Assembly (NCBI RefSeq): GCF_029690045.1
Contig: NZ_CP121464.1
Span: 682,001-746,000, forward strand
Source: Janthinobacterium rivuli
GTDB taxonomy: Bacteria; Pseudomonadota; Gammaproteobacteria; Burkholderiales; Burkholderiaceae_D
Direction: 5' to 3'
Length of the DNA stretch: 64,000 nucleotides
Part shown: in pieces, positions 1 to 64,000 of the stretch
Layout: each line of letters opens with the position of its first letter
Position numbering within the stretch: position 1 is the first letter of the stretch
Made by a program: the position numbers and the translations under genes
Notes under the pieces: model-generated
What the model saw: only the letters and a program-made list of their open reading frames with translations
Told to the model about the DNA's origin: nothing
The model's database searches: none

Positions 1-1587
1 GCCGGAATCGACGATCAAGTCCTTGATTTCCTTGGCCGCCTGGCTTGACCTCTGTGCCAGATTGCGCACCTCGGTTGCCACCACGGCAAAGCCGCGGCCC
101 TGTTCGCCCGCGCGGGCCGCCTCGACGGCAGCGTTCAGGGCGAGGATATTGGTTTGAAAGGCAATGCCGTCGATCACGCCGATAATGTCGGCGATCTTGC
201 GCGAACTTTCCGTAATCGCGCCCATCGTCTGCACCACTTGTCCCACCACTTCGCCGCCCTTGACGGCGTGGTTTGAGGCTGACACCACCAGCTGATTGGC
301 CTGGCGCGCGTTGTCCGCGTTCTGTTTCACGGTTGACGTCAGTTCTTCCATGGCCGCCGCCGTCTCTTCCAGGCTCGACGCCTGGGCTTCCGTGCGCGCC
401 GACAAGTCCAGGTTGCCCGACGCGATCTGGCTCGATGCGCTCGCAATGGAGCCCGTACTGTCGCGAACTTCGCGTATCGTCACGTTCAGCGACGCGACGA
501 AGCGGTTGAAGGCGGCACCCAGCGCGCCGACTTCATCTTGCGATTCGACGGGCATGCGGCGGCTCAGGTCGCCATTGCCGCTGGCGATTTCGCTGAGCAT
601 GTCAGCCGCCCGCGCGACGGGGCCGGCAATGGCGCGGCTGATGACATAGATGATGCACAGGGCGATGCCGCCGCCGACGAGGCCGGCGATCAGGGCGGCG
701 ATCAGGGCCGAACGCGTAACGTTGCCCAGCACTTCCGCTTCCGGCACTTCGGCCATCACGTACAAATTCAATTCCGGCACGAAAGAGGCGGCCACGAGCT
801 GCTTGCCGGCCGGCGCCGCATAACTGGCATAGGCGTATTTGTTGCCGGTCAGCAGAGTCTTGCTCAATGCTTCATTAAAGCCGGGCAAGTCCTTCAATTG
901 ATGCTTGCCGTCGGCCAGGGCCGGATCGCGGTGGATCAGCAGGTTGCCGTCGGCGCGTACCAGGTAGACATGGCCCGTCTGGCCGACCTTGTAGCTGCGG
1001 ATGGTCTCGGCCATGGCGTCGACGCTCAGGCCCATGCCGGCAATGACGGCCTTGCCGCCGGCCGTCTGGCCCCTTGCGTTCAGGAACAGCATGAAACTGC
1101 CCGAGGCCGGATCGCGGTCCAGATTGATCGTGTGCTGTTTGTTTTCATCGAGCATGCTGAAGAACCAGTGATCGGCTGGCAGCTGCTTGTCCAGCGTACG
1201 GATCAGGCCCGCATCGGTCATGTACCTGGACGCCGCTTGTGAACTCCAGCTGACGACGGCCGCCTTGTTTTTTTCCTTGAGCATTTTGGCGTAGCGCTGG
1301 AACGTGGCCAGGCCGTTTTCCGCCAGGTCCGCATCTTCCCAGTCTTGCAGGAAGACATCATTGGCCATCGTCTGCACCACGGACAGCGGCTGGCTGATCT
1401 GGCGCAGCACGTCGTTGCGGATCTCGCCCACTTGCGCCGGCAGTTCCTGGCCGACGACGCGTTCGCGCACATAGTCGCTGCTCATGCGCACGCTGAGGAA
1501 AGAGGAAATGCCCATGAACAGCAGCAAGCATAAGCCCATGCTGAACATCAATTTTTTCTGAATGGAGAGGTGACGAAGCAGCTGCAT
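1..1587 (-). CDS. Methyl-accepting chemotaxis protein, C-terminus cut by window edge
   Basis: Inner-membrane chemoreceptor that would signal to CheA/CheW. Reading from the ATG at 1587: a first membrane helix (about residues 12-30), a long periplasmic part resembling a double Cache sensor, a second membrane helix (about 291-316), a HAMP linker, then a methylation and signalling coiled coil. The conserved hairpin tip is visible ([20 protein letters not shown], about residues 490-510). 529 codons are present and the frame is open at the left edge, so the C-terminus is missing. The ligand cannot be inferred. A TATACT-like -10 lies at 1653-1658 (minus strand) with no good -35. Family assignment is firm. 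Confidence 0.95.
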
Positions 1588-1784
1588 GGGCGACCCTGGG
1601 AATGGGCCCGCGCGCCTGGCAGAGGGTGCCGGACATGCACAGGCAAGTGCGCAGTATAGCGACCGATAGGGTGGCGATATGGGGAGAATGCCGTATTTAA
1701 TTGATGAGCGTTGCTGTGCGGCAACGATTGCAGGATATCAACATGCGCGACTTTCATGCGTATCCATACTGCGCGGAAAAACGT

Positions 1785-2282
1785 TCAGGCAGGCAAGCCG
1801 TGAGCGATCAATTCCAGCGGCAATTCCGTGCTGCACTTGATTTGTTCCATGGAAAAGGCGGACGACACGCCCGTCAATTGCACTGCCTTGATGAGCTTTT
1901 TATAAAACGTGTCGTAGCCCTTGATGTCGGTCGTGACGACTTTCAGCAGGTAATCGATGTCGCCGCTCATGCGGTGAAATTCCTGTACCTCGGGCAAGAC
2001 GATGACGGCGGCGGCGAAGCGGCGCAGCCATTTTTCATCGTGCTGTCCCGTGCGCACGCTGACGAAAACGGTCACGGGCAAGCCTACTTTTTGCCGGCTG
2101 ACGATGGCCACGCGGCTCTCGATATAGCCCTCTTCCTCCAGGCGCTTGACCCGCTTCCAGCACGGCGTGCTGGACAAGCCGATCTTCTCGCTGAGGGCGG
2201 CGATCGACAAGGTGCCGTCCTGCTGCAGGGCGGCGAGGATGGCGCAGTCGAATTTGTCGAGCGAGGCGTTTGGTGAATTCAT
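1785..2282 (-). CDS. Lrp/AsnC family transcriptional regulator
   Basis: 165-residue protein of usual Lrp/AsnC length. The N-terminal winged helix-turn-helix starts at LDKFDCAILAALQQDG and includes LSEKIGLSSTPCWKRVKRLE; the C-terminal RAM effector-binding domain follows (about residues 65-150). I chose the ATG at 2282 (MNSPNASLDKFD), because an upstream extension adds a Cys/His-rich stretch not normal for the family. It is transcribed away from the desulfurase-rhodanese fusion at 2436, with about 150 bp between them holding an inverted repeat. Lrp-type regulators often control a divergent metabolic gene and themselves; that link is inferred here, and the effector is unknown. Confidence 0.9.
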   Translation of the reverse strand: MNSPNASLDKFDCAILAALQQDGTLSIAALSEKIGLSSTPCWKRVKRLEEEGYIESRVAIVSRQKVGLPVTVFVSVRTGQHDEKWLRRFAAAVIVLPEVQEFHRMSGDIDYLLKVVTTDIKGYDTFYKKLIKAVQLTGVSSAFSMEQIKCSTELPLELIAHGLPA

Positions 2283-2311
2283 TTTGTCATTCCGATTTTT
2301 GTGGCATGTAC

Positions 2312-2339
2312 ATGCTGCATGGTACCTTGTTTGCAGCAT
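2312..2339. promoter_or_regulatory. Inverted repeat in Lrp/desulfurase divergent promoter region
   Basis: Perfect 8-bp arms ATGCTGCA (2312-2319) and TGCAGCAT (2332-2339) separated by 12 bp, about 30 bp upstream of the Lrp-type start codon. The repeat overlaps a second, imperfect palindrome GTACATG-ctg-CATGGTAC (2308-2325). A plausible operator for the Lrp-type regulator; no binding evidence. Confidence 0.4.
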
Positions 2340-2435
2340 TTTTTGGCATATCTTCACGGGGGCAGGCCGGTAGACTATTCATATGTTCCAGCCGCCTGCG
2401 CTGCCCCCTTTTTATAGAATAGTCAGACTGCCATC

Positions 2436-4463
2436 ATGAAAGAAATCTACCTCGACAGCAATGCCACCACTTGCGTGCTGCCCGCCGCCGTTGCCGCCGC
2501 CCGGCAAGCGATGGAGCAGGGCTATGGCAATCCCAGCAGCACCCACGCGACGGGATTGCAGGCCAAGGCCATGATGGATGGTGTGCGCCGGCGCGCCAGC
2601 GGCTTGCTGGGCGTGGGCGACGGCCGCCTGATGTTCAACAGCGGCGCCACCGAAGGCATCCAGACGGCCGTGCTGTCGGCCCTGTGCGCGCTGCGTGAAC
2701 GGCGCGCTGCGGGCAAGCGCATCGGCAGCCTGCTGCTGTATGGCGCGACCGAGCACAAGGCCGTGCCGGAAAGCCTGGCGCACTGGAACCGCCTGTTGGG
2801 CCTGGGCCTGGAAGTGCGCAAGCTGCCCGTCGATGCGCAGGGACGCCACGATCTGCAGGCGCTCGATGCGCTGATCGGCGACGCCGCCATGCTGTGCACG
2901 ATGGCGGCGAATAATGAAACGGGCGTCGTCAGCGATTTGTCCGCCATCGCCCGGCTGCTGCAGGAGCGCGGCGCGGATGCCTACTGGATGGTCGATTGCG
3001 TGCAGGCGCTGGGCAAGCTGAAACTGAACCTGGCTGCCACGCGCATCGATTACGCGCCGTTTTCCGGCCACAAGCTGTATGCGCCCAAGGGCATCGGCAT
3101 GCTGTATGTGCGCGCCGGCGCGCCGTTTACGCCCTTGATGATGGGCGGCGGCCAGGAAGCGGGCTTGCGCTCGGGCACGGAAAACATGGCCGGCATCGCC
3201 GCGCTGGGCGCCGTGCTGGCCGCGCTCGACGATGGCAAGACCTTCCGCAGCCACGCCGACCTGGCCGCGTTCCGCGAGCAGCTGGTGGCCAGCCTGGAAC
3301 GCGCTTTCCCCGGCATCGTGTTCAATATGCCGTTCGACTTGTCGTTGTCGACGACGCTCAATTTTTCCGTACCGGGCCTGTCCTCGAAAGAATTGCTGGA
3401 CCTGTTCGACGCGGCGCGCGTGCGCGTCAGCTCGGGCAGCGCCTGTTCCGCCGCCAAAGCGCTCCCCAGTTATGTTCTGGAAGCGATGCATGTGCCGCAA
3501 TGGCGCGCCAGCTCGGCCATCCGTTTGTCGTTCGGCCCTCTGATTGACGCGGCGACCATTACCGCCGCGTGCGCGCGCATCGAGCGCTGTGGTGAAGCGC
3601 TGCGCAGCAGCTGTTTGCTGCCGTCGGCGCTGGCGCCATCGCCGCAGGATGGCGTGATTCAGCTCAGCGTCGATGGCCAGTGCACGTGGCTGCTCAGCGA
3701 CGCTGCCAGCGCCAGTTGCGTCGTCATCGACCCCGTCGCCGCACTCGTGCCGCGCCTGGCCGCCTTCATCCGCTGCCAGCACCTGGCCTTGCGCGCCATC
3801 GTGCACACGACGGCGCCAGCCGACCATGGCGTGGCGCGCCTGGCCTTGCTGCAGGAACTCGAGATCGAACAAGTCGGTCACGTCGATATCGATGGTGAGC
3901 TGGCACTGGGCCAGCAGCGTTTGCGCCGCATCGAATGCGGTGATAACCATGTGTATCTGCTGGAGCAGCGCTTCGCCTTCATCGGCACCCTGGCGCCCGA
4001 GGCCTTGACGCCCTTGCTGGATGCGGCGCTGCTGACGCCAGACACCGTGCTGTGCGCGTCAGGCGACGACGGCAGTATTTGCGGCACCGTGCACAGCGTG
4101 CAGGACGGTAGCGTGCCGTCCGCCGAACTCCAGTTCGATGCGGCCGCCTTGCCCGCCTTTCTGCGCCAGCATCCCGACGCCATCCTCGTCGACGTACGCG
4201 AAGCGTATGAACACGCGGCGTGCGCCGGCACGGTATTCGAGGGTTGCGAGGTGCGCAGCGTACCGCTGAGCCGCCTGGCGGGACAGGTGGCCGCATGGCT
4301 GCAGCAACCGCAGCGCCCGCTGGTCTTTTTCTGCCGCAGCGGCAACCGCAGCGCGCGCGCCAGCGCCTGTCTGCGCCGCCTCGGTCATGGCGCCGCATGG
4401 CAACTGAACGGCGGCATGGCGATGGCGGATGCGACGCGCCACCCGCTGGCCATCGCTGCCTGA
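2436..4463 (+). CDS. Fusion: cysteine desulfurase-like (class V aminotransferase) + degenerate metallo-beta-lactamase-like + rhodanese
   Basis: 675 residues, far longer than a normal NifS/IscS (about 400). Residues 1-390 are a NifS-like PLP domain: SNATT near the N-terminus, TMAANNETG, PLP lysine K213 in SGHKLYAPKG, and the persulfide-forming cysteine C337 in SSGSACSAA. Residues about 405-560 look like a metallo-beta-lactamase fold of the persulfide dioxygenase type with metal ligands mostly lost (HTTAPADH where THxHxDH is expected); this assignment is tentative. Residues about 575-670 are a rhodanese domain with active-site C633 in FFCRSGNRSA. The likely role is mobilising sulfur from cysteine and passing persulfide sulfur onward; the substrate is unknown. 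Divergent from an Lrp-type regulator. Confidence 0.85.
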   Translation: MKEIYLDSNATTCVLPAAVAAARQAMEQGYGNPSSTHATGLQAKAMMDGVRRRASGLLGVGDGRLMFNSGATEGIQTAVLSALCALRERRAAGKRIGSLLLYGATEHKAVPESLAHWNRLLGLGLEVRKLPVDAQGRHDLQALDALIGDAAMLCTMAANNETGVVSDLSAIARLLQERGADAYWMVDCVQALGKLKLNLAATRIDYAPFSGHKLYAPKGIGMLYVRAGAPFTPLMMGGGQEAGLRSGTENMAGIAALGAVLAALDDGKTFRSHADLAAFREQLVASLERAFPGIVFNMPFDLSLSTTLNFSVPGLSSKELLDLFDAARVRVSSGSACSAAKALPSYVLEAMHVPQWRASSAIRLSFGPLIDAATITAACARIERCGEALRSSCLLPSALAPSPQDGVIQLSVDGQCTWLLSDAASASCVVIDPVAALVPRLAAFIRCQHLALRAIVHTTAPADHGVARLALLQELEIEQVGHVDIDGELALGQQRLRRIECGDNHVYLLEQRFAFIGTLAPEALTPLLDAALLTPDTVLCASGDDGSICGTVHSVQDGSVPSAELQFDAAALPAFLRQHPDAILVDVREAYEHAACAGTVFEGCEVRSVPLSRLAGQVAAWLQQPQRPLVFFCRSGNRSARASACLRRLGHGAAWQLNGGMAMADATRHPLAIAA

Positions 4464-4490
4464 GCGGCTTGAACTTTCCTCCTTGAAATA

Positions 4491-4520
4491 TTGCTCCGTG
4501 CCATCATCGGCACGGAGCAA
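4491..4520 (+). terminator. Hairpin terminator after the desulfurase fusion
   Basis: Perfect 12-bp stem (TTGCTCCGTGCC / GGCACGGAGCAA) with a six-base loop ATCATC, 28 bases after the stop codon. Only a weak T-rich stretch follows (GCTATTCG), so termination efficiency is uncertain. Confidence 0.65.
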
Positions 4521-4793
4521 GCTATTCGTTTCCTTGCGGCATTTTTTCACTGTCCAGTCTGCAAATTTCTTTGCCGACACGCTGCCAAAGCGCCAGCTAT
4601 GTACGCTAGCGCACGGTCTTGCCTGCGTCGCCCTCCTACGATGAAGTTCAGAAAATCTCCCTATACCCTGAGATTCGTCGCAACGCTCCGGCGCTTCGCT
4701 TTCCGTCTTCGCCAGTGTCCGATCGTGTTCTTCCAGACTGGGCCCGCGTGACGGTGGCCGCTGGTTGCCTGCGCGCACCTAGCGAGGCCCAAG
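4521..4793. other. Non-coding leader upstream of the glucan synthase gene
   Basis: About 270 bases between the hairpin and the glucan synthase start. I see no convincing sigma-70 or sigma-54 promoter and no supported small gene. A GAGG Shine-Dalgarno-like sequence lies at the right end (GCGAGGCCCAAG before the TTG). Confidence 0.4.
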
Positions 4794-7700
4794 TTGAAAG
4801 AGTACACAGCAGTTGTCACGCAGCAGATCAAGGAACAGATTTCCAAAGTTAAAGAAATCTTCCGCGACCACTCCCTTGCACCGGACACCTTCGACGCCGC
4901 GCGCGACGATGCCTTGCCCCTGCGTTCCGAATTATTCAGCGCCATGCAGATGGCCGCCCACGGCAAGCACGTGGCCGCCGGCCATGCGGTAGGGCGGCAT
5001 CACGGCCGCGACCGCTTGCTGGCGCGCCTGGCCGACAATGCGGCCCTCATCACGGCCACCGTCAACGAGCTGACGGCGACCGTCAAAAGCGGACGCCAGG
5101 TCACGCCCGCCTCGGAATGGCTGCTCGATAATTTCTATCTGATCGAAGAGCAGATCCGCACCACGCGGCGCCACTTGCCGAAGAACTACAGCAAGGAGTT
5201 GCCACGGCTGAGCTCCGGTGCGGACGCGGGCTGTCCGCGCGTGTATAAAATTGCGCTGGAAATCATCTCGCACGGCGATGGCAGGGTCGACCTGGAAAAC
5301 CTGTGCCACTTCGTCGAGGCTTACCAGGACGTGGCCACTCTGACCCTGGGCGAGCTGTGGGCCGTGCCCATCATGCTGCGCCTGGCCCTGATCGAAAACC
5401 TGCGCCGCGTCGCCGTGCGCGTGGCCGACGACCGCATGCAGCGCGACCTGGCCAACACCTGGGCCGACCAGATGACGGAGATCGCCGAGCGCAATCCCAG
5501 CGGCTTGATCCTGCTGGTGGCCGACATGGCCCGCTCGAATCCACCGATGACCAGCGCTTTCGTGGCCGAATTGTCGCGCCGCCTGCAGGGACAAAGTTCC
5601 TCGCTGACCCTGGCGCTGTCGTGGCTGACGCACAAGCTGGCCGAGTCGGGCCTCACCATCGAGCAGCAGATCCAGTCCGAGATCGGGCAGCAGGCGGCCG
5701 ACCAGGTGTCGATCGCCAACAGCATCGGCAGCCTGCGTTTTCTCGGCACCATGGATTGGCAGGAATTCGTCGAGACCATGAGCGTGGTCGAGCAAACCTT
5801 GCGCCTGGACCCGGCCGGCACCTATGGCTTGATGGATTTCGCCACGCGCGACAGCTACCGCCACGCCATCGAACGCATCGCCAAGCGCAGCGCGCGCAGC
5901 GAAGTGGAGGTGGCCGAGATGGTGGTGCAACTGGCGCACACGCACGGCAACGGCAATGACGCGCGCCGCGGCCATATCGGTTTTTACCTGGTGGGCCGCG
6001 GCGTGCTGGTGCTGGAAAAGCAGGCCGGCGCCAGGCTGCCTTTCATCGAGGCGCTGCAGCATACGGCGCGCGCCGCGCCGCTGGCCGTCTACCTGGGCGC
6101 CATCTGCTTCCTGAGCCTGGCGACGAGCGCCTTGCTGCTCGAGCGCGCCGTGCGCCATGGCGTGCAGGGCTGGCCCCTGGCGGCGCTGGGCGCGCTGGCG
6201 CTGCTGGGCAGCAGCCAGCTGTCTGTCGCCGTGGTGAACTGGCTGGCGACCCTGATGACGTCGCCGCATCCGCTGCCGCGCATGGATTACCAGGCCGGCA
6301 TTCCGTCTGATGCGCGCGGCATCGTCGTCGTGCCGACCCTGATCTACAGCCAGCAGAACGTGGCGGCCCTGTGCGAGGCGCTGGAAGTGCGCTATCTCGC
6401 CAACCGCGACCCGAACCTGCGTTTCTGCCTGCTGACGGACTTCGTCGACGCCGAGGCGCAAACGATGCCCGGCGACGAAGCCCTGCTGCGCCAGGCGCAG
6501 GAGACCATCCGCGCCCTGAACGAGAAGTACCGCGTGGAGGGCGTCGAGTTCAAGGAAAACGGCGACCCGGCCGACCCCGAGGAGCTGGGCCATGTGGGGC
6601 CGTTCCTGCTGCTGCACCGTCCGCGCCTGTGGAATTCGCAGCAGAATGCGTGGATGGGGCAGGAGCGCAAGCGCGGCAAATTGTCCGACCTGCACGCGTT
6701 TTTGCGCGGTGGCGCGCGCGACAAATTCTCGCTGGTGGAAGGCGAGTTGCGCGGCCTGCGCACGATCAAATACGTGATCACGCTCGACACGGATACGCAG
6801 CTGCCGCGCGACGCGGCGCGCGAATTCATCGCCACCATGATGCACCCGCTGAACCGCCCCGTGCTCGACGCGGCCGGCACGCGCGTGGTGGCCGGCTACG
6901 GCATCCTGCAGCCGCGCGTGGCCGTGGCGCTGCCCAGCGCGAATGCCTCGCGCTACGAGCTGCTGTGCGGCGGCGAACCGGGCATCGACCCGTACACGCG
7001 CACCGTCTCCGACCTGTACCAGGACGTGTTTTATGAAGGCTCGTTCATCGGCAAGGGTATCTATGATCTCGACATGTTCGAGCGCGTGCTGGGCCAGCGC
7101 CTGCCCGACAATAAAATCCTCAGCCACGATCTGCTGGAAGGCTGTTATTTGCGCGCAGGCCTCTTGAGCGACTCGCAGCTGTACGAGGAATATCCGGCCC
7201 GCTACGACGCCGACGTGAGCCGCCGCCAGCGCTGGATCCGCGGCGACTGGCAGCTGGTCGGCTGGCTGCTGGGCCGGGTGCCGGGCCGCGCCGGCAAGCG
7301 CGAACGCAATCCCTTGTCGATGCTGTCGCGCTGGAAGCTGTTCGACAACCTGCGCCGCAGCGTCGTCGCGCCCGCCACTACTGTATCGCTGCTGCTGGTA
7401 TGGGGCTTTTTGCCGCACGTGGCCTTCTGGAGCGCGGCCGTGCTGGCCATCATCTTCCTGCCGCCCGTCTTTTCGGCCCTGTACGATTTGCTGCGCAAAC
7501 CGCGCGACACCTTGTGGCGCCAGCACCTGGCCGCCTTCGAGCGGCGCTGCGGCGTGCAGTTTTCGCACGCCATGCTGACCCTCGTCTTCCTGCCGTACGA
7601 AGCCTGGATCAGCCTCGACGCCATCGTGCGCACCCTGTGGCGCCTGGGCGTATCGCACAAGCATTTGCTCGACTGGCGCGCCTCGAACCTGCATGTGTCG

Positions 7701-10700
7701 TCAGGTTCGCAGGCCGACTGCTGGCGCGCCATGTGGTGCTCGCCCGCGCTGGCGCTGGCCACCTTCGGCGCCTTGCTCCACTGGCGCCCCGAGGCCTTGC
7801 CGGCCGCCGCCGTGGTGCTGCTCTTGTGGCTGGCCGCACCCGCCATCGCCTGGTGGATCAGCCGCCCCATCGAACGGGCCGTGGCGCGTTTGTCGGCCGA
7901 GCAGGGACGTTTTTTGCATGGCGTGGCGCGCAAGACCTGGGCGTATTTCGATACCTTCGTCGGGCCGGACGACCACTGGCTACCGCCCGATAACATGCAG
8001 GAGCATCCGAACCTGGTGGTGGCGCACCGCACCTCGCCGACGAATATCGGCCTGGCGCTGCTGGCCAACCTGACGGCCTACGATTTCGGCTATCTGACCC
8101 TGGGCCAGCTGATCGAGCGCAGCCGCGCCACCCTGCACAGCATGGGCGAGCTGGAACGCTTCCAGGGCCATTTCTATAACTGGTACGACACGCAAACGCT
8201 CAAGGCGCTGCAGCCGATGTATATCTCGACGGTTGACAGCGGCAACCTGGCCGGCCATCTGCTGACCTTGCAGCCGGGCCTGGTGGAACTGTACGACACT
8301 CCCATCATCGGCGCGCAGATCGTGCAGGGCATCCGCACGACGGCGCAGGTGCTGCAGGAATTCATCGCCGCCGAAGGCGAAGGCAAGGCCATGCGCGAGA
8401 GCATGACCCTGCTGCAGGCGCAGGCCGCGCCCGCCAGCCTGGCCGAATGGCATGCCTATCTCGCCGCCGCGAATGGCGCGGCTGACGCGCTGCTGTCGCT
8501 GACCTTGCAAAGCGAGGATGGCGACCTGTCCATGTGGGCGGGAGCCTTGGCGCGCCAGTGCCGCGCGGCGCTGGCCGAGTTGCTGCAACTGGCGCCGTGG
8601 GCGGCGCACGCGGGCGTCGATGCGGCGCTGATGCGCGTGCCGACCCTGCGCGAACTGGCCAACCTGGAAGCGCCGGAAGGCACGCCGCCCGAACTGGCGG
8701 TGCTGCTGGCGCAGGGCCGTGAACAGGCGGGCCGCCACATGCGCGACATCGCCCACGCGGCGGGCCAGGCGCGCGACTTCGCGCAGATCGAATACGGCTT
8801 CCTGTACAACCCGGCGACAAAACTGCTGGCCATCGGCTACAACGTCAGCGAACGGCGCCTGGACCCCAGCTACTACGACTTATTGGCTTCCGAAGTGCGC
8901 CTGGCCAGCTTCATCGCCATCGCCCAGGGCCAGCTGCCGCAGGAGCACTGGTTCGCCCTGGGCCGCCAGCTGTGCATGGTGGCAGGCCAGCCCGTGCTGC
9001 TGTCATGGAGCGGCTCGATGTTCGAGTACCTGATGCCGCTCCTGGTGATGCCGAACTACCCGAATACCCTGCTCGACCAGACCTACCACTCCGTCATCGA
9101 GGCGCAGATCGATTACGGGCGCCAGCGCGATGTGCCGTGGGGGATTTCCGAGTCCGGCTACAACACGGTCGACGCCAGTTTGAACTATCAATACCGCGCC
9201 TTTGGCGTGCCGGGGCTGGGCCTGAAGCGGGGCCTGGCCGACGACCTGGTGGTGGCGCCATATGCCAGCATGATGGGCCTGATGGTGCAGCCGGAAGCGT
9301 CATGCCAGAACCTGCAGCGCATGCAGGCGGCCGGCTACATGGGCCGCTACGGCTTTTTTGAAGCCATCGATTTCACCACGGCGCGCCTGCCGCGCGGGCA
9401 GGGCAGTGCCATCATCCGCTCCTTCATGGTGCACCACCAGGGCATGGGTTTTCTGGCCCTCAGCTATTTGCTGCACGACCGCCCGATGCAGCGCCGTTTC
9501 GAGTCCGATCCGCTGCTGCAATCGGCCTTGCTGGTGCTGCAGGAACGCACGCCGCAGGCCGGCGCGTTTTACTCGAACACGGCCGAACTGGCGGTGCTGC
9601 GCAGCGGCGCGCCCGAGCAGGCCATGCCGATGCGCATCCTTACGCAAGCCAACAGCGCCGTGCCGGAAACGCAGCTGCTGTCGAATGGCCGCTACCACGT
9701 CATGGTGAGCAATGCGGGAGGCAGCTACAGCCGCTGGAAAGACCTGTCCGTGACGCGCTGGCGCGAAGACAGCACGCGTGATAACTGGGGCAATTTCTGC
9801 TACCTGCGCGACCTCGATGATGGTGAAGTCTGGTCCACCATGTACCAGCCCACCCTGGCTGAACCGAAGAAATACGAAGTGATTTTTTCGGAAGGGCGGG
9901 CCGAGTTCCGCCGCGCCGACCATGGCCTGGACCTGTACACGGAAATCGTCGTCTCGCCCGAGGACGACATTGAAATCCGCCGTACGCGCATCAGCAATAA
10001 TTCGAACCGCCAGCGGCGCATCGAGATCACCAGCTTTGCCGAAGTGGTGATGGCGCCGGCGGCGGCCGATGCGGCCCATCCCGCGTTCAGCAAGCTGTTC
10101 GTGCAGACGGAAATCCTCGCGCATGAAAAGGCAATTTTATGCACGCGCCGACCCCGCTCGAAAGAGGAGCAGATGCCGTGGCTGCTGCATGTGATGACCG
10201 TGCACGATATCGAGCGCTATGACGTATCGTTCGAGACGGACCGCGCGCGCTTCATCGGCCGCGGCAACACGGCGCAGCTGCCGCAGGCGCTGCAGGAAAG
10301 TGGCCCGCTCAGTGGCGGCCACGGCTCCGTGCTCGACCCCATCGTGGCCATCCGCTACGTCATCACGCTGGAACCCGACCAGGCCGTCACTGTCGACAGC
10401 GTGACCGGCATGGCGGAGCAGCGCGAGGCGGCGCTGCACCTGATCGACAAATACCAGGACCGCCATCTGGCCGACCGTGTGTTCGAGCTGGCCTGGACGC
10501 ACAGCCAGGTGGTGCTGCGCCAGTTGAATGCCAGCGAAGCGGACGCGCAGCTGTATGCGCGCCTGGCCAACGCCGTGATCTATCCGAATGCGGCCTTGCG
10601 CGCCGAGGCCAGCATCCTGATCAAGAACCAGCGCGGCCAGTCCGGCCTGTGGGCGTATGCCATTTCCGGCGACTTGCCCATCGTGCTGCTGCAGATACGC

Positions 10701-13484
10701 GACGCGGCCAATATCGAACTGGCGCGCCAGATGGTGCAGGCGCACGCCTACTGGCGCCTGAAGGGATTGATCGTCGACCTGGTGATCTGGTACGAAGAAC
10801 AGTCGGGCTACCGCCAGCTGCTGCACGACCAGATCATGGGCCTGATCGCCTCGGGCATCGACGCGCAGGCGATCGACCGCCCTGGCGGCATTTTCGTGCG
10901 CCTGGCCGAGCAGATCGCCAATGAAGACCGCATCTTGCTGCAATCGGTGGCGCGCGCCATCATCAGCGACTTGCGCGGCACCCTGGCCGAGCAGGTCAAG
11001 CGCCCACCGAGCCCCGTGCTGCGCATGCCGCCGCTGTTGCAGGATCCGGCCCGCGAACAGGGCGGCGTGCCGCACCGGGCGCCAGAGCGCGCGCTGATTC
11101 TGGAAAATGGCCTCGGCGGTTTTACGCCCGATGGGCGCGAATACGTGATCACCACGGCAGAAGGCAAGCAGACGCCGGCGCCGTGGTCGAACGTGCTGGC
11201 CAATGCGCAATTCGGCACGGTGGTGTCGGAAGCGGGCCAGGCATATACGTGGAGCGAGAATGCGCATGAATTCCGCCTCACGCCATGGCAGAACGACCCT
11301 GTCTCCGACCTGTCCGGCGAAGCGTTTTATGTGCGCGACGAGCAAAGCGGCCAGTTCTGGTCGCCCTCGTCGCTGCCCGCGCGCGGGAGCGGCGACTACG
11401 TGACGCGCCACGGCTTCGGCTACAGCGTGTTTGAACATAGCGAGGGCGGCATCGCCACGGAACTGTGCACCTATGTGGCGCTCGATGCGGCCGTCAAATA
11501 TTCGGTGATCAAGGTGCGCAACGACAGCGGCGTGCCGCGCCGCCTGTCCGTCACCGGTTACGTGGAATGGGTGATGGCCGACTTGCGCGCCAAGTCCGGC
11601 ATGCACGTGGCCACCGAGGTCGACACGATCAGCGGCGCCCTGTTTGCGCGCAATAACTACAACACGGAGTTTTCGGGCCGCGTCGGCTTTTTCAATACCG
11701 ACGCGAGCATCCGCTCCATCACCTGCGACCGCAATGAATTCATCGGCCGCAATGGCAGCCTGGCGCAGCCGGCGGCGCTGCGCCGCGTGCGCCTGTCCGG
11801 CAAGGCGGGCACGGGACTGGACCAGTGTGCCGCCATTCAGGTGCCGTTCGAACTGCAGCCGGGACAGGAGCGCGACATCGTCTTCATCCTCGGCGTGGGC
11901 GGGCGCCGCAATGCCGACGCCAGCACCATGGTGCAGCGCCACGCGGGCAAGGAAGCGGCGCGCATGGCACTCGACGCCGTGCGCGCGCACTGGGACAGTA
12001 CTCTGGGCGCCGTGCGCATCGAAACGCCCGATCCGTCGCTCGACGTGATCGCCAATGGCTGGCTGATGTACCAGACCATCGCCTGCCGTTTGTGGGCGCG
12101 CAGCGGCTATTACCAGTCGGGCGGCGCCTACGGTTTCCGCGACCAGTTGCAGGATGCGATGGCGATGATACACACGGCGCCGCAGCTGCTGCGCAAGCAT
12201 TTATTGCTGTGCGCGGCGCACCAGTTTGTCGAGGGCGACGTGCAGCACTGGTGGCATCCGCCGTCGGACCGGGGCGTGCGCACGCACTGCTCTGACGATT
12301 ACCTGTGGCTGCCGCTGGCCGCCTGTCGCTATGTGATCGCCACGGGCGACGTTAACGTGCTGTCGGAAGTGGCGCCCTTCATCGAGGGGCGTGCCGTCAA
12401 GCCGGAAGAGGATTCGTATTACGACTTGCCCGTGCGTTCGGGCGAGTCGGCCGACCTGTACGAGCATTGCGTGCGCGCCATCCGCCATGGCCTGCGCCTG
12501 GGCGTGCACGGTTTGCCGTTGATGGGTTCCTGCGACTGGAACGACGGCATGGACAAGGTGGGTGAACATGGCAAGGGCGAGAGCGTGTGGCTGGCCTTCT
12601 TCCTGTATGAAGTGCTGCAGCGTTTCGCCGAAGTGGCCCTGCTGCGCGGCGACGCTGCGTTTGCCCAGTTCTGCCGCGACGAAGCCGTGAAACTGGCGGC
12701 CAACGTCGAGGAACATGCGTGGGATGGCGAGTGGTACCGGCGCGCGTATTTCGACGACGGCACCCCGCTGGGATCGCACACCAACGAGGAATGCCAGATC
12801 GATTCGATTTCGCAAAGCTGGGGCGTGCTGTCGGGCGCCGCCAACAAGGAGCGGGTCGCCGGCGCCATGCGCCAGGTCGATGCGCGTCTGGTGCGCCGTG
12901 ATTCCGGCGTGATCCAGTTGCTCGATCCGCCGTTCGACAAGGCCGACCTCAATCCCGGCTACATCCGGGGCTACGTGCCCGGCGTGCGCGAGAACGGCGG
13001 CCAGTACACGCATGCGGCCATCTGGACGGCGATGGCGTTTGCCCGCATGGGCGACGGCGAAAAGGCGTGGGAACTGCTGCGCATGATCAGTCCCGTGCGC
13101 CATGGCGCTGACGCGCAGGCGGTGGCGCGCTACAAGGTGGAACCGTACGTGGTGACGGCCGACGTGTATGCCGTCGCGCCGCACGTGGGACGCGGCGGCT
13201 GGAGCTGGTACACGGGATCGTCCGGCTGGCTGTACCGGCTGATCGTCGAATCCCTGCTGGGCCTGACGCGCGAAGCGAACGTGCTGCGCTTGGCGCCGAC
13301 CATGCCGGCCGAGTGGGACAGTTTCAAGCTGCATTACCGCTTCGGCGCCAGCAGCTATGCCATCACGGTGGAGCAGGCACAGGGGCGCCCTGCGGGCTTG
13401 TCGCTCGATGGCGTGGCGCAGCAGGGCAACAGCATCGCCCTGCGCGACGAGGGCCGCGAGTATGCGGTGCTGCTGCTGGTCTAG
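4794..13484 (+). CDS. ndvB: Cyclic beta-1,2-glucan synthase (NdvB/ChvB family)
   Basis: 2896 residues, close to the roughly 2830 of known ChvB/NdvB. The enzyme makes periplasmic cyclic beta-1,2-glucan from UDP-glucose at the inner membrane. Order seen: N-terminal region; membrane helices around 429-488; a GT84 glycosyltransferase domain with LDTDTQLPRDA (about 664-674) and RRQRWIRGDW (about 810); more membrane helices around 856-1022; glucoamylase-like and repeated GH94-type carbohydrate-binding segments; and a C-terminal GH94 phosphorylase domain with SCDWNDGMDKVG (about 2579). The start is TTG at 4794, supported by GAGG 8 bases upstream; the next ATG (4944) would remove conserved-looking sequence. 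Probable roles are osmoadaptation and host interaction. Its stop overlaps a convergent small gene by 4 bp. Confidence 0.93.
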   Translation: MKEYTAVVTQQIKEQISKVKEIFRDHSLAPDTFDAARDDALPLRSELFSAMQMAAHGKHVAAGHAVGRHHGRDRLLARLADNAALITATVNELTATVKSGRQVTPASEWLLDNFYLIEEQIRTTRRHLPKNYSKELPRLSSGADAGCPRVYKIALEIISHGDGRVDLENLCHFVEAYQDVATLTLGELWAVPIMLRLALIENLRRVAVRVADDRMQRDLANTWADQMTEIAERNPSGLILLVADMARSNPPMTSAFVAELSRRLQGQSSSLTLALSWLTHKLAESGLTIEQQIQSEIGQQAADQVSIANSIGSLRFLGTMDWQEFVETMSVVEQTLRLDPAGTYGLMDFATRDSYRHAIERIAKRSARSEVEVAEMVVQLAHTHGNGNDARRGHIGFYLVGRGVLVLEKQAGARLPFIEALQHTARAAPLAVYLGAICFLSLATSALLLERAVRHGVQGWPLAALGALALLGSSQLSVAVVNWLATLMTSPHPLPRMDYQAGIPSDARGIVVVPTLIYSQQNVAALCEALEVRYLANRDPNLRFCLLTDFVDAEAQTMPGDEALLRQAQETIRALNEKYRVEGVEFKENGDPADPEELGHVGPFLLLHRPRLWNSQQNAWMGQERKRGKLSDLHAFLRGGARDKFSLVEGELRGLRTIKYVITLDTDTQLPRDAAREFIATMMHPLNRPVLDAAGTRVVAGYGILQPRVAVALPSANASRYELLCGGEPGIDPYTRTVSDLYQDVFYEGSFIGKGIYDLDMFERVLGQRLPDNKILSHDLLEGCYLRAGLLSDSQLYEEYPARYDADVSRRQRWIRGDWQLVGWLLGRVPGRAGKRERNPLSMLSRWKLFDNLRRSVVAPATTVSLLLVWGFLPHVAFWSAAVLAIIFLPPVFSALYDLLRKPRDTLWRQHLAAFERRCGVQFSHAMLTLVFLPYEAWISLDAIVRTLWRLGVSHKHLLDWRASNLHVSSGSQADCWRAMWCSPALALATFGALLHWRPEALPAAAVVLLLWLAAPAIAWWISRPIERAVARLSAEQGRFLHGVARKTWAYFDTFVGPDDHWLPPDNMQEHPNLVVAHRTSPTNIGLALLANLTAYDFGYLTLGQLIERSRATLHSMGELERFQGHFYNWYDTQTLKALQPMYISTVDSGNLAGHLLTLQPGLVELYDTPIIGAQIVQGIRTTAQVLQEFIAAEGEGKAMRESMTLLQAQAAPASLAEWHAYLAAANGAADALLSLTLQSEDGDLSMWAGALARQCRAALAELLQLAPWAAHAGVDAALMRVPTLRELANLEAPEGTPPELAVLLAQGREQAGRHMRDIAHAAGQARDFAQIEYGFLYNPATKLLAIGYNVSERRLDPSYYDLLASEVRLASFIAIAQGQLPQEHWFALGRQLCMVAGQPVLLSWSGSMFEYLMPLLVMPNYPNTLLDQTYHSVIEAQIDYGRQRDVPWGISESGYNTVDASLNYQYRAFGVPGLGLKRGLADDLVVAPYASMMGLMVQPEASCQNLQRMQAAGYMGRYGFFEAIDFTTARLPRGQGSAIIRSFMVHHQGMGFLALSYLLHDRPMQRRFESDPLLQSALLVLQERTPQAGAFYSNTAELAVLRSGAPEQAMPMRILTQANSAVPETQLLSNGRYHVMVSNAGGSYSRWKDLSVTRWREDSTRDNWGNFCYLRDLDDGEVWSTMYQPTLAEPKKYEVIFSEGRAEFRRADHGLDLYTEIVVSPEDDIEIRRTRISNNSNRQRRIEITSFAEVVMAPAAADAAHPAFSKLFVQTEILAHEKAILCTRRPRSKEEQMPWLLHVMTVHDIERYDVSFETDRARFIGRGNTAQLPQALQESGPLSGGHGSVLDPIVAIRYVITLEPDQAVTVDSVTGMAEQREAALHLIDKYQDRHLADRVFELAWTHSQVVLRQLNASEADAQLYARLANAVIYPNAALRAEASILIKNQRGQSGLWAYAISGDLPIVLLQIRDAANIELARQMVQAHAYWRLKGLIVDLVIWYEEQSGYRQLLHDQIMGLIASGIDAQAIDRPGGIFVRLAEQIANEDRILLQSVARAIISDLRGTLAEQVKRPPSPVLRMPPLLQDPAREQGGVPHRAPERALILENGLGGFTPDGREYVITTAEGKQTPAPWSNVLANAQFGTVVSEAGQAYTWSENAHEFRLTPWQNDPVSDLSGEAFYVRDEQSGQFWSPSSLPARGSGDYVTRHGFGYSVFEHSEGGIATELCTYVALDAAVKYSVIKVRNDSGVPRRLSVTGYVEWVMADLRAKSGMHVATEVDTISGALFARNNYNTEFSGRVGFFNTDASIRSITCDRNEFIGRNGSLAQPAALRRVRLSGKAGTGLDQCAAIQVPFELQPGQERDIVFILGVGGRRNADASTMVQRHAGKEAARMALDAVRAHWDSTLGAVRIETPDPSLDVIANGWLMYQTIACRLWARSGYYQSGGAYGFRDQLQDAMAMIHTAPQLLRKHLLLCAAHQFVEGDVQHWWHPPSDRGVRTHCSDDYLWLPLAACRYVIATGDVNVLSEVAPFIEGRAVKPEEDSYYDLPVRSGESADLYEHCVRAIRHGLRLGVHGLPLMGSCDWNDGMDKVGEHGKGESVWLAFFLYEVLQRFAEVALLRGDAAFAQFCRDEAVKLAANVEEHAWDGEWYRRAYFDDGTPLGSHTNEECQIDSISQSWGVLSGAANKERVAGAMRQVDARLVRRDSGVIQLLDPPFDKADLNPGYIRGYVPGVRENGGQYTHAAIWTAMAFARMGDGEKAWELLRMISPVRHGADAQAVARYKVEPYVVTADVYAVAPHVGRGGWSWYTGSSGWLYRLIVESLLGLTREANVLRLAPTMPAEWDSFKLHYRFGASSYAITVEQAQGRPAGLSLDGVAQQGNSIALRDEGREYAVLLLV

Positions 13485-13690
13485 TCTTGCCAGGTGTCGT
13501 CATCGGGACGGCGCCGGCCAAGCAGCAGGATCAGGCCGGCGCCGAGCAGCAACAGGTCGCGCGTGCGCACTTCGGGTGCGGACTGCGTTGCCGTCTGAGA
13601 GGGGGAGCTCACGGGTGTCGCCATGGCGGCGGGGAACTGGCTTGCGCAGGCGGCCAGGCACAGCGCCGCCACTTTTCCATTTAACTGCAT
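13481..13690 (-). CDS. Small exported protein with C-terminal hydrophobic anchor
   Basis: 69 residues: a signal peptide with probable cleavage after AMA (about residue 23), a Ser/Thr/Pro/Gln-rich spacer, then one hydrophobic helix (LLLLGAGLILLLG) followed by RRRPDDD. The layout resembles the tail of sorted proteins (helix plus Arg cluster) but lacks a PEP motif. A good SD (TGAGGA) lies 6 bases before the ATG. Its 3' end overlaps the glucan synthase stop by 4 bp on the other strand. Function unknown. Confidence 0.6.
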   Translation of the reverse strand: MQLNGKVAALCLAACASQFPAAMATPVSSPSQTATQSAPEVRTRDLLLLGAGLILLLGRRRPDDDTWQD

Positions 13691-13705
13691 AGATTCCTCA
13701 AGAAA

Positions 13706-13733
13706 GCGCGCCGACCGTTCGGAATCGGCGCGC
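13706..13733 (-). terminator. Strong hairpin between the GDT1-family gene and the small exported gene
   Basis: Perfect 9-bp arms GCGCGCCGA (13706-13714) and TCGGCGCGC (13725-13733). On the minus strand it is followed by TTTCTT. It may terminate the upstream exporter transcript, or form a leader hairpin just ahead of the SD of the small exported protein. Confidence 0.5.
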
Positions 13734-13803
13734 CAGTATTCATGTCCACGACATTGTAATTATGAACATGAATATTGTAAATGAGAAATTATCTGTGCTT
13801 GTG

Positions 13804-14379
13804 TCAAAATCCCAGTGCCGCACCCGCACCGAGCAGGGTCGCCACGCCCAGCACGGCAAACACCAGCGCCGCGATGCCGTGCACGAGGCGCAGCGGGACG
13901 CGGTTGGCGATCCTGTCGCCCAGGTAGACGGCCGGCACGTTAGCCAGCATCATGCCGAAGGTGGTGCCCAGCACGACAGAGACAATATCGTGATAGCGCG
14001 CCGCCAGCGCCACGGTCGCCACCTGCGTTTTATCTCCCATTTCCGCCATGAAGAAGGCGATCAGGGTGGTCAGGAAGACGCCGTACTTGGCCAGCTTCGT
14101 TTCGTCTTCATCGAGCTTGTCGGGGATCAGGGTCCAGGCGGCCATGGCGAGGAACGATACGCCGAGCACCCAGCGCAGTACGTCGGGCCCCAGCATGCTG
14201 GTGATCCAGGCGCCGACGGCGGCGGCAAACGCGTGGTTGGCGATGGTGGCGACGAAAATGGCCAGCACGATGGGCAGGGGTTTGCGGAATTTGGCGGCCA
14301 GCAGAAAGGCCAGGAGTTGGGTTTTGTCGCCGATTTCAGCGAGACCGACGATGCCGGTGGAGATGAGGAATGCTTCCAT
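13804..14379 (-). CDS. TMEM165/GDT1 (UPF0016) family cation exporter, probably Mn2+
   Basis: 191-residue polytopic inner-membrane protein with two copies of the family signature E-x-G-D-K-T (EIGDKTQ near residue 15 and EMGDKTQ near residue 115) in two homologous three-helix halves. Family members export Mn2+ (or Ca2+) in exchange for protons. I chose the ATG at 14379 (MEAFLISTG); an in-frame upstream TTG would extend into the riboswitch platform. A yybP-ykoY type RNA lies directly upstream, which strongly supports manganese as the substrate. Confidence 0.9.
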   Translation of the reverse strand: MEAFLISTGIVGLAEIGDKTQLLAFLLAAKFRKPLPIVLAIFVATIANHAFAAAVGAWITSMLGPDVLRWVLGVSFLAMAAWTLIPDKLDEDETKLAKYGVFLTTLIAFFMAEMGDKTQVATVALAARYHDIVSVVLGTTFGMMLANVPAVYLGDRIANRVPLRLVHGIAALVFAVLGVATLLGAGAALGF

Positions 14380-14447
14380 GAGATTGCAAGAGGTACACGG
14401 GCCGGACGAATTAACCAATGATCCACGGGCGACTCCGGCCCATGCGG

Positions 14448-14563
14448 CCGCCCTGGATCAATGGTCTCGTCAAGTTTTTCAACCACCTGCACCATGGCCT
14501 GCGGGCCAATCATGTTGATACAGGTTCCCGCGGCGTGACCGCGGGACGACTACTCCCCAATGT
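14448..14563 (-). ncRNA. yybP-ykoY (Mn2+) riboswitch
   Basis: On the minus strand the conserved blocks appear in order: GGGGAGTAG (14551-14559 region), a GC-rich stem CCCGCGG/CCGCGGG, ATCAACATGATT, a second stem, and TTGACGAGACC closing the aptamer. Downstream, TGATCCA-GGGCG and CGCCC-TGGATCA (about 14418-14452) form a long stem that could be the expression platform ahead of the exporter start at 14379. Known members of this class turn on Mn2+ exporters when Mn2+ is high. Confidence 0.88.
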
Positions 14564-14716
14564 TCGAGGCGCATCATACGCCAATGCCTGCGCCGGCGCC
14601 AGTGCTGCCGGGGCACGGTGCTACCTGGTGTGTGGGACTTCGACAACAATGATCGATTTGAAAACAGACTCGACTTAGAATGCAGTTCTGTCCACGACTC
14701 CCAGATGGAATGCGCC

Positions 14717-17110
14717 ATGCCGGTCCTTGTCCGCTTGCTTGCCTTGTGTTTGACCCTGTTTGCTCCCTTGTCCGGCCTGTGCGCCGCGGCGCCCTTCGAC
14801 GACAAGTTCCGCCAGCTGGAAGAACTGCTGCCCACGCCGAACAACTACCGCACGGCGTCCGGCGCGCCGGGCCACGCCTACTGGCAGCAGCGCGCCGATT
14901 ACGTGATTCGCGCCACGCTCGATGAGGAACGCCGCGCCATCACGGCCAGCGAACAGATCACCTACCACAACCGCTCGCCCGACAGCCTCGCGTATCTGTG
15001 GCTGCAGCTGGACCAGAATGGCTTGCGCCAGGATGCCGACCAGCGCCGCGTATTGAGCGCCCCATCGCGCCAGGCCTGGCTCAGTGGCAGCGAGGACGAA
15101 GCGCTGAAGTTCGAGGACTTGCGCGCCCTCCATGCGGGCCGAGAATTTGACGGCGGCTTCAAGCTCACCGCCGTGAAGGCGGCCAGCGGCAAGCCGCTGC
15201 CGCATGTCGTCAACCAGACCATGCTGCGCATCGATTTGCCGGCGGCGCTGGCGCCCGGCCAGAGCATCACGTTCAATATCGACTGGTCGTATCAGATCAA
15301 TGACCAGAAGGTGCTGGTCGAGCGCTCTGGCTACGAATATTTTGAAGACGACAAGAACACGATCTTCCAGATCGCGCAGTGGTTCCCGCGCATGGCCGCC
15401 TACTACGACGCCGTCGGCTGGCAGCACAAGCAGTTCCTCGGCTCCGGTGAATTCACCCTGGAGTTTGGCGACTACGAGCTGTATCTGACGGTGCCGGGCG
15501 ATCACGTGGTGGCTGCCACGGGAGAGCTGCAAAATCCTGCTAGCGTGCTGAGCGCGGCGCAGCGCGAGCGCCTGGCGCGGGCGAAAAACAGCAACACGCC
15601 GCTGCTGGTGATCACGCCGCAGGAAGCGCTGGCGGCGGAGAAGGGCCGCGCGGCGGGCATGAAAACCTGGCACTTCAAGGCGGCCAATGTGCGCGACGTG
15701 GCGTGGGCGTCGAGCCGCAAGTTCATCTGGGATGCGCAGGGCCTGGACAGCGGCGGCAAGCGCGTGATGGCCATGTCGTATTACCCGAACGAGGGCAACC
15801 CGCTGTGGCAGCAGTACAGCACGCGCGCCGTCGTGCACGCGATCGAGCAGTACAACAAGTACAGTTTCGACTATCCGTATCCAAACGCGATCTCCGTCAA
15901 CGGCGCCGTGGGCGGCATGGAGTATCCGATGATTGCGTTCAATGGCGGGCGCCCCGTGAAGGACAAGAAGACGGGGGAGCTCACGTACTCGAAGACGGCC
16001 AAATATGACCTGATCGGCGTGATCATCCACGAAGTGGGCCACAATTATTTCCCCATGATCGTCAACTCGGACGAGCGCCAGTGGACGTGGATGGACGAGG
16101 GCCTCAACTCCTTCCTGCAGTACCTGGCCGAGCAGGCGTGGGAAGAGCATTTCCCGTCGTGGAATGGCGAGCCGCGCAAGATCGTCGACTACATGCGCAG
16201 CCAGAACCAGGTGCCCATCATGACCAATTCCGAGTCCCTGCTGCAGTTTACGGCGAACGCCTACGACAAGCCGGCCACGGCGCTCAACATCCTGCGCGAG
16301 ACCATCCTCGGGCGCGAACTATTCGACTTCGCCTTCAAGCAGTATGCCTTGCGCTGGAAGTTCAAGCGCCCGACGCCGGCCGACTTTTTCCGCACCATGG
16401 AAGACGCTTCCGGTACGGACCTGGACTGGTTCTGGCGCGGCTGGTTCTATACCACCGACGCGGTCGACATCAGCATCGACGGCATCAGCGAATATGGCGT
16501 GAGCACGAAGAACCCGGAAGTCGAGAAGGCGTGGAAGAAGGCGCAGAAGGCCGCGCAGCCGATCTCGATTTCGGACCAGCGCAACAAGACGCTGCCGAAG
16601 AAGGTCGATGCCGATCCCGCGCTGAAGGATTTTTATAACCGGCACGATGAATTCACGGTCACCAACAAGGACCGCAACAGCTATGCGGAAGAGCAGGAAA
16701 CGCTGGAGCCGTGGGAGCGCAAGCTGCTGGAACAGCGCAACATGGGCAAGCATTTGTACCTGGTCGACTTTTCGAATATCGGCGGCCTGGTGATGCCCTT
16801 GATCCTGGAAATCGAACTGAAAAGCGGCAAGAAGATTATCGAGCGCGTGCCGGCCGAAGTGTGGCGCTATGCGCCGCACAAGATCAGCAAGGTGATCGTC
16901 ACGGACGAACCGATGGTGGGCCTGGTGCAGGACCCGTACTGGGAGACGGCCGACATCGACACCAGCAACAATGCGTGGCCGAGAAAAATCACGCCGTCGC
17001 GCCTGGAACTGTTCAAGCAGGACCGCGACAAGAACAACCTGATGAAGGATTTTAATACGCCGCTCAAGGCGCCCGACGCCAAGGCCGAGGCCAAGCCGGA
17101 AGCAAAATAG
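14717..17110 (+). CDS. Exported M1 family zinc metallopeptidase
   Basis: 797 residues from the ATG at 14717, preceded by GGAA 7 bases upstream and followed by a clear signal peptide (LVRLLALCLTLFAPLSGLCA). An M1 gluzincin catalytic site is present: HEVGH at 438-442 and the third zinc ligand E461 in MDEGLNSF, 18 residues after the second histidine. A GGMEYP substrate-binding motif lies upstream. The C-terminal Lys/Glu-rich tail ends in Ala/Lys/Glu repeats. Probably a periplasmic or outer-surface aminopeptidase. In-frame codons upstream (14618, 14705) lack an SD. An intrinsic terminator follows, so it is likely its own transcript although next to a second M1 gene. Confidence 0.9.
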   Translation: MPVLVRLLALCLTLFAPLSGLCAAAPFDDKFRQLEELLPTPNNYRTASGAPGHAYWQQRADYVIRATLDEERRAITASEQITYHNRSPDSLAYLWLQLDQNGLRQDADQRRVLSAPSRQAWLSGSEDEALKFEDLRALHAGREFDGGFKLTAVKAASGKPLPHVVNQTMLRIDLPAALAPGQSITFNIDWSYQINDQKVLVERSGYEYFEDDKNTIFQIAQWFPRMAAYYDAVGWQHKQFLGSGEFTLEFGDYELYLTVPGDHVVAATGELQNPASVLSAAQRERLARAKNSNTPLLVITPQEALAAEKGRAAGMKTWHFKAANVRDVAWASSRKFIWDAQGLDSGGKRVMAMSYYPNEGNPLWQQYSTRAVVHAIEQYNKYSFDYPYPNAISVNGAVGGMEYPMIAFNGGRPVKDKKTGELTYSKTAKYDLIGVIIHEVGHNYFPMIVNSDERQWTWMDEGLNSFLQYLAEQAWEEHFPSWNGEPRKIVDYMRSQNQVPIMTNSESLLQFTANAYDKPATALNILRETILGRELFDFAFKQYALRWKFKRPTPADFFRTMEDASGTDLDWFWRGWFYTTDAVDISIDGISEYGVSTKNPEVEKAWKKAQKAAQPISISDQRNKTLPKKVDADPALKDFYNRHDEFTVTNKDRNSYAEEQETLEPWERKLLEQRNMGKHLYLVDFSNIGGLVMPLILEIELKSGKKIIERVPAEVWRYAPHKISKVIVTDEPMVGLVQDPYWETADIDTSNNAWPRKITPSRLELFKQDRDKNNLMKDFNTPLKAPDAKAEAKPEAK

Positions 17111-17116
17111 GGAAAC

Positions 17117-17142
17117 AGCGCCGGCCGGTCCGGCGCTTTTTT
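17117..17142 (+). terminator. Intrinsic terminator after the first M1 peptidase
   Basis: 8-bp stem AGCGCCGG / CCGGCGCT with loop CCGGT followed by six T residues, directly after the stop codon. Confidence 0.9.
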
Positions 17143-17228
17143 CTGCCGGCCTGCGCCGGAAGTGCTATTCTGCGCGACGCCCCGGCGCACACGGACCGGG
17201 GCTTTCGCAAATCATTCAAAAGACGACC

Positions 17229-19088
17229 ATGCAAACTTTGACCTTCCTGCGCGCGCTGGGCTGTGCGCTACTTTGCCAGGTAACCCTGGCCGCGCACGCC
17301 GACCCCCTCAGCTACGCGCGCTACGACCAGGTGCGCACGCGCGACCTGCAGCTGGACCTGAAAGCGGACTTCAAGCAAAAGACCCTGTCCGGCTATGCCG
17401 AGCTGTCCTTGAACTGGATCGATCCTGCGGCGCGCACCCTGGTGCTCGACACGCGCGATTTGTCGATCGCAAAAGTGCAGGTACAGGACAAGCGCGGCGC
17501 ATGGCAGATGGCGCCGTACCAGCTGGACAAGGCCGACCCGGAAAAGGGCCAGGCGCTGCGCATCACCACCACGGGCCAGCCGGGCAAAGTACGCGTCTAC
17601 TATCACACGGCGCCGAACGCCATCGCGCTGCAGTGGCTCACGCCGCAGCAAACCATGTCGGGCAAGCTGCCTTTCATGTTCAGCCAGTCGCAAAGCATCA
17701 ATGCCCGCTCGTGGGTGCCGTCGCAAGATACGCCGGCCGTGCGCTTTACGTATAGCGCGCGCATCGATGCGCCAGCGGGCATGCGCGTCGTGATGAGCGC
17801 CGAAAATGACGAAAAGGCGACGGGCAAGGGCGGCTGGAAATTCAGGATGCCGCAGCCGATTCCATCGTACTTGCTGGCCATCGCCATAGGCGAACTGGAA
17901 GTGCGCAAACTCGGTCCCCGCTCCGCCGTGTATGCGGAACCGCCGCGCATCAAGGCGGCCGAATACGAGCTGGCCGACACGGAAAAGATGATCCAGGCCG
18001 CCGAAGCGCTGTATGGTCCGTATGGATGGGGACGCTACGACATGATCGTGCTGCCGCCATCGTTCCCCTACGGCGGCATGGAAAACCCGCGCCTGACCTT
18101 CCTCACGCCGACCATGATCGCGGGCGACCGCAGCCTGGTCGACCTGATCGCGCATGAACTGGCCCACTCGTGGTCGGGCAACCTGGTCACCAACGCGTCG
18201 TGGAAGCACATGTGGCTCAACGAAGGCTTCACCACCTACGTCACCACGCGTATCGTCGAGCAGCTGTATGGCAGCGAAGTGGCGCAGATGGGCGTGCAGG
18301 TCGACCAGGAAGAACTGGCCGCCTCGATCCGCGAATTGCCGGCGGCGAAAACGGCATTGATCACGCGCGATGCGGACGCCAACCCGGCCGAAACGTACAC
18401 GGATGACGGCATCATCTACCCGAAAGGCGCCTGGTTCCTGGCCACCATGGAGCGTCGCGCCGGCCGCGCCGTGTTCGACCCTTTCCTGCGCGGCTGGTTC
18501 GACCAGCACGCGTTCCAGAGCGTGACGACGGAGCAGTTCATCGCCTACCTGCGCAAGAACCTGCTGGCGCAGCATCCGGCCGTGATGCCGGAAGCGGAAC
18601 TCGATGAATGGCTGTATGGCACGGGCGTGCCGGCCAGCGCGCAGCGCGCCGTCTCGCCACGCCTGGCGCTGCTCGACCAGCACCGCGACGCCTGGTTGAA
18701 AGGCACATTGCCGACGAAAGACCTGGGCATGGACAAGTGGATCGCCATCGAATCGATGCACTTCCTGAACGACATCAACAACAAGGCCAGCGCGGCGCAA
18801 TTGCGTGAACTGGACCAAGCCTACGGCGTGGGCAAGAGCGGCAACAATGAAGTCGCGTACCGCTTCTACCTGGCCGCCGTGAACGCCGGCTACGACGTGC
18901 AGCAGCCCTTGCAGGCATTCCTGATGAGCGTCGGCCGCCAGAAGTTCGTCGTGCCCCTGTACAGCGCCTTGATGAAGACGCCGCAGGGCCATGCCTGGGC
19001 CAAGGACGTGTATGCGAAGGCGCGTGAACGCTACCACCCGGTGACGCAGGAAAGCGTCGATAAATTGATGGCCGCGCAAGCGCATTGA
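17229..19088 (+). CDS. Exported M1 aminopeptidase, leukotriene A4 hydrolase-like
   Basis: 619 residues with a signal peptide (cleavage near AAHA-DP, residues 22-25). The M1 substrate motif GGMEN is at about 282-286, with zinc site HELAHS (H309, H313) and third ligand E332 in LNEGFTTY. Length, and a C-terminal helical domain with about 150 residues after the catalytic part, match the LTA4 hydrolase/aminopeptidase B branch rather than the 797-residue M1 protein upstream. It likely trims peptides in the periplasm. A serine hydrolase gene starts 22 bp after its stop, so the two are probably co-transcribed. Confidence 0.92.
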   Translation: MQTLTFLRALGCALLCQVTLAAHADPLSYARYDQVRTRDLQLDLKADFKQKTLSGYAELSLNWIDPAARTLVLDTRDLSIAKVQVQDKRGAWQMAPYQLDKADPEKGQALRITTTGQPGKVRVYYHTAPNAIALQWLTPQQTMSGKLPFMFSQSQSINARSWVPSQDTPAVRFTYSARIDAPAGMRVVMSAENDEKATGKGGWKFRMPQPIPSYLLAIAIGELEVRKLGPRSAVYAEPPRIKAAEYELADTEKMIQAAEALYGPYGWGRYDMIVLPPSFPYGGMENPRLTFLTPTMIAGDRSLVDLIAHELAHSWSGNLVTNASWKHMWLNEGFTTYVTTRIVEQLYGSEVAQMGVQVDQEELAASIRELPAAKTALITRDADANPAETYTDDGIIYPKGAWFLATMERRAGRAVFDPFLRGWFDQHAFQSVTTEQFIAYLRKNLLAQHPAVMPEAELDEWLYGTGVPASAQRAVSPRLALLDQHRDAWLKGTLPTKDLGMDKWIAIESMHFLNDINNKASAAQLRELDQAYGVGKSGNNEVAYRFYLAAVNAGYDVQQPLQAFLMSVGRQKFVVPLYSALMKTPQGHAWAKDVYAKARERYHPVTQESVDKLMAAQAH

Positions 19089-19110
19089 ACCTTCTTTGGA
19101 CATCCTGACC

Positions 19111-20754
19111 ATGCATACCATGAACCGTCTCGCCGCCGCCATCGTGCTGGCGTTTTCCAGCATCGCCGTGCCGGCGCTGGCTGTTGACGCGGCCCCCGTC
19201 GTTGCCGCCGCACCCACACCCGCATCCGCGCCTGCCTTCGATCTTGAGCGCGACGTTGCCACCGCCCTGAAAGTGTTCGACGTGCCCGGCATGGCGATCG
19301 CCATCGTCAAGGATGGCAAGGTCATCACCGCCAAGGGTTTTGGCGTGCGCAAGCTGGGCGAGCCGGCGGCCGTCGATGCGCAGACCCTGTTTGAAGTGGC
19401 GTCGAACTCGAAAGGCTTCACGGCCGCCGCGCTGGCCATGCTGGTCGACGAAGGCAAGCTGGCCTGGGACGATCCCGTCACCAAGCACCTGCCCGGCTTC
19501 CAGATGCACGATTCCTACGTGACGGGCGCCATGACCATCCGCGACCTGCTGACGCACCGCAGCGGCCTGGGTCTGGGCGCGGGCGACTTGCTGTGGTGGC
19601 CGACGACGACCTTCAGCACCGACGAGATCATCGAGAAGCTGCGCTATATCCGTCCGGCCACGAGTTTTCGCAACAGCTATGCCTACGATAACCTGCTGTA
19701 CATCGTGGCCGGCAAGATCATCGCCGACAAGGCGGGGAAAAGCTGGGGCGAGGCCATGCATGAACGCATCCTGGCGCCGCTGGGCATGACGGGCACCACC
19801 ACCAGCCTGGCTGAAAATGCGGGCAAGCCCGACGTCGCCAATGCGCACAGCAAGATCGACGGCAAGATCGCCGCCGTCAAATCGATGCCCGTGCCGAACG
19901 CCGTGGGCGCCGTCGGCATCAACACGAATGCGGAAGATATCGCCAAGTGGATGATGGTGCTGCTCGACGGCGGCAAGATCGCCGGCGTGAAGGACAAGGA
20001 TGGCAAGGACGCGCGCCTGTTCAGCGAAAAGCAGGGTCGCGAAATGTGGACGGCGCAAACACCGATCAAGATTTCCGAACCGAAGCCGGCGCTGGCCGCG
20101 ACGAAACCGAATTTCAGCGCGTATGGCCTGGGCTTTCAGCTGCGCGACTACAAGGGTATGAAAGTGGCCATGCACGGCGGCGCGCTGCAGGGCTTTTATT
20201 CGCGCGTGGTGATGGTGCCGGAAGCGAAACTGGGCGTGGCCATTCTGACCAATGCGGAAAATGGCGGTTCCATGACGGCGCTGCAATGGCGCATCCTCGA
20301 CCATTACCTGCAGGCGGCGCCGTCGGACTGGCTGGCGCTGGTGGCCAAGGTGGAGCAGGACCAGCATGCCGAGGAAGTGAAAAAGCAGGGCAAGGCGTCG
20401 AGCGCGCGCGCGGCGAAATCGCAGCCGTCGCTGCCGCTGGCGGCGTACGACGGCGAGTATGAAGATGCCTGGTACGGCAAGGTCGTCATCAAGCCCGAGG
20501 GGAAAAAGCATATCCTCAGCTTCACGCGCACGCCGGACCTGACGGGCGAGCTGGAACACTGGCAGCACGACACCTTCATCGTGCGCTGGAAAGAGCGCAA
20601 TTTCAACGCCGATGCGTACGTGACGTTCTCGCTCAATCCCGATGGCAGCATCGACAGAGTAAAAATGGCGCCCGTGTCGGCCGAGACGGATTTCAGCTAC
20701 GACTTCCAGGACCTGAGCCTGGTGCCGGTGAATCCGAAGGAAGCGAAGAAATAA
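19111..20754 (+). CDS. Exported serine hydrolase of the beta-lactamase/D-aminopeptidase fold
   Basis: About 547 residues. A signal peptide (AAAIVLAFSSIAVPALA) and an Ala/Pro linker lead into a class C beta-lactamase/esterase-type domain with nucleophile motif SNSK (S98-x-x-K101), YDN as the second motif, and a MHGGALQGF segment in the HxG/KTG position. The C-terminal part (about 400-547) resembles the DUF3471 beta-barrel often attached to such proteins. I chose the ATG at 19111; the ATG at 19120 is also possible. Probably a peptidase or esterase rather than a resistance enzyme, given the neighbouring peptidases. A hairpin repeat follows the stop. Confidence 0.87.
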   Translation: MHTMNRLAAAIVLAFSSIAVPALAVDAAPVVAAAPTPASAPAFDLERDVATALKVFDVPGMAIAIVKDGKVITAKGFGVRKLGEPAAVDAQTLFEVASNSKGFTAAALAMLVDEGKLAWDDPVTKHLPGFQMHDSYVTGAMTIRDLLTHRSGLGLGAGDLLWWPTTTFSTDEIIEKLRYIRPATSFRNSYAYDNLLYIVAGKIIADKAGKSWGEAMHERILAPLGMTGTTTSLAENAGKPDVANAHSKIDGKIAAVKSMPVPNAVGAVGINTNAEDIAKWMMVLLDGGKIAGVKDKDGKDARLFSEKQGREMWTAQTPIKISEPKPALAATKPNFSAYGLGFQLRDYKGMKVAMHGGALQGFYSRVVMVPEAKLGVAILTNAENGGSMTALQWRILDHYLQAAPSDWLALVAKVEQDQHAEEVKKQGKASSARAAKSQPSLPLAAYDGEYEDAWYGKVVIKPEGKKHILSFTRTPDLTGELEHWQHDTFIVRWKERNFNADAYVTFSLNPDGSIDRVKMAPVSAETDFSYDFQDLSLVPVNPKEAKK

Positions 20755-20762
20755 AGCGGTAG

Positions 20763-20792
20763 GTCGGGTTAGCGCGCAGCGCGTAACCCGAC
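20763..20792. repeat. REP-like palindrome between convergent genes
   Basis: Near-perfect hairpin: GTCGGGTTA + GCGCG, loop CAG, CGCG + TAACCCGAC, with one bulged G. It sits in the 45-bp gap between the convergent serine hydrolase and methyltransferase genes, where it may act as a bidirectional terminator. Similar GTCGGGTTA...TAACCCGAC elements are widespread intergenic repeats in proteobacteria; only one copy was noticed here. Confidence 0.7.
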
Positions 20793-20799
20793 ATTCTCG

Positions 20800-21630
20800 C
20801 TATGGCTTGACGAACTTCAGGGTCATGCGGTCGCTCTCGCCGATGGCCGTGTATTTGGCCCGGTCCACGTCCTTGTTGGCGTAGGTGGGTGGCAGCGCCC
20901 AGACGCCGCCCTGGTGGTCCGCCTTGTCTTTCGGATTGGCGTTGATGTCCGACTTGGCCGCCAGTTTGAAGCCAGCGCCTTCGGCCAGCTTGATCACATA
21001 CGCTTCATGCATGTAGCCGCTGCTGGCCGTGGCGTCCTGCGCCTGGCTCACCGGCAGGCGGTGCTCGACGACGCCGAATACGCCGCCTGGTTTCAGGCTG
21101 TCATACACTTCCTTGAACAGGGTCTGCATGCCCGCCTCGCCGATCGGTATCCAGTTGTGGATATTGCGGAAGGTGAGCACCATGTCGGCCGTGCCCTTGG
21201 GCGCGATGCGGTAGGTGGTCGGTGGCGCGAAGGCACCGAGTTCCACCTTGCCGAAGGCGGCTGGATTGGCGTCGAGTTTTTGCTGGAAGCGCGCCGCGCC
21301 ACGGCGTGCGCCTTCGCTGGCGGATTGGGGATCGTTGCCGGCGGCGATCAGCTTGCCGTGGTCGCGCAGGTAGGGCGCCAGGATCTCCGTATACCAGCCG
21401 CCGCCAGGCGCCAGTTCCACCACCGTCATCGTCGGCTTGATGCCGAAGAACGTCAGCGTTTCATACGGGTGGCGGGCGCTGTCGCGCAGCGCGTTGGCCG
21501 GCGTGCGCGCACTGCCGGCGATGGCTGCTTTCAGGGCCGTGTCGCCCGCATCGGCGGCCAGTGCCGCGCCGCTGCCGCCACAGGCCAGCATGACCGTCAG
21601 GGCCGCGGCCAGGGATACTCGCTTCATCAT
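20800..21630 (-). CDS. Exported SAM-dependent methyltransferase-like protein
   Basis: About 276 residues. A signal peptide (RVSLAAALTVMLACGGSGAALA) is followed by a class I methyltransferase fold: motif I VVELAPGGGWYTEIL, VLTFRNIHNW, and the post-motif LKPGGVFGVVEHR. Several ATGs are stacked (21642, 21633, 21630, 21627); I chose 21630, which is 6 bases after GGAG. Predicted exported methyltransferases are a recognised uncharacterised group; how they would obtain SAM outside the cytoplasm is unclear. The Cys at residue 17 of the signal region is followed by GGSG, so lipoprotein processing is possible but not a classical lipobox. Confidence 0.82.
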   Translation of the reverse strand: MMKRVSLAAALTVMLACGGSGAALAADAGDTALKAAIAGSARTPANALRDSARHPYETLTFFGIKPTMTVVELAPGGGWYTEILAPYLRDHGKLIAAGNDPQSASEGARRGAARFQQKLDANPAAFGKVELGAFAPPTTYRIAPKGTADMVLTFRNIHNWIPIGEAGMQTLFKEVYDSLKPGGVFGVVEHRLPVSQAQDATASSGYMHEAYVIKLAEGAGFKLAAKSDINANPKDKADHQGGVWALPPTYANKDVDRAKYTAIGESDRMTLKFVKP

Positions 21631-21715
21631 CATATGCTCCATGCGTGATTGGATCGGTTGGTCAATTGGTGGCGATCGCCATCAACGCCGATCATCGGTC
21701 AAGCACGCTGGCCGG

Positions 21716-22375
21716 TCAAGCGGATTCCGTCCCCCATGCGGCGGCATACGCGGGCATCTCGCTGGTGTTGAGCGCATCGGCGATGGCCGCGCCACGGCCG
21801 TGTGTAAACGGCAGTTCGCCCGTCCAGACGGCATGCGCCATGTCGCCCGCGTCGTCGAGCGGTCCGCCCTTGCGCTGCTTGACGGCGCATTCGTCGAGCG
21901 CGATGCGCAGCACGGTGGTGGCCGCGTATTCCTTGGCGCTGCCGCCGCGCACGTGCGCCAGGCGTCCCGGCGCCAGCTTCTCCATCAACGCATCCATCGC
22001 CGCATGCTGCTGGCCGATGTCGCTGACTTTTTCAAACTGCCCGTACACCATCGCCGAGCGGTAGTTCATCGTGTGATTGAAGGCGGAGCGCGCCAATACC
22101 AGGCCGTCGAGATGGGTCACCGTCACGCATACGTCGGTTTCGCGCAGCAGCTGCTTGAGCATGCGGCTGCCGTTCGAGCCATGGATGTACAGGTGGCCGC
22201 CGATGCGCCAGCAGGCGGTCGGGATGCAATGGTTTCCGTGCTCGTCGTGGAAGGCGATATGGCACAGGTAGGAGGCGTCGAGGATGGCGTGCAGGATGGC
22301 TTGCTCGTAGCTGGCCAGTTCGGCGACGCGGCGCACGCGGGTACGGGGGCTGGGGGGCAGGGCGGTAGCGGTCAT
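21716..22375 (-). CDS. Pyridoxamine 5'-phosphate oxidase-like flavin split-barrel protein (NimA-like)
   Basis: 219 residues from the ATG at 22375. FMN-binding split-barrel features include ILDASYLCHIAFHDEHGNHCIPTAC and LYIHGSNGSRMLKQL, as in the NimA/5-nitroimidazole reductase-like group; substrate unknown. It is divergent from a MocR/PdxR-type regulator, a common pairing in which the regulator controls a vitamin B6- or flavin-related gene. That link is an inference from the layout. Confidence 0.85.
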   Translation of the reverse strand: MTATALPPSPRTRVRRVAELASYEQAILHAILDASYLCHIAFHDEHGNHCIPTACWRIGGHLYIHGSNGSRMLKQLLRETDVCVTVTHLDGLVLARSAFNHTMNYRSAMVYGQFEKVSDIGQQHAAMDALMEKLAPGRLAHVRGGSAKEYAATTVLRIALDECAVKQRKGGPLDDAGDMAHAVWTGELPFTHGRGAAIADALNTSEMPAYAAAWGTESA

Positions 22376-22424
22376 GGCGGAAGTCCCGTTGGTTGAAGAG
22401 GAAGGCCGCACTATAATCGGCATC

Positions 22425-22468
22425 TGGCCCTGAAAAAAGATCCAGAAGTGAGAAATAATTTAGAGCCA
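22425..22468. promoter_or_regulatory. Imperfect inverted repeat between MocR regulator and flavoprotein
   Basis: TGGCCCTGAAA (22425-22435) and TTTAGAGCCA (22459-22468) are near-complementary arms in the short divergent gap. A TATAGT -10-like element for the flavoprotein gene lies just beside it (minus strand, 22411-22416). Plausible operator of the MocR protein. Confidence 0.4.
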
Positions 22469-22484
22469 CAAGGTAAGGAGGCAC

Positions 22485-23963
22485 ATGGATTTTGCTTTGC
22501 TGCTGAACGCGTTCGAGTGCACGCACCGCGAGCGGGGCTGGCCGCGCCAGCGCCTGCTGCATGAATGCCTGCGCGCGGCGATCCGCGGGGGCCAGCTGGC
22601 GCCCGGCACGCGTCTGGCCGCCACGCGCGTGCTGGCCGCCGAACTGGGGTTGGCGCGCAATACCGTGCTGTACGCCTACGAGCAATTGGCCAGCGAAGGG
22701 TTTGTCTTGCCGGACCGGCGCGGCACCGTCGTCGCTGGCAGCGCCGGGGTGCCGGTGGCATCGTCGGTGAGCGGTGGCCATGATGGATTATCGCGCCGGG
22801 CCCGGCATTTGCGCGGCGTGTCGGGACAGGATGCCAGCGCGGCGCTGGTGTTTCCCGCCGACGCCATGGGGGCGTTCGCGCCCGGCGTGCCGGCGCTCGA
22901 CGAATTCCCGCTGGCGCAGTGGCGCCGCATGCTGGACCGCGCGTGGCGCGCGCTGACGCCGCGCCAGCTCAATTACGGCGATCCTGCCGGCGAGCCGCAA
23001 CTGCGCATGGCCATCGCCGAGCATTTGCGCGCCGCGCGCGGCGTCGTCTGCGATGCGGGCCAGGTGTTCATCACGGACGGCACGCAGAGCAGCCTCGATG
23101 TCTGCCTGCGCGCCTTTGCCGACCAGGGCGATACCTTGTGGATCGAGCATCCCGGCTATGGCGGCGCGCTGGCGGCGGGCCGTGGCGCCGGCTTGCAAGT
23201 GACCGGTATCGCCGTCGACATGGATGGCATCGCGCCGACCGATGACGACTGGCGCGATACGCCGCCGCGCCTGATCTACACGACGCCGTCGCACCAGTAT
23301 CCGACGGGCAGCGTGCTCAGTCCCGCGCGCCGCATGGCGCTGCTCGAACGCGCCCGCGCGGCCGGCGCGCTGATCATCGAAGATGATTACGACAGCGAGT
23401 TTCGCCATGGCGGCCCGCCTCTGGCCGCCATGCAGGGACTGGTGGCAGACGCCCCCGTCGTGTACCTGGGTACCTTCAGCAAGACCATGTTTCCCGCCTT
23501 GCGCATCGCCTATATCGTCGTGCCGGCCGCTCTGGCCGTGGCCTTCGCGCAGATGCAGGCGCAGGGTGCCGCGCGCGGACGCGTGGCCGAACAGCTGGCG
23601 CTGGCCGAGTTCCTGCGCAGCGGCCTGTTTGCGCGCCACGTGCGCCGCATGCGCCGCCTGTATCGCCAGCGCCGCGACGCCTTGAGCGAGGCGCTGCAGC
23701 GCCATGCGTGTGCGGCCATCCATGGCGGCACGGCTGGCATGCACCTGGCGCTGCGTTTTCACGATCGCGCATGGGATGACCTGGCGCTGAGCCGCCGCGC
23801 CGCGCAGGATGGCATCGTGGCGCTGGCCCTGTCCGCGCACGGCACGGGCGACAGGATGGGGGAAGGTGCGGGCTGGAACGGTTTCCTGCTCGGTTATGCG
23901 CAGGTGCCGGCCGAGAACATGGATGGCCTGGCGCGCCGCCTGGGCGCGCTGCTGCCAGCGTGA
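22485..23963 (+). CDS. MocR/PdxR family regulator (GntR HTH + class I aminotransferase domain)
   Basis: 492 residues. The N-terminal GntR winged helix (about 10-80; LAATRVLAAELGLARNTVLYAYEQL) is joined by a linker to a fold type I aminotransferase-like domain, with YGDPAGEPQLRMAIAEHLR, IIEDDYDSEFRH and the PLP lysine K333 in GTFSKTMFPALR. MocR proteins bind PLP or PLP adducts and act as transcription factors. A strong SD (AAGGAGG) precedes the ATG. It is convergent with the spermidine-synthase-like gene, with 10 bp between stops. The divergent flavoprotein is the likely target. Confidence 0.93.
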   Translation: MDFALLLNAFECTHRERGWPRQRLLHECLRAAIRGGQLAPGTRLAATRVLAAELGLARNTVLYAYEQLASEGFVLPDRRGTVVAGSAGVPVASSVSGGHDGLSRRARHLRGVSGQDASAALVFPADAMGAFAPGVPALDEFPLAQWRRMLDRAWRALTPRQLNYGDPAGEPQLRMAIAEHLRAARGVVCDAGQVFITDGTQSSLDVCLRAFADQGDTLWIEHPGYGGALAAGRGAGLQVTGIAVDMDGIAPTDDDWRDTPPRLIYTTPSHQYPTGSVLSPARRMALLERARAAGALIIEDDYDSEFRHGGPPLAAMQGLVADAPVVYLGTFSKTMFPALRIAYIVVPAALAVAFAQMQAQGAARGRVAEQLALAEFLRSGLFARHVRRMRRLYRQRRDALSEALQRHACAAIHGGTAGMHLALRFHDRAWDDLALSRRAAQDGIVALALSAHGTGDRMGEGAGWNGFLLGYAQVPAENMDGLARRLGALLPA

Positions 23964-23973
23964 GGCTGCTATG

Positions 23974-24753
23974 TTATTGCTGGTCCTGCATCCACTGCTT
24001 CAAGCCGTTGACCCAGTTCTTGGCGGGCAGGTTGAACTGCTTCTTGATGGTGGCGGCGCGTTCGTATAGCTCGCTGAAGTCGAGCGATGGCGATTTTTTG
24101 AAGGCCAGCACGACGATATTTTCATCTTCCGTTTCCGGTACCCAGACGACGGCGTCGAAGACCAGCTCCATCGCCTGCAGATTCTTGTCGTAGTTGGGGA
24201 AGTCGCCGAAGACATTCGTGCACATGATGCCGTCGTCCGTCAGGCAGTCGAAGCAGGCCTGATAGAACTCGGGCGTGTCGAGCACGGGGCCGCGCGCGTC
24301 CTCGTCGTACAGGTCCACTTGCAGCGCGTCGACCGTGCCGTGGTTGGCCGGATCGAGCACGAAGTCGAGCGCATTCATTTCACGCACGTCGAGGCGCGCG
24401 TCGTTCGGCGGCAGCGCGAACTGGGCGCCGCAGATGGCGATCACGTTCGGATTGAGTTCGATGGCCGTGACCGTGGCATCGGGGAAGCGGCGGTAGCTGA
24501 ATTTGGTCAGCGCGGCGCTGCCCAGACCCAGCTGCACGATGCGTCTGGGCTGCGTCTTGAACAGCATCCACATCATCATCATCTGCACGTATTCGAGCTC
24601 GATGGCGTCGGGCTTGTCCAGGCGCATGGCGCCCTGTACCCATTTGGTCCCCAGGTGCAGGTAGCGGATGCCGCGGTGTTCTGTGGTGGTGGCAGGCGGG
24701 TGGCCCGGGTGGCTGAAAGCGGTATGGGTGGTGGAGGTAAAGTCGGTCGTCAT
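23974..24753 (-). CDS. Spermidine synthase-like (polyamine aminopropyltransferase fold) protein
   Basis: 259 residues with a Rossmann methyltransferase-like fold of the spermidine synthase family: RRIVQLGLGSAALTKF in motif I, VTAIELNPNVI, and VDLYDEDARGPVLD in the position of the catalytic acidic motif. The N-terminal beta domain is short, and motif I lacks the GGGDG of genuine aminopropyltransferases, so the reaction is uncertain. An intrinsic terminator just upstream separates it from the PEP-CTERM gene, so it probably has its own promoter. Confidence 0.8.
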   Translation of the reverse strand: MTTDFTSTTHTAFSHPGHPPATTTEHRGIRYLHLGTKWVQGAMRLDKPDAIELEYVQMMMMWMLFKTQPRRIVQLGLGSAALTKFSYRRFPDATVTAIELNPNVIAICGAQFALPPNDARLDVREMNALDFVLDPANHGTVDALQVDLYDEDARGPVLDTPEFYQACFDCLTDDGIMCTNVFGDFPNYDKNLQAMELVFDAVVWVPETEDENIVVLAFKKSPSLDFSELYERAATIKKQFNLPAKNWVNGLKQWMQDQQ

Positions 24754-24776
24754 GGCGCCAGTTTAGCAGCCGGCCG

Positions 24777-24802
24777 AAAAAAAGACGCCGCAGCGTCTTT
24801 TT
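24777..24802 (-). terminator. Intrinsic terminator of the PEP-CTERM gene
   Basis: Stem AAAAAGACGC / GCGTCTTTTT with a four-base loop; on the minus strand seven T residues follow the GC core. Located 10 bases after the PEP-CTERM stop. Confidence 0.9.
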
Positions 24803-24812
24803 GGGGGAGAGC

Positions 24813-25337
24813 TCAAGATTGCTTGCGGCGGCGCGCCAGGAAGCCCAGTACGCCCAGCCCGGCCAGCAGCATGCCATACGTTTCCGGTTCAGGAACGGGG
24901 GCCAGGTTCAGGTTGAAGGTGCCGCCATAGCTGCCGCCATTGCTGTTGCCCATGACGGTGAGAACCATCGGACCGTTGAATAGCAGGCTGGTTTGCGCCA
25001 GCACCTCGCCCTGGGCATAGCCGAAGACGGTGGGTCCGCCAAAGCCCGTCAGCGCGATGCCGTTCAGGTTGGCGCCGCTGAAGTTGATGGAGGCCGCATC
25101 GCTGCCCGTGACCGACAGGTTGGCCAGGAAGGCTTGCGCGGTCGAGCCGAAAGTGGCGTCGGGAGTGAAGGTGAACGTATCGGTAAAGCCGCCGAGCGGA
25201 GTGGGCGTGGCGTTGAAGCCGCCCGTCCACAGGTCGCCAGTGGTGTTGGTCAGGTCCACGTTGTACGCTGTTGCCTGGGCTACGCCGATGGAAGCCGCGC
25301 TCAAGAGTGCTACTGCGATGAGTGATTTCAGTTTCAT
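24813..25337 (-). CDS. PEP-CTERM sorted extracellular protein
   Basis: 174 residues: a signal peptide (LIAVALLSAASIGVAQA), a Gly/Thr/Asn-rich beta-type body of about 120 residues, and the C-terminal PEP-CTERM sorting signal VPEPETYGMLLAGLGVLGFL followed by ARRRKQS. Such proteins are processed by exosortase (EpsH/XrtA) in bacteria that export polysaccharide; no exosortase gene lies in this window. A good SD (GGGGAT) precedes the ATG. The body is not recognised. The gene has a strong sigma-70 promoter and its own terminator. Confidence 0.92.
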   Translation of the reverse strand: MKLKSLIAVALLSAASIGVAQATAYNVDLTNTTGDLWTGGFNATPTPLGGFTDTFTFTPDATFGSTAQAFLANLSVTGSDAASINFSGANLNGIALTGFGGPTVFGYAQGEVLAQTSLLFNGPMVLTVMGNSNGGSYGGTFNLNLAPVPEPETYGMLLAGLGVLGFLARRRKQS

Positions 25338-25391
25338 TTTTATCCCCGCGAAAAAACGATTGATGTTTCAAAAAAACCGTGCCGCTCAGAT

Positions 25392-25420
25392 AAATTATCG
25401 CCAGGACATTTCATTGTCAA
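25392..25420 (-). promoter_or_regulatory. Sigma-70 promoter of the PEP-CTERM gene
   Basis: On the minus strand, TTGACA (25415-25420), a 17-base spacer and TAATTT (25392-25397). This predicts a leader of roughly 50 bases. The surrounding 25340-25570 is AT-rich and contains no gene. Confidence 0.8.
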
Positions 25421-25575
25421 TGAGCTATTTTTATATCATTATGCAAACTTAAATAGCTTATTTCTAATACACGGGCATGGCGCTCGCGATGTTGCAATAT
25501 TAAAAACTCTAATTATCAATATAATACTGAAAAATAATTGCCCAGCGTGTGATGAAAAAATCGTTACACCAGTAA

Positions 25576-26906
25576 CTAATTTCTGTCCAGCAAGGGAAGA
25601 ATCAAGGTCACCGCCAGGCCGCCGTCCTCGCGGTTGGCCAGCGTGATGCGCCCGCCATGGGCTTCGGCGATTTCGCGCGCCAGGGCCAGGCCCAGTCCCG
25701 TGCCGCTGCGCTTGGTGGAATAGAACGGCACCAGCGCGTTTTCCAGCACGGCGCCGCTCATGCCCGGGCCGCGGTCGCGCACTTCGATGCGCAGCTGCCC
25801 TTGCGCCTGGCTGACGTGCAGGCCGATATGCTGGAGCTTGGAGCCGGACTCCAGCGCGTTCTTGAGCAGGTTCAGCAGTGCCTGCTGCATTTGCGCCGCA
25901 TCGAACACGGCCGCCTGGGCGGGCGGCGGGCCGTCGAGCGTGAAGGCCGCCTGCGAGGCCAGGCTGTCGAGGAAAGGCTGCCACTCGCACGGCGCCAGGC
26001 GCGGCGCGGGCAGCTTGGCAAAGCGCGCATAGCCGAGGATGAAGGTTTCCAGGTGGCGCGTGCGCTCCTCGATGGTGGCGAGGATTTGCGGCAGGCGTTC
26101 CGTCTGGCCGCGGCGTACCAGCTCGGCGCCGGAATGGGCCAGCGAGGCCAGAGGCGCCAGCGAGTTGTTGAGTTCGTGGCTGATGACGCGGATGACTTTT
26201 TTCCAGGTCTGCACTTCCTGGCGGCGCAGTTCCAGGGTCAGCTGGCGCAACAGCAGCAGTTCGTGCTTGCGCCCGTTCAGGCTGAAGCTGCGCCGCGCCA
26301 GGTGATACACCTCTTCCTGTTCCCCCTCGCCGCTGGTAAACAGGCCGTCGTTGCGGCGCGCCAGCGCTTCGGCCAGGGCCGGTGCCGCCTGCTGCACGAT
26401 GTCGGCCAGGTGATGCCCTTCGAGCCGGCGCCCCTGATGCAGCAACTGGCGCGCGGCCAGGTTGGCGTAGACGATGGCGCTGCCCTCGGCCACCAGCAGC
26501 ATGGCCACCGGCGTGTTTTGCACCATGGTGTCGAGCAGCAGTTCGCGCTGCACCAGGTCCAGGCGCTGTTTGCGCAGCACGTCGCCGAGCGCGTTGTGGG
26601 CCGCCACCAGGTCGGCCAGTTCATCGTTCTGCTGCCAGCGCAAGCTGAAGCCGAAGTCGCCGTCCTGGTAGCTGGCGACCGTTCCGCTCAAGGCGCGAAA
26701 CAGCGACAGCATCGATTGCAGCTGCGCGCGGATGGTAATGACGGCGACCGGCAGCACGCACAGCAGGGTACCCGCCAGCACCAGCAGCGGCTGGCCGGGT
26801 AAAAAATGCGCGAGCAGCAGGGCGATGACGATGCCCAGCACCAGCAGGGTGATGATCAGCGCCGTCCAGCGCGTGAGCAGGGAGAGACGCATGGGGCGGT
26901 AGGCCA

Positions 26907-26907
<1 letters not shown>
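25576..26907 (-). CDS. Sensor histidine kinase (NtrY-like) of the transporter operon
   Basis: 443 residues: two membrane helices (about 15-35 and 39-58) with almost no periplasmic loop, a HAMP-like and PAS-like region (about 125-215), the phosphoacceptor H244 in VISHELNNSLAPLASL, and a HATPase domain with NLLKNALE, RDRGPGM and GTGLGLAL. The tiny periplasmic part suggests it senses a signal in the membrane or cytoplasm. It overlaps the response regulator stop by 1 base (ATGA-type overlap) and is the last gene of a six-gene operon. Confidence 0.93.
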
Positions 26908-28259
<1,352 letters not shown>

Positions 28260-28287
28260 GCGCGCAGCATATCACTCAGGTGCCGGC

Positions 28288-29526
28288 TCAGGTACTGCGG
28301 GTGGCAGTGGCCGGCGAAATGCTGGCCGCGCGCCATGCCGGGCCGTACACGGCGCCCACGCCCAGCAGCCAGAACACGAGCGCGCCGGCCAGCAGATAGA
28401 CGGGTGGCAGGCGGGCCATTTCCAGCTGGCTGACCAGCAACTGGTTCAAGCCCAGGGCCAGCAGCACGCCGCAGGCCACGCCGACGCTGGTGATCATGAA
28501 ATTCTCCGTCAAAAAATAGCGCAGGATGTCGACGCGGCGGGCACCGAGCGCGCGCCGCACGCCGATCTGCTTGCGGCGCTGCGTCACCCACAGGCTGGCG
28601 ATGCCGACGATGCCGCTGGCCGTCACCAGCAGCAGCAGGGTCGACACGGCGATCAGCATCCATGACAGGCCGCGGTCGGCCCGGTAGCGTGACGTGCGGT
28701 GCTTTTCCAGGGTATCGGTGCGTACCAGCAGGCGGTCGCTGGTGGCAGTGCGGATGGCTTGCTCGGCCTCCTTCATCAGGCGGTCGCGCTGGCCCGGTTC
28801 GGCGCGCACCGCATACAGCAACGAATCGCGTCCGCCCGTCAGGCGCGCCGGCATCAGGATCGAATATTCGCCTTCGGCCTTGACCTGGCCCACCTGCGTC
28901 TGCAGCCGTTCAACGACGCCGACCACGCGCAGTTCGGGATCATCTGCGCCGTTGCCCCGGTACAGCGTCTTGCCGACAAAGCTGGTTTCGCCGGGCCAGA
29001 TTTTTTGCGCCGCGGCGAGCGTCACGATGGCCACCGTGGGGTAGCGGTCGTCGACATCTTCATCGATCTCGGGTACCTCCTCAGGCAGGAAGTCGCGTCC
29101 TTCCACCAGCTTCAAGCCATAGGTCTTGACCAGGGCATCGGGGGTGACGTAGGTCGAGATGTTGGCGCTGGGCGTGACCTGGCTGCGCTTGGCCGACACG
29201 CTGGTGGAGTTGCCGGAGCGCGACAGCACCGCCTGCGACGTTTGCGCCACCGACAGCACGCCCGGCAAGGCGCGCAGCAGAGCCGCCTGGCGCTTCTGTT
29301 CGGACAGCTGGCGCTGGTGGTTGCCGCGGTTCATGTTCTGGATATGGACATAAAAAATATCGTTTTCAGCGGCCACGCCGGTGGGCCGGGCGGCCACGGC
29401 CTGGCGCAGGTTGACGATGTGCAGGGCATTGGCCAGGATGGCCAGGCTGATCGCGATCTGCACGGCCACCAGGATGGCGCCGGTTTTGCTGCGCATCAGC
29501 GCCGACAGGATGGGACGGATTTCCAT
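28288..29526 (-). CDS. ABC transporter permease, MacB/FtsX type (second)
   Basis: 412 residues: one N-terminal membrane helix (about 19-38), a MacB-type periplasmic core domain (about 45-270), then three C-terminal helices with the FtsX fold (LSWMLIAVSTLLLLVTASGIVG, then QRRKQIGVRRALGARR). The ATG at 29526 has GAGG 6 bases upstream, better than the ATG at 29538. It is paired with another permease of the same type and a separate ATPase, so a heterodimeric MacB-like channel is inferred. Substrate unknown (peptides, lipids or drugs). Confidence 0.88.
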   Translation of the reverse strand: MEIRPILSALMRSKTGAILVAVQIAISLAILANALHIVNLRQAVAARPTGVAAENDIFYVHIQNMNRGNHQRQLSEQKRQAALLRALPGVLSVAQTSQAVLSRSGNSTSVSAKRSQVTPSANISTYVTPDALVKTYGLKLVEGRDFLPEEVPEIDEDVDDRYPTVAIVTLAAAQKIWPGETSFVGKTLYRGNGADDPELRVVGVVERLQTQVGQVKAEGEYSILMPARLTGGRDSLLYAVRAEPGQRDRLMKEAEQAIRTATSDRLLVRTDTLEKHRTSRYRADRGLSWMLIAVSTLLLLVTASGIVGIASLWVTQRRKQIGVRRALGARRVDILRYFLTENFMITSVGVACGVLLALGLNQLLVSQLEMARLPPVYLLAGALVFWLLGVGAVYGPAWRAASISPATATRST

Positions 29527-29554
29527 GCTGGACCTCATGTTGGGTAAAGGATGT

Positions 29555-30877
29555 TCATTGGGATTTGAGCTGGATCGCCGGCGTCACCTGGCAGGCGCGC
29601 CAGGTGGGCAGCAGGCCGGCCAGCAGGGCCGCCAGCACCGACATGGCAAACGTCAGCAACAGCATCGGCACATCCATGTGCGCCACGGTGCCCAGTTCCT
29701 TCGACTGCTGGCTGACCACGGCCAGCGCGCCAAACGCCAGCAGCAGGCCGATCACGCCGCCGGCCAGGCCGATCACGCCGCTTTCGATCAGGAACTGGCG
29801 GAAGATGTCGCGCCGCGTGGCGCCCAGCGCGCGGCGGATGCCGACCTCGCTGGCGCGCACGGAAAACTTTGCCAGCAGCAGGCCGATGGTGTTGACCAGG
29901 CATAGCAGCAGAAAGCCGAAGGCCAGCCAGGCCGCCAGCTTGTTGTCGTTGTCGACCACCTTCAGGAAGGCCATCCATTCGTTCAGGTCGTACAGCTTGT
30001 TGGGCGCATTGCGCATCATGCGTCCCAGCTTGCGCTGCTCGCCCGCATAGGCATCCAGATACTGCTGCAACTGGCCACGCTCGCCGCTGCTGGCCATCTC
30101 GAACCAGAACTGCAGCCAGGTGCAGCCCGAAGCGAGCCTGCCCTGGTAGCCGGGGGCGTTATTGTCGCCGTTGCAGCTCATGCCGCCGTCGTGTTCCGTC
30201 TCGTGGCGAATCGCGCTGGCAAACGGGATGAAGAATTCGTCTTCCGCGCCGAAAGCGCCCTTGCTGCCGATGATGCGGTGCGGGCGTGGCACCACGTCCC
30301 AGGTCGCCAGCACACCCGTCACCATGTAGGGCCGGCCCAGCACCGTCACGCGCTGGCCGACCGGGTTGTTCGAGCCCACCAGTTTTTCAGCCAGCGCGCG
30401 GCTCAGGACGATCACGTCGGCGCCGCTGGCGTCATCGGCTTCGCTCCACGGCTGGCCGTACAGGAAGGGGGCGTCGAACATGCTGAAAAAATCGCGCGTG
30501 GGCGCAATGCCCTGGGCATTGAAAGACCCGATATCCTTGCGCGCCGGCTCGACCGGACCGGCCACGCCGTACATGACGGTACGGCGCACGCCCATCTTGC
30601 TGGCCATGAAATTGCGCGCATCGATATAGCTCATCTGGGCTTGCGAGAAGCCGGGCTTGTCGCCAGGGACGTAGCCTTTGACGGGCAGGATGTCGATCAT
30701 CGGCACGAACATGCGGTCGCTCTTGTGCGGCAGCGGATCGCCCGACATGGCGTGCAGGATGGTGACGGTGGAGACGCTGGCGGCCACGCCGACGGCCAGG
30801 GTCAGCACCATCAGCGCCGTCAGGGCGCGGTTGCGGCGCAGGCTGCGCAGGCCCAAGGTGAAATAGTAGCGGAACAT
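29555..30877 (-). CDS. ABC transporter permease, MacB/FtsX type (first)
   Basis: 440 residues with the same plan: a helix at about 20-40 (ALTALMVLTLAVGVAASVS), a large periplasmic domain, and a C-terminal three-helix FtsX domain beginning near VGIRRALGATRRDIFRQFL. Transcribed 10 bases after the ATPase gene. It is not a recent duplicate of the second permease: similarity is mainly in the membrane domain. Confidence 0.9.
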   Translation of the reverse strand: MFRYYFTLGLRSLRRNRALTALMVLTLAVGVAASVSTVTILHAMSGDPLPHKSDRMFVPMIDILPVKGYVPGDKPGFSQAQMSYIDARNFMASKMGVRRTVMYGVAGPVEPARKDIGSFNAQGIAPTRDFFSMFDAPFLYGQPWSEADDASGADVIVLSRALAEKLVGSNNPVGQRVTVLGRPYMVTGVLATWDVVPRPHRIIGSKGAFGAEDEFFIPFASAIRHETEHDGGMSCNGDNNAPGYQGRLASGCTWLQFWFEMASSGERGQLQQYLDAYAGEQRKLGRMMRNAPNKLYDLNEWMAFLKVVDNDNKLAAWLAFGFLLLCLVNTIGLLLAKFSVRASEVGIRRALGATRRDIFRQFLIESGVIGLAGGVIGLLLAFGALAVVSQQSKELGTVAHMDVPMLLLTFAMSVLAALLAGLLPTWRACQVTPAIQLKSQ

Positions 30878-30886
30878 GGTTTCTCC

Positions 30887-31603
30887 TTACGCTGTCACGG
30901 GGTGCTGCGGCCTGGCCGACAGCGTGGCGCGGTGCTGCACCAGATCCGACACCTGGCCGTCGATGATGTGCACATTGCGCTGGCTGCGCAGCGCCAGTTC
31001 CGGATCGTGCGTGACCATCAGGATGGTGGTGCCTTGCGCGTTGATGTCTTCGAGCAGTTCCATCACGCCGCGCGCCATCTGCGTATCCAGGTTGCCCGTC
31101 GGTTCATCGGCCAGCAGCAGCTTGGGCGAGCCGGCCAGCGCGCGCGCGATCGCCACGCGCTGCTGCTGGCCGCCCGACAATTCGGCCGGATAATGCTTCA
31201 TGCGCGACGCCAGTCCCACCTTGGCCAGCGCTTCTTCGATGCGCTCCTTGCGTTCGGCGCGGTTGAAGCCCCGATAGCGCAGCGGCACGTCGACGTTGTC
31301 GAACAGCGACAGGTCGGGAATCAGATTGAAGCCCTGGAAGATGAAGCCGAGTTTTTCATTGCGCAGGCGCGAGCGGGCATTGTCGTCCATGCCCCGGACG
31401 TTGACGCCGTCGAGGATGTATTCGCCGTCCGTGAATTCCTCGAGCAGACCGGCGATGTTCAGGAAGCTTGTCTTGCCCGAGCCGGACGGCCCCGTGACGG
31501 TGACGAATTCACCTTGTTGCACATGGATGTCGAAGCCGCGCAGCGCGTGGGTTTCGATCATGTGGGTGCGGTAGACTTTGCTCAGGTTTTGCATGCGCAG
31601 CAT
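30887..31603 (-). CDS. ABC transporter ATP-binding protein, MacB/LolD type
   Basis: 238 residues. Walker A GPSGSGKTS (about 38-46), Q-loop FQGFNLIPDLS, signature LSGGQQQRVAIARAL, Walker B LLLADEPTGNLD and H-loop VTHDPE. The size and DEPTGNLD form are typical of the MacB/LolD/FtsE group that powers mechanotransmission rather than transport through the membrane domain. It works with the two permeases and the adaptor. Confidence 0.93.
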   Translation of the reverse strand: MLRMQNLSKVYRTHMIETHALRGFDIHVQQGEFVTVTGPSGSGKTSFLNIAGLLEEFTDGEYILDGVNVRGMDDNARSRLRNEKLGFIFQGFNLIPDLSLFDNVDVPLRYRGFNRAERKERIEEALAKVGLASRMKHYPAELSGGQQQRVAIARALAGSPKLLLADEPTGNLDTQMARGVMELLEDINAQGTTILMVTHDPELALRSQRNVHIIDGQVSDLVQHRATLSARPQHPVTA

Positions 31604-31630
31604 GGAGGGCTCCTGGTTGGATGAGTGTTG

Positions 31631-32902
31631 TTAGTTGAGCGAGACGCGGGCCGCGTTCTCGAAGTTTTCCGTGCCGGCGACGACCACCTTGTCGCCCAGC
31701 TTCAGGCCGTCGAGAATTTCCACGGCCGAGACGCTGGTCGCACCCAGCTTGATCGGCGTGCGCATCGCCACGCCATCGCGCACGACGTAGGCGAAACGGC
31801 CGCCTTCGGCTTCGACGAAGGAGCCGCGCGCCAGCATCAGCACATTCGGTTTTTCATCGATCAGCAGGCGCGCCGCCACGCGCTGGTTCTGGCGCAGGCC
31901 GGCCGGCTGCTCGCCGTCGAAACGCACGCGCGCCAGCACCTGGTTTTTCACCACTTCCGGCGACAGCGCCGACAGCTTGCCGGTCGCCTTGATGACGCCC
32001 GTTTCGATCTCGGCGCGCATGCCCAGGCCGATGTCGGCGACATACGTTTCCGGCACCTCGAGCTCGATTTCCAGCTGCGACAGGTCGACCAGGGTCATCA
32101 GGGCCGTATTGGCTTGCACCACGCTGCGGTTGGCCACCGACAGGGTGCCGATGAAGCCGTTGACGGGCGCGCGCACGGTCAGCTCGTCGACCCTGCGCTG
32201 GGCGTTGTCGCGGCTCAGGCGCTGGCGTTCGAGTTCATTGCTTTTTGTTTTCAGGGCCAGGGTCACGTCTTCGCTTTCCAGACCTGCCGCCTGCGAAGCG
32301 TGCTTGCTGCGGATATCGGCCGAATTCAAGGCATCCTTGGCCTTCTGGTAATCGATCTTGGCGATGATGCCCACCTGCGCCACGCTTTCATAGCGTTCCA
32401 GCGTGCGCTGTGCGGACAGGCGCTCGATTTCGGCCGTATCGGCTTCGCGCCGCGCCAGCAGTTTCTGCTTCTTGGCCAGGATCTGCTGGCGCGCCACTTC
32501 CGCTTCCAGCTGCTGCACGCTCGATTGTTCGCGCTTGAGCGCGTCGGACAGGTCCGGCGACTCCAGCACGGCCAGGATGTCGCCCTTTTTCACCGTGTCG
32601 CCCGCCTTGGCTTTCAGCGTGACGGTGGCCACCGTGGTCGAATACAAGGTCGGGCTGATCGAGGCGACCACGCGGCCAGTGACGGCCGCGTCGCGGATCA
32701 GGGTGCCGCGCGTGACCTCGGCGATGCGCAGGCGGCTGCTGTTGACGGAATGCTCGCTGTTGCGCCAGCCGGCAACGACAGCGATGGCGGCACCGATGAC
32801 GATGACGGCGCCGGCCAGCAGCAGGGCGCGTTGCTTGTGGCGCTGGCCCGGCGGGGCGGTCAGTACGGCGTCTTGGGAGGAAGTATCGCGGATCATGGTC
32901 AT
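31631..32902 (-). CDS. Periplasmic adaptor (HlyD/MacA-like membrane fusion protein)
   Basis: About 423 residues: one N-terminal membrane anchor (about 25-45, ALLLAGAVIVIGAAIAVVAGW), a lipoyl/barrel-sandwich half (KAGDTVKKGDILAVLESPDL), a long coiled-coil hairpin (about 110-215), the second lipoyl half (VRAPVNGFIG), and beta-barrel and membrane-proximal domains. First gene of the six-gene operon. I chose the ATG at 32902 (32896 also possible); the longer start at 32932 would overlap the sigma-54 promoter. It should link the inner-membrane transporter to an outer-membrane TolC-type channel, which is not encoded here. Confidence 0.9.
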   Translation of the reverse strand: MTMIRDTSSQDAVLTAPPGQRHKQRALLLAGAVIVIGAAIAVVAGWRNSEHSVNSSRLRIAEVTRGTLIRDAAVTGRVVASISPTLYSTTVATVTLKAKAGDTVKKGDILAVLESPDLSDALKREQSSVQQLEAEVARQQILAKKQKLLARREADTAEIERLSAQRTLERYESVAQVGIIAKIDYQKAKDALNSADIRSKHASQAAGLESEDVTLALKTKSNELERQRLSRDNAQRRVDELTVRAPVNGFIGTLSVANRSVVQANTALMTLVDLSQLEIELEVPETYVADIGLGMRAEIETGVIKATGKLSALSPEVVKNQVLARVRFDGEQPAGLRQNQRVAARLLIDEKPNVLMLARGSFVEAEGGRFAYVVRDGVAMRTPIKLGATSVSAVEILDGLKLGDKVVVAGTENFENAARVSLN

Positions 32903-32927
32903 GTCTCGTGAAGGATGAATTTTCCAA

Positions 32928-32943
32928 TGCACGATCCGTGCCA
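32928..32943 (-). promoter_or_regulatory. Sigma-54 promoter of the transporter/two-component operon
   Basis: Minus-strand element TGGCACGGATCGTGCA matches the -24/-12 consensus (TGGCACG-N4-TTGCA) with one mismatch. The invariant GG and GC are exactly 10 bases apart. The predicted start site is about 12-15 bases downstream, around 32917, just ahead of the adaptor ATG. Confidence 0.78.
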
Positions 32944-32981
32944 GTGATTAAGCCATTGATTTGAATAGAAAAAAATTCTCG

Positions 32982-33022
32982 TGTCCGGCTGTCCGAAGTG
33001 TCCGCGCTGTCCAGCATGTCCG
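32982..33022. repeat. Five TGTCCR direct repeats, candidate enhancer (UAS)
   Basis: TGTCCG at 32982, 32990, 32999 and 33017 and TGTCCA at 33008, so spacings are 8, 9, 9 and 9 bases. The block centres about 85 bases upstream of the predicted sigma-54 start, a normal place for enhancer-binding protein sites. Alternatively the 9-base period reflects Cys-Pro-x codons in an N-terminal extension of the MutS-like gene. Confidence 0.5.
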
Positions 33023-33103
33023 TCCGCGCAAGTTGTGCTTGATAAATTGGCAATCGCCTGCATCTGCTGTGGCGACTCCTTTTTTGACTCTTCCCCAGGC
33101 GCC

Positions 33104-34669
33104 ATGCATCCGTTCCTCCAGCAACTTTTCCCTGCCCGTGCCTTGGCGCCAGCGCTCGACTATCCCTTTGCACGCAGCGACGTGGCGATGCTGCAACGGC
33201 TGACGGGCGAGGCCCCAGCGCTCGACGGCCAGACCTGGAACGAGCTGCTGCTCGACCAGTATGCGTCGCAACTGGCGCGCGAGACCAGCATCTTCGGCCA
33301 GCAGGAGCTGCACCGGCGCCTGAGCGGCGGCCAGGCCGATCCGGCCTCCATCGCGCGCGTCCGGCGATTGCTGGACGATCCGGCCCAGGCGGCCAGCCTG
33401 CAGCACGCCTGCCTGCCCTTGCGCCAGGCCGATACGGAAGTGAGCGAGACGCTGTTCGGTGCGGCGTTGCCGCCGGCGCCATGGTGGAGCGTCTGGCTAT
33501 GGCTGGTGCCGCTGGCCTTGTTGCTGGCCATCGCCGCCAGCTGGCTGGCAGGTTGGCCGGCGCTGTTTGGCGTACTGGCCGCCTGTGTTGCGCTGATGAC
33601 CGTACAAGTGCGTTTTTACGAAAGCGCCAAGCTGTGGGAACGCACGCTCGATACCTTGCGCCACCTGCTGAAAACCCATGCCGCGCTGGTGCGGCTCGAT
33701 GTGCCGGCAGCCTCGTCATTGGCTGCCGGCAGCGCGCAGGCGGCCAGGCTGACGCGCGCCATCGAGCGTTCGTTGCTGCATTACGTGCCCTTCATCGATA
33801 CGCTGCTGGTCGAATATGGCGACTGGCTGCTGCTGAAAAACGTCAAGCGCTATTTCCGCACGCGCCAGCTGGTGGCGCGGCAGCTGCCCTTCCTGCGCGA
33901 GACCTTTACGCAGGTGGCCCAGCTGGAAGCGGACCTGGCGCTGGCGCGGCGGCTGCGTGCGGCCCCCGTGTTTTGCTGGGCGGGCACCGCGGCGCGGCGC
34001 GCGCTGGCCTTGCAGGGCATGCGGCATCCCTTGCTGGAGAATGCCGCGCCGCTGTCGTTCGGCGTGCAGGGCAAGGGCTGCTTCATCTCCGGCCAGAACG
34101 GTATCGGCAAGAGCACCTTGCTGCGTTGCATAGGCCTGAACCTGGTCTGCGCGCGGGCCTTTGGTTTCTGTTATGCGGACAGCGCCGATGTGCCGCACCT
34201 GGTCGTGTACGCGAGCATGCAGAATGAAGACTCGCTCGATGGCGGCGAAAGTTTGTATATCGCCGAATTGCGGCGCGCGCGCGAATTGCTGGCGCTGGCC
34301 GAGGAGGGCGCGCCGGCCCTGTTCCTGATTGATGAAATCTTCCGCGGCACGAACCACCTCGAATCGGTGGCGGCGGCGGCGGCCGTGCTGCACAGCCTGG
34401 CCGCAGATCACCTGGTGATCGTCTCGTCGCACAACCTGGTGCTGGGGCCGCTGCTGGAAGACTGCCTGGCGCCGTGGTGCGTGCGCCGCGATGATGCCGG
34501 CGCGCTGCTGCTGGCGCCCGGCGTGCTGCAAGCAACAAATGGCATCGCCCTGCTGGCCCAGCGCGGTTTCGACGCCGGCATCGCGGACAAGGCCGGCCGC
34601 GTCTTCGACTGGCTCAGCACGCACATGGCGCAGCCGGCCGATTGCGGCGGCGTGCTGGAACGAGCCTGA
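33104..34669 (+). CDS. Membrane-anchored MutS-like ATPase
   Basis: 521 residues from the ATG at 33104. There is no mismatch-binding or connector domain. An N-terminal helical part (1-125), two membrane helices (about 129-148 and 152-169), a lever-like helical region (about 175-285), and a C-terminal MutS-type ABC ATPase with Walker A GQNGIGKST (330-338), MQNEDSLDGGESLYIAEL, Walker B LFLIDEIFRGTNH (406-418; MutS has DEIGRGT) and SSHN in the H-loop. A role in mismatch repair is unlikely; function unknown. The frame stays open upstream to a GTG at 32981 with CPx repeats; neither start has a good SD. Convergent with the phosphoethanolamine transferase. Confidence 0.85.
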   Translation: MHPFLQQLFPARALAPALDYPFARSDVAMLQRLTGEAPALDGQTWNELLLDQYASQLARETSIFGQQELHRRLSGGQADPASIARVRRLLDDPAQAASLQHACLPLRQADTEVSETLFGAALPPAPWWSVWLWLVPLALLLAIAASWLAGWPALFGVLAACVALMTVQVRFYESAKLWERTLDTLRHLLKTHAALVRLDVPAASSLAAGSAQAARLTRAIERSLLHYVPFIDTLLVEYGDWLLLKNVKRYFRTRQLVARQLPFLRETFTQVAQLEADLALARRLRAAPVFCWAGTAARRALALQGMRHPLLENAAPLSFGVQGKGCFISGQNGIGKSTLLRCIGLNLVCARAFGFCYADSADVPHLVVYASMQNEDSLDGGESLYIAELRRARELLALAEEGAPALFLIDEIFRGTNHLESVAAAAAVLHSLAADHLVIVSSHNLVLGPLLEDCLAPWCVRRDDAGALLLAPGVLQATNGIALLAQRGFDAGIADKAGRVFDWLSTHMAQPADCGGVLERA

Positions 34670-34678
34670 CGGCCGCGC

Positions 34679-36604
34679 TTACTTTTCCTGCTTCTCCGGC
34701 GTGCTCTTGTCGATCACTTCGCGGCAATCGCCGCGGATGATGGCGTTGTCGTAGTTGGTCCAGCCATAGCTGTCGACGTAGCGCTTGTGCTGCTTGAAGC
34801 GGGGGCTGGCGATGCTCCATTCGGGCTGTTCGCCGGCAAAGCGGATGTCGCCCAGGTCGAGCAGGGTGTGGAACATGTTTTCCGTCGACAGGCGCGCCTT
34901 CTGATGGCGCTTCAGCTGCGTCACCTTGTCCGGATAGTGCTGCTGGAATTGCGGCGAATACCAGACGAAGGCGGGCACGTGGAATTCGAACTGCGTGTTG
35001 TGGCCATGGAAGGCCAGGCGGCAGGTGCCGTCGTACAGGGTCTGGCCGTGGTCGGCCACGTAGACGAGCGAGCTGCGCAGGGCGGTGCGCTGGCCATCGT
35101 CCTTCAGCATGCCGATCACGTTCGACAGGAACCAGTCCGTGTACAGGATGGAGCTGTCGTAGCTGTTGTTGAGCTGCGGCTTGATGGCCGTGTCCGTGTA
35201 GACGGGCTTGTCGACGCCGAACAGCGACGGCTGCCACTTGTCGAACGCCTTCGGATAGCGCTGGCTGTAGTTCCAGTGGCTGCCCAGGGTGTGCAGCACG
35301 ATGAGTTTTTTCGGCGCCGGGTCGGCCAGCGCGTTCTTGAATGGGTCGAACAGGATCTGGTCGAAGTTCGAATTGTTGGTGAAGCCGCCCAGGTTCAGGA
35401 ATTGCACCACGTCCGCTTCCTTGGCAAAGACGGACACGGGCGTGTCGAACTGGCCGAACGAAATCTGGTTCGACAGCCAGTAAGTCTTGAAACCCGCTTC
35501 CTTGTAGGCGGTGAGGAAGGATTTCTCTGAAAAACCATCCTTGAGGCTTTGCGTGGCCGGCTTGCGCGAGATGATGACGGGCACGGACAGGCGCGTGGCG
35601 GAAACGGCCGTGATGACGTCGGCCAGCGGCACCAGGTTGCTTTCCTGTTTCAGCAGGGGATTGGTGTCGCGTTCATAGCCGTTCAGGCTCCAGCGGTCGT
35701 AGCGCGACGATTCGCCGATCACCATGACCACCACTTCCGGGTGGGGATCGGGCTGTTGCTGGTGCGCGCCGAAACGGAAGCTGCTGCTTTTCTGTCCCAG
35801 CTCGGCCAGGTACCGGCGTTCTTTGTAGAAATCGAAGCCGCGCGCGGCCAGGCCGAAAGGCCAGGAATTGCTGACGGTGTCGAAGGCGTAGGGCAGGCGC
35901 GCCCAGTGGGGCAGGCTGGGCCAGCCCAGGCCCGTTTCATCGGCGCCGGCGATGCTGGAGTTCTCCGGCTTGCTGCTCTCCTCGTCTTCCTCGGCCGTGT
36001 CGTCGTCGGCCGAGCTGGCGTCGCCGAAGCCGGAGGCGCCCGCCTTGCTGCCGGCCGCCGGCCCGCTGGCCTTGGCCGGTGCGGTGGCGCTGTGCAGGAC
36101 CTTGGCCTCGAAACCGAATTCATGGCCATAGGCCCAGAAGCCGCCCAGCAGGAGCAGCAGCACGAAGGCGGCCGGGCGCGTCTTGCCGCGCCAGTCCAGG
36201 TCGCGCGTGCGCGTGGCCGCATACCAGCCCAGCGCGCACCAGGTGATCACGCCCAGCATGACGGCGCCCATCAGCCACACTTTTTGTCCGAGGAATTCCA
36301 TCGCTTCCTTGGGGCTGGTTTCGAAGATGATGCCCAGGTGGTGCGTGGAAATACCCTGGCCATAGAAGATGAACAGGTAGATTTCCGTCGGCAGGGCCAG
36401 GAAGGCGGGCACCAGCAGCCAGTGGAAATACGCGGGACGCTTGAACACGCTCCAGACGGCCAGCCAGGCCAGCAGCTCGAAGGTGAGCATCTGCCAGGGA
36501 TGCTCGAGCGAACGTCCCAGCAGCGCGGGGATGAAGGGTACGGCCGTCAGCAAGGCATACGTCAGGAGCAGGAACAGAGTGGCAGGGCGAAGCAAGGAGC
36601 GCAT
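34679..36604 (-). CDS. Phosphoethanolamine transferase (EptA/CptA-like, alkaline phosphatase superfamily)
   Basis: 641 residues: about five N-terminal membrane helices (roughly residues 8-30, 38-54, 60-82, 108-130, 145-162), an unusually long low-complexity acidic linker (about 174-225, with ADDDTAEEDEES), then a periplasmic sulfatase-fold domain. Catalytic segment VIGESSRYDRWSLNGYERDTNP: S299 follows E298 where EptA has the Thr nucleophile. The other metal site is YVADHGQTLYDG, followed by HGHNTQFEFHVPAFVWYSP. Likely transfers phosphoethanolamine to lipid A or another envelope glycan; the target is not determinable. Transcribed away from rpsL. Confidence 0.88.
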   Translation of the reverse strand: MRSLLRPATLFLLLTYALLTAVPFIPALLGRSLEHPWQMLTFELLAWLAVWSVFKRPAYFHWLLVPAFLALPTEIYLFIFYGQGISTHHLGIIFETSPKEAMEFLGQKVWLMGAVMLGVITWCALGWYAATRTRDLDWRGKTRPAAFVLLLLLGGFWAYGHEFGFEAKVLHSATAPAKASGPAAGSKAGASGFGDASSADDDTAEEDEESSKPENSSIAGADETGLGWPSLPHWARLPYAFDTVSNSWPFGLAARGFDFYKERRYLAELGQKSSSFRFGAHQQQPDPHPEVVVMVIGESSRYDRWSLNGYERDTNPLLKQESNLVPLADVITAVSATRLSVPVIISRKPATQSLKDGFSEKSFLTAYKEAGFKTYWLSNQISFGQFDTPVSVFAKEADVVQFLNLGGFTNNSNFDQILFDPFKNALADPAPKKLIVLHTLGSHWNYSQRYPKAFDKWQPSLFGVDKPVYTDTAIKPQLNNSYDSSILYTDWFLSNVIGMLKDDGQRTALRSSLVYVADHGQTLYDGTCRLAFHGHNTQFEFHVPAFVWYSPQFQQHYPDKVTQLKRHQKARLSTENMFHTLLDLGDIRFAGEQPEWSIASPRFKQHKRYVDSYGWTNYDNAIIRGDCREVIDKSTPEKQEK

Positions 36605-37029
36605 AAGGGAGGGCAGCGAAAAATGTCCGCTATTATCAATCCTTTTGTTGTCTTGCGGTCATACAAGAATGTGCGCGCCAGATGCTTGGTGGCAGAGAAA
36701 GAATGTCAAATCGTCAAGCGCCGCGAGGCGGCGGCGTCTGCGCGCTGCGGCCAAAGATTAGTCAAAATGCTACAAAAGTGCCGCTTTTTTGCCTTTTTTT
36801 ATAGCAAAAAGTGGTAAACCGATTGACCCCCTGTAACACAAGGTCTAAACTAGCGAGTTCTCGATTTTATTCTGCTCATCGTTTACGTATTGCTTGGCAT
36901 TTCATGGCCGCTCCTTATCGAGTGGCTGCGGGCGCCTCCGGTGCGCAGTAGATGAAAGCGGGACGAGGTTTTAGTCGCCGGGCATCTTGCCCGGGTTATT
37001 AATCGTAGTTTTTTGTTGGATTTATAACG
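36605..37029. other. Intergenic region upstream of rpsL
   Basis: 425 bases without a gene. It holds the rpsL promoter (36823-36851) and a leader hairpin (36978-36994: CCGGGCA, loop TCT, TGCCCGG). The rest shows nothing I can name. rpoB-rpoC, often found before rpsL, are absent. Confidence 0.6.
36823..36851 (+). promoter_or_regulatory. Sigma-70 promoter of the rpsL (str) operon
   Basis: TTGACC (36823-36828), 17-base spacer, TAAACT (36846-36851). This gives a leader of about 170 bases that includes the CCGGGCA/TGCCCGG hairpin. Confidence 0.75.
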
Positions 37030-37413
37030 ATGCCAACCATCAATCAATTGATTCGCAATCCACGCGTCGCTTTGACCGTGAAGAGCAAATCGCCGGCGCT
37101 GGAAAACAGCCCGCAAAAACGTGGCGTCTGCACACGTGTTTACACCACGACTCCAAAGAAGCCTAACTCGGCTCTGCGTAAAGTCGCTAAAGTTCGTCTG
37201 ACCAATGGTTTCGAAGTCATTTCGTACATTGGCGGTGAAGGCCATAACCTGCAAGAGCATAGTGTTGTGCTGTTGCGCGGCGGTCGCGTTAAGGATTTGC
37301 CGGGTGTGCGTTACCACATGGTTCGCGGTGCCCTGGATACCCAAGGCGTTAAAGACCGTAAGCAATCGCGTTCGAAGTACGGTACCAAGCGCGCTAAAGC
37401 TGGCAAGAAGTAA
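37030..37413 (+). CDS. rpsL: 30S ribosomal protein S12
   Basis: 127 residues. The decoding-site protein motif [22 protein letters not shown] is split by K42-K43, and [13 protein letters not shown] carries the second streptomycin-related loop; both are wild type, so no target-based streptomycin resistance is seen. First gene of the str block, followed by rpsG, fusA and tuf. Confidence 0.98.
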
Positions 37414-37565
37414 TAAGTTGTACGCAGCAAACCCAAGTTTCGCTCAGTGGCAACTAGCTAAGTGAATGTAGTCGACCGCATCTGGTCGAGTAAGTGGAAG
37501 ACTATGATGGTCGTCCGCGAGTGTGCGAAGAACGCGCGCTCAACTGAAGATTGAAAGGAATTGAT

Positions 37566-38036
37566 ATGCCACGTCGTCGTGAAGTACCCAAGCGCGAAAT
37601 TTTGCCAGATCCAAAATTCGGCAACACTGATGTCGCTAAATTTGTAAACGTGCTGATGCTGTCCGGTAAGAAATCGGTTGCAGAAAACATCATCTACGGT
37701 GCTTTCGAGCACATCGCAGCAAAATCGGGTAAAGATCCACTCGAAGTTTTTGCTACCGCAATCAACAACGCCAAGCCGTTGGTTGAGGTGAAATCCCGTC
37801 GCGTCGGTGGTGCAAACTACCAGGTGCCGGTCGAAGTTCGCCCAGTCCGTCGTATGGCTCTGTCCATGCGTTGGTTGCGTGAAGCTGCTAACAAGCGCAG
37901 CGAAAAATCGATGCCACAACGCCTCGGCGGTGAGCTGATGGAAGCGGCTGAAAGCCGCGGCGGCGCGATGAAAAAACGCGACGAAGTCCATCGTATGGCT
38001 GAAGCGAACAAAGCGTTCTCGCATTTCCGCTTCTAA
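37566..38036 (+). CDS. rpsG: 30S ribosomal protein S7
   Basis: 156 residues, standard length. Starts [19 protein letters not shown] and ends in FSHFRF. S7 nucleates assembly of the 30S head on 16S rRNA. A clear AAAGGAA SD lies before the ATG. It follows rpsL after about 150 bases and is likely cotranscribed. Confidence 0.98.
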
Positions 38037-38144
38037 TATAAAGCCAGCTACCGCAAGGCGGCTGTCAAGCATCTGTTGTTCGAGGCCGGGCTCATTTTTG
38101 CAAAAAAATGCTGCTCGGTTTTGTCCATTCATTTAGGATTAATT

Positions 38145-40250
38145 ATGGCCCGCAAGACCCCCATTGAGCGCTATCGTAATATCGGTATCTCCGCTCACAT
38201 CGATGCAGGTAAGACGACCACGACCGAGCGCGTCCTGTTCTACACAGGCGTGAACCACAAGCTGGGCGAAGTCCATGATGGCGCTGCCACCACCGACTGG
38301 ATGGCACAGGAACAAGAGCGCGGTATCACGATTACCTCGGCTGCTGTTACGTGCTTCTGGAAAGGCATGGCAAACAACTTCCCAGCTCACCACATCAACA
38401 TCATCGACACCCCAGGCCACGTTGACTTCACCATTGAAGTGGAACGTTCGATGCGCGTGTTGGATGGCGCCTGCATGGTTTACTGTGCAGTCGGCGGCGT
38501 GCAGCCACAATCGGAAACGGTATGGCGTCAGGCTAACAAGTACAAAGTGCCACGTCTGGCCTTCGTGAACAAGATGGACCGTACCGGCGCCAACTTCTTC
38601 AAGGTCTACGATCAGATGCGTTCGCGTCTGAAAGCCAACCCAGTACCTATTCAGATGCCTATCGGCGCTGAAGACGTCTTCACCGGTGTTATCGATCTGG
38701 TCAAGATGAAAGCGGTTATCTGGGACGACGCGTCGCAAGGCATGAAGTTTGAATACGGCGACATTCCTGCACACCTGGCCGCTGATGCTGCCAAGTGGCG
38801 CGAGAACATGGTTGAAGCCGCTGCTGAAGCGTCGGAAGACCTGATGAACAAGTACCTGGAAGAAGGCGACCTCTCGGAAGAAGAGATCAAGGCTGCCCTG
38901 CGTCAGCGTACCATCGCCAGCGAAATCGTTCCAATGTTGTGCGGTACCGCCTTTAAAAACAAGGGCGTACAAGCCATGTTGGACGCGGTCATCGAGTACC
39001 TGCCATCGCCAATCGACATTCCACCTGTCCCAGGTCTGGACGAGGACGAGCAGCCAGTCGAGCGTGCCGCTGACGACAATGAGAAATTCTCGGCATTGGC
39101 GTTCAAGATCGCAACCGATCCGTTCGTCGGTCAGTTGTGCTTCATCCGTTGCTACTCGGGTACCCTGAATTCGGGCGACTCGGTGTTGAACTCCGTGAAG
39201 CAGAAGAAAGAGCGTATCGGCCGTATCGTGCAGATGCAAGCGAACGAACGCGAAGAAATCAAGGAAATGCGCGCTGGCGACATCGCCGCCGTTGTGGGTC
39301 TGAAAGACACCACCACTGGCGATACGCTTTGCGACGAGAAAGCCAGCGTCGTTCTGGAGCGCATGGTCTTCCCTGAGCCAGTGATTTCGCAGGCAGTCGA
39401 GCCAAAAACCAAGGCCGACCAGGAAAAAATGGGCCTGGCGCTGAACCGCCTGGCAGCAGAAGATCCATCGTTCCGCGTGCGTACCGATGAAGAATCGGGC
39501 CAGACCATCATCGCCGGTATGGGCGAGTTGCATCTGGACATCATCGTTGACCGCATGAAGCGCGAATTCAACGTTGAAGCCACCGTCGGCAAGCCACAAG
39601 TGGCTTACCGCGAAACGATCCGTAAAGTGTGCGAAGAGTCGGAAGGCAAATTCGTCAAGCAATCGGGTGGTCGTGGTCAATACGGTCACGTGGTTCTGAA
39701 GATCGAACCGCAAGAACCGGGCAAGGGCTTCGAATTCGTTGACGCGATCAAGGGCGGTACCGTTCCTCGCGAATACATCCCTGCAGTTGAAAAAGGTGTG
39801 CGCGACACGCTGACTTCGGGCGTGATGGCTGGTTACCCAGTCGTTGACGTGAAAGTCACGCTGTTCTTCGGTTCGTACCATGATGTTGACTCGAACGAAA
39901 ATGCATTCCGCATGGCCGCTTCGATGGCATTCAAAGATGGCTGCCGCAAAGCATCGCCAGTCATCCTGGAGCCAATGATGGCCGTGGAAGTGGAAACGCC
40001 GGAAGACTACGCCGGTACCGTGATGGGCGATCTGTCGTCGCGTCGCGGCATGGTGCAAGGCATGGATGAAATTGCTGGCGGTGGCGGCAAGATCATCAAG
40101 GCCGAAGTGCCTCTGTCGGAAATGTTCGGTTACGCTACGTCGTTGCGTTCGTCGACCCAAGGTCGTGCGACTTACACGATGGAATTCAAGCACTATGCTG
40201 AAGCACCTAAGCATGTGACTGAAGCAATCGTAAGCTCGAAAGCTAAGTAA
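38145..40250 (+). CDS. fusA: Translation elongation factor G
   Basis: 701 residues. GTPase motifs [13 protein letters not shown] (about 18-30), effector [17 protein letters not shown] and NKMD, then domains II-V ending in [11 protein letters not shown]. Catalyses ribosome translocation. The true start is the ATG at 38145 ([14 protein letters not shown]) after TTTAGGATTAATT; the frame is open further upstream but that part is not conserved. A GGGCCGGC/GCCGG-CCC hairpin (40261-40289) lies between it and tuf. Confidence 0.98.
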
Positions 40251-40260
40251 TAGAAGTTCC

Positions 40261-40289
40261 GGGCCGGCTTTCACGAGAATGCCGGTCCC
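40261..40289 (+). other. Hairpin between fusA and tuf
   Basis: Stem GGGCCGGC / GCCGG(T)CCC, 8 bp with one bulged base and a 12-base loop; no T run follows. It may be a processing or attenuation site giving separate control of tuf. Confidence 0.4.
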
Positions 40290-40322
40290 TACATTTAAAT
40301 CATTGTTCTAAGGAAGAATAAA

Positions 40323-41513
40323 ATGGCAAAAGGTAAATTCGAACGGACCAAGCCGCACGTCAACGTCGGCACCATCGGCCACGTCGACCACGGTAAAACC
40401 ACGCTGACCGCTGCAATCGCAACGGTTCTGTCGAAGAAATTCGGCGGCGAAGCTAAAGCATACGACCAGATCGATGCAGCACCAGAAGAAAAAGCGCGCG
40501 GTATCACGATTAACACCGCCCACGTCGAGTACGAAACGGAAACGCGTCACTACGCGCACGTTGACTGCCCAGGCCACGCCGATTACATCAAAAACATGAT
40601 TACCGGTGCTGCCCAGATGGACGGCGCGATCCTGGTGTGCTCCGCAGCTGACGGCCCAATGCCACAGACCCGCGAACACATCCTGCTGGCCCGCCAAGTT
40701 GGCGTTCCATACATCATCGTGTTCCTGAACAAGTGCGACCTGGTCGACGACGCAGAGCTGCTGGAACTGGTTGAAATGGAAGTGCGCGAGCTGTTGTCGA
40801 AGTACGAATTCCCAGGCGACGACCTGCCTATCATCAAAGGTTCGGCACGTATGGCGCTGGAAGGCAAAGAAGGCGAAATGGGCGTTGACGCGGTTCTGCG
40901 TCTGGCCGATGCGCTGGATGCTTACATCCCAACGCCAGAGCGCGCTGTTGACGGTGCTTTCCTGATGCCAGTGGAAGACGTGTTCTCGATCTCGGGTCGC
41001 GGTACCGTTGTGACCGGTCGTATCGAGCGCGGCATTGTTAAAGTCGGCGAAGAGATCGAAATCGTTGGTATCACCGATACCGTCAAAACGACTTGCACCG
41101 GCGTGGAAATGTTCCGCAAACTGCTGGACCAAGGTCAAGCTGGCGACAACGTTGGTCTGCTGCTGCGCGGCACCAAGCGTGAAGACGTGCAACGTGGTCA
41201 AGTTCTGGCCAAGCCAGGCTCGATCAAGCCGCATGCACACTTCACCGGCGAGATCTATGTTCTGTCGAAAGACGAAGGCGGCCGTCATACGCCATTCTTC
41301 AACAACTATCGTCCACAGTTCTACTTCCGCACGACGGACGTAACCGGTTCGATCGAGTTGCCAGCAGACAAAGAAATGGTCATGCCAGGCGATAACGTGT
41401 CGATCACCGTCAAGCTGATCAACCCGATCGCGATGGAAGAAGGTCTGCGCTTCGCTATCCGCGAAGGCGGCCGTACCGTCGGCGCTGGTGTTGTTGCAAA
41501 AATCCTGGCTTAA
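40323..41513 (+). CDS. tuf: Translation elongation factor Tu
   Basis: 396 residues. GHVDHGKT (19-26), [22 protein letters not shown] and NKCD motifs, then domains II and III ending [11 protein letters not shown]. Delivers aminoacyl-tRNA to the ribosome. SD AAGGAAG precedes the ATG. Probably one of two tuf copies in the genome; the second is usually near secE-nusG and is not in this window. Confidence 0.98.
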
Positions 41514-41528
41514 TTCTTAAGCCTGCAT

Positions 41529-41564
41529 AAAAGAAGACGCGTCGTCGCCCGGCGCCCTTCTTTT
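41529..41564 (+). terminator. Probable terminator after tuf
   Basis: AAAAGAAG (41529-41536) pairs with CTTCTTTT (41557-41564) around a GC-rich 20-base loop, and a T run continues to 41565. Confidence 0.5.
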
Positions 41565-41692
41565 TATTCAACTGCCGGGGTTGGCAAGCATTTTGGTGCT
41601 ATCATGTCGACCCTGACGGTTGTTGCGTCAGAAATTCCCGTATGACCTCATTGCCGTGCAAACCGCGCGGTTCGTTCTTTTAAGGAAATATC

Positions 41693-42010
41693 ATGTCGGC
41701 ACCAAACCAAAAAATCCGTATCCGCCTGAAGGCTTTCGATTACAAACTGATCGACCAGTCCGCTCTGGAAATCGTTGAAACCGCGAAGCGCACCGGCGCT
41801 GTCGTCAAAGGCCCAGTACCACTGCCTACCCGTATTCAGCGTTTCGACGTGCTGCGTTCCCCGCACGTCAACAAAACTTCGCGCGATCAGTTCGAGATCC
41901 GTACGCACCAACGCCTGATGGACATCGTTGACCCAACGGACAAAACCGTTGACGCGCTGATGAAGCTGGACCTGCCAGCTGGTGTTGATGTCGAAATCAA
42001 ACTGCAATAA
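41693..42010 (+). CDS. rpsJ: 30S ribosomal protein S10
   Basis: 105 residues, standard for the family (about 103). Contains [16 protein letters not shown] and [19 protein letters not shown]. It also serves as NusE in antitermination. Strong SD (TTTTAAGGAAA). Unusually, rplC does not follow: a long hairpin and about 6.4 kb of unrelated genes intervene. Confidence 0.98.
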
Positions 42011-42051
42011 TTGTTTTTAAGCAGGCCGGCGGGGTGTCCCGCTGCCTGATG

Positions 42052-42095
42052 ATGGGGCCGGGCCTGCTCACGATCGTGAGTGCGCCCGGCCCCAT
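42052..42095 (+). terminator. Long hairpin after rpsJ
   Basis: Perfect 12-bp arms ATGGGGCCGGGC (42052-42063) and GCCCGGCCCCAT (42084-42095). The 20-base loop contains a second palindrome CTCACGATCGTGAG. No T run follows, so it may be a factor-dependent or processing signal; it marks the end of the rpsJ transcript unit. Confidence 0.6.
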
Positions 42096-42164
42096 TGCTA
42101 TTGGTGCCAGCGCATCTCTGCAAAATCGCTTTACAGTGCCGCAACTGGACGATAAAGTTGCCGC

Positions 42165-43010
42165 ATGCTTAATGCCCTCGATACCCACCTGTTAAATGCA
42201 GCTCCCCGTGAGCGCCTGCGCGGCTGGCCGCGTTTCCTGACCGAATTTTTGTATTTCGGCATCAAGGAGGCGAGGTCGTGCCTGTTCGTGGGGCTGTTTT
42301 TCGCTGCCGTGTTCCTGGTGCCGCGCGCTGGCCTGTTCGGCCTGCCGCGCTATGACGTGCTGCTGCTGGTGGCGCTGGCGATCCAGGGCGCGATGCTGTG
42401 GAGCGGGCTGGAAACGTGGGATGAATTGAAAGCCATCTGCCTGTTTCATGCGGTCGGCTTCGCGCTGGAGGTGTTCAAGGTGTCGGGGACGATCCAGTCG
42501 TGGAGCTATCCCGACTTCGCCTACACCAAGGTGTTCGGCGTGCCCCTGTTTTCCGGCTTCATGTATGCGGCCGTCGGCAGCTACATCATCCAGACCTGGC
42601 GCCTGCTCGACATGCGGATCCGCCACCATCCGCCATACTGGATGGCGGTGCTGATCGCGCTGCTGATTTACGCCAACTTCTTTACTCACCACTACATCGG
42701 CGACTATCGCTGGTACCTGGCCGCCTGCGCGCTGGGCCTGTACGCGCGCACCAGCGTGGTGTTCCGTCCGCTCGACCGCGACCGCAGCATGCCCTTGCTG
42801 CTCGGTTTCGTGCTGGTCGGCTTCTTCATCTGGCTGGCTGAAAACATCAGCACCTTCTGGGGCGTATGGCGCTATCCGAACCAGCTTGGCGCCTGGTCGG
42901 TCGTGCATGTCAGCAAATGGAGCTCGTGGTCGCTGCTGGTGGTGATGACGTTCACCATCGTGGCCCACCTCAAGCACATCAAGGCCAGCATCCACGTCGC
43001 CCAGCCCTAG
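42165..43010 (+). CDS. DUF817 family integral membrane protein
   Basis: 281 residues with about eight hydrophobic helices (for example CLFVGLFFAAVFLVP, YDVLLLVALAIQGAMLW, WMAVLIALLIYANF, LLLGFVLVGFFIWLA, SWSLLVVMTFTIVAHL) and family-like segments FLYFGIKEARSC, HYIGDYRWYL and LAENISTFWGVWRYP. Function unknown. It is the first gene in the block that separates rpsJ from rplC; no good SD is seen before the ATG. Confidence 0.85.
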   Translation: MLNALDTHLLNAAPRERLRGWPRFLTEFLYFGIKEARSCLFVGLFFAAVFLVPRAGLFGLPRYDVLLLVALAIQGAMLWSGLETWDELKAICLFHAVGFALEVFKVSGTIQSWSYPDFAYTKVFGVPLFSGFMYAAVGSYIIQTWRLLDMRIRHHPPYWMAVLIALLIYANFFTHHYIGDYRWYLAACALGLYARTSVVFRPLDRDRSMPLLLGFVLVGFFIWLAENISTFWGVWRYPNQLGAWSVVHVSKWSSWSLLVVMTFTIVAHLKHIKASIHVAQP

Positions 43011-43029
43011 GCCGGGCACCGGAAGTCTC

Positions 43030-43578
43030 TTATTGCAGGCTGGCCGCGACGGCTTCAAAGCGCGCGCCCAGTGCCGCCTGCGGACCGCCTTGCAGCTGCT
43101 TCGCGTACTGGCGCAGCACTTCCGCCGAATACGTGCGCGAGGCGGGCGACAGCTTCGGCAGCAGCGGCAGCACGCGTTCCAGATAGCCTGTGCCTTCCTG
43201 CCATTTGCCTTGCGCTGCCAGGGCCGACGCCAGTTCCACCATGCGCCGGCCGACGCGCGCGTCGCTGCGCGGCTGCGCCGCTTCTTCCGTGGCCAGCGCT
43301 TGCCGGTACAACTGCTCCGCTTCCGCATTCTTGCCCTGCAAACGCTTGATGCGGCCCAGGTTGTACTGGCGCTGCGAGAGGATGTCCGCGCTGGCCCCGG
43401 CTTGCTCGGCGCTGCGCAGCGCCTGTACGCAAGCCAGTTCCGCTTCGCCAAACTGGCCTTTGAGTTCGGCCGCGTTGCAGGCGTCGTGCTGTTCATTGGA
43501 GGTGGTGAGCGTCGCTGGCGCCGCGCAGGCGGCCAGCAGGCTGACGGCGCATAGCAGGCTGATGGTATGGGTCTTCAT
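43030..43578 (-). CDS. Lipoprotein with tetratricopeptide-like repeats
   Basis: 182 residues. The signal ends in a lipobox, SLLAAC (Cys about residue 18). The mature part carries helical repeats of TPR type (AELACVQALRSAEQAG, RQYNLGRIKRLQGKNAEAEQLYRQAL, GKWQEGTGYLERVLPLL). Probably an envelope scaffold; partner unknown. It is divergent from the creBCD genes, so it may share their promoter region. Confidence 0.75.
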   Translation of the reverse strand: MKTHTISLLCAVSLLAACAAPATLTTSNEQHDACNAAELKGQFGEAELACVQALRSAEQAGASADILSQRQYNLGRIKRLQGKNAEAEQLYRQALATEEAAQPRSDARVGRRMVELASALAAQGKWQEGTGYLERVLPLLPKLSPASRTYSAEVLRQYAKQLQGGPQAALGARFEAVAASLQ

Positions 43579-43743
43579 AGTCTCCTCGGACGGGTGTCAA
43601 ACACGGTGTATCGGTGGAGTCATGCCGTAATAAATATACTATAAGTTTTTTGGGATGGGCGGCTTTTTGCCAGCGCACGCGATTGACGCCGCTCGCGTGC
43701 TTCGGGGATACTCCGGGCTTGTCCATTAATGCGTGCCGCCGCC

Positions 43744-44469
43744 ATGTCCAAGACTGTCCTGATCGTGGAAGATGAACAGGCGATTGCCGACAGCATCGCC
43801 TATGCCTTGCGCACGGACGGCTTTACGCCGCGCCATGTGATGTTGGGCGAGCACGCCCTGGCCGCGCTGCGCCCAACGCCCGGCGAAGCCGCGCAGATGC
43901 CCGTTCTGGTAGTGCTTGACGTGGGCTTGCCCGACATGAGCGGGCTGGAAGTGTGCCGCCGGCTGCGCCAGTTTTCCGAGGTGCCGGTGATCTTCCTGAC
44001 GGCTCGCAGCGACGAGATCGACCGTATCGTCGGCCTGGAAATCGGCGCCGACGATTACGTCACGAAGCCGTTTTCGCCACGCGAACTAGTGGCGCGCATC
44101 CGCGTCATCCTGCGCCGCGCGGGTGTCGCGCAAGCTCCCCGCGAGACTGGCATGACGATAGCCGCGCCTGCCGCCGCGCCGGCGCGCTTCGAGTTGCGCG
44201 CGCTGGAGGCGAAAGTGCTCTTTCACGGCCAGCCGCTGGACCTGACCCGCTATGAATACCTGTTGCTGAAAACCCTGCTCGAGCATCCGGGCCACGTGCT
44301 GTCGCGCGCGCAGCTGATGGAGCGCGTGTGGAGCGGGGCGCCCGATACGCTTGAGCGCACAGTCGACGCACACGTCAAATCGCTGCGCGCCAAGCTGCGT
44401 GCCGTCGATGCGCAGGTCGATCCCATCCAGACCCACCGTGGCCTCGGCTACAGCCTGGCCGGCGCATGA
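43744..44469 (+). CDS. creB: Two-component response regulator CreB
   Basis: 241 residues, OmpR/PhoB type. Receiver domain with EDE near the N-terminus, phosphoacceptor D59 (VVLDVGLPDMSGLEV) and K (VTKPFSPREL); winged-helix DNA-binding domain with RYEYLLLKTLLEHPGHVLSRAQLMERVW and RTVDAHVKSLRAKL. Start is either ATG 43744 or 43729. Followed with overlap by the kinase and then creD, the canonical creBCD order. No clear TTCAC-N6-TTCAC Cre box was found upstream. Confidence 0.9.
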   Translation: MSKTVLIVEDEQAIADSIAYALRTDGFTPRHVMLGEHALAALRPTPGEAAQMPVLVVLDVGLPDMSGLEVCRRLRQFSEVPVIFLTARSDEIDRIVGLEIGADDYVTKPFSPRELVARIRVILRRAGVAQAPRETGMTIAAPAAAPARFELRALEAKVLFHGQPLDLTRYEYLLLKTLLEHPGHVLSRAQLMERVWSGAPDTLERTVDAHVKSLRAKLRAVDAQVDPIQTHRGLGYSLAGA

Positions 44470-45887
44470 AGATCGGCCTGCGCATCCTGCTCGGCTACTT
44501 CCTGATCGTCGGGCTGGCCGCATGGTTCCTGCTGAATGTCTTCATGGAGCAGGTCAAGCCCGGCGTGCGCTCGACCCTGGAAGACACCCTGGTCGATACC
44601 TCGCAACTGCTGGCCAGCCTGGTGGCGCCCGACCTGAAGGCGGGCACGCTGGCGCAGTCGCCCGTGGCCGAACGCATGCAGGATTACGCGCGCCATGGCG
44701 TGGACGTGAATATCAATGGCGTGCGCAAGCGCACGCTCGATTACCGCATCACCATCACGGACCGGCACGGCATCGTGCTGTTCGATTCCAGCGGGCGCGA
44801 CGTGGGGCGCGACTATTCGCGCTGGAATGACGTGTACCTCACCTTGCAGGGCAAGTATGGCGCGCGCAGCACGCGCAGCCGGCCCGACGACGAGATGTCG
44901 ACCGTCATGCATGTGGCCGCGCCGATTCGCGACGGCAATGAGGTGATCGGCGTGCTGACGGTGGCCAAGCCGAACGCCAGCGTGCAAGCGTTTGTCGAGC
45001 GCAGCCAGCGCAAGATATTGCAGCGCGGCGCCATCCTGTTGCTGCTGTCGCTGCTGATCGGCCTGGCATTTGCCTGGTGGCTGCACCATGCGCTGGGCAA
45101 GCTGATGCATTACATCGGCGACGTGGAAGCGGGGCGCAAGGTGGCGCTGCCGGCGCTGGGAAAGAACGAGATCGGCACTTTGGGGCGGGCGCTCGAGGCG
45201 ATGCGCACGCGCCTGGAAGGCAAGGAATACGTGGAGCAGCTGATGCACACCCTGGCGCATGAATTGAAAAGCCCGATCGCCGCCATCCAGGCCTCGGCCG
45301 AGCTGCTGCAGGAAGACATGCCGCCGGCCGAGCGCCGCCAGTTCCTTGCCAGCATCCTGGAGCAGAATGCGCGCCAGCGGCAACTGATCGACAAGCTGCT
45401 GGCCCTCGTGCGCGTGGAAAAACAGCAACGGCTGGATCACCCTGAGCGCATCGCGCTGGCGCCCCTGCTGGCGCAAGTGGCGCAGGACGCGGCCGCCACC
45501 CTGGCGGCGCGCGGCGTGCGCCTGCAGTTGCAGGCGGAAGAGGGCAGTGTGGCCGGGGACGCCTTGCTGCTGCGCCAGGCGCTGGGCAATTTGCTCGACA
45601 ACGCGGCCGGCTTTGCGCCACCGGGCAGTTGCATCGACCTGACGGCGCGGCGCCAGGGCAGTCAGGTGGAAATTGCCGTGCGCGACCGTGGCGCGGGCAT
45701 CCCCGCGTATGCGCTGGAACGCGTCTTCGAGCGTTTCTATTCCCTGCCGCGCCCGAGCGCCGGCAAGAGCACGGGCCTGGGCTTGCCCTTCGTGCGCGAG
45801 GTGGCCTCGCTGCATGGCGGCACGGTCGAAGTGCTCAATCATGCGCAGGGCGGCGCCTGCGCGCGCCTGTGCCTGCCACTAGCCTAG
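44466..45887 (+). CDS. creC: Two-component sensor histidine kinase CreC
   Basis: 473 residues: a membrane helix (about 5-24), a periplasmic sensor domain (about 30-180), a second helix (about 183-203, GAILLLLSLLIGLAFAWWL), HAMP, HisKA with phosphoacceptor in HTLAHELKSPIAAIQ (H about 264), and a HATPase domain with LGNLLDNAAGF, RDRGAGIP and STGLGLPFVREV. Its start overlaps creB by 4 bases. CreC responds to metabolic or envelope state in other proteobacteria; the signal here is unknown. Confidence 0.93.
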   Translation: MKIGLRILLGYFLIVGLAAWFLLNVFMEQVKPGVRSTLEDTLVDTSQLLASLVAPDLKAGTLAQSPVAERMQDYARHGVDVNINGVRKRTLDYRITITDRHGIVLFDSSGRDVGRDYSRWNDVYLTLQGKYGARSTRSRPDDEMSTVMHVAAPIRDGNEVIGVLTVAKPNASVQAFVERSQRKILQRGAILLLLSLLIGLAFAWWLHHALGKLMHYIGDVEAGRKVALPALGKNEIGTLGRALEAMRTRLEGKEYVEQLMHTLAHELKSPIAAIQASAELLQEDMPPAERRQFLASILEQNARQRQLIDKLLALVRVEKQQRLDHPERIALAPLLAQVAQDAAATLAARGVRLQLQAEEGSVAGDALLLRQALGNLLDNAAGFAPPGSCIDLTARRQGSQVEIAVRDRGAGIPAYALERVFERFYSLPRPSAGKSTGLGLPFVREVASLHGGTVEVLNHAQGGACARLCLPLA

Positions 45888-45973
45888 CGCACTTTATTTT
45901 CCCGCTTCACACGGACTGCATCGTCAGCGCATACAGCTTTTTTACACTGGCGCCCTTACTTCAAGGATGCGCC

Positions 45974-47365
45974 ATGCAAAAAACTCTGTTAGTCAAAGCC
46001 TTGATCGTGTTCGGCCTGATGCTGCTGATCGGCCTGCCTTTGCTGATGATTCAGGAAACGATCAAGGAGCGGATGGAATTCCGCCAGGAAGCCGTCAACA
46101 GCATCGCCGCCGATTCGGTGCGCGAACAAACCATCATCGGTCCCATCCTCGTGATCCCGTATGTGGAGCAATATGACGAGCGGGTCGAGATCGCCGTCGA
46201 CAAGGAGCAGAAAGGCAGCGTGCCGGCGCAGACGCAGGTGCAGCGCCGCGTCATGCAGCGCCGCTTGCTGGTGTACCCGAACCTCTTGCTGCAGGAAGGC
46301 ACCATCGAGACCGACCGCCGCTACCGTGGCATCCACCAGGTGCTGGTGTACAGCGGCCAGCATGCGTTCAAGGGCGACTTCACGGTGCCCAGTCTTGAGC
46401 AGTTGCCGCGCAAGACGCCGGACGCGCGCGTGACCCTGGGCGAGCCGTTTGTTGCCTTGTCCATCGAGGACGTGCGCGGCATCCGCAACATCCCGAAAAT
46501 CGACTGGGGCGGGCGCCAGATCGAATTCGAACAGGGCACCGACCTGTTTGCCTTCCGCAGCGGCCTGCATGCACCCCTGGGCGCCATGCCGCTGGCGCAA
46601 GCGCAGCAGGTGAAATTCAGTTTTGACCTGGGACTGGACGGCATCGAACGCCAGCATTTCGTGCCGGTGGCGAAAAATAGCCAGATCAGCATCAAGTCGA
46701 ACTGGCCCCATCCGCAGTTTGGCGGGCGCTTCCTGCCGTCGCCGAAACACCGCCAGATCAATGCCGAGGGCTTTCAGGTCGAATGGAATATCTCGTCGCT
46801 GGCCAGCAATGCGCAAACGCAGCTGAGCACGATCGAGGGCGAGTTCAAGGTGCCCGACAGCGCACCGCTGGGCCAGGTGGACCGTTTCAGCGTCGGCTTC
46901 ATCGAGCCGATCAATGTGTATTCGCAGTCGGACCGGGCCACCAAGTATGGCTTGCTGTTTGTGGCGTTGACGTTTGCCGCCTTCTTCATCTTCGAGATCC
47001 TGAAGAGTCTGCCGATCCATCCCGTGCAATATCTGCTGGTGGGCCTGTCGCTGGTGATCTTCTTCCTGCTGCTGGTGGGCCTGGCCGAGCATATCGCTTT
47101 CCTTGCCGCTTACCTGATCGCCAGCGCCGCCTGTATCGCGCTGACCAGTTTTTACCTGGCGCATGTATTGCACAACGCCTGGCGCGGCATCGGCTTCGGC
47201 GTGGCGCTGACCATGCTGTATGGCGCCCTGTACGGATTGCTGAACTCGGAAAACAATGCGCTGGTGATGGGCAGCATCCTGCTGTTCGCCGTCCTGGCCG
47301 CCATCATGGTGGCGACGCGCAAGGTTGACTGGTATCAGATTGGCAAAGGAGCGCCGCAGGAATAG
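45974..47365 (+). CDS. creD: Inner membrane protein CreD
   Basis: 463 residues, the usual CreD length. An N-terminal helix (LVKALIVFGLMLLIGLPLLMI), a large periplasmic beta-rich domain with QTIIGPILVIPYVE and YRGIHQVLVYSGQHAFKGDF, and a C-terminal bundle of about five helices (YGLLFVALTFAAFFIFEIL and following). The ATG at 45974 has AAGGA upstream; the frame is open earlier but that part is not CreD. Its expression is the classical output of CreBC and it affects envelope and beta-lactam responses. Confidence 0.95.
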   Translation: MQKTLLVKALIVFGLMLLIGLPLLMIQETIKERMEFRQEAVNSIAADSVREQTIIGPILVIPYVEQYDERVEIAVDKEQKGSVPAQTQVQRRVMQRRLLVYPNLLLQEGTIETDRRYRGIHQVLVYSGQHAFKGDFTVPSLEQLPRKTPDARVTLGEPFVALSIEDVRGIRNIPKIDWGGRQIEFEQGTDLFAFRSGLHAPLGAMPLAQAQQVKFSFDLGLDGIERQHFVPVAKNSQISIKSNWPHPQFGGRFLPSPKHRQINAEGFQVEWNISSLASNAQTQLSTIEGEFKVPDSAPLGQVDRFSVGFIEPINVYSQSDRATKYGLLFVALTFAAFFIFEILKSLPIHPVQYLLVGLSLVIFFLLLVGLAEHIAFLAAYLIASAACIALTSFYLAHVLHNAWRGIGFGVALTMLYGALYGLLNSENNALVMGSILLFAVLAAIMVATRKVDWYQIGKGAPQE

Positions 47366-47399
47366 GGGCCATCCGGGCGCCATGCGCCTCCGCATTTGC

Positions 47400-47440
47400 A
47401 GCCAGCCATGACGGTGATATGTCCTGGCTGGCTTTTTATT
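47400..47440 (+). terminator. Intrinsic terminator after creD
   Basis: AGCCAGCC (47400-47407) and GGCTGGCT (47426-47433) arms followed by TTTTATTT. It separates creBCD from the small cysteine-rich genes. Confidence 0.85.
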
Positions 47441-47608
47441 TGGCCGGGAGGAACGTGGCACAATAATTGGTAGTTGGTTGGTATTGTTTACGGTATTCTA
47501 TTGGCATTGCTTTTTAGGCAATGGCGGGCGCCGTGGCGCCGGCCCGGGGCGGTGCGAGGATGGCGTGTCGTCCTGGTTGTTGTTCCATCTGATAAACGGA
47601 GATGAAAT

Positions 47609-47797
47609 ATGATCAAGAAGACGATGGCTTTCCTGTTTGCGCTGGGCCTGAGCGCCTCGTATGCATTTGCCGCCGGCGATGTCACGCAGTGCTATAGCGA
47701 GTGCGGGCAGAAGGTGGCCAATTGCCGGGCGCACCTCGGTGGCAGCCCCATCTGCGAGGACTTGTACGAGCATTGTCTGGCCAATTGCCAGAAGTAA
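47609..47797 (+). CDS. Small secreted twin-CX3C cysteine-rich peptide, copy 1
   Basis: 62 residues: a signal peptide with probable cleavage at AFA-AG (about residue 21), then a mature peptide of about 40 residues with six cysteines at 28, 32, 39, 49, 56 and 60. The pattern CX3C-x6-C-x9-C-x6-CX3C is mirror symmetric and suits a disulfide-stapled helical hairpin. The SD GGAG is 7 bases before the ATG. The next gene is a paralogue of exactly the same length. No family recognised. No convincing promoter was found in the 170 bases after the creD terminator. Confidence 0.85.
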   Translation: MIKKTMAFLFALGLSASYAFAAGDVTQCYSECGQKVANCRAHLGGSPICEDLYEHCLANCQK

Positions 47798-47864
47798 GCA
47801 CCTGCTCCCGGCAGCTTGCCTGGGTACGCTTTGATTCCTGAAAAAAACACAATTGGAGACATGC

Positions 47865-48053
47865 ATGTACAAGAAAATCGCGGTATTCCTGTTTGCCATC
47901 GGCTGCAGCGCCTCGTATGCCATGGCTGGCAATGATTGCACGCTGGAGTGCGCCATCCGGGCCAATACGTGCTCGGGCGGCATGCCCGGTTCGGCCTCGA
48001 GCCCGATTTGCGAGATGGTCTACCAGCATTGCATCGAGCAGTGCAAGGTCTGA
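47865..48053 (+). CDS. Small secreted twin-CX3C cysteine-rich peptide, copy 2
   Basis: 62 residues from the ATG at 47865, with GGAG 6 bases upstream (an in-frame TTG at 47853 is less likely). Signal cleavage probably at AMA-GN. Mature cysteines at 25, 29, 36, 49, 56 and 60 give CX3C-x6-C-x12-C-x6-CX3C, the same layout as copy 1 with a longer turn. Shared SPICE..Y.HC...C ending and similar signal peptides (SASYA) show tandem duplication. A strong hairpin follows. Function unknown. Confidence 0.85.
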   Translation: MYKKIAVFLFAIGCSASYAMAGNDCTLECAIRANTCSGGMPGSASSPICEMVYQHCIEQCKV

Positions 48054-48115
48054 GCTGAGTCGCCCTCCGCCCGGCGCCAGGCCTGATACAGGAGGGCAGG
48101 ATGGAGGAGGGCAAG

Positions 48116-48140
48116 GGGCGCGTACGCCGTGTACGCGCCC
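48116..48140 (+). terminator. Hairpin terminator after the cysteine-rich peptide pair
   Basis: Perfect 10-bp arms GGGCGCGTAC and GTACGCGCCC with loop GCCGT, followed by TTGTTGTTT. Confidence 0.8.
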
Positions 48141-48311
48141 TTGTTGTTTCCGCGGCTGCCACTGACTTGCCGCCGGTGGCGCCCGGTGCGGCAGGCCGCA
48201 TGCCGCCGTGCTTTGCTGCCGTTAAATTGCCTTGCGGCAGCGTTTTTCAGGCGCGCCGACAACTCCCGCAGGGGCGTCTTGCAACACTTTGACATACCTC
48301 GTGTTAACTTG

Positions 48312-48340
48312 TTGCGTCAAGGGTTTTTGTGCTATATACT
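48312..48340 (+). promoter_or_regulatory. Sigma-70 promoter of the rplC (remainder of S10) operon
   Basis: TTGCGT (48312-48317), 17-base spacer, TATACT (48335-48340). It shows that rplC onward can be transcribed independently of rpsJ. Confidence 0.75.
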
Positions 48341-48433
48341 AGCCGGCTTCGGTATGGATTCGTCTTTTTTGAGTCCTACGTTACTTTGTAGTTAAACAAG
48401 CCCCGCCCAATCGCAGGTGGGAATGGAGAAAAA

Positions 48434-49090
48434 ATGAGCCTAGGCCTTCTCGGTCGCAAGGTTGGTATGATGCGCATTTTCACGGATGAAGGGGATTCGA
48501 TTCCTGTCACCGTGTTGGACGTATCGAACAACCGTGTTGCGCAAATCAAAACCCCTGAAACAGATGGTTACTCCGCTGTTCAGGTCGCATTCGGTCAACG
48601 TCGCGCTTCCCGCGTGACCAAAGCTGTTGCTGGTCATCACGCTAAAGCTGGTGTTGAAGCCGGTACTCTGTTGAAAGAGTTCCGTGTCGACGCTGCCAAA
48701 GCCGCTGAACTGAAAGCTGGCGATGTTGTCGCTGCTTCCCTGTTCGAAGTCGGTCAAAAGATCGACGTGCAAGGCGTTACCATCGGTAAAGGCTATGCAG
48801 GCGTTATCAAACGTTACCACTTCGCTTCTGGCCGTGCAACGCACGGTAACTCGCGTTCGCACAACGTTCCAGGTTCCATCGGTATGGCACAAGATCCAGG
48901 TCGCGTTTTCCCTGGTAAGCGCATGACCGGTCATCTGGGTGACGTTAACCGTACGATCCAGAACCTCGTGATCGCCCGTATCGATGCCGACCGTCAGCTG
49001 TTGCTGGTCAAAGGCGCGATTCCAGGTGCGAAAAATGGCCAGGTAGTTGTCTCGCCAGCCATCAAAACCAAAGCCAAGAAGGGAGCTTAA
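48434..49090 (+). CDS. rplC: 50S ribosomal protein L3
   Basis: 218 residues. [17 protein letters not shown] at the N-terminus and [20 protein letters not shown] in the central loop that reaches toward the peptidyl transferase centre. SD GGAGAAAAA. First gene of the rplC-rpsQ block, 3 bases before rplD. Confidence 0.98.
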
Positions 49091-49093
49091 ACG

Positions 49094-49714
49094 ATGGAAC
49101 TCAAGCTTCTGAATGCGCAAGGTCAAGCCGCCTCGAACGTTGCTGCAGCCGATACGATTTTCGGCCGTGACTACAATGAAGCGCTGATCCACCAAGTCGT
49201 CATCGCTTATCAAGCGAATGCACGTAGTGGTAACCGCAAGCAAAAAGACCGTGAAGAAGTTCACCACACGACGAAAAAGCCATGGCGCCAAAAAGGTACC
49301 GGCCGCGCTCGTGCTGGTATGTCGTCGTCGCCACTGTGGCGCGGCGGTGGTCGGATTTTCCCGAACTCGCCTGACGAAAACTTCACCCACAAAGTGAACA
49401 AAAAGATGTATCGCGCAGGTATCTGCTCGATCCTGTCGCAGCTGGCTCGCGAAGAGCGCCTGATCGTCATCGACGATCTGACGATCGACGCGCCAAAAAC
49501 CAAGCTGCTGTCGCAAAAATTGAACGGCCTGGGCTTTGATTCGGTTCTGATCATCACCGACGTTCTGAACGAAAACCTGGAACTGGCATCGCGCAACCTG
49601 CCTAACGTACTCGTCGTTGAGCCACGTCACGCAGACCCGATGTCCCTGGTGTTCTACAAGAAGATCCTGGTCACCAAAGCTGCATTGGCCAAGATTGAGG
49701 AGATGCTGGCATGA
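49094..49714 (+). CDS. rplD: 50S ribosomal protein L4
   Basis: 206 residues. The extended loop [25 protein letters not shown] lines the exit tunnel and carries the macrolide-related segment ([14 protein letters not shown]), which looks wild type. L4 represses the S10 operon in E. coli; whether that control survives the split operon here is unknown. Overlaps rplW by 4 bases. Confidence 0.98.
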
Positions 49715-50028
49715 GCGCGATTTTGAAACATAGCGAAGAACGCTTGATGAAGGTGCTGTTGGCGCCCGTGATTTCCGAAAAGGCCACCATGGTCGCGGAA
49801 AAGAACGAGCAAATTGTATTCCGCGTACTGCCGGATGCAACCAAGCCTGAAATCAAGGCAGCGGTCGAACTGCTGTTCAAGGTTGAAGTTCTGTCCGTGC
49901 AAACTGCAAACCGCGAAGGTAAGCAAAAGCGCACCGGCAAGTTCAACGGTCGTCGTAACCATACCAAGCGTGCTTTCGTGTGCCTGAAGCCTGGCCAGGA
50001 AATCAACTTCTCCGAGGAGGCTGCATAA
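49711..50028 (+). CDS. rplW: 50S ribosomal protein L23
   Basis: 105 residues. [24 protein letters not shown] and [14 protein letters not shown] are typical. L23 sits at the tunnel exit and docks trigger factor and SRP. Coupled on both sides: ATGA overlap with rplD and TAATG overlap with rplB. Confidence 0.98.
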
Positions 50029-50855
50029 TGGCACTCGTTAAGATGAAACCAACCTCGCCAGGCCGTCGCGGCATGGTGAAGGTGGTGAATGCCGACCTGT
50101 ACAAAGGTCGTCCATTCGCTGCCCTGGTTGAAAAGAAATCCAAGACCGCTGGTCGTAACAACAACGGTCACATCACCACCCGTCATATCGGTGGTGGTCA
50201 TAAGCAACACTACCGCTTGATCGACTTCAAGCGCACCAAAGATGGTATTCCAGCGAAAGTGGAACGTATCGAATACGATCCAAACCGCACCGCGAATATC
50301 GCTCTGCTGTGCTACGCCGACGGCGAACGTCACTACATCATCGCAACCAAAGGCATGGCCGTTGGCGACAGCGTGATGAACGGTTCGGAAGCACCGATCA
50401 AATCGGGTAACTGCTTGCCAATCCGTAACATCCCAGTCGGTACCGTGATGCATTGCGTCGAAATGCTGCCAGGTAAAGGTGCCCAAATGGCACGTACCGC
50501 CGGCGCTGGCGTTGTGCTGATGGCACGTGAAGGTACCTACGCTCAAGTGCGTCTGCGCTCGGGTGAAGTACGTCGCGTGCACATCGAGTGCCGTGCAACG
50601 GTTGGTGAAGTCGGCAATGCCGAGCACAGCCTGCGTAAAATCGGTAAAGCTGGTGCGATGCGCTGGCGCGGTGTTCGTCCTACCGTTCGCGGTGTGGTCA
50701 TGAACCCGGTCGATCACCCGCACGGTGGTGGTGAAGGTAAAACAGCAGCTGGTCGTCATCCAGTTTCGCCATGGGGCCAACAGACCAAGGGTAAGAAAAC
50801 ACGCAGCAACAAGCGTACGACTTCCATGATCGTCTCGCGCCGCGGCAAGAAATAA
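50028..50855 (+). CDS. rplB: 50S ribosomal protein L2
   Basis: 275 residues, standard. Contains [21 protein letters not shown], the KGMAVGD segment and the conserved [14 protein letters not shown] loop with the histidine important for peptidyl transfer. The start ATG shares one base with the rplW stop. Confidence 0.98.
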
Positions 50856-50865
50856 GGGGTAGCAC

Positions 50866-51141
50866 ATGACACGTTCATTGAAAAAAGGGCCGTTCTGTGA
50901 CGCCCACCTGGTGAAAAAAGTTGAAGCCGCGCAAGCAGCCAAAGACAAAAAGCCAATCAAAACCTGGTCGCGTCGTTCGACAATCATGCCTGACTTCATC
51001 GGCCTGACGATCGCGGTTCATAACGGCAAGCTGCACGTGCCGGTTTATGTTTCCGAAAACATGGTTGGTCACAAGCTCGGCGAATTCGCACTGACCCGTA
51101 CGTTCAAGGGCCATGCAGCTGACAAAAAGGCTAAGAAATAA
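50866..51141 (+). CDS. rpsS: 30S ribosomal protein S19
   Basis: 91 residues: [42 protein letters not shown] and [13 protein letters not shown]. Binds the 30S head with S13. The stop overlaps the rplV start by one base (TAATG). Confidence 0.98.
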
Positions 51142-51470
51142 TGGAAACTAAAGCTATCCTCAAAGGTGTGCGCCTGTCGGACCAAAAGGGCCGCCTGGTT
51201 GCTGACCTGATCCGTGGCAAGAAAGTTGACGCTGCACTCAACATCTTGCAATTCAGCCCGAAAAAAGGTGCTGCGATCATCAAGCGTGTTCTGGAATCGG
51301 CAATCGCCAATGCGGAACACAATGATGGCGCGGACATCGACGAATTGTTCGTGAAAACGATCTACGTCGAAAAGGGCCCGGTCCTGAAGCGCTTCACCGC
51401 GCGTGCAAAAGGCCGTGGCGACCGTATTTCGAAACAATCCTGTCACGTTTACGTGACTGTCGGTAACTAA
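51141..51470 (+). CDS. rplV: 50S ribosomal protein L22
   Basis: 109 residues: [28 protein letters not shown] and a C-terminal beta-hairpin tip [14 protein letters not shown] lining the exit tunnel, with no macrolide-resistance deletion apparent. Followed after 9 bases by rpsC. Confidence 0.98.
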
Positions 51471-51479
51471 GGAGCCACG

Positions 51480-52304
51480 ATGGGTCAGAAAATTCATCCA
51501 ACCGGTTTCCGTCTGGCGGTCACCCGTAACTGGGCTTCGCGCTGGTATGCAGGCAACGGTAATTTCGCTGCCATGCTGAACGAAGACTTGAAAGCACGTG
51601 CTTACCTGAAAAAGAAACTGAAGAACGCTTCCGTTGGCCGCATCGTTATCGAGCGCCCAGCCAAGAACGCGCGCTTCACGATCTACAGCTCGCGTCCAGG
51701 CGTGGTCATTGGTAAAAAAGGCGAAGACATCGAAGTACTGAAGTCCGCGCTGACCAAGATCATGGGCGTACCTGTTCACGTGAACATCGAAGAAATTCGC
51801 AAGCCAGAAATCGACTCGCAACTGATCGCCGATTCGATCGCTCAGCAGCTGGAAAAACGGATCATGTTCCGCCGCGCCATGAAGCGTGCAATGCAAAATG
51901 CAATGCGCCTGGGTGCTCTCGGTATCAAGATCATGTCGTCCGGCCGTCTGAACGGTATCGAAATCGCGCGTAAAGAGTGGTACCGCGAAGGCCGCGTGCC
52001 TCTGCATACCCTGCGCGCCGATATCGACTACGGTACCAGCGAAGCGTCGACCACCTACGGCATCATCGGTGTCAAGGTGTGGGTATACAAAGGTGACCGC
52101 GCGCCTAACGGCGATGCACCAGTCATCGATACCCCAGCTGACGAGAAGAAAAGCCGCGGCCCACGCCGTGACGATGGCAAGCCAGCTGGCCGTCCACGTC
52201 CAGCCGGTGCCGGTGCGAAACCATCCACAGCACCAGGTGCACGTGTGCGTACCGCCGCTAAACCGGCCGCCGCAGCAGCACCAGCTGAGAAAGCAGGAGA
52301 ATAA
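51480..52304 (+). CDS. rpsC: 30S ribosomal protein S3 with Ala/Pro-rich C-terminal tail
   Basis: 274 residues against about 233 in E. coli. KH domain with the GXXG loop [14 protein letters not shown] and the conserved C-terminal domain through WVYKGD, then an extra tail of about 45 residues rich in Pro, Ala, Gly and Lys/Arg (from about residue 228). S3 forms the mRNA entry and helicase site. Similar tails occur in related betaproteobacteria. Confidence 0.97.
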
Positions 52305-52306
52305 TC

Positions 52307-52726
52307 ATGCTGCAACCAGCACGCAGAAAGTATCGTAAAGAGCAGAAAGGCCGTAATACCGGTATTTCGCACAGCCGCGGCACCGCCGTGTCGTTTGGCG
52401 AATTCGGTCTGAAGGCAGTTGCGCGCGGTCGTATCACTGCGCGTCAAATTGAAGCGGCGCGTCGTGCAATGACGCGTCACATCAAGCGCGGTGGCCGTAT
52501 CTGGATCCGTATTTTCCCGGACAAACCGATTTCGAACAAACCGGCTGAAGTCCGTATGGGTAACGGTAAAGGTAATCCTGAGTACTACGTCGCTGAAATT
52601 CAGCCAGGCAAAGTACTGTACGAAATGGATGGCGTTGATGAAGCGCTGGCACGGGAAGCATTCCGTCTTGCCGCCGCTAAACTGCCACTGGCGACGACGT
52701 TTGTCATCCGCCAAGTCGGCCAATAA
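52307..52726 (+). CDS. rplP: 50S ribosomal protein L16
   Basis: 139 residues: [17 protein letters not shown] start, [24 protein letters not shown], and the [15 protein letters not shown] segment (here [13 protein letters not shown]). Binds near the A-site tRNA. Two bases after rpsC. Confidence 0.98.
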
Positions 52727-52738
52727 TTGGAGTTGTAT

Positions 52739-52930
52739 ATGAAAGCATCTGAACTCCGCGGCAAGGACCAGCCAGCTCTGCAAAAAGAGCTGAATGACCT
52801 GTTGAAGGCACAGTTCGGCCTGCGCATGCAAATCGCTACGCAGCAGCTGAGCAACACTTCGCAGCTCAAGAAGGTACGCCGCGATATCGCGCGTGTGAAG
52901 ACGGTAATGAATCTGAAGGAAGCCAAATGA
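52739..52930 (+). CDS. rpmC: 50S ribosomal protein L29
   Basis: 63 residues from the ATG at 52739 ([18 protein letters not shown]), a two-helix protein ending [24 protein letters not shown] upstream. Overlaps rpsQ by 4 bases. Confidence 0.97.
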
Positions 52931-53199
52931 ACGAACCAGTGAAACAGTCGCTCAAGCGCACGCTGATCGGTAAAGTGGTTTCGGACAAGATGGACAAGAC
53001 CGTTACCGTTCTGATCGAGCGCCACGTAAAACATCCTTTGTATGGCAAGATCATCATGCGCTCGAACAAGTATCACGCGCATGACGAGACCAACCAAGTC
53101 AAGGCCGGTGACACGGTCGAGATCCAGGAAGGTCGCCCGATCTCCAAAACGAAGGCATGGACGGTGACACGTGTGGTTCAAGCCGCACCAACCGTTTAA
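52927..53199 (+). CDS. rpsQ: 30S ribosomal protein S17
   Basis: 90 residues: [32 protein letters not shown] and [15 protein letters not shown]. Binds 16S rRNA early in assembly. Last gene before two hairpins that separate it from rplN. Confidence 0.98.
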
Positions 53200-53206
53200 A
53201 TAAAAA

Positions 53207-53229
53207 CCACCGTTTCGGCGGTGGCTTTT
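53207..53229 (+). terminator. Intrinsic terminator after rpsQ
   Basis: CCACCG / CGGTGG arms with loop TTTCGG, flanked by AAAAA before and CTTTTAATT after. Confidence 0.75.
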
Positions 53230-53244
53230 AATTAGTACTTGCAG

Positions 53245-53274
53245 GCCCGCAAATTGTATGTAATACTTGCGGGC
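53245..53274 (+). terminator. Second hairpin between rpsQ and rplN
   Basis: GCCCGCAA (53245-53252) pairs with TTGCGGGC (53267-53274); a 14-base AT-rich loop; TTCGTT follows. TACTTGC occurs before and inside it as a short direct repeat. The next 178 bases to rplN show no convincing promoter. Confidence 0.55.
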
Positions 53275-53452
53275 TTCGTTCATGTAACGCCGCAAAGTGT
53301 CTGGCCACAGACAGTAGCATTCGCGGTCAGTTGATGTATGAAGGTCATGCACCCAAACAGTGAAGCCCAGCAGGGCGGCTCTGGCGGGACCAAGACTGAC
53401 CGTGGGTCTACATTGTGTGGATTCTTCGGCTTAAGTTGGGAAAGAGAATACT

Positions 53453-53821
53453 ATGATTCAAACTGAAAGCCGGCTCGAAGTGGCTGACAATACCGGTGCC
53501 AAAGAAGTAATGTGCATCAAGGTATTGGGCGGCTCCAAGCGCCGTTATGCTGGCATTGGCGATGTGATCAAGGTAACCGTTAAGGTTGCTGCGCCACGTG
53601 GCCGTGTCAAAAAAGGTGAAATTTATAACGCCGTGGTTGTGCGCACCGCTAAAGGTGTTCGCCGCCAAGACGGTTCCCTGGTGAAGTTCGACGGCAATGC
53701 CGCCGTTCTGTTGAACGCCAAGCTGGAACCGATCGGTACCCGTATTTTTGGACCTGTCACACGCGAACTGCGTACTGAGAAGTTCATGAAAATCGTGTCC
53801 CTGGCACCGGAAGTCCTGTAA
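53453..53821 (+). CDS. rplN: 50S ribosomal protein L14
   Basis: 122 residues: [34 protein letters not shown] is split-typical at the N-terminus, and [20 protein letters not shown] at the C-terminus. First gene of the spc block. SD AAAGAG before the ATG. Confidence 0.98.
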
Positions 53822-53830
53822 GGAGTCGTA

Positions 53831-54145
53831 ATGGATAAGATTCGTAAAAACGACGAAGTCATCGTTCTGACCGGGAAAGACAAGGGCAAACGTGGTGTGG
53901 TACAGCAGCGTATCGATGCTGAACATATCGTGGTTGACGGCATTAACATCGCTAAAAAAGCGACTAAGCCAAACCCGATGACTGGCGTAACTGGTGGTAT
54001 CGTCGATAAGACCATGCCAATTCACGTGTCCAACGTTGCATTGTTTAATGCAGCGACTGGCAAGGCAGATCGCGTGGGTTTCAAAGAAGTGGACGGCAAG
54101 AAAGTTCGCATCTTTAAATCCTCCGGCGAAGTAGTGAAGGCTTAA
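53831..54145 (+). CDS. rplX: 50S ribosomal protein L24
   Basis: 104 residues: a KOW motif near the N-terminus ([20 protein letters not shown]) and [15 protein letters not shown]. 50S assembly initiator protein. SD AAGGAG. Confidence 0.98.
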
Positions 54146-54151
54146 GAAATC

Positions 54152-54691
54152 ATGGCACGTCTCCAAGAATTCTATAAAGAAAAAGTCGTTGCCGACCTGA
54201 CCAGCAAGTTTGGTTACAAGTCGGTAATGGAAGTTCCACGCCTGACCAAGATCACCCTGAACATGGGTGTTGGTGAGGCTATCGCGGATAAAAAAGTTCT
54301 CGAGCACGCAGTTGCTGACTTGACCAAGATCGCCGGCCAGAAGCCAGTGACCACCAAGTCCCGCAAAGCGATCGCAGGCTTCAAAATCCGTGAAGGTTAC
54401 CCGATCGGTACGATGGTCACCCTGCGCGGCGCTCGCATGTACGAGTTCCTGGATCGCTTCATTACCGTGGCTCTGCCGCGCGTACGCGATTTCCGTGGTG
54501 TGAACGGCCGTGCATTTGATGGTCGTGGCAACTACAACATCGGTGTCAAGGAACAGATCATTTTCCCTGAAATCGAATACGACAAGATTGACGCGTTGCG
54601 CGGTATGAATATCAGCATCACGACAACCGCTAAGACCGATGACGAAGCCAAAGCTTTGCTCGCCGCCTTTAAATTCCCTTTCAGGAACTGA
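54152..54691 (+). CDS. rplE: 50S ribosomal protein L5
   Basis: 179 residues: [44 protein letters not shown] and [17 protein letters not shown]. Binds 5S rRNA together with L18. Two bases before rpsN. Confidence 0.98.
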
Positions 54692-54693
54692 TC

Positions 54694-54999
54694 ATGGCCA
54701 AACTGTCACTGATTAATCGTGAGATCAAGCGTGCTGACCTGGTGGCGAAATTCGCCCCTAAGCGCGAAGCTCTCAAGGCCATCGTCGATGACCAATCGAA
54801 ATCGGAAGAAGAGCGCTACGAAGCTCGCCTGAAATTGCAGGCGCTGCCACGTAACTCGAACCCGACGCGTCAACGTAACCGTTGCGCCATCACTGGTCGT
54901 CCGCGCGGCACATTCCGTAAATTCGGTCTGGGTCGTATCAAGCTCCGTGAATTCGCCATGCGTGGTGAAATTCCGGGTATGACAAAAGCAAGCTGGTAA
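54694..54999 (+). CDS. rpsN: 30S ribosomal protein S14 (zinc-free form)
   Basis: 101 residues, the long form without CxxC pairs: [27 protein letters not shown] is present with a single Cys. It does not need zinc, unlike the L36 encoded nearby. Confidence 0.98.
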
Positions 55000-55013
55000 T
55001 AGGAGAATATGCA

Positions 55014-55409
55014 ATGAGTATGAGCGATCCTATCGCCGATATGCTGACCCGCATTCGCAATGCACAAGGCGTGCAAAAGACGACCGTGGCCATGCCATCG
55101 TCGAAAGTCAAAATTGCGATTGCCAGCGTCCTGAAGGACGAGGGTTACATTGAAGATTTCGCTGTTGCCGAAGCTGGTGGCAAAGCGGAACTGAAAATCG
55201 GTTTGAAGTATTATGTTGGCCGTCCCGTCATTGAGCGCTTGGAGCGCGTGTCCCGTCCGGGTCTGCGCGTCTACAAGGGTAAAGACGAGATCCCTGTTGT
55301 GATGAATGGCTTGGGTGTGGCGATCGTGTCGACTCCGCAAGGCGTCATGACTGACCGCAAAGCACGCGCTACCGGTGTCGGCGGCGAAGTTATTTGCTAC
55401 GTGGCTTAA
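55014..55409 (+). CDS. rpsH: 30S ribosomal protein S8
   Basis: 131 residues: [35 protein letters not shown] and [31 protein letters not shown]. Represses the spc operon in E. coli. ATGs at 55014 and 55020 are both possible starts; AGGAGAA is upstream. Confidence 0.98.
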
Positions 55410-55419
55410 GGAGTTACAC

Positions 55420-55953
55420 ATGTCTCGAGTAGCTAAAATGCCTATCGTAGTGCCAGCTGGCGCCGAAGTCGCCATCTCCGCACAAGCGATCACCGTAAAA
55501 GGCCCGCTGGGCGTACTTTCCCAGGCCCTCACCGGCCAGGTCAAAGTGGAAAACAATGCAGGAACCCTGAGTTTCGACGTGGCGAACGACAGCCGCGAAG
55601 CCAATGCCATGTCCGGCACGCTGCGCGCACTGGTCAACAACATGGTTGTTGGCGTCACCAAGGGTTTCGAGAAAAAGCTGAACCTGGTAGGCGTGGGTTA
55701 CAAGGCGCAAGCTCAAGGCGACAAGCTGAATCTGTCCCTGGGTTTCTCGCACCCTGTAGTGCATGACATGCCAGCTGGCGTTACCTGCGCAACACCAACC
55801 CCGACCGAGATCCTGATTAAAGGTATCGACCGTCAACAGGTTGGCCAGGTAGCCGCTGAAGTTCGTGCTTACCGCGCTCCTGAGCCTTATAAAGGCAAGG
55901 GCGTTCGCTATGCGGACGAAGTGGTTAAGCTTAAAGAAACCAAGAAGAAGTAA
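55420..55953 (+). CDS. rplF: 50S ribosomal protein L6
   Basis: 177 residues from the ATG at 55420 ([17 protein letters not shown]), with AAGGAG upstream. [23 protein letters not shown] and the conserved [14 protein letters not shown] tail. Located near the sarcin-ricin loop. Confidence 0.98.
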
Positions 55954-55966
55954 TTAGGGGCTGACG

Positions 55967-56329
55967 ATGGATAAGAAAGAATCACGGCTTCGCCGCGGAC
56001 GCCAAACCCGCATCAAGATTGCGGAATTGAAAGTAAATCGCTTGTCGGTGCATCGCACCAACCTGCACATTTACGCCAACCTGATCAGCCCGGACGCTAA
56101 AGTCCTGGTTTCGGCCTCGACGGCTGAAGCGGAAGTTCGCGCTGAACTGGCAGGCCAATCCGGCAAAGGCGGCAATGCCGCTGCTGCAGCCTTGATCGGC
56201 AAGCGCGTCGCTGAAAAAGCGTTGAAAGCAGGGATTACCGAAGTTGCGTTTGACCGCTCCGGTTTCCGTTACCACGGCCGTGTGAAAGCGTTGGCAGAAG
56301 CCGCACGCGAAGCCGGTCTGAAGTTCTAA
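55967..56329 (+). CDS. rplR: 50S ribosomal protein L18
   Basis: 120 residues: [31 protein letters not shown] and [25 protein letters not shown]. Carries 5S rRNA into the ribosome. Confidence 0.98.
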
Positions 56330-56338
56330 GGATCAATC

Positions 56339-56857
56339 ATGGCAAAAATGCAAGCAAAAATGCAAAGCGACAAGCCGGATGATGGCATGCGCGAAAAAAT
56401 GATCGCGATCAACCGCGTGACCAAAGTGGTCAAGGGTGGTCGTATCATGGGTTTCGCCGCGCTGACCGTAGTTGGTGATGGCGATGGCCGCGTCGGCATG
56501 GGCAAGGGCAAATCGAAAGAAGTGCCAGTTGGCGTGCAGAAGGCAATGGAAGAAGCCCGTCGCAACCTGATCAAAGTACCGCTCAAAAACGGCACCTTGC
56601 ATCACACGGTTGTTGGTCGTCACGGCGCCTCCAAGGTCCTGATGAACCCAGCTAAGCCTGGTACTGGCGTTATCGCTGGTGGCGCAATGCGCGCTATCTT
56701 CGAAGTGATGGGCGTGACGGACGTGGTGGCGAAATCCACCGGTTCGAACAACCCATACAACCTGGTACGCGCTACGCTGGACGGCCTGTCGAAAATGAGC
56801 ACTGCTTCCGATATCGCTGCCAAACGCGGCAAGTCGGTCGAAGACATTCTGGCTTAA
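56339..56857 (+). CDS. rpsE: 30S ribosomal protein S5
   Basis: 172 residues: [38 protein letters not shown] and [16 protein letters not shown]. The spectinomycin-related loop (VVKGGR) is intact. Ram and fidelity protein of the 30S body. Confidence 0.98.
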
Positions 56858-56867
56858 GGTGGACAAA

Positions 56868-57047
56868 ATGACAAATACAGTCAAAGTGCAATTGGTCAAG
56901 GGCTTGATCGGTACGCGCGAATCGCATCGCGCTACTGTGCGCGGTCTGGGTCTGCGTCGTGTAAATTCGGTTTCCGAATTGCAAGACACCCCATCCGTAC
57001 GCGGCATGATCAATAAAGTATCGTATCTCGTTAAAGTTGTCGGGTAA
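56868..57047 (+). CDS. rpmD: 50S ribosomal protein L30
   Basis: 59 residues from the ATG at 56868 ([18 protein letters not shown]), containing [12 protein letters not shown] and ending YLVKVVG. AAGGTGGA lies upstream. Confidence 0.97.
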
Positions 57048-57077
57048 GCCTTCGGGCTTACACGAACGGAGCAAATC

Positions 57078-57509
57078 ATGGAATTGAATACTATTGCACC
57101 AGCCGAAGGCGCTAAGCACTACAAGCGTCGCGTCGGTCGCGGTATCGGCTCCGGCCTGGGTAAAACCTCGGGTCGTGGTCACAAAGGTCAGAAATCGCGT
57201 TCGGGCGGCTTTCATAAAGTCGGTTTCGAAGGCGGTCAGATGCCTCTGCAACGCCGTCTGCCTAAGCGCGGTTTCAAATCGATGCACGCAACCTTCAAAG
57301 CTGAAGTGCGCCTGTCCGATCTGAACAACCTGGCTGTTGGCGATGTCGACATTCTGGTCTTGAAGCAAGCTGGCGTTCTGGGCGTGTTGGCCCGTGACGT
57401 GCGCGTGATCTTGTCCGGCGAAATCACCAAAGCGGTGAATTTGAAGGGCTTGAAAGTGTCCGCTGGCGCGAAAGCAGCCATCGAAGCAGCCGGCGGCTCG
57501 GTAGCCTGA
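57078..57509 (+). CDS. rplO: 50S ribosomal protein L15
   Basis: 143 residues: a Gly/Arg-rich N-terminal extension ([20 protein letters not shown]) that threads into 23S rRNA, then [15 protein letters not shown]. Precedes secY. Confidence 0.98.
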
Positions 57510-57541
57510 GTTGACCGCTAACAGCTTGATCGGAGCGAAAA

Positions 57542-58876
57542 TTGGCGACTAATCCACAACTTGCTAAAAGTGCAGCGGCCGGTTTCCCTTGGGGACGGCT
57601 CTGGTTTTTGCTTGGCGCATTGGTGGTTTATCGTATCGGTGCTCACGTCCCGGTTCCCGGGATTGACCCGACACAATTAGCCTCGCTGTTCAAGGAGCAC
57701 GAAGGCGGCGTCCTGGGCATGTTCAACATGTTCTCGGGCGGTGCCTTGTCTCGTTTTACAGTGTTTGCGCTGGGTATCATGCCTTATATCTCGGCCTCGA
57801 TCATCATGCAATTGCTGTCGATCGTGTCACCGCAGATGGAAGCGTTGAAAAAAGAAGGCGAAGCAGGTCGTCGCAAGATCACCCAGTACACCCGGTATTT
57901 CACGGTTGCCCTGGCACTGTTCCAAGCGTTAGGCATTGCAGTCGCACTGGAGTCGCAAGCTGGTCTGGTGTTGGAACCTGGTCTTGCATTCCGCTTCGTG
58001 ACGGTCGTCACTTTGTTGACCGGAACAATGTTTTTGATGTGGTTGGGTGAGCAAATTACCGAGCGTGGTTTAGGTAATGGCATCTCGATCATCATTTTTG
58101 CCGGGATTGCAGCAGGTCTGCCGTCGGCGTTGGGTGGCTTGTTCACTCAAGTGTCGAATGGTTCGATCGGCAGCTTCAGCGCGATTTTCATCGTGATCCT
58201 GGTAGCACTGGTAACGTACTTCGTCGTATTCGTCGAACGTGGTCAGCGCAAAATATTGGTCAACTACGCGAAGCGCCAGGTAGGCAACAAGATTTATGGC
58301 GGTCAAACCAGCCATTTGCCGTTGAAGCTGAACATGGCCGGCGTGATCCCGCCGATCTTTGCTTCTTCGATCATCTTGTTCCCGGCCACTATCGTGGACT
58401 GGTTTTCAAAGGGCGCCGACAACGCTAACCCTGCGGTGCGGTTCTTGAAAGATTTGGCAGCATCGATGGGGCCTGGTGAGCCTATCCATGCGCTGTTGTA
58501 CGCAGTGGCGATCGTGTTTTTCTGTTTCTTCTATACAGCGCTGGTGTTTAACAGCAAGGAAACAGCGGATAACTTGAAGAAAAGCGGTGCGTTCATTCCC
58601 GGGATCCGTCCAGGCGAGCAGACAGCCCGTTACATCGACAAGATCCTGACACGCTTGACACTTGCCGGCGCAGTCTACATCACCCTGGTGTGTTTATTGC
58701 CGGAATTTATGCAAGCCCAGTGGAAAGTACCATTCTATTTCGGCGGTACTTCTTTATTGATTATTGTAGTTGTCACCATGGATTTCATGGCGCAAGTACA
58801 GAACTACGTGATGTCGCAGCAATATGATTCGCTGCTGCGCAAAGCAAATTTCAAGGGCGGAATTCCGACGCGTTAA
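57542..58876 (+). CDS. secY: Protein translocase subunit SecY
   Basis: 444 residues with ten membrane helices forming the SecYEG channel. Helix 1 [21 protein letters not shown], plug-region sequence [24 protein letters not shown], and the cytoplasmic loops [15 protein letters not shown] and [12 protein letters not shown] that contact SecA or the ribosome. The start is TTG at 57542, with GGAG 6 bases upstream. Exports the many signal-peptide proteins encoded in this window. Confidence 0.98.
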
Positions 58877-58894
58877 GCGCGGTAAACATACCGA

Positions 58895-59113
58895 ATGGCA
58901 AAAGACGACGTCATACAGATGCAGGGCGAGATTCTTGAGAATCTCCCAAATGCAACATTTCGAGTGAAGCTGGAGAACGGACACGTGGTGCTCGGGCATA
59001 TTTCAGGTAAAATGCGGATGAACTATATTCGCATTCTCCCTGGAGACAAGGTGACGGTGGAGTTAACGCCGTACGACCTGAGCCGAGCCCGCATTGTGTT
59101 CCGTACCAAGTAA
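58895..59113 (+). CDS. infA: Translation initiation factor IF-1
   Basis: 72 residues with an S1/OB fold: [39 protein letters not shown] and [18 protein letters not shown]. It is placed between secY and rpmJ, as in most betaproteobacteria. Confidence 0.98.
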
Positions 59114-59155
59114 CACACTGAATCAAACCAAAGAAGCGAAAGAAAGAGCCCAAAA

Positions 59156-59269
59156 ATGAAAGTTCTCGCATCAGTCAAGCGGATCTGCCGCAACTGCAAG
59201 ATCATCAAGCGCAAAGGCGTAGTCCGCGTTATCTGCGTGGAACCACGTCACAAGCAGCGTCAAGGTTAA
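59156..59269 (+). CDS. rpmJ: 50S ribosomal protein L36 (zinc-ribbon form)
   Basis: 37 residues, [18 protein letters not shown] followed by [19 protein letters not shown]. Zinc ligands C11, C14, C27 and H32 are all present. Short, but unmistakable between infA and rpsM. Confidence 0.97.
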
Positions 59270-59283
59270 TCGAGGAATAACAA

Positions 59284-59649
59284 ATGGCACGTATTGCAGG
59301 GGTTAATATCCCAAATCATCAGCATACCGTTATCGGCCTGACGGCCATCTACGGTGTGGGCCGTCCACGCGCAGAGAAAATCTGTGCATCGACCGGTGTA
59401 GCAACCAACAAAAAGATCAAAGATCTGGATGACAGCGAACTGGAAAAGCTGCGCGATGAAGTAGGTAAATTCATCGTCGAAGGCGATCTGCGTCGTGAAC
59501 TGTCCATGAACATCAAGCGTTTGATGGATCTGGGTTGCTACCGCGGCATGCGTCATCGTAAGGGTCTGCCTTGCCGTGGCCAGCGTACGCGTACGAACGC
59601 ACGTACCCGCAAGGGACCGCGTAAAGCCGCTCAATCGCTGAAAAAATAA
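59284..59649 (+). CDS. rpsM: 30S ribosomal protein S13
   Basis: 121 residues: [25 protein letters not shown], then [22 protein letters not shown] and a basic tail ([12 protein letters not shown]). Contacts P-site tRNA and S19. First gene of the alpha block. Confidence 0.98.
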
Positions 59650-59666
59650 TCCGCTAGGGAATAATT

Positions 59667-60071
59667 ATGGCTAAGTCGCAAAATAACGCCGCATCAGCAC
59701 GCGTGCGTAAAAAAGTTAAAAAGAACGTCGCTGAAGGCATCGCACATGTCCACGCTTCGTTCAATAACACCATCATTACCATCACCGATCGTCAAGGCAA
59801 TGCCTTGTCGTGGGCTACCTCCGGCGGTGCAGGCTTCAAGGGTTCGCGTAAATCGACCCCATTCGCAGCGCAGGTCGCCGCGGAAGCCGCTGGTAAAGTG
59901 GCTGTTGAGTGTGGCGTCAAGAACCTGGAAGTACGTATCAAGGGCCCAGGTCCTGGTCGTGAATCCGCCGTTCGCGCGCTGAACAACCTGGGCATCAAGA
60001 TCACCGAGATCCAGGACGTGACGCCGGTACCGCACAACGGTTGCCGTCCACCGAAACGTCGTCGTATCTAA
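59667..60071 (+). CDS. rpsK: 30S ribosomal protein S11
   Basis: 134 residues: [41 protein letters not shown] and the conserved end [15 protein letters not shown]. Lies on the 30S platform. Followed by a 258-base gap before rpsD. Confidence 0.98.
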
Positions 60072-60080
60072 GATAGTGTT

Positions 60081-60106
60081 GCAGAGGGCGCTTCGGCGCC
60101 AGCTGC
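60081..60106 (+). other. Hairpin in the rpsK-rpsD gap
   Basis: GCAG-AG-GGCGC, loop TTCG, GCGCC-AG-CTGC: a UUCG-capped stem with one internal AG/AG loop, directly after rpsK. TTTGCT follows. It may end the rpsM-rpsK transcript or act as an RNA-stabilising 3' structure. Confidence 0.5.
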
Positions 60107-60191
60107 TTTGCTGTCTGTTGTAACTCAGTACAGTTGTGTGAAAACGCTGGAGCAGGGAGCCGGAAACGGTTATACTGCCCGGCTGTTCTTG

Positions 60192-60219
60192 CCTGTCAAA
60201 TCCTGTTTGACGGGTTTTT
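60192..60219 (+). terminator. Intrinsic terminator upstream of rpsD
   Basis: CCTGTCAAA (60192-60200) pairs with TTTGACGGG (60206-60214), including one G-T pair; loop TCCTG; then five T residues. It lies only 16 bases downstream of a TATACT -10-like hexamer (60171-60176). Confidence 0.8.
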
Positions 60220-60329
60220 CGTTTTCAGCCACCGTCTGATTGAAACCAAATCAGACTAGCGCCTAACCGCATCAGTGTGTTTGATCATGCATGTGGCTGG
60301 GGCGTTATCATTTAAAAAAAGGAAGTATC

Positions 60330-60953
60330 GTGGCACGTTATATCGGACCTAAAGCAAAACTTTCCCGCCGTGAAGGTACAGACCTGTTCCTGAAGAGCGC
60401 ACGTCGCTCGCTGGACAGCAAGTGCAAACTGGACGTCAAGCCAGGCCAGCACGGTGTCAAATCCGGCGCCCGCACCTCGGACTACGGTAACCAACTGCGC
60501 GAAAAGCAAAAAGTCAAGCGCATGTACGGCGTGCTGGAACGTCAATTCCGCCGCTACTTCGCTGAAGCAGACCGTCGTAAAGGCAACACCGGCGAAACGC
60601 TGTTGAAGTTGCTGGAAACGCGTCTGGACAACGTTTGCTACCGCATGGGCTTTGGCTCGACCCGCGCTGAAGCGCGTCAATTGGTCAGCCACAAAGCGTT
60701 CACCGTGAACGGTATCGTTGTGAACATCGCTTCGTACGCAGTCAAAGTTGGCGACATCGTTGCTGTTCGTGAAAAATCGAAAAAGCAAGTGCGTATCGTT
60801 GAAGCACTGTCGCTGGCTGAACAAGTTGGTATGCCTAGCTGGGTTTCGGTTGATGCCAAGAAAATGGAAGGTACTTTCAAGTCCCTGCCAGAGCGTAACG
60901 AAATCGCTAACGACGTCAACGAATCGCTGATCGTCGAGCTGTACTCGCGTTAA
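60330..60953 (+). CDS. rpsD: 30S ribosomal protein S4
   Basis: 207 residues from a GTG start at 60330 ([19 protein letters not shown]), with AAAGGAAG upstream. S4 RNA-binding domain: [34 protein letters not shown] is represented in full. The N-terminal part lacks a zinc-binding Cys cluster. Primary 16S rRNA binder and translational repressor in E. coli. It sits between two intrinsic terminators. Confidence 0.98.
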
Positions 60954-60972
60954 TAGCAGTTAGCACCATCAC

Positions 60973-61004
60973 CGCCCACTCGTTTTCTTTCGGGTGGGCG
61001 TTTT
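60973..61004 (+). terminator. Intrinsic terminator between rpsD and rpoA
   Basis: CGCCCACTCG (60973-60982) pairs with CGGGTGGGCG (60991-61000), 10 bp including one G-T pair; loop TTTTCTTT; then TTTT. Confidence 0.85.
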
Positions 61005-61061
61005 ACTAATGCCATCAGCCTTATCGGTGTAATGAGCCGAGGGTATTGAAAAGGACATTTC

Positions 61062-62039
61062 ATGCAAAACAGTTTGTTGAAGCCACGTATTATCGATGTT
61101 GAAGCTCTCGGTGCAGGTCACGCCAAGGTCGTGATGGAACCGTTCGAGCGCGGCTATGGCCACACATTGGGTAACGCGTTGCGCCGCGTTCTGCTGTCGT
61201 CGATGGTAGGCTACGCGCCGACCGAAGTGACGATCGCTGGCGTCGTCCACGAATATTCCTCCCTCGATGGCGTGCAAGAGGACGTCGTCGATCTGTTGCT
61301 GAACTTGAAGGGTGTGGTTTTCAAAGTCCACAACCGCGATTCGGTAACCCTGACCCTGAAAAAAGAAGGCGAAGGCGCGATCCTGGCCTCCGACATCGAC
61401 CTGCCGCATGACGTCGAACTGATCAACCCTGACCACGTGATCGCCCACCTGACCGCTGGTGGCAAGCTGGACATGCAGATCAAGGTTGAAAAAGGCCGCG
61501 GCTACGTTCCTGGTAACGTGCGTCGCCTGTCGGAAGACACGAACAAGACCATCGGCCGCATCATTCTCGATGCGTCGTTCTCGCCAGTGCGCCGTGTATC
61601 GTACTTCGTTGAATCGGCTCGCGTTGAACAACGTACCGACCTGGACAAGCTGATCATCAACATTGAAACCAACGGCGTGATCTCGCCGGAAGAAGCGATC
61701 CGCCAGTCGGCCCGCGTTCTGGTGGACCAGTTGAATGTGTTCGCCGCCCTGGAAGGCACGGAAGCCGCCGCCGAAGCGCCATCGCGCGCTCCGCTGGTCG
61801 ATCCTATCCTGTTGCGTCCAGTCGACGACCTGGAGTTGACCGTGCGTTCGGCGAACTGCCTGAAAGCGGAAAACATCTACTACATCGGCGACCTGATCCA
61901 ACGTTCGGAAAACGAACTGCTGAAAACGCCAAATCTGGGCCGCAAGTCCCTGAACGAAATCAAGGAAGTGCTGGCATCGCGCGGCTTGACCTTGGGCATG
62001 AAGCTGGAAAACTGGCCGCCTGCCGGCCTGGAAAAGTAA
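61062..62039 (+). CDS. rpoA: RNA polymerase alpha subunit
   Basis: 325 residues. The N-terminal dimerisation domain has [20 protein letters not shown] and [20 protein letters not shown]; the flexible linker carries Ala/Glu; the C-terminal domain has [24 protein letters not shown] and [13 protein letters not shown], for UP elements and activators. SD AAAAGGA. It is flanked by intrinsic terminators on both sides, which is unusual for an alpha operon gene. Confidence 0.98.
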
Positions 62040-62058
62040 TTCGTAGTTGTAGCAAACT

Positions 62059-62084
62059 GCCTGGGACAGGTGTCCCAGGCTTTT
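62059..62084 (+). terminator. Intrinsic terminator between rpoA and rplQ
   Basis: Perfect 9-bp GCCTGGGAC / GTCCCAGGC with loop AGGT, followed by TTTTATTTTG. Confidence 0.9.
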
Positions 62085-62172
62085 ATTTTGTAGTACCAAA
62101 CCGGCCCGCGATGAAGCTTCTGCCTCATTGATCGAAGAGCTGGAATTTAAACACTCACCGAAAGGATTTATC

Positions 62173-62565
62173 ATGCGTCACGGTCACGGCCTCCGTAAAC
62201 TGAATCGTACCTCGTCCCACCGTCTGGCAATGCTGCGCAACATGACAGTATCGCTGCTGCGTCACGAAGCGATCAAAACCACCCTGCCAAAAGCAAAAGA
62301 ACTGCGCCGCGTTGTCGAGCCAATTCTGACCCTGGGCAAAACCGATTCCCTGGCAAACAAGCGTCTGGCCTTCAACCGCCTGCGCGACCGTGAAATGGTC
62401 GTCAAACTGTTCGCTGAACTGGGCCCACGTTTCGCCAACCGTAACGGTGGTTATGTACGTATCCTGAAAATGGGTTTCCGCGTCGGCGATAACGCTCCTA
62501 TGGCGTTCGTTGAACTGATGGATCGTCCAGATACGACCGAAGCAGTTGAAGTTGCTGGCGAGTAA
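62173..62565 (+). CDS. rplQ: 50S ribosomal protein L17
   Basis: 130 residues from the ATG at 62173 ([17 protein letters not shown]), with AAAGGA upstream. [23 protein letters not shown] and [14 protein letters not shown]. Last gene of the ribosomal supercluster; a strong terminator follows. Confidence 0.98.
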
Positions 62566-62586
62566 TCCCAGTAATTGCATCTGAGA

Positions 62587-62611
62587 AAGCCAGGCCTAGC
62601 CTGGCTTTTTT
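62587..62611 (+). terminator. Intrinsic terminator after rplQ
   Basis: AAGCCAGGC / GCCTGGCTT with loop CTA, then TTTTTT. Ends the ribosomal cluster. Confidence 0.92.
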
Positions 62612-62723
62612 GTTTTCTGCTGCAGCTATCCTTGCTGCGGTGTACTATTCTTCTTTCGCGCCGGCCCGGCACAAGCGCTGCCTGCTCCGCGCGTCCTCTG
62701 TCGAATGGTCGAAAAGGTAGTTC

Positions 62724-64000
62724 ATGTCCCGTTTCCCCTCCAGCGCCACCGCGCGCGCCGCTCCCCTGCATCAACTGCTGATCTGGTTTGCCACCTGTTT
62801 GCTGCTGGCCATGGCCGTCTTTGGCGCCAGTCATGCCCGTGCCGACGATGAATTCCTCGATCCGGAACTGGCCTTCAAGTTTTCCGCCCGCATGCAGGAC
62901 CCGTCCACCATCGCCGTCACGTATGTGATCGCCGATGGCTACTATATGTACCACGAGCGCTTCAAATTTGAAGCCGTGGGCGCCAAACTGGGCACGCCCG
63001 TGTATCCGGCTGGCAAGGTCAAGTTTGACGACACCTTCCAGAAGAACGTGGAAACGTTCCGCAAGACGCTCACCATCACGATTCCTGTGGAAGCGGCCGG
63101 CGCGTTCACCCTGAAGGCGACGGGCCAGGGCTGCTCCGACAAGGGCTTGTGCTATGCGCCGCAGGATGCCACGGCCCAGCTGGTGGGCCGTGGCGGCGGC
63201 CAGAGCATGGCGCCGGGCACAGGTCTGCCGTCGAAATTCGCCTTGCCCGCCGCGCCCGCCGTTGACACGGCGGCCGTCAACGGCCCGCAGGCGCAGGCGT
63301 CGCCTGGCGTGTCCGTGCTGAGCATTCCCCAGGCGAACATCACCAGCACGCCCGAGCCGGTCGCGGCGGCGCCCGTGGCGGCCAGCGCCGCGCCGGCGCA
63401 AAGCGAGATGGGCAAGATCGAAGCGGCGTTGAAGGGTGGCAAGCTGCTCGTTATCGTGCCTCTGTTCATGCTGCTGGGTCTGGGCCTCGCCTTTACGCCG
63501 TGCGTGCTGCCGATGGTGCCGATCTTGTCGTCGATCATCATCGGCGATGGCGCCAAGGTCAGCCGTTCGCGCGGCTTGCTGCTGTCGCTGACGTATGCGC
63601 TGGGCATGGCCATCGTCTACACGGCGCTGGGCGTGGCGGCCGGCCTGGCGGGCGAAGGCCTGGCGGCGCAACTGCAAAACCCGTGGGTGCTGGGTTTCTT
63701 TGCCTTGCTGATGGCGGGCCTGGCCCTGTCGATGTTCGGTTTTTATGAGCTGCAAGTGCCGGCTTTCCTGCAAGGCAAGCTGACGTCCGTGTCGAACCAG
63801 CAATCGTCGGGCCGCCTGGCGGGCGTGTTCGTCATGGGCGCCATTTCCGCCCTGATCGTGGGGCCATGCGTGGCCGCGCCGCTGGCCGGCGCCTTGCTGT
63901 ACATCAGCCAGACGCGCGACGTCGTCATCGGCGGCGGCGCCCTGTTTGCCATGGCGGTGGGCATGAGCGTGCCCTTGCTTCTGGTCGGCGTGTCGGCCGG
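62724..64000 (+). CDS. dsbD: Thiol:disulfide interchange protein DsbD, C-terminus cut by window edge
   Basis: 425 complete codons are present and the frame is open at the right edge. Signal peptide (about 20-42, IWFATCLLLAMAVFGASHARA); the N-terminal periplasmic domain DsbD-alpha with its redox pair in GQGCSDKGLCYA; an Ala/Pro-rich linker of roughly 90 residues; then the membrane domain with redox cysteines in FTPCVLPM and VGPCVAAP. The C-terminal thioredoxin-like domain lies beyond the window. It moves electrons from thioredoxin to periplasmic disulfides. cutA, often between rplQ and dsbD, is absent. Confidence 0.95.
   Translation, partial: MSRFPSSATARAAPLHQLLIWFATCLLLAMAVFGASHARADDEFLDPELAFKFSARMQDPSTIAVTYVIADGYYMYHERFKFEAVGAKLGTPVYPAGKVKFDDTFQKNVETFRKTLTITIPVEAAGAFTLKATGQGCSDKGLCYAPQDATAQLVGRGGGQSMAPGTGLPSKFALPAAPAVDTAAVNGPQAQASPGVSVLSIPQANITSTPEPVAAAPVAASAAPAQSEMGKIEAALKGGKLLVIVPLFMLLGLGLAFTPCVLPMVPILSSIIIGDGAKVSRSRGLLLSLTYALGMAIVYTALGVAAGLAGEGLAAQLQNPWVLGFFALLMAGLALSMFGFYELQVPAFLQGKLTSVSNQQSSGRLAGVFVMGAISALIVGPCVAAPLAGALLYISQTRDVVIGGGALFAMAVGMSVPLLLVGVSA

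Follow-up and report, generated by a model that had tools for sequence, protein, structure and literature searches.

The question raised by this locus is what two adjacent small genes of Janthinobacterium rivuli, a bacterium of soil and water, each encoding a short peptide with six symmetrically spaced cysteines, are for. The window (the whole stretch of 64,000 nucleotides that was analysed) carried peptide gene 1 between 47609 and 47797 and peptide gene 2 between 47865 and 48053, both on the forward strand, both with an ATG start and 62 amino acids long, and separated by a gap of 67 bp. In the mechanical ORF list peptide 2 was longer (66 amino acids from a TTG start at 47853); the ATG was chosen because of its Shine-Dalgarno (SD) sequence. 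The cysteines of peptide 1, at residues 28, 32, 39, 49, 56 and 60, gave the spacing C-x3-C-x6-C-x9-C-x6-C-x3-C, and those of peptide 2 (25, 29, 36, 49, 56 and 60) had the same layout with an x12 loop. The strict six-Cys motif occurred twice in the window and not once in 60 first-order-Markov randomisations. The sequence and its translations thus agreed with the original prediction of tandem 62-residue genes with this cysteine spacing, and an SD-like site lay ahead of both genes, as it had also proposed; it did not mention an additional cysteine of peptide 2, Cys14 within the signal. In both peptides an n-region with lysine, a stretch of hydrophobic residues and an A-x-A site precede the six-Cys motif. 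Read by eye rather than with a predictor, these features point to signal peptides, which in peptide 1 would span approximately residues 1–21 and leave a mature part of approximately 41 amino acids.

Upstream of the pair lie creB (43744–44469), creC (44466–45887) and creD (45971–47365, forward strand), which are context and, in the case of creD, fall outside the module described below. Pfam searches of this region returned a response regulator (PF00072/PF00486), a kinase (HisKA/HATPase) and CreD (PF06123, 2e-143), which bears out the creBCD assignment made originally. The terminator that had been placed between creBCD and the peptide genes was visible in the sequence: a terminator-like hairpin 3′ of creD (47400–47439, forward strand), read by eye, has arms at 47400–47408 and 47425–47433, a loop of 16 and then TTTTTATTT, a T run. 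The hairpin scan was limited to loops of 3–8 and therefore did not list it. A second terminator-like hairpin, 3′ of peptide 2 (48114–48142, forward strand, 13 pairs), came from the scan and is a consensus match only; rplC (48434–49090, forward strand) follows downstream of the pair. The S10 operon is split in the window (42011–48433), where approximately 6.4 kb between rpsJ and rplC hold a DUF817 gene, a TPR gene, creBCD and the peptide genes. A promoter-like site at 47440–47467 was at chance level only. Rfam analysis of the intergenic region gave two matches (E 0.08–0.09) that were far under the gathering scores and likewise at chance level, and an RNA gene there was rejected.

The J. rivuli genome encoded six members beyond the window pair: five in tandem near 1.17 Mb (L009, 8230–10010) and an eighth member at 3.995 Mb. 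Profile A1 (11 sequences) found relatives in 26 of 40 genus genomes and in at least 62 of 392 family genomes, in eight of 44 genera, with the best 16 candidates per genome scored; at the levels of family, order, class and phylum, the searches covered the best 10–16 candidates per genome and their counts are lower bounds. Named relatives belonged to Janthinobacterium, Massilia, Pseudoduganella, Rugamonas and Duganella. Six arrays (L043–L048) held 16, 22, 17, 23, 13 and 8 six-Cys genes respectively, the count of 17 for L045 leaving out an ORF without a signal (15880–16077) that was discarded by eye. An SD-like site was present upstream of 191 of 210 distinct peptide genes, and counting 7-mers upstream of the 210 yielded mostly GC-rich words and no clear operator.

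Searches of the Pfam and NCBIfam copies used gave these peptides no significant family match, in line with the original remark that no bacterial family was recognised. Peptides 1 and 2 had no Pfam family match at E 5, and their single NCBIfam line was CpxP at E 0.1, with 12.7 bits where the cut-off is 238; none of 58 family members had a significant match in the Pfam copy searched. A Massilia relative (P0013) carries a precomputed PF28172.1 annotation, a model that lies outside that Pfam copy. The UniRef names DUF3551 (P0026) and Kazal-like (P0029) resemble wrong transfers, the Pfam scan of the 58 members having given no significant match. A PDB sequence search with the peptides returned nothing significant, Foldseek returned nothing at E 0.001 or better, and no literature on this peptide family was found among the matches listed, in a search that was thin in subscription journals.

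Alignment of 58 mature sequences (A3) showed the six cysteines to be the only invariant residues. This alignment and A6 contain 58 of 70 stretches and omit the rest, among them L087, whose C-terminus carries additional cysteines, and the CX2C and C-x4-C forms. The x6 spacing was exact on both sides in all 196 distinct ORFs whose signal is of the F-x-F-A type, with 3–10 residues permitted, and CX2C was found at C1–C2 in 26 of 212 ORFs. Within six arrays, paralogues shared 55–70% identity in the signal and 14–20% in the non-cysteine mature residues. The pattern among orthologues was examined in 26 groups drawn from 224 distinct CDS, in which pairs are not independent. Pooled dN/dS was 0.05 in the signal, compared with 0.24 in the mature part, and the mature value was 0.61 or less in every group. 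Peptide 1 gave 0.06 (signal) and 0.13 (mature) over 10 distinct orthologous CDS, and peptide 2 gave 0.25 and 0.09 over four. The original prediction would have been abandoned for want of homologues with conserved cysteines or for a dN/dS near 1; such homologues were found in genus and family genomes, and the pooled mature value of approximately 0.24 is far below 1. The dN/dS values and the conserved pattern therefore indicate real genes. Judged by their sequences, each copy is conserved once made, and the copies are almost wholly different from one another. The family signal is generally more conserved than the mature part, which one would not usually expect of a sequence that serves export only; peptide 2 is an exception. 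In the database protein P0012 a signal of the peptide-1 type is followed by a mature part of the peptide-2 type; this chimera points to recombination between neighbouring paralogues, of which P0012 is a likely product.

AlphaFold2 (AF2) models support the antiparallel helical hairpin of the original prediction, confidently for peptide 1 and more weakly for peptide 2. The mature part of peptide 1, modelled with a 58-sequence alignment, had a pLDDT of 90.2 and helices at 2–22 and 26–40, and peptide 2 (modelled from 47919–48050) had a pLDDT of 74.6 and helices at 3–18 and 29–43. In the mature hairpin of peptide 1 (47672–47794, forward strand) the putative opposed pairs 28–60, 32–56 and 39–49 have residue sums that are all 88, and in that of peptide 2 (47928–48050, forward strand) the putative pairs 25–60, 29–56 and 36–49 all sum to 85. 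Equal sums for C1–C6, C2–C5 and C3–C4 mean that the members of each pair face each other in an antiparallel hairpin. Cysteines at i, i+4 and i+11 also fall on a single helix face (0, 40 and 20 degrees). From this geometry we infer three nested disulfides, C1–C6, C2–C5 and C3–C4; the AF2 output itself carries no disulfide connectivity, so that the bonds are deduced and not observed.

Variants of the motif were then compared with this arrangement. A selection on the signal only, blind to cysteines, gave 173 ORFs, among which 167 had the six-Cys pattern, five were without the outer pair and one had a rearranged six-Cys form. Counted after residue 19, cysteines in the same 173 ORFs numbered six (167), four (five) or ten (one), and never an odd number. 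The outer pair, C1 and C6, was jointly absent (C-x6-C-x6-C-x6-C) at three Massilia loci (L083–L085) and at L143, from another family; the inner pair, C3 and C4, was jointly absent at six loci (L106, L114–L117 and L128), which leaves the twin CX3C only. In most variants, then, cysteines that face each other are lost or gained together, which is what nested disulfides would lead one to expect and which supports the proposed ladder. A peptide from another order (L173, 1899–2113), encoded directly downstream of an anchored glutaredoxin gene, has eight cysteines spaced C-x3-C-x6-C-x3-C-x6-C-x3-C-x6-C-x3-C and is possibly a four-rung ladder. The peptides of L105, L108–L110 and L112 have the unsymmetrical spacing C-x2-C-x6-C-x7-C-x9-C-x2-C, which goes against the pairing rule; they may lie outside the ladder and represent a different family. 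The three-disulfide closure originally proposed thus has indirect support from the symmetric spacing, the placing of the cysteines on one face and the mostly opposite-pair variants.

A small protein is encoded recurrently between the array genes: its N-terminus is short and basic, a single hydrophobic helix comes next, and an EGNYAAYF-type linker leads to a glutaredoxin domain with CxxC. All four proteins searched matched PF00462 at E 4e-11 to 2e-15 (43–57 bits against a gathering score of 22.9), which together with the CxxC assigns this partner to the glutaredoxin family, and both CxxC cysteines were invariant in 17 sequences (A4). Three proteins scored 59–66 bits against the YruB-type model TIGR02196, under its cut-off of 88.6. 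At the sequence level, the N-terminal anchor and the conserved linker set the partner apart as a separate subfamily. Basic residues ahead of the helix point to a glutaredoxin domain on the periplasmic side of the membrane.

Presence of the anchored glutaredoxin followed that of the peptides. Within the genus, whose genomes are not phylogenetically independent, it was found in all 26 peptide-bearing genomes and in none of the 14 peptide-less genomes. In the family, 69 of the 392 genomes scanned had a strong match (at least 100 bits), and a peptide was present in 66 of these. Outside the genus, 30 of 36 family genomes with peptide matches had a strong glutaredoxin match; the other six had peptide matches that were marginal (E 2e-4 to 0.0075) and no strong glutaredoxin. 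Thirteen family genomes had a strong glutaredoxin and no A1 peptide match: a pattern peptide lay beside it in ten (in G322 the unsymmetrical form only), and none did in the other three (L104, L107 and L113). A profile scan of named genomes gave 27 glutaredoxin loci, 24 with six-Cys peptides and three with the four-Cys form.

The two genes were also close together. A pattern peptide lay within 1.5 kb of the glutaredoxin gene at 26 of 27 named loci (the peptide of L078 being approximately 3 kb off), at 35 of 39 fetched family loci and at all three strong matches in other Burkholderiales families; the named and family sets share at least six genomes. The four family loci without one were L104, L107, L113 and L118, the last from a genome with a peptide elsewhere. 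The 'six-var', 'inner-lost' and 'outer-lost' patterns were defined after seeing the sequences; with the six-Cys pattern alone, the corresponding counts were 23 of 27 named, 21 of 39 family and two of three outside the family. At loci of weaker glutaredoxin matches the same patterns found a peptide in 0 of 26 and 0 of 27 cases, the eight-Cys peptide of L173 falling outside the patterns and being uncounted. The nearest peptide was on the glutaredoxin strand at 30 of 35 family loci. The remaining five (L105, L108, L109, L110 and L112), arranged head-to-head with the peptide on the other strand, were exactly those with the unsymmetrical form. When 27 loci were compared, using coarse ORF calls, the glutaredoxin recurred in 25, and no other gene in more than five. 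CreBC regulation or a creBCD-linked role was not favoured, because the module adjoins other genes in other genera and only the glutaredoxin exceeds five of the 27 loci.

Outside Burkholderiales the best glutaredoxin match scored 100.7 bits, against 144–165 for the three strong ones from other families of that order, with slightly different profiles. A plasmid-borne element was rejected, as only five of 72,556 plasmid records matched the glutaredoxin, covering at most 62% of it; the best-scoring of these (NZ_CP154629.1, Acetoanaerobium) aligned with the glutaredoxin domain only. M48 metallopeptidase genes lie near the module at three loci in two families (L043, 14060–14812; L143, 235–1170; and the L121 relative; Pfam assignments for L043 and L143), and these may encode a processing enzyme or be a coincidence. 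At L124 the module has an AhpC/TSA-family gene upstream (3527–4096), and downstream of it (6777–8117) lies T6SS_VasE, a gene of type VI secretion.

In glutaredoxin-bearing genomes, peptides also occurred far from the glutaredoxin, as with the window pair and in G010. The J. rivuli glutaredoxin is encoded at the second locus, near 1.17 Mb, which is 0.44 Mb away from the window pair. The peptide-1 gene was just upstream of rplC at all 11 orthologous loci compared and the peptide-2 gene was present at three of the 11, the window's own locus included in both counts. The rpsJ–rplC stretch hosts the peptide family in Janthinobacterium, in the Rugamonas array L047 and, with a glutaredoxin, in Duganella L137. 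L047, with three glutaredoxin genes, is likewise just upstream of rplC. The gene order of L137 is tuf, rpsJ, glutaredoxin, peptide and DUF817 (tuf and rpsJ identified by sequence), its DUF817 gene having 85% identity to the window gene at 42165–43010. As the rpsJ–rplC site is shared with glutaredoxin-bearing loci, the window pair is read as a module without a local glutaredoxin. This gene was probably lost from the site or never present there, and the pair probably depends on the copy at the other locus.

The reading that we favour, to which we give a probability of approximately 0.5, is that the peptides are exported hairpins with a disulfide ladder, that a periplasmic glutaredoxin is dedicated to servicing them, and that their likeliest role is to bind and inhibit an extracytoplasmic target. 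The Sec system would export the peptides and their signal would be removed, as their sequences imply, after which a general periplasmic oxidase would oxidise the cysteines. The inner-membrane glutaredoxin, held by its one N-terminal helix and facing the periplasm, would most likely reduce and reshuffle mispaired disulfides until the ladder closes. The folded product would be a short antiparallel helical hairpin locked by nested C1–C6, C2–C5 and C3–C4 bonds. Such a ladder would be a fixed scaffold that leaves the remaining mature surface free to vary, so that paralogues could multiply in arrays, each with a binding face of its own. Once finished, a peptide would most likely bind and inhibit a protease, a protein of a competitor or predator, or an envelope component. 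The conserved orthologues, with a mature dN/dS of at most 0.61, argue against a fast arms race. That the system is a bacterial counterpart of eukaryotic disulfide-peptide arsenals, with a ladder of two to four rungs, variable faces, arrays of up to 23 genes, Sec export and a dedicated periplasmic glutaredoxin as catalyst, together forming a self-contained two-component module found mainly in Burkholderiales, is a broader proposal that we hold at slightly under even odds.

Part of this overlaps with a second explanation, which we regard as possible and rather unlikely: that the peptides are secreted antagonists, bacteriocin-like or antifungal-like, forming a hairpin arsenal like alpha-hairpinins or glycocins. 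Such bacteria share their habitat with fungi and competitors. The helical hairpin model with its symmetric cysteines fits an antagonist, as do arrays with near-random surfaces, and thioredoxin-like enzymes are encoded in glycocin clusters too, according to the available part of PMC12457901. Against it, the compared neighbourhoods, again with coarse ORF calls, contained no recurring immunity-like gene, dedicated exporter or glycosyltransferase, the peptides are acidic on average and every orthologue is under purifying selection. The mean mature net charge was -2.15 and none of 196 members reached +3 or more, which disfavours a cationic membrane-lytic peptide.

The isomerase role that the favoured reading gives to the glutaredoxin is drawn from gene pairing and the PF00462 match, and the enzyme may equally well keep cysteines reduced. 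The peptides would then be periplasmic thiol ligands, binding Cu(I) or another soft metal or acting as a redox buffer, with six cysteines on two helix faces held reduced by the anchored glutaredoxin, a proposal that we consider doubtful. Copper storage proteins (Csp), with which such ligands would be compared, are four-helix bundles lined with Cys that bind Cu(I). The tight gene pairing could also mean that peptide and glutaredoxin are redox partners, the peptide being a small dithiol/disulfide carrier that passes electrons to oxidised envelope proteins, and the CX2C variants at C1–C2 and the ahpC-type gene upstream at L124 would suit such a carrier; a single active pair would be enough for it, where the ladder would have two to four rungs, and it would leave unexplained why as many as 23 divergent copies accompany two glutaredoxin genes at L046, so that this is improbable. 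Chance or decaying ORFs, suggested by the short length and the lack of a significant family model, can be given next to no credence and are ruled out by the randomised windows and a dN/dS far below 1, as well as by the frequent SD-like sites and the spread over eight genera.

Returning to the exported hairpin with its glutaredoxin, several known systems resemble parts of it. Mitochondrial small Tim (twin CX3C) and CHCH proteins have CX3C pairs, form an antiparallel hairpin in the oxidising intermembrane space and are partnered by Mia40. The four-Cys variants at L106, L114–L117 and L128 are formally twin CX3C; however, the hairpin peptides are far smaller, their partner is a glutaredoxin and no such Pfam match was found among the 58 members. 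Neurotoxin B-IV is a nemertean worm toxin with a disulfide-braced helical hairpin. Its family, Toxin_13 (PF07822), was matched by four of the 58 members, with a best E of 0.1, which is not significant and under the gathering score. The transferrin receptor-binding cystine-dense peptide (PDB 6oke) has 16% identity and shares the arrangement only, Foldseek having returned nothing at the threshold given above.

Plant alpha-hairpinins are short helix-loop-helix peptides with two CXXXC motifs and multi-module genes, as far as the available part of PMC7191063 describes them, and have four cysteines (available part of PMC11591084). The AF2 models of both window peptides are helix-loop-helix, that of peptide 2 at the lower pLDDT. 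They differ in having six cysteines with an added inner pair, bacterial signals and one hairpin per gene; alpha-hairpinins are defined by exactly two disulfides from two CX3C motifs, and twin CX3C alone was found only at L106, L114–L117 and L128. Alpha-hairpinins are also plant peptides, with no partner oxidoreductase mentioned in the accessible text of PMC7191063.

The core pairs of glycocins have C-x6-C spacing. The glycocins sublancin, glycocin F and thermoglycocin are bacterial, with two helices, nested disulfides and thioredoxin-like enzymes in the cluster; a glycosyltransferase is encoded in their clusters too, as is a bifunctional protease-transporter, and in thermoglycocin the third disulfide forms a C-terminal loop (all from the part of PMC12457901 that was accessible). 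The hairpin peptides differ in having a Sec-type signal, a third rung inside the ladder and a glutaredoxin instead. No glycosyltransferase with a peptidase-containing transporter was found at the 27 loci compared, with an ORF caller that drops short or poorly scoring ORFs. The peptide spacing and the paired cysteine changes would fit two nested disulfides between two helices, as in glycocins; a comparison of the peptide profile with sublancin (2mij) gave E 0.33, which is not significant. We propose to define the family by a signal followed by C-x(2-4)-C-x6-C-x(4-20)-C-x6-C-x(2-4)-C, a description that covers both window peptides with their signals judged from sequence.

The fold class of cystine-braced helical hairpins is already known; the apparent novelty lies in this family, in its arrays and in the glutaredoxin with which it is paired. 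The analysis describes a family of bacterial miniproteins that are genetically encoded and very probably braced by disulfides; they combine a fixed scaffold with a free surface and occur many per genome. The two-, three- and four-rung ladders of the family would be a ready scaffold for peptide engineering. The analysis also brings two questions within reach of experiment: can a glutaredoxin of the periplasm be devoted to the folding, or to the reduction, of one family of peptides, and what leads environmental bacteria to retain so many of them?
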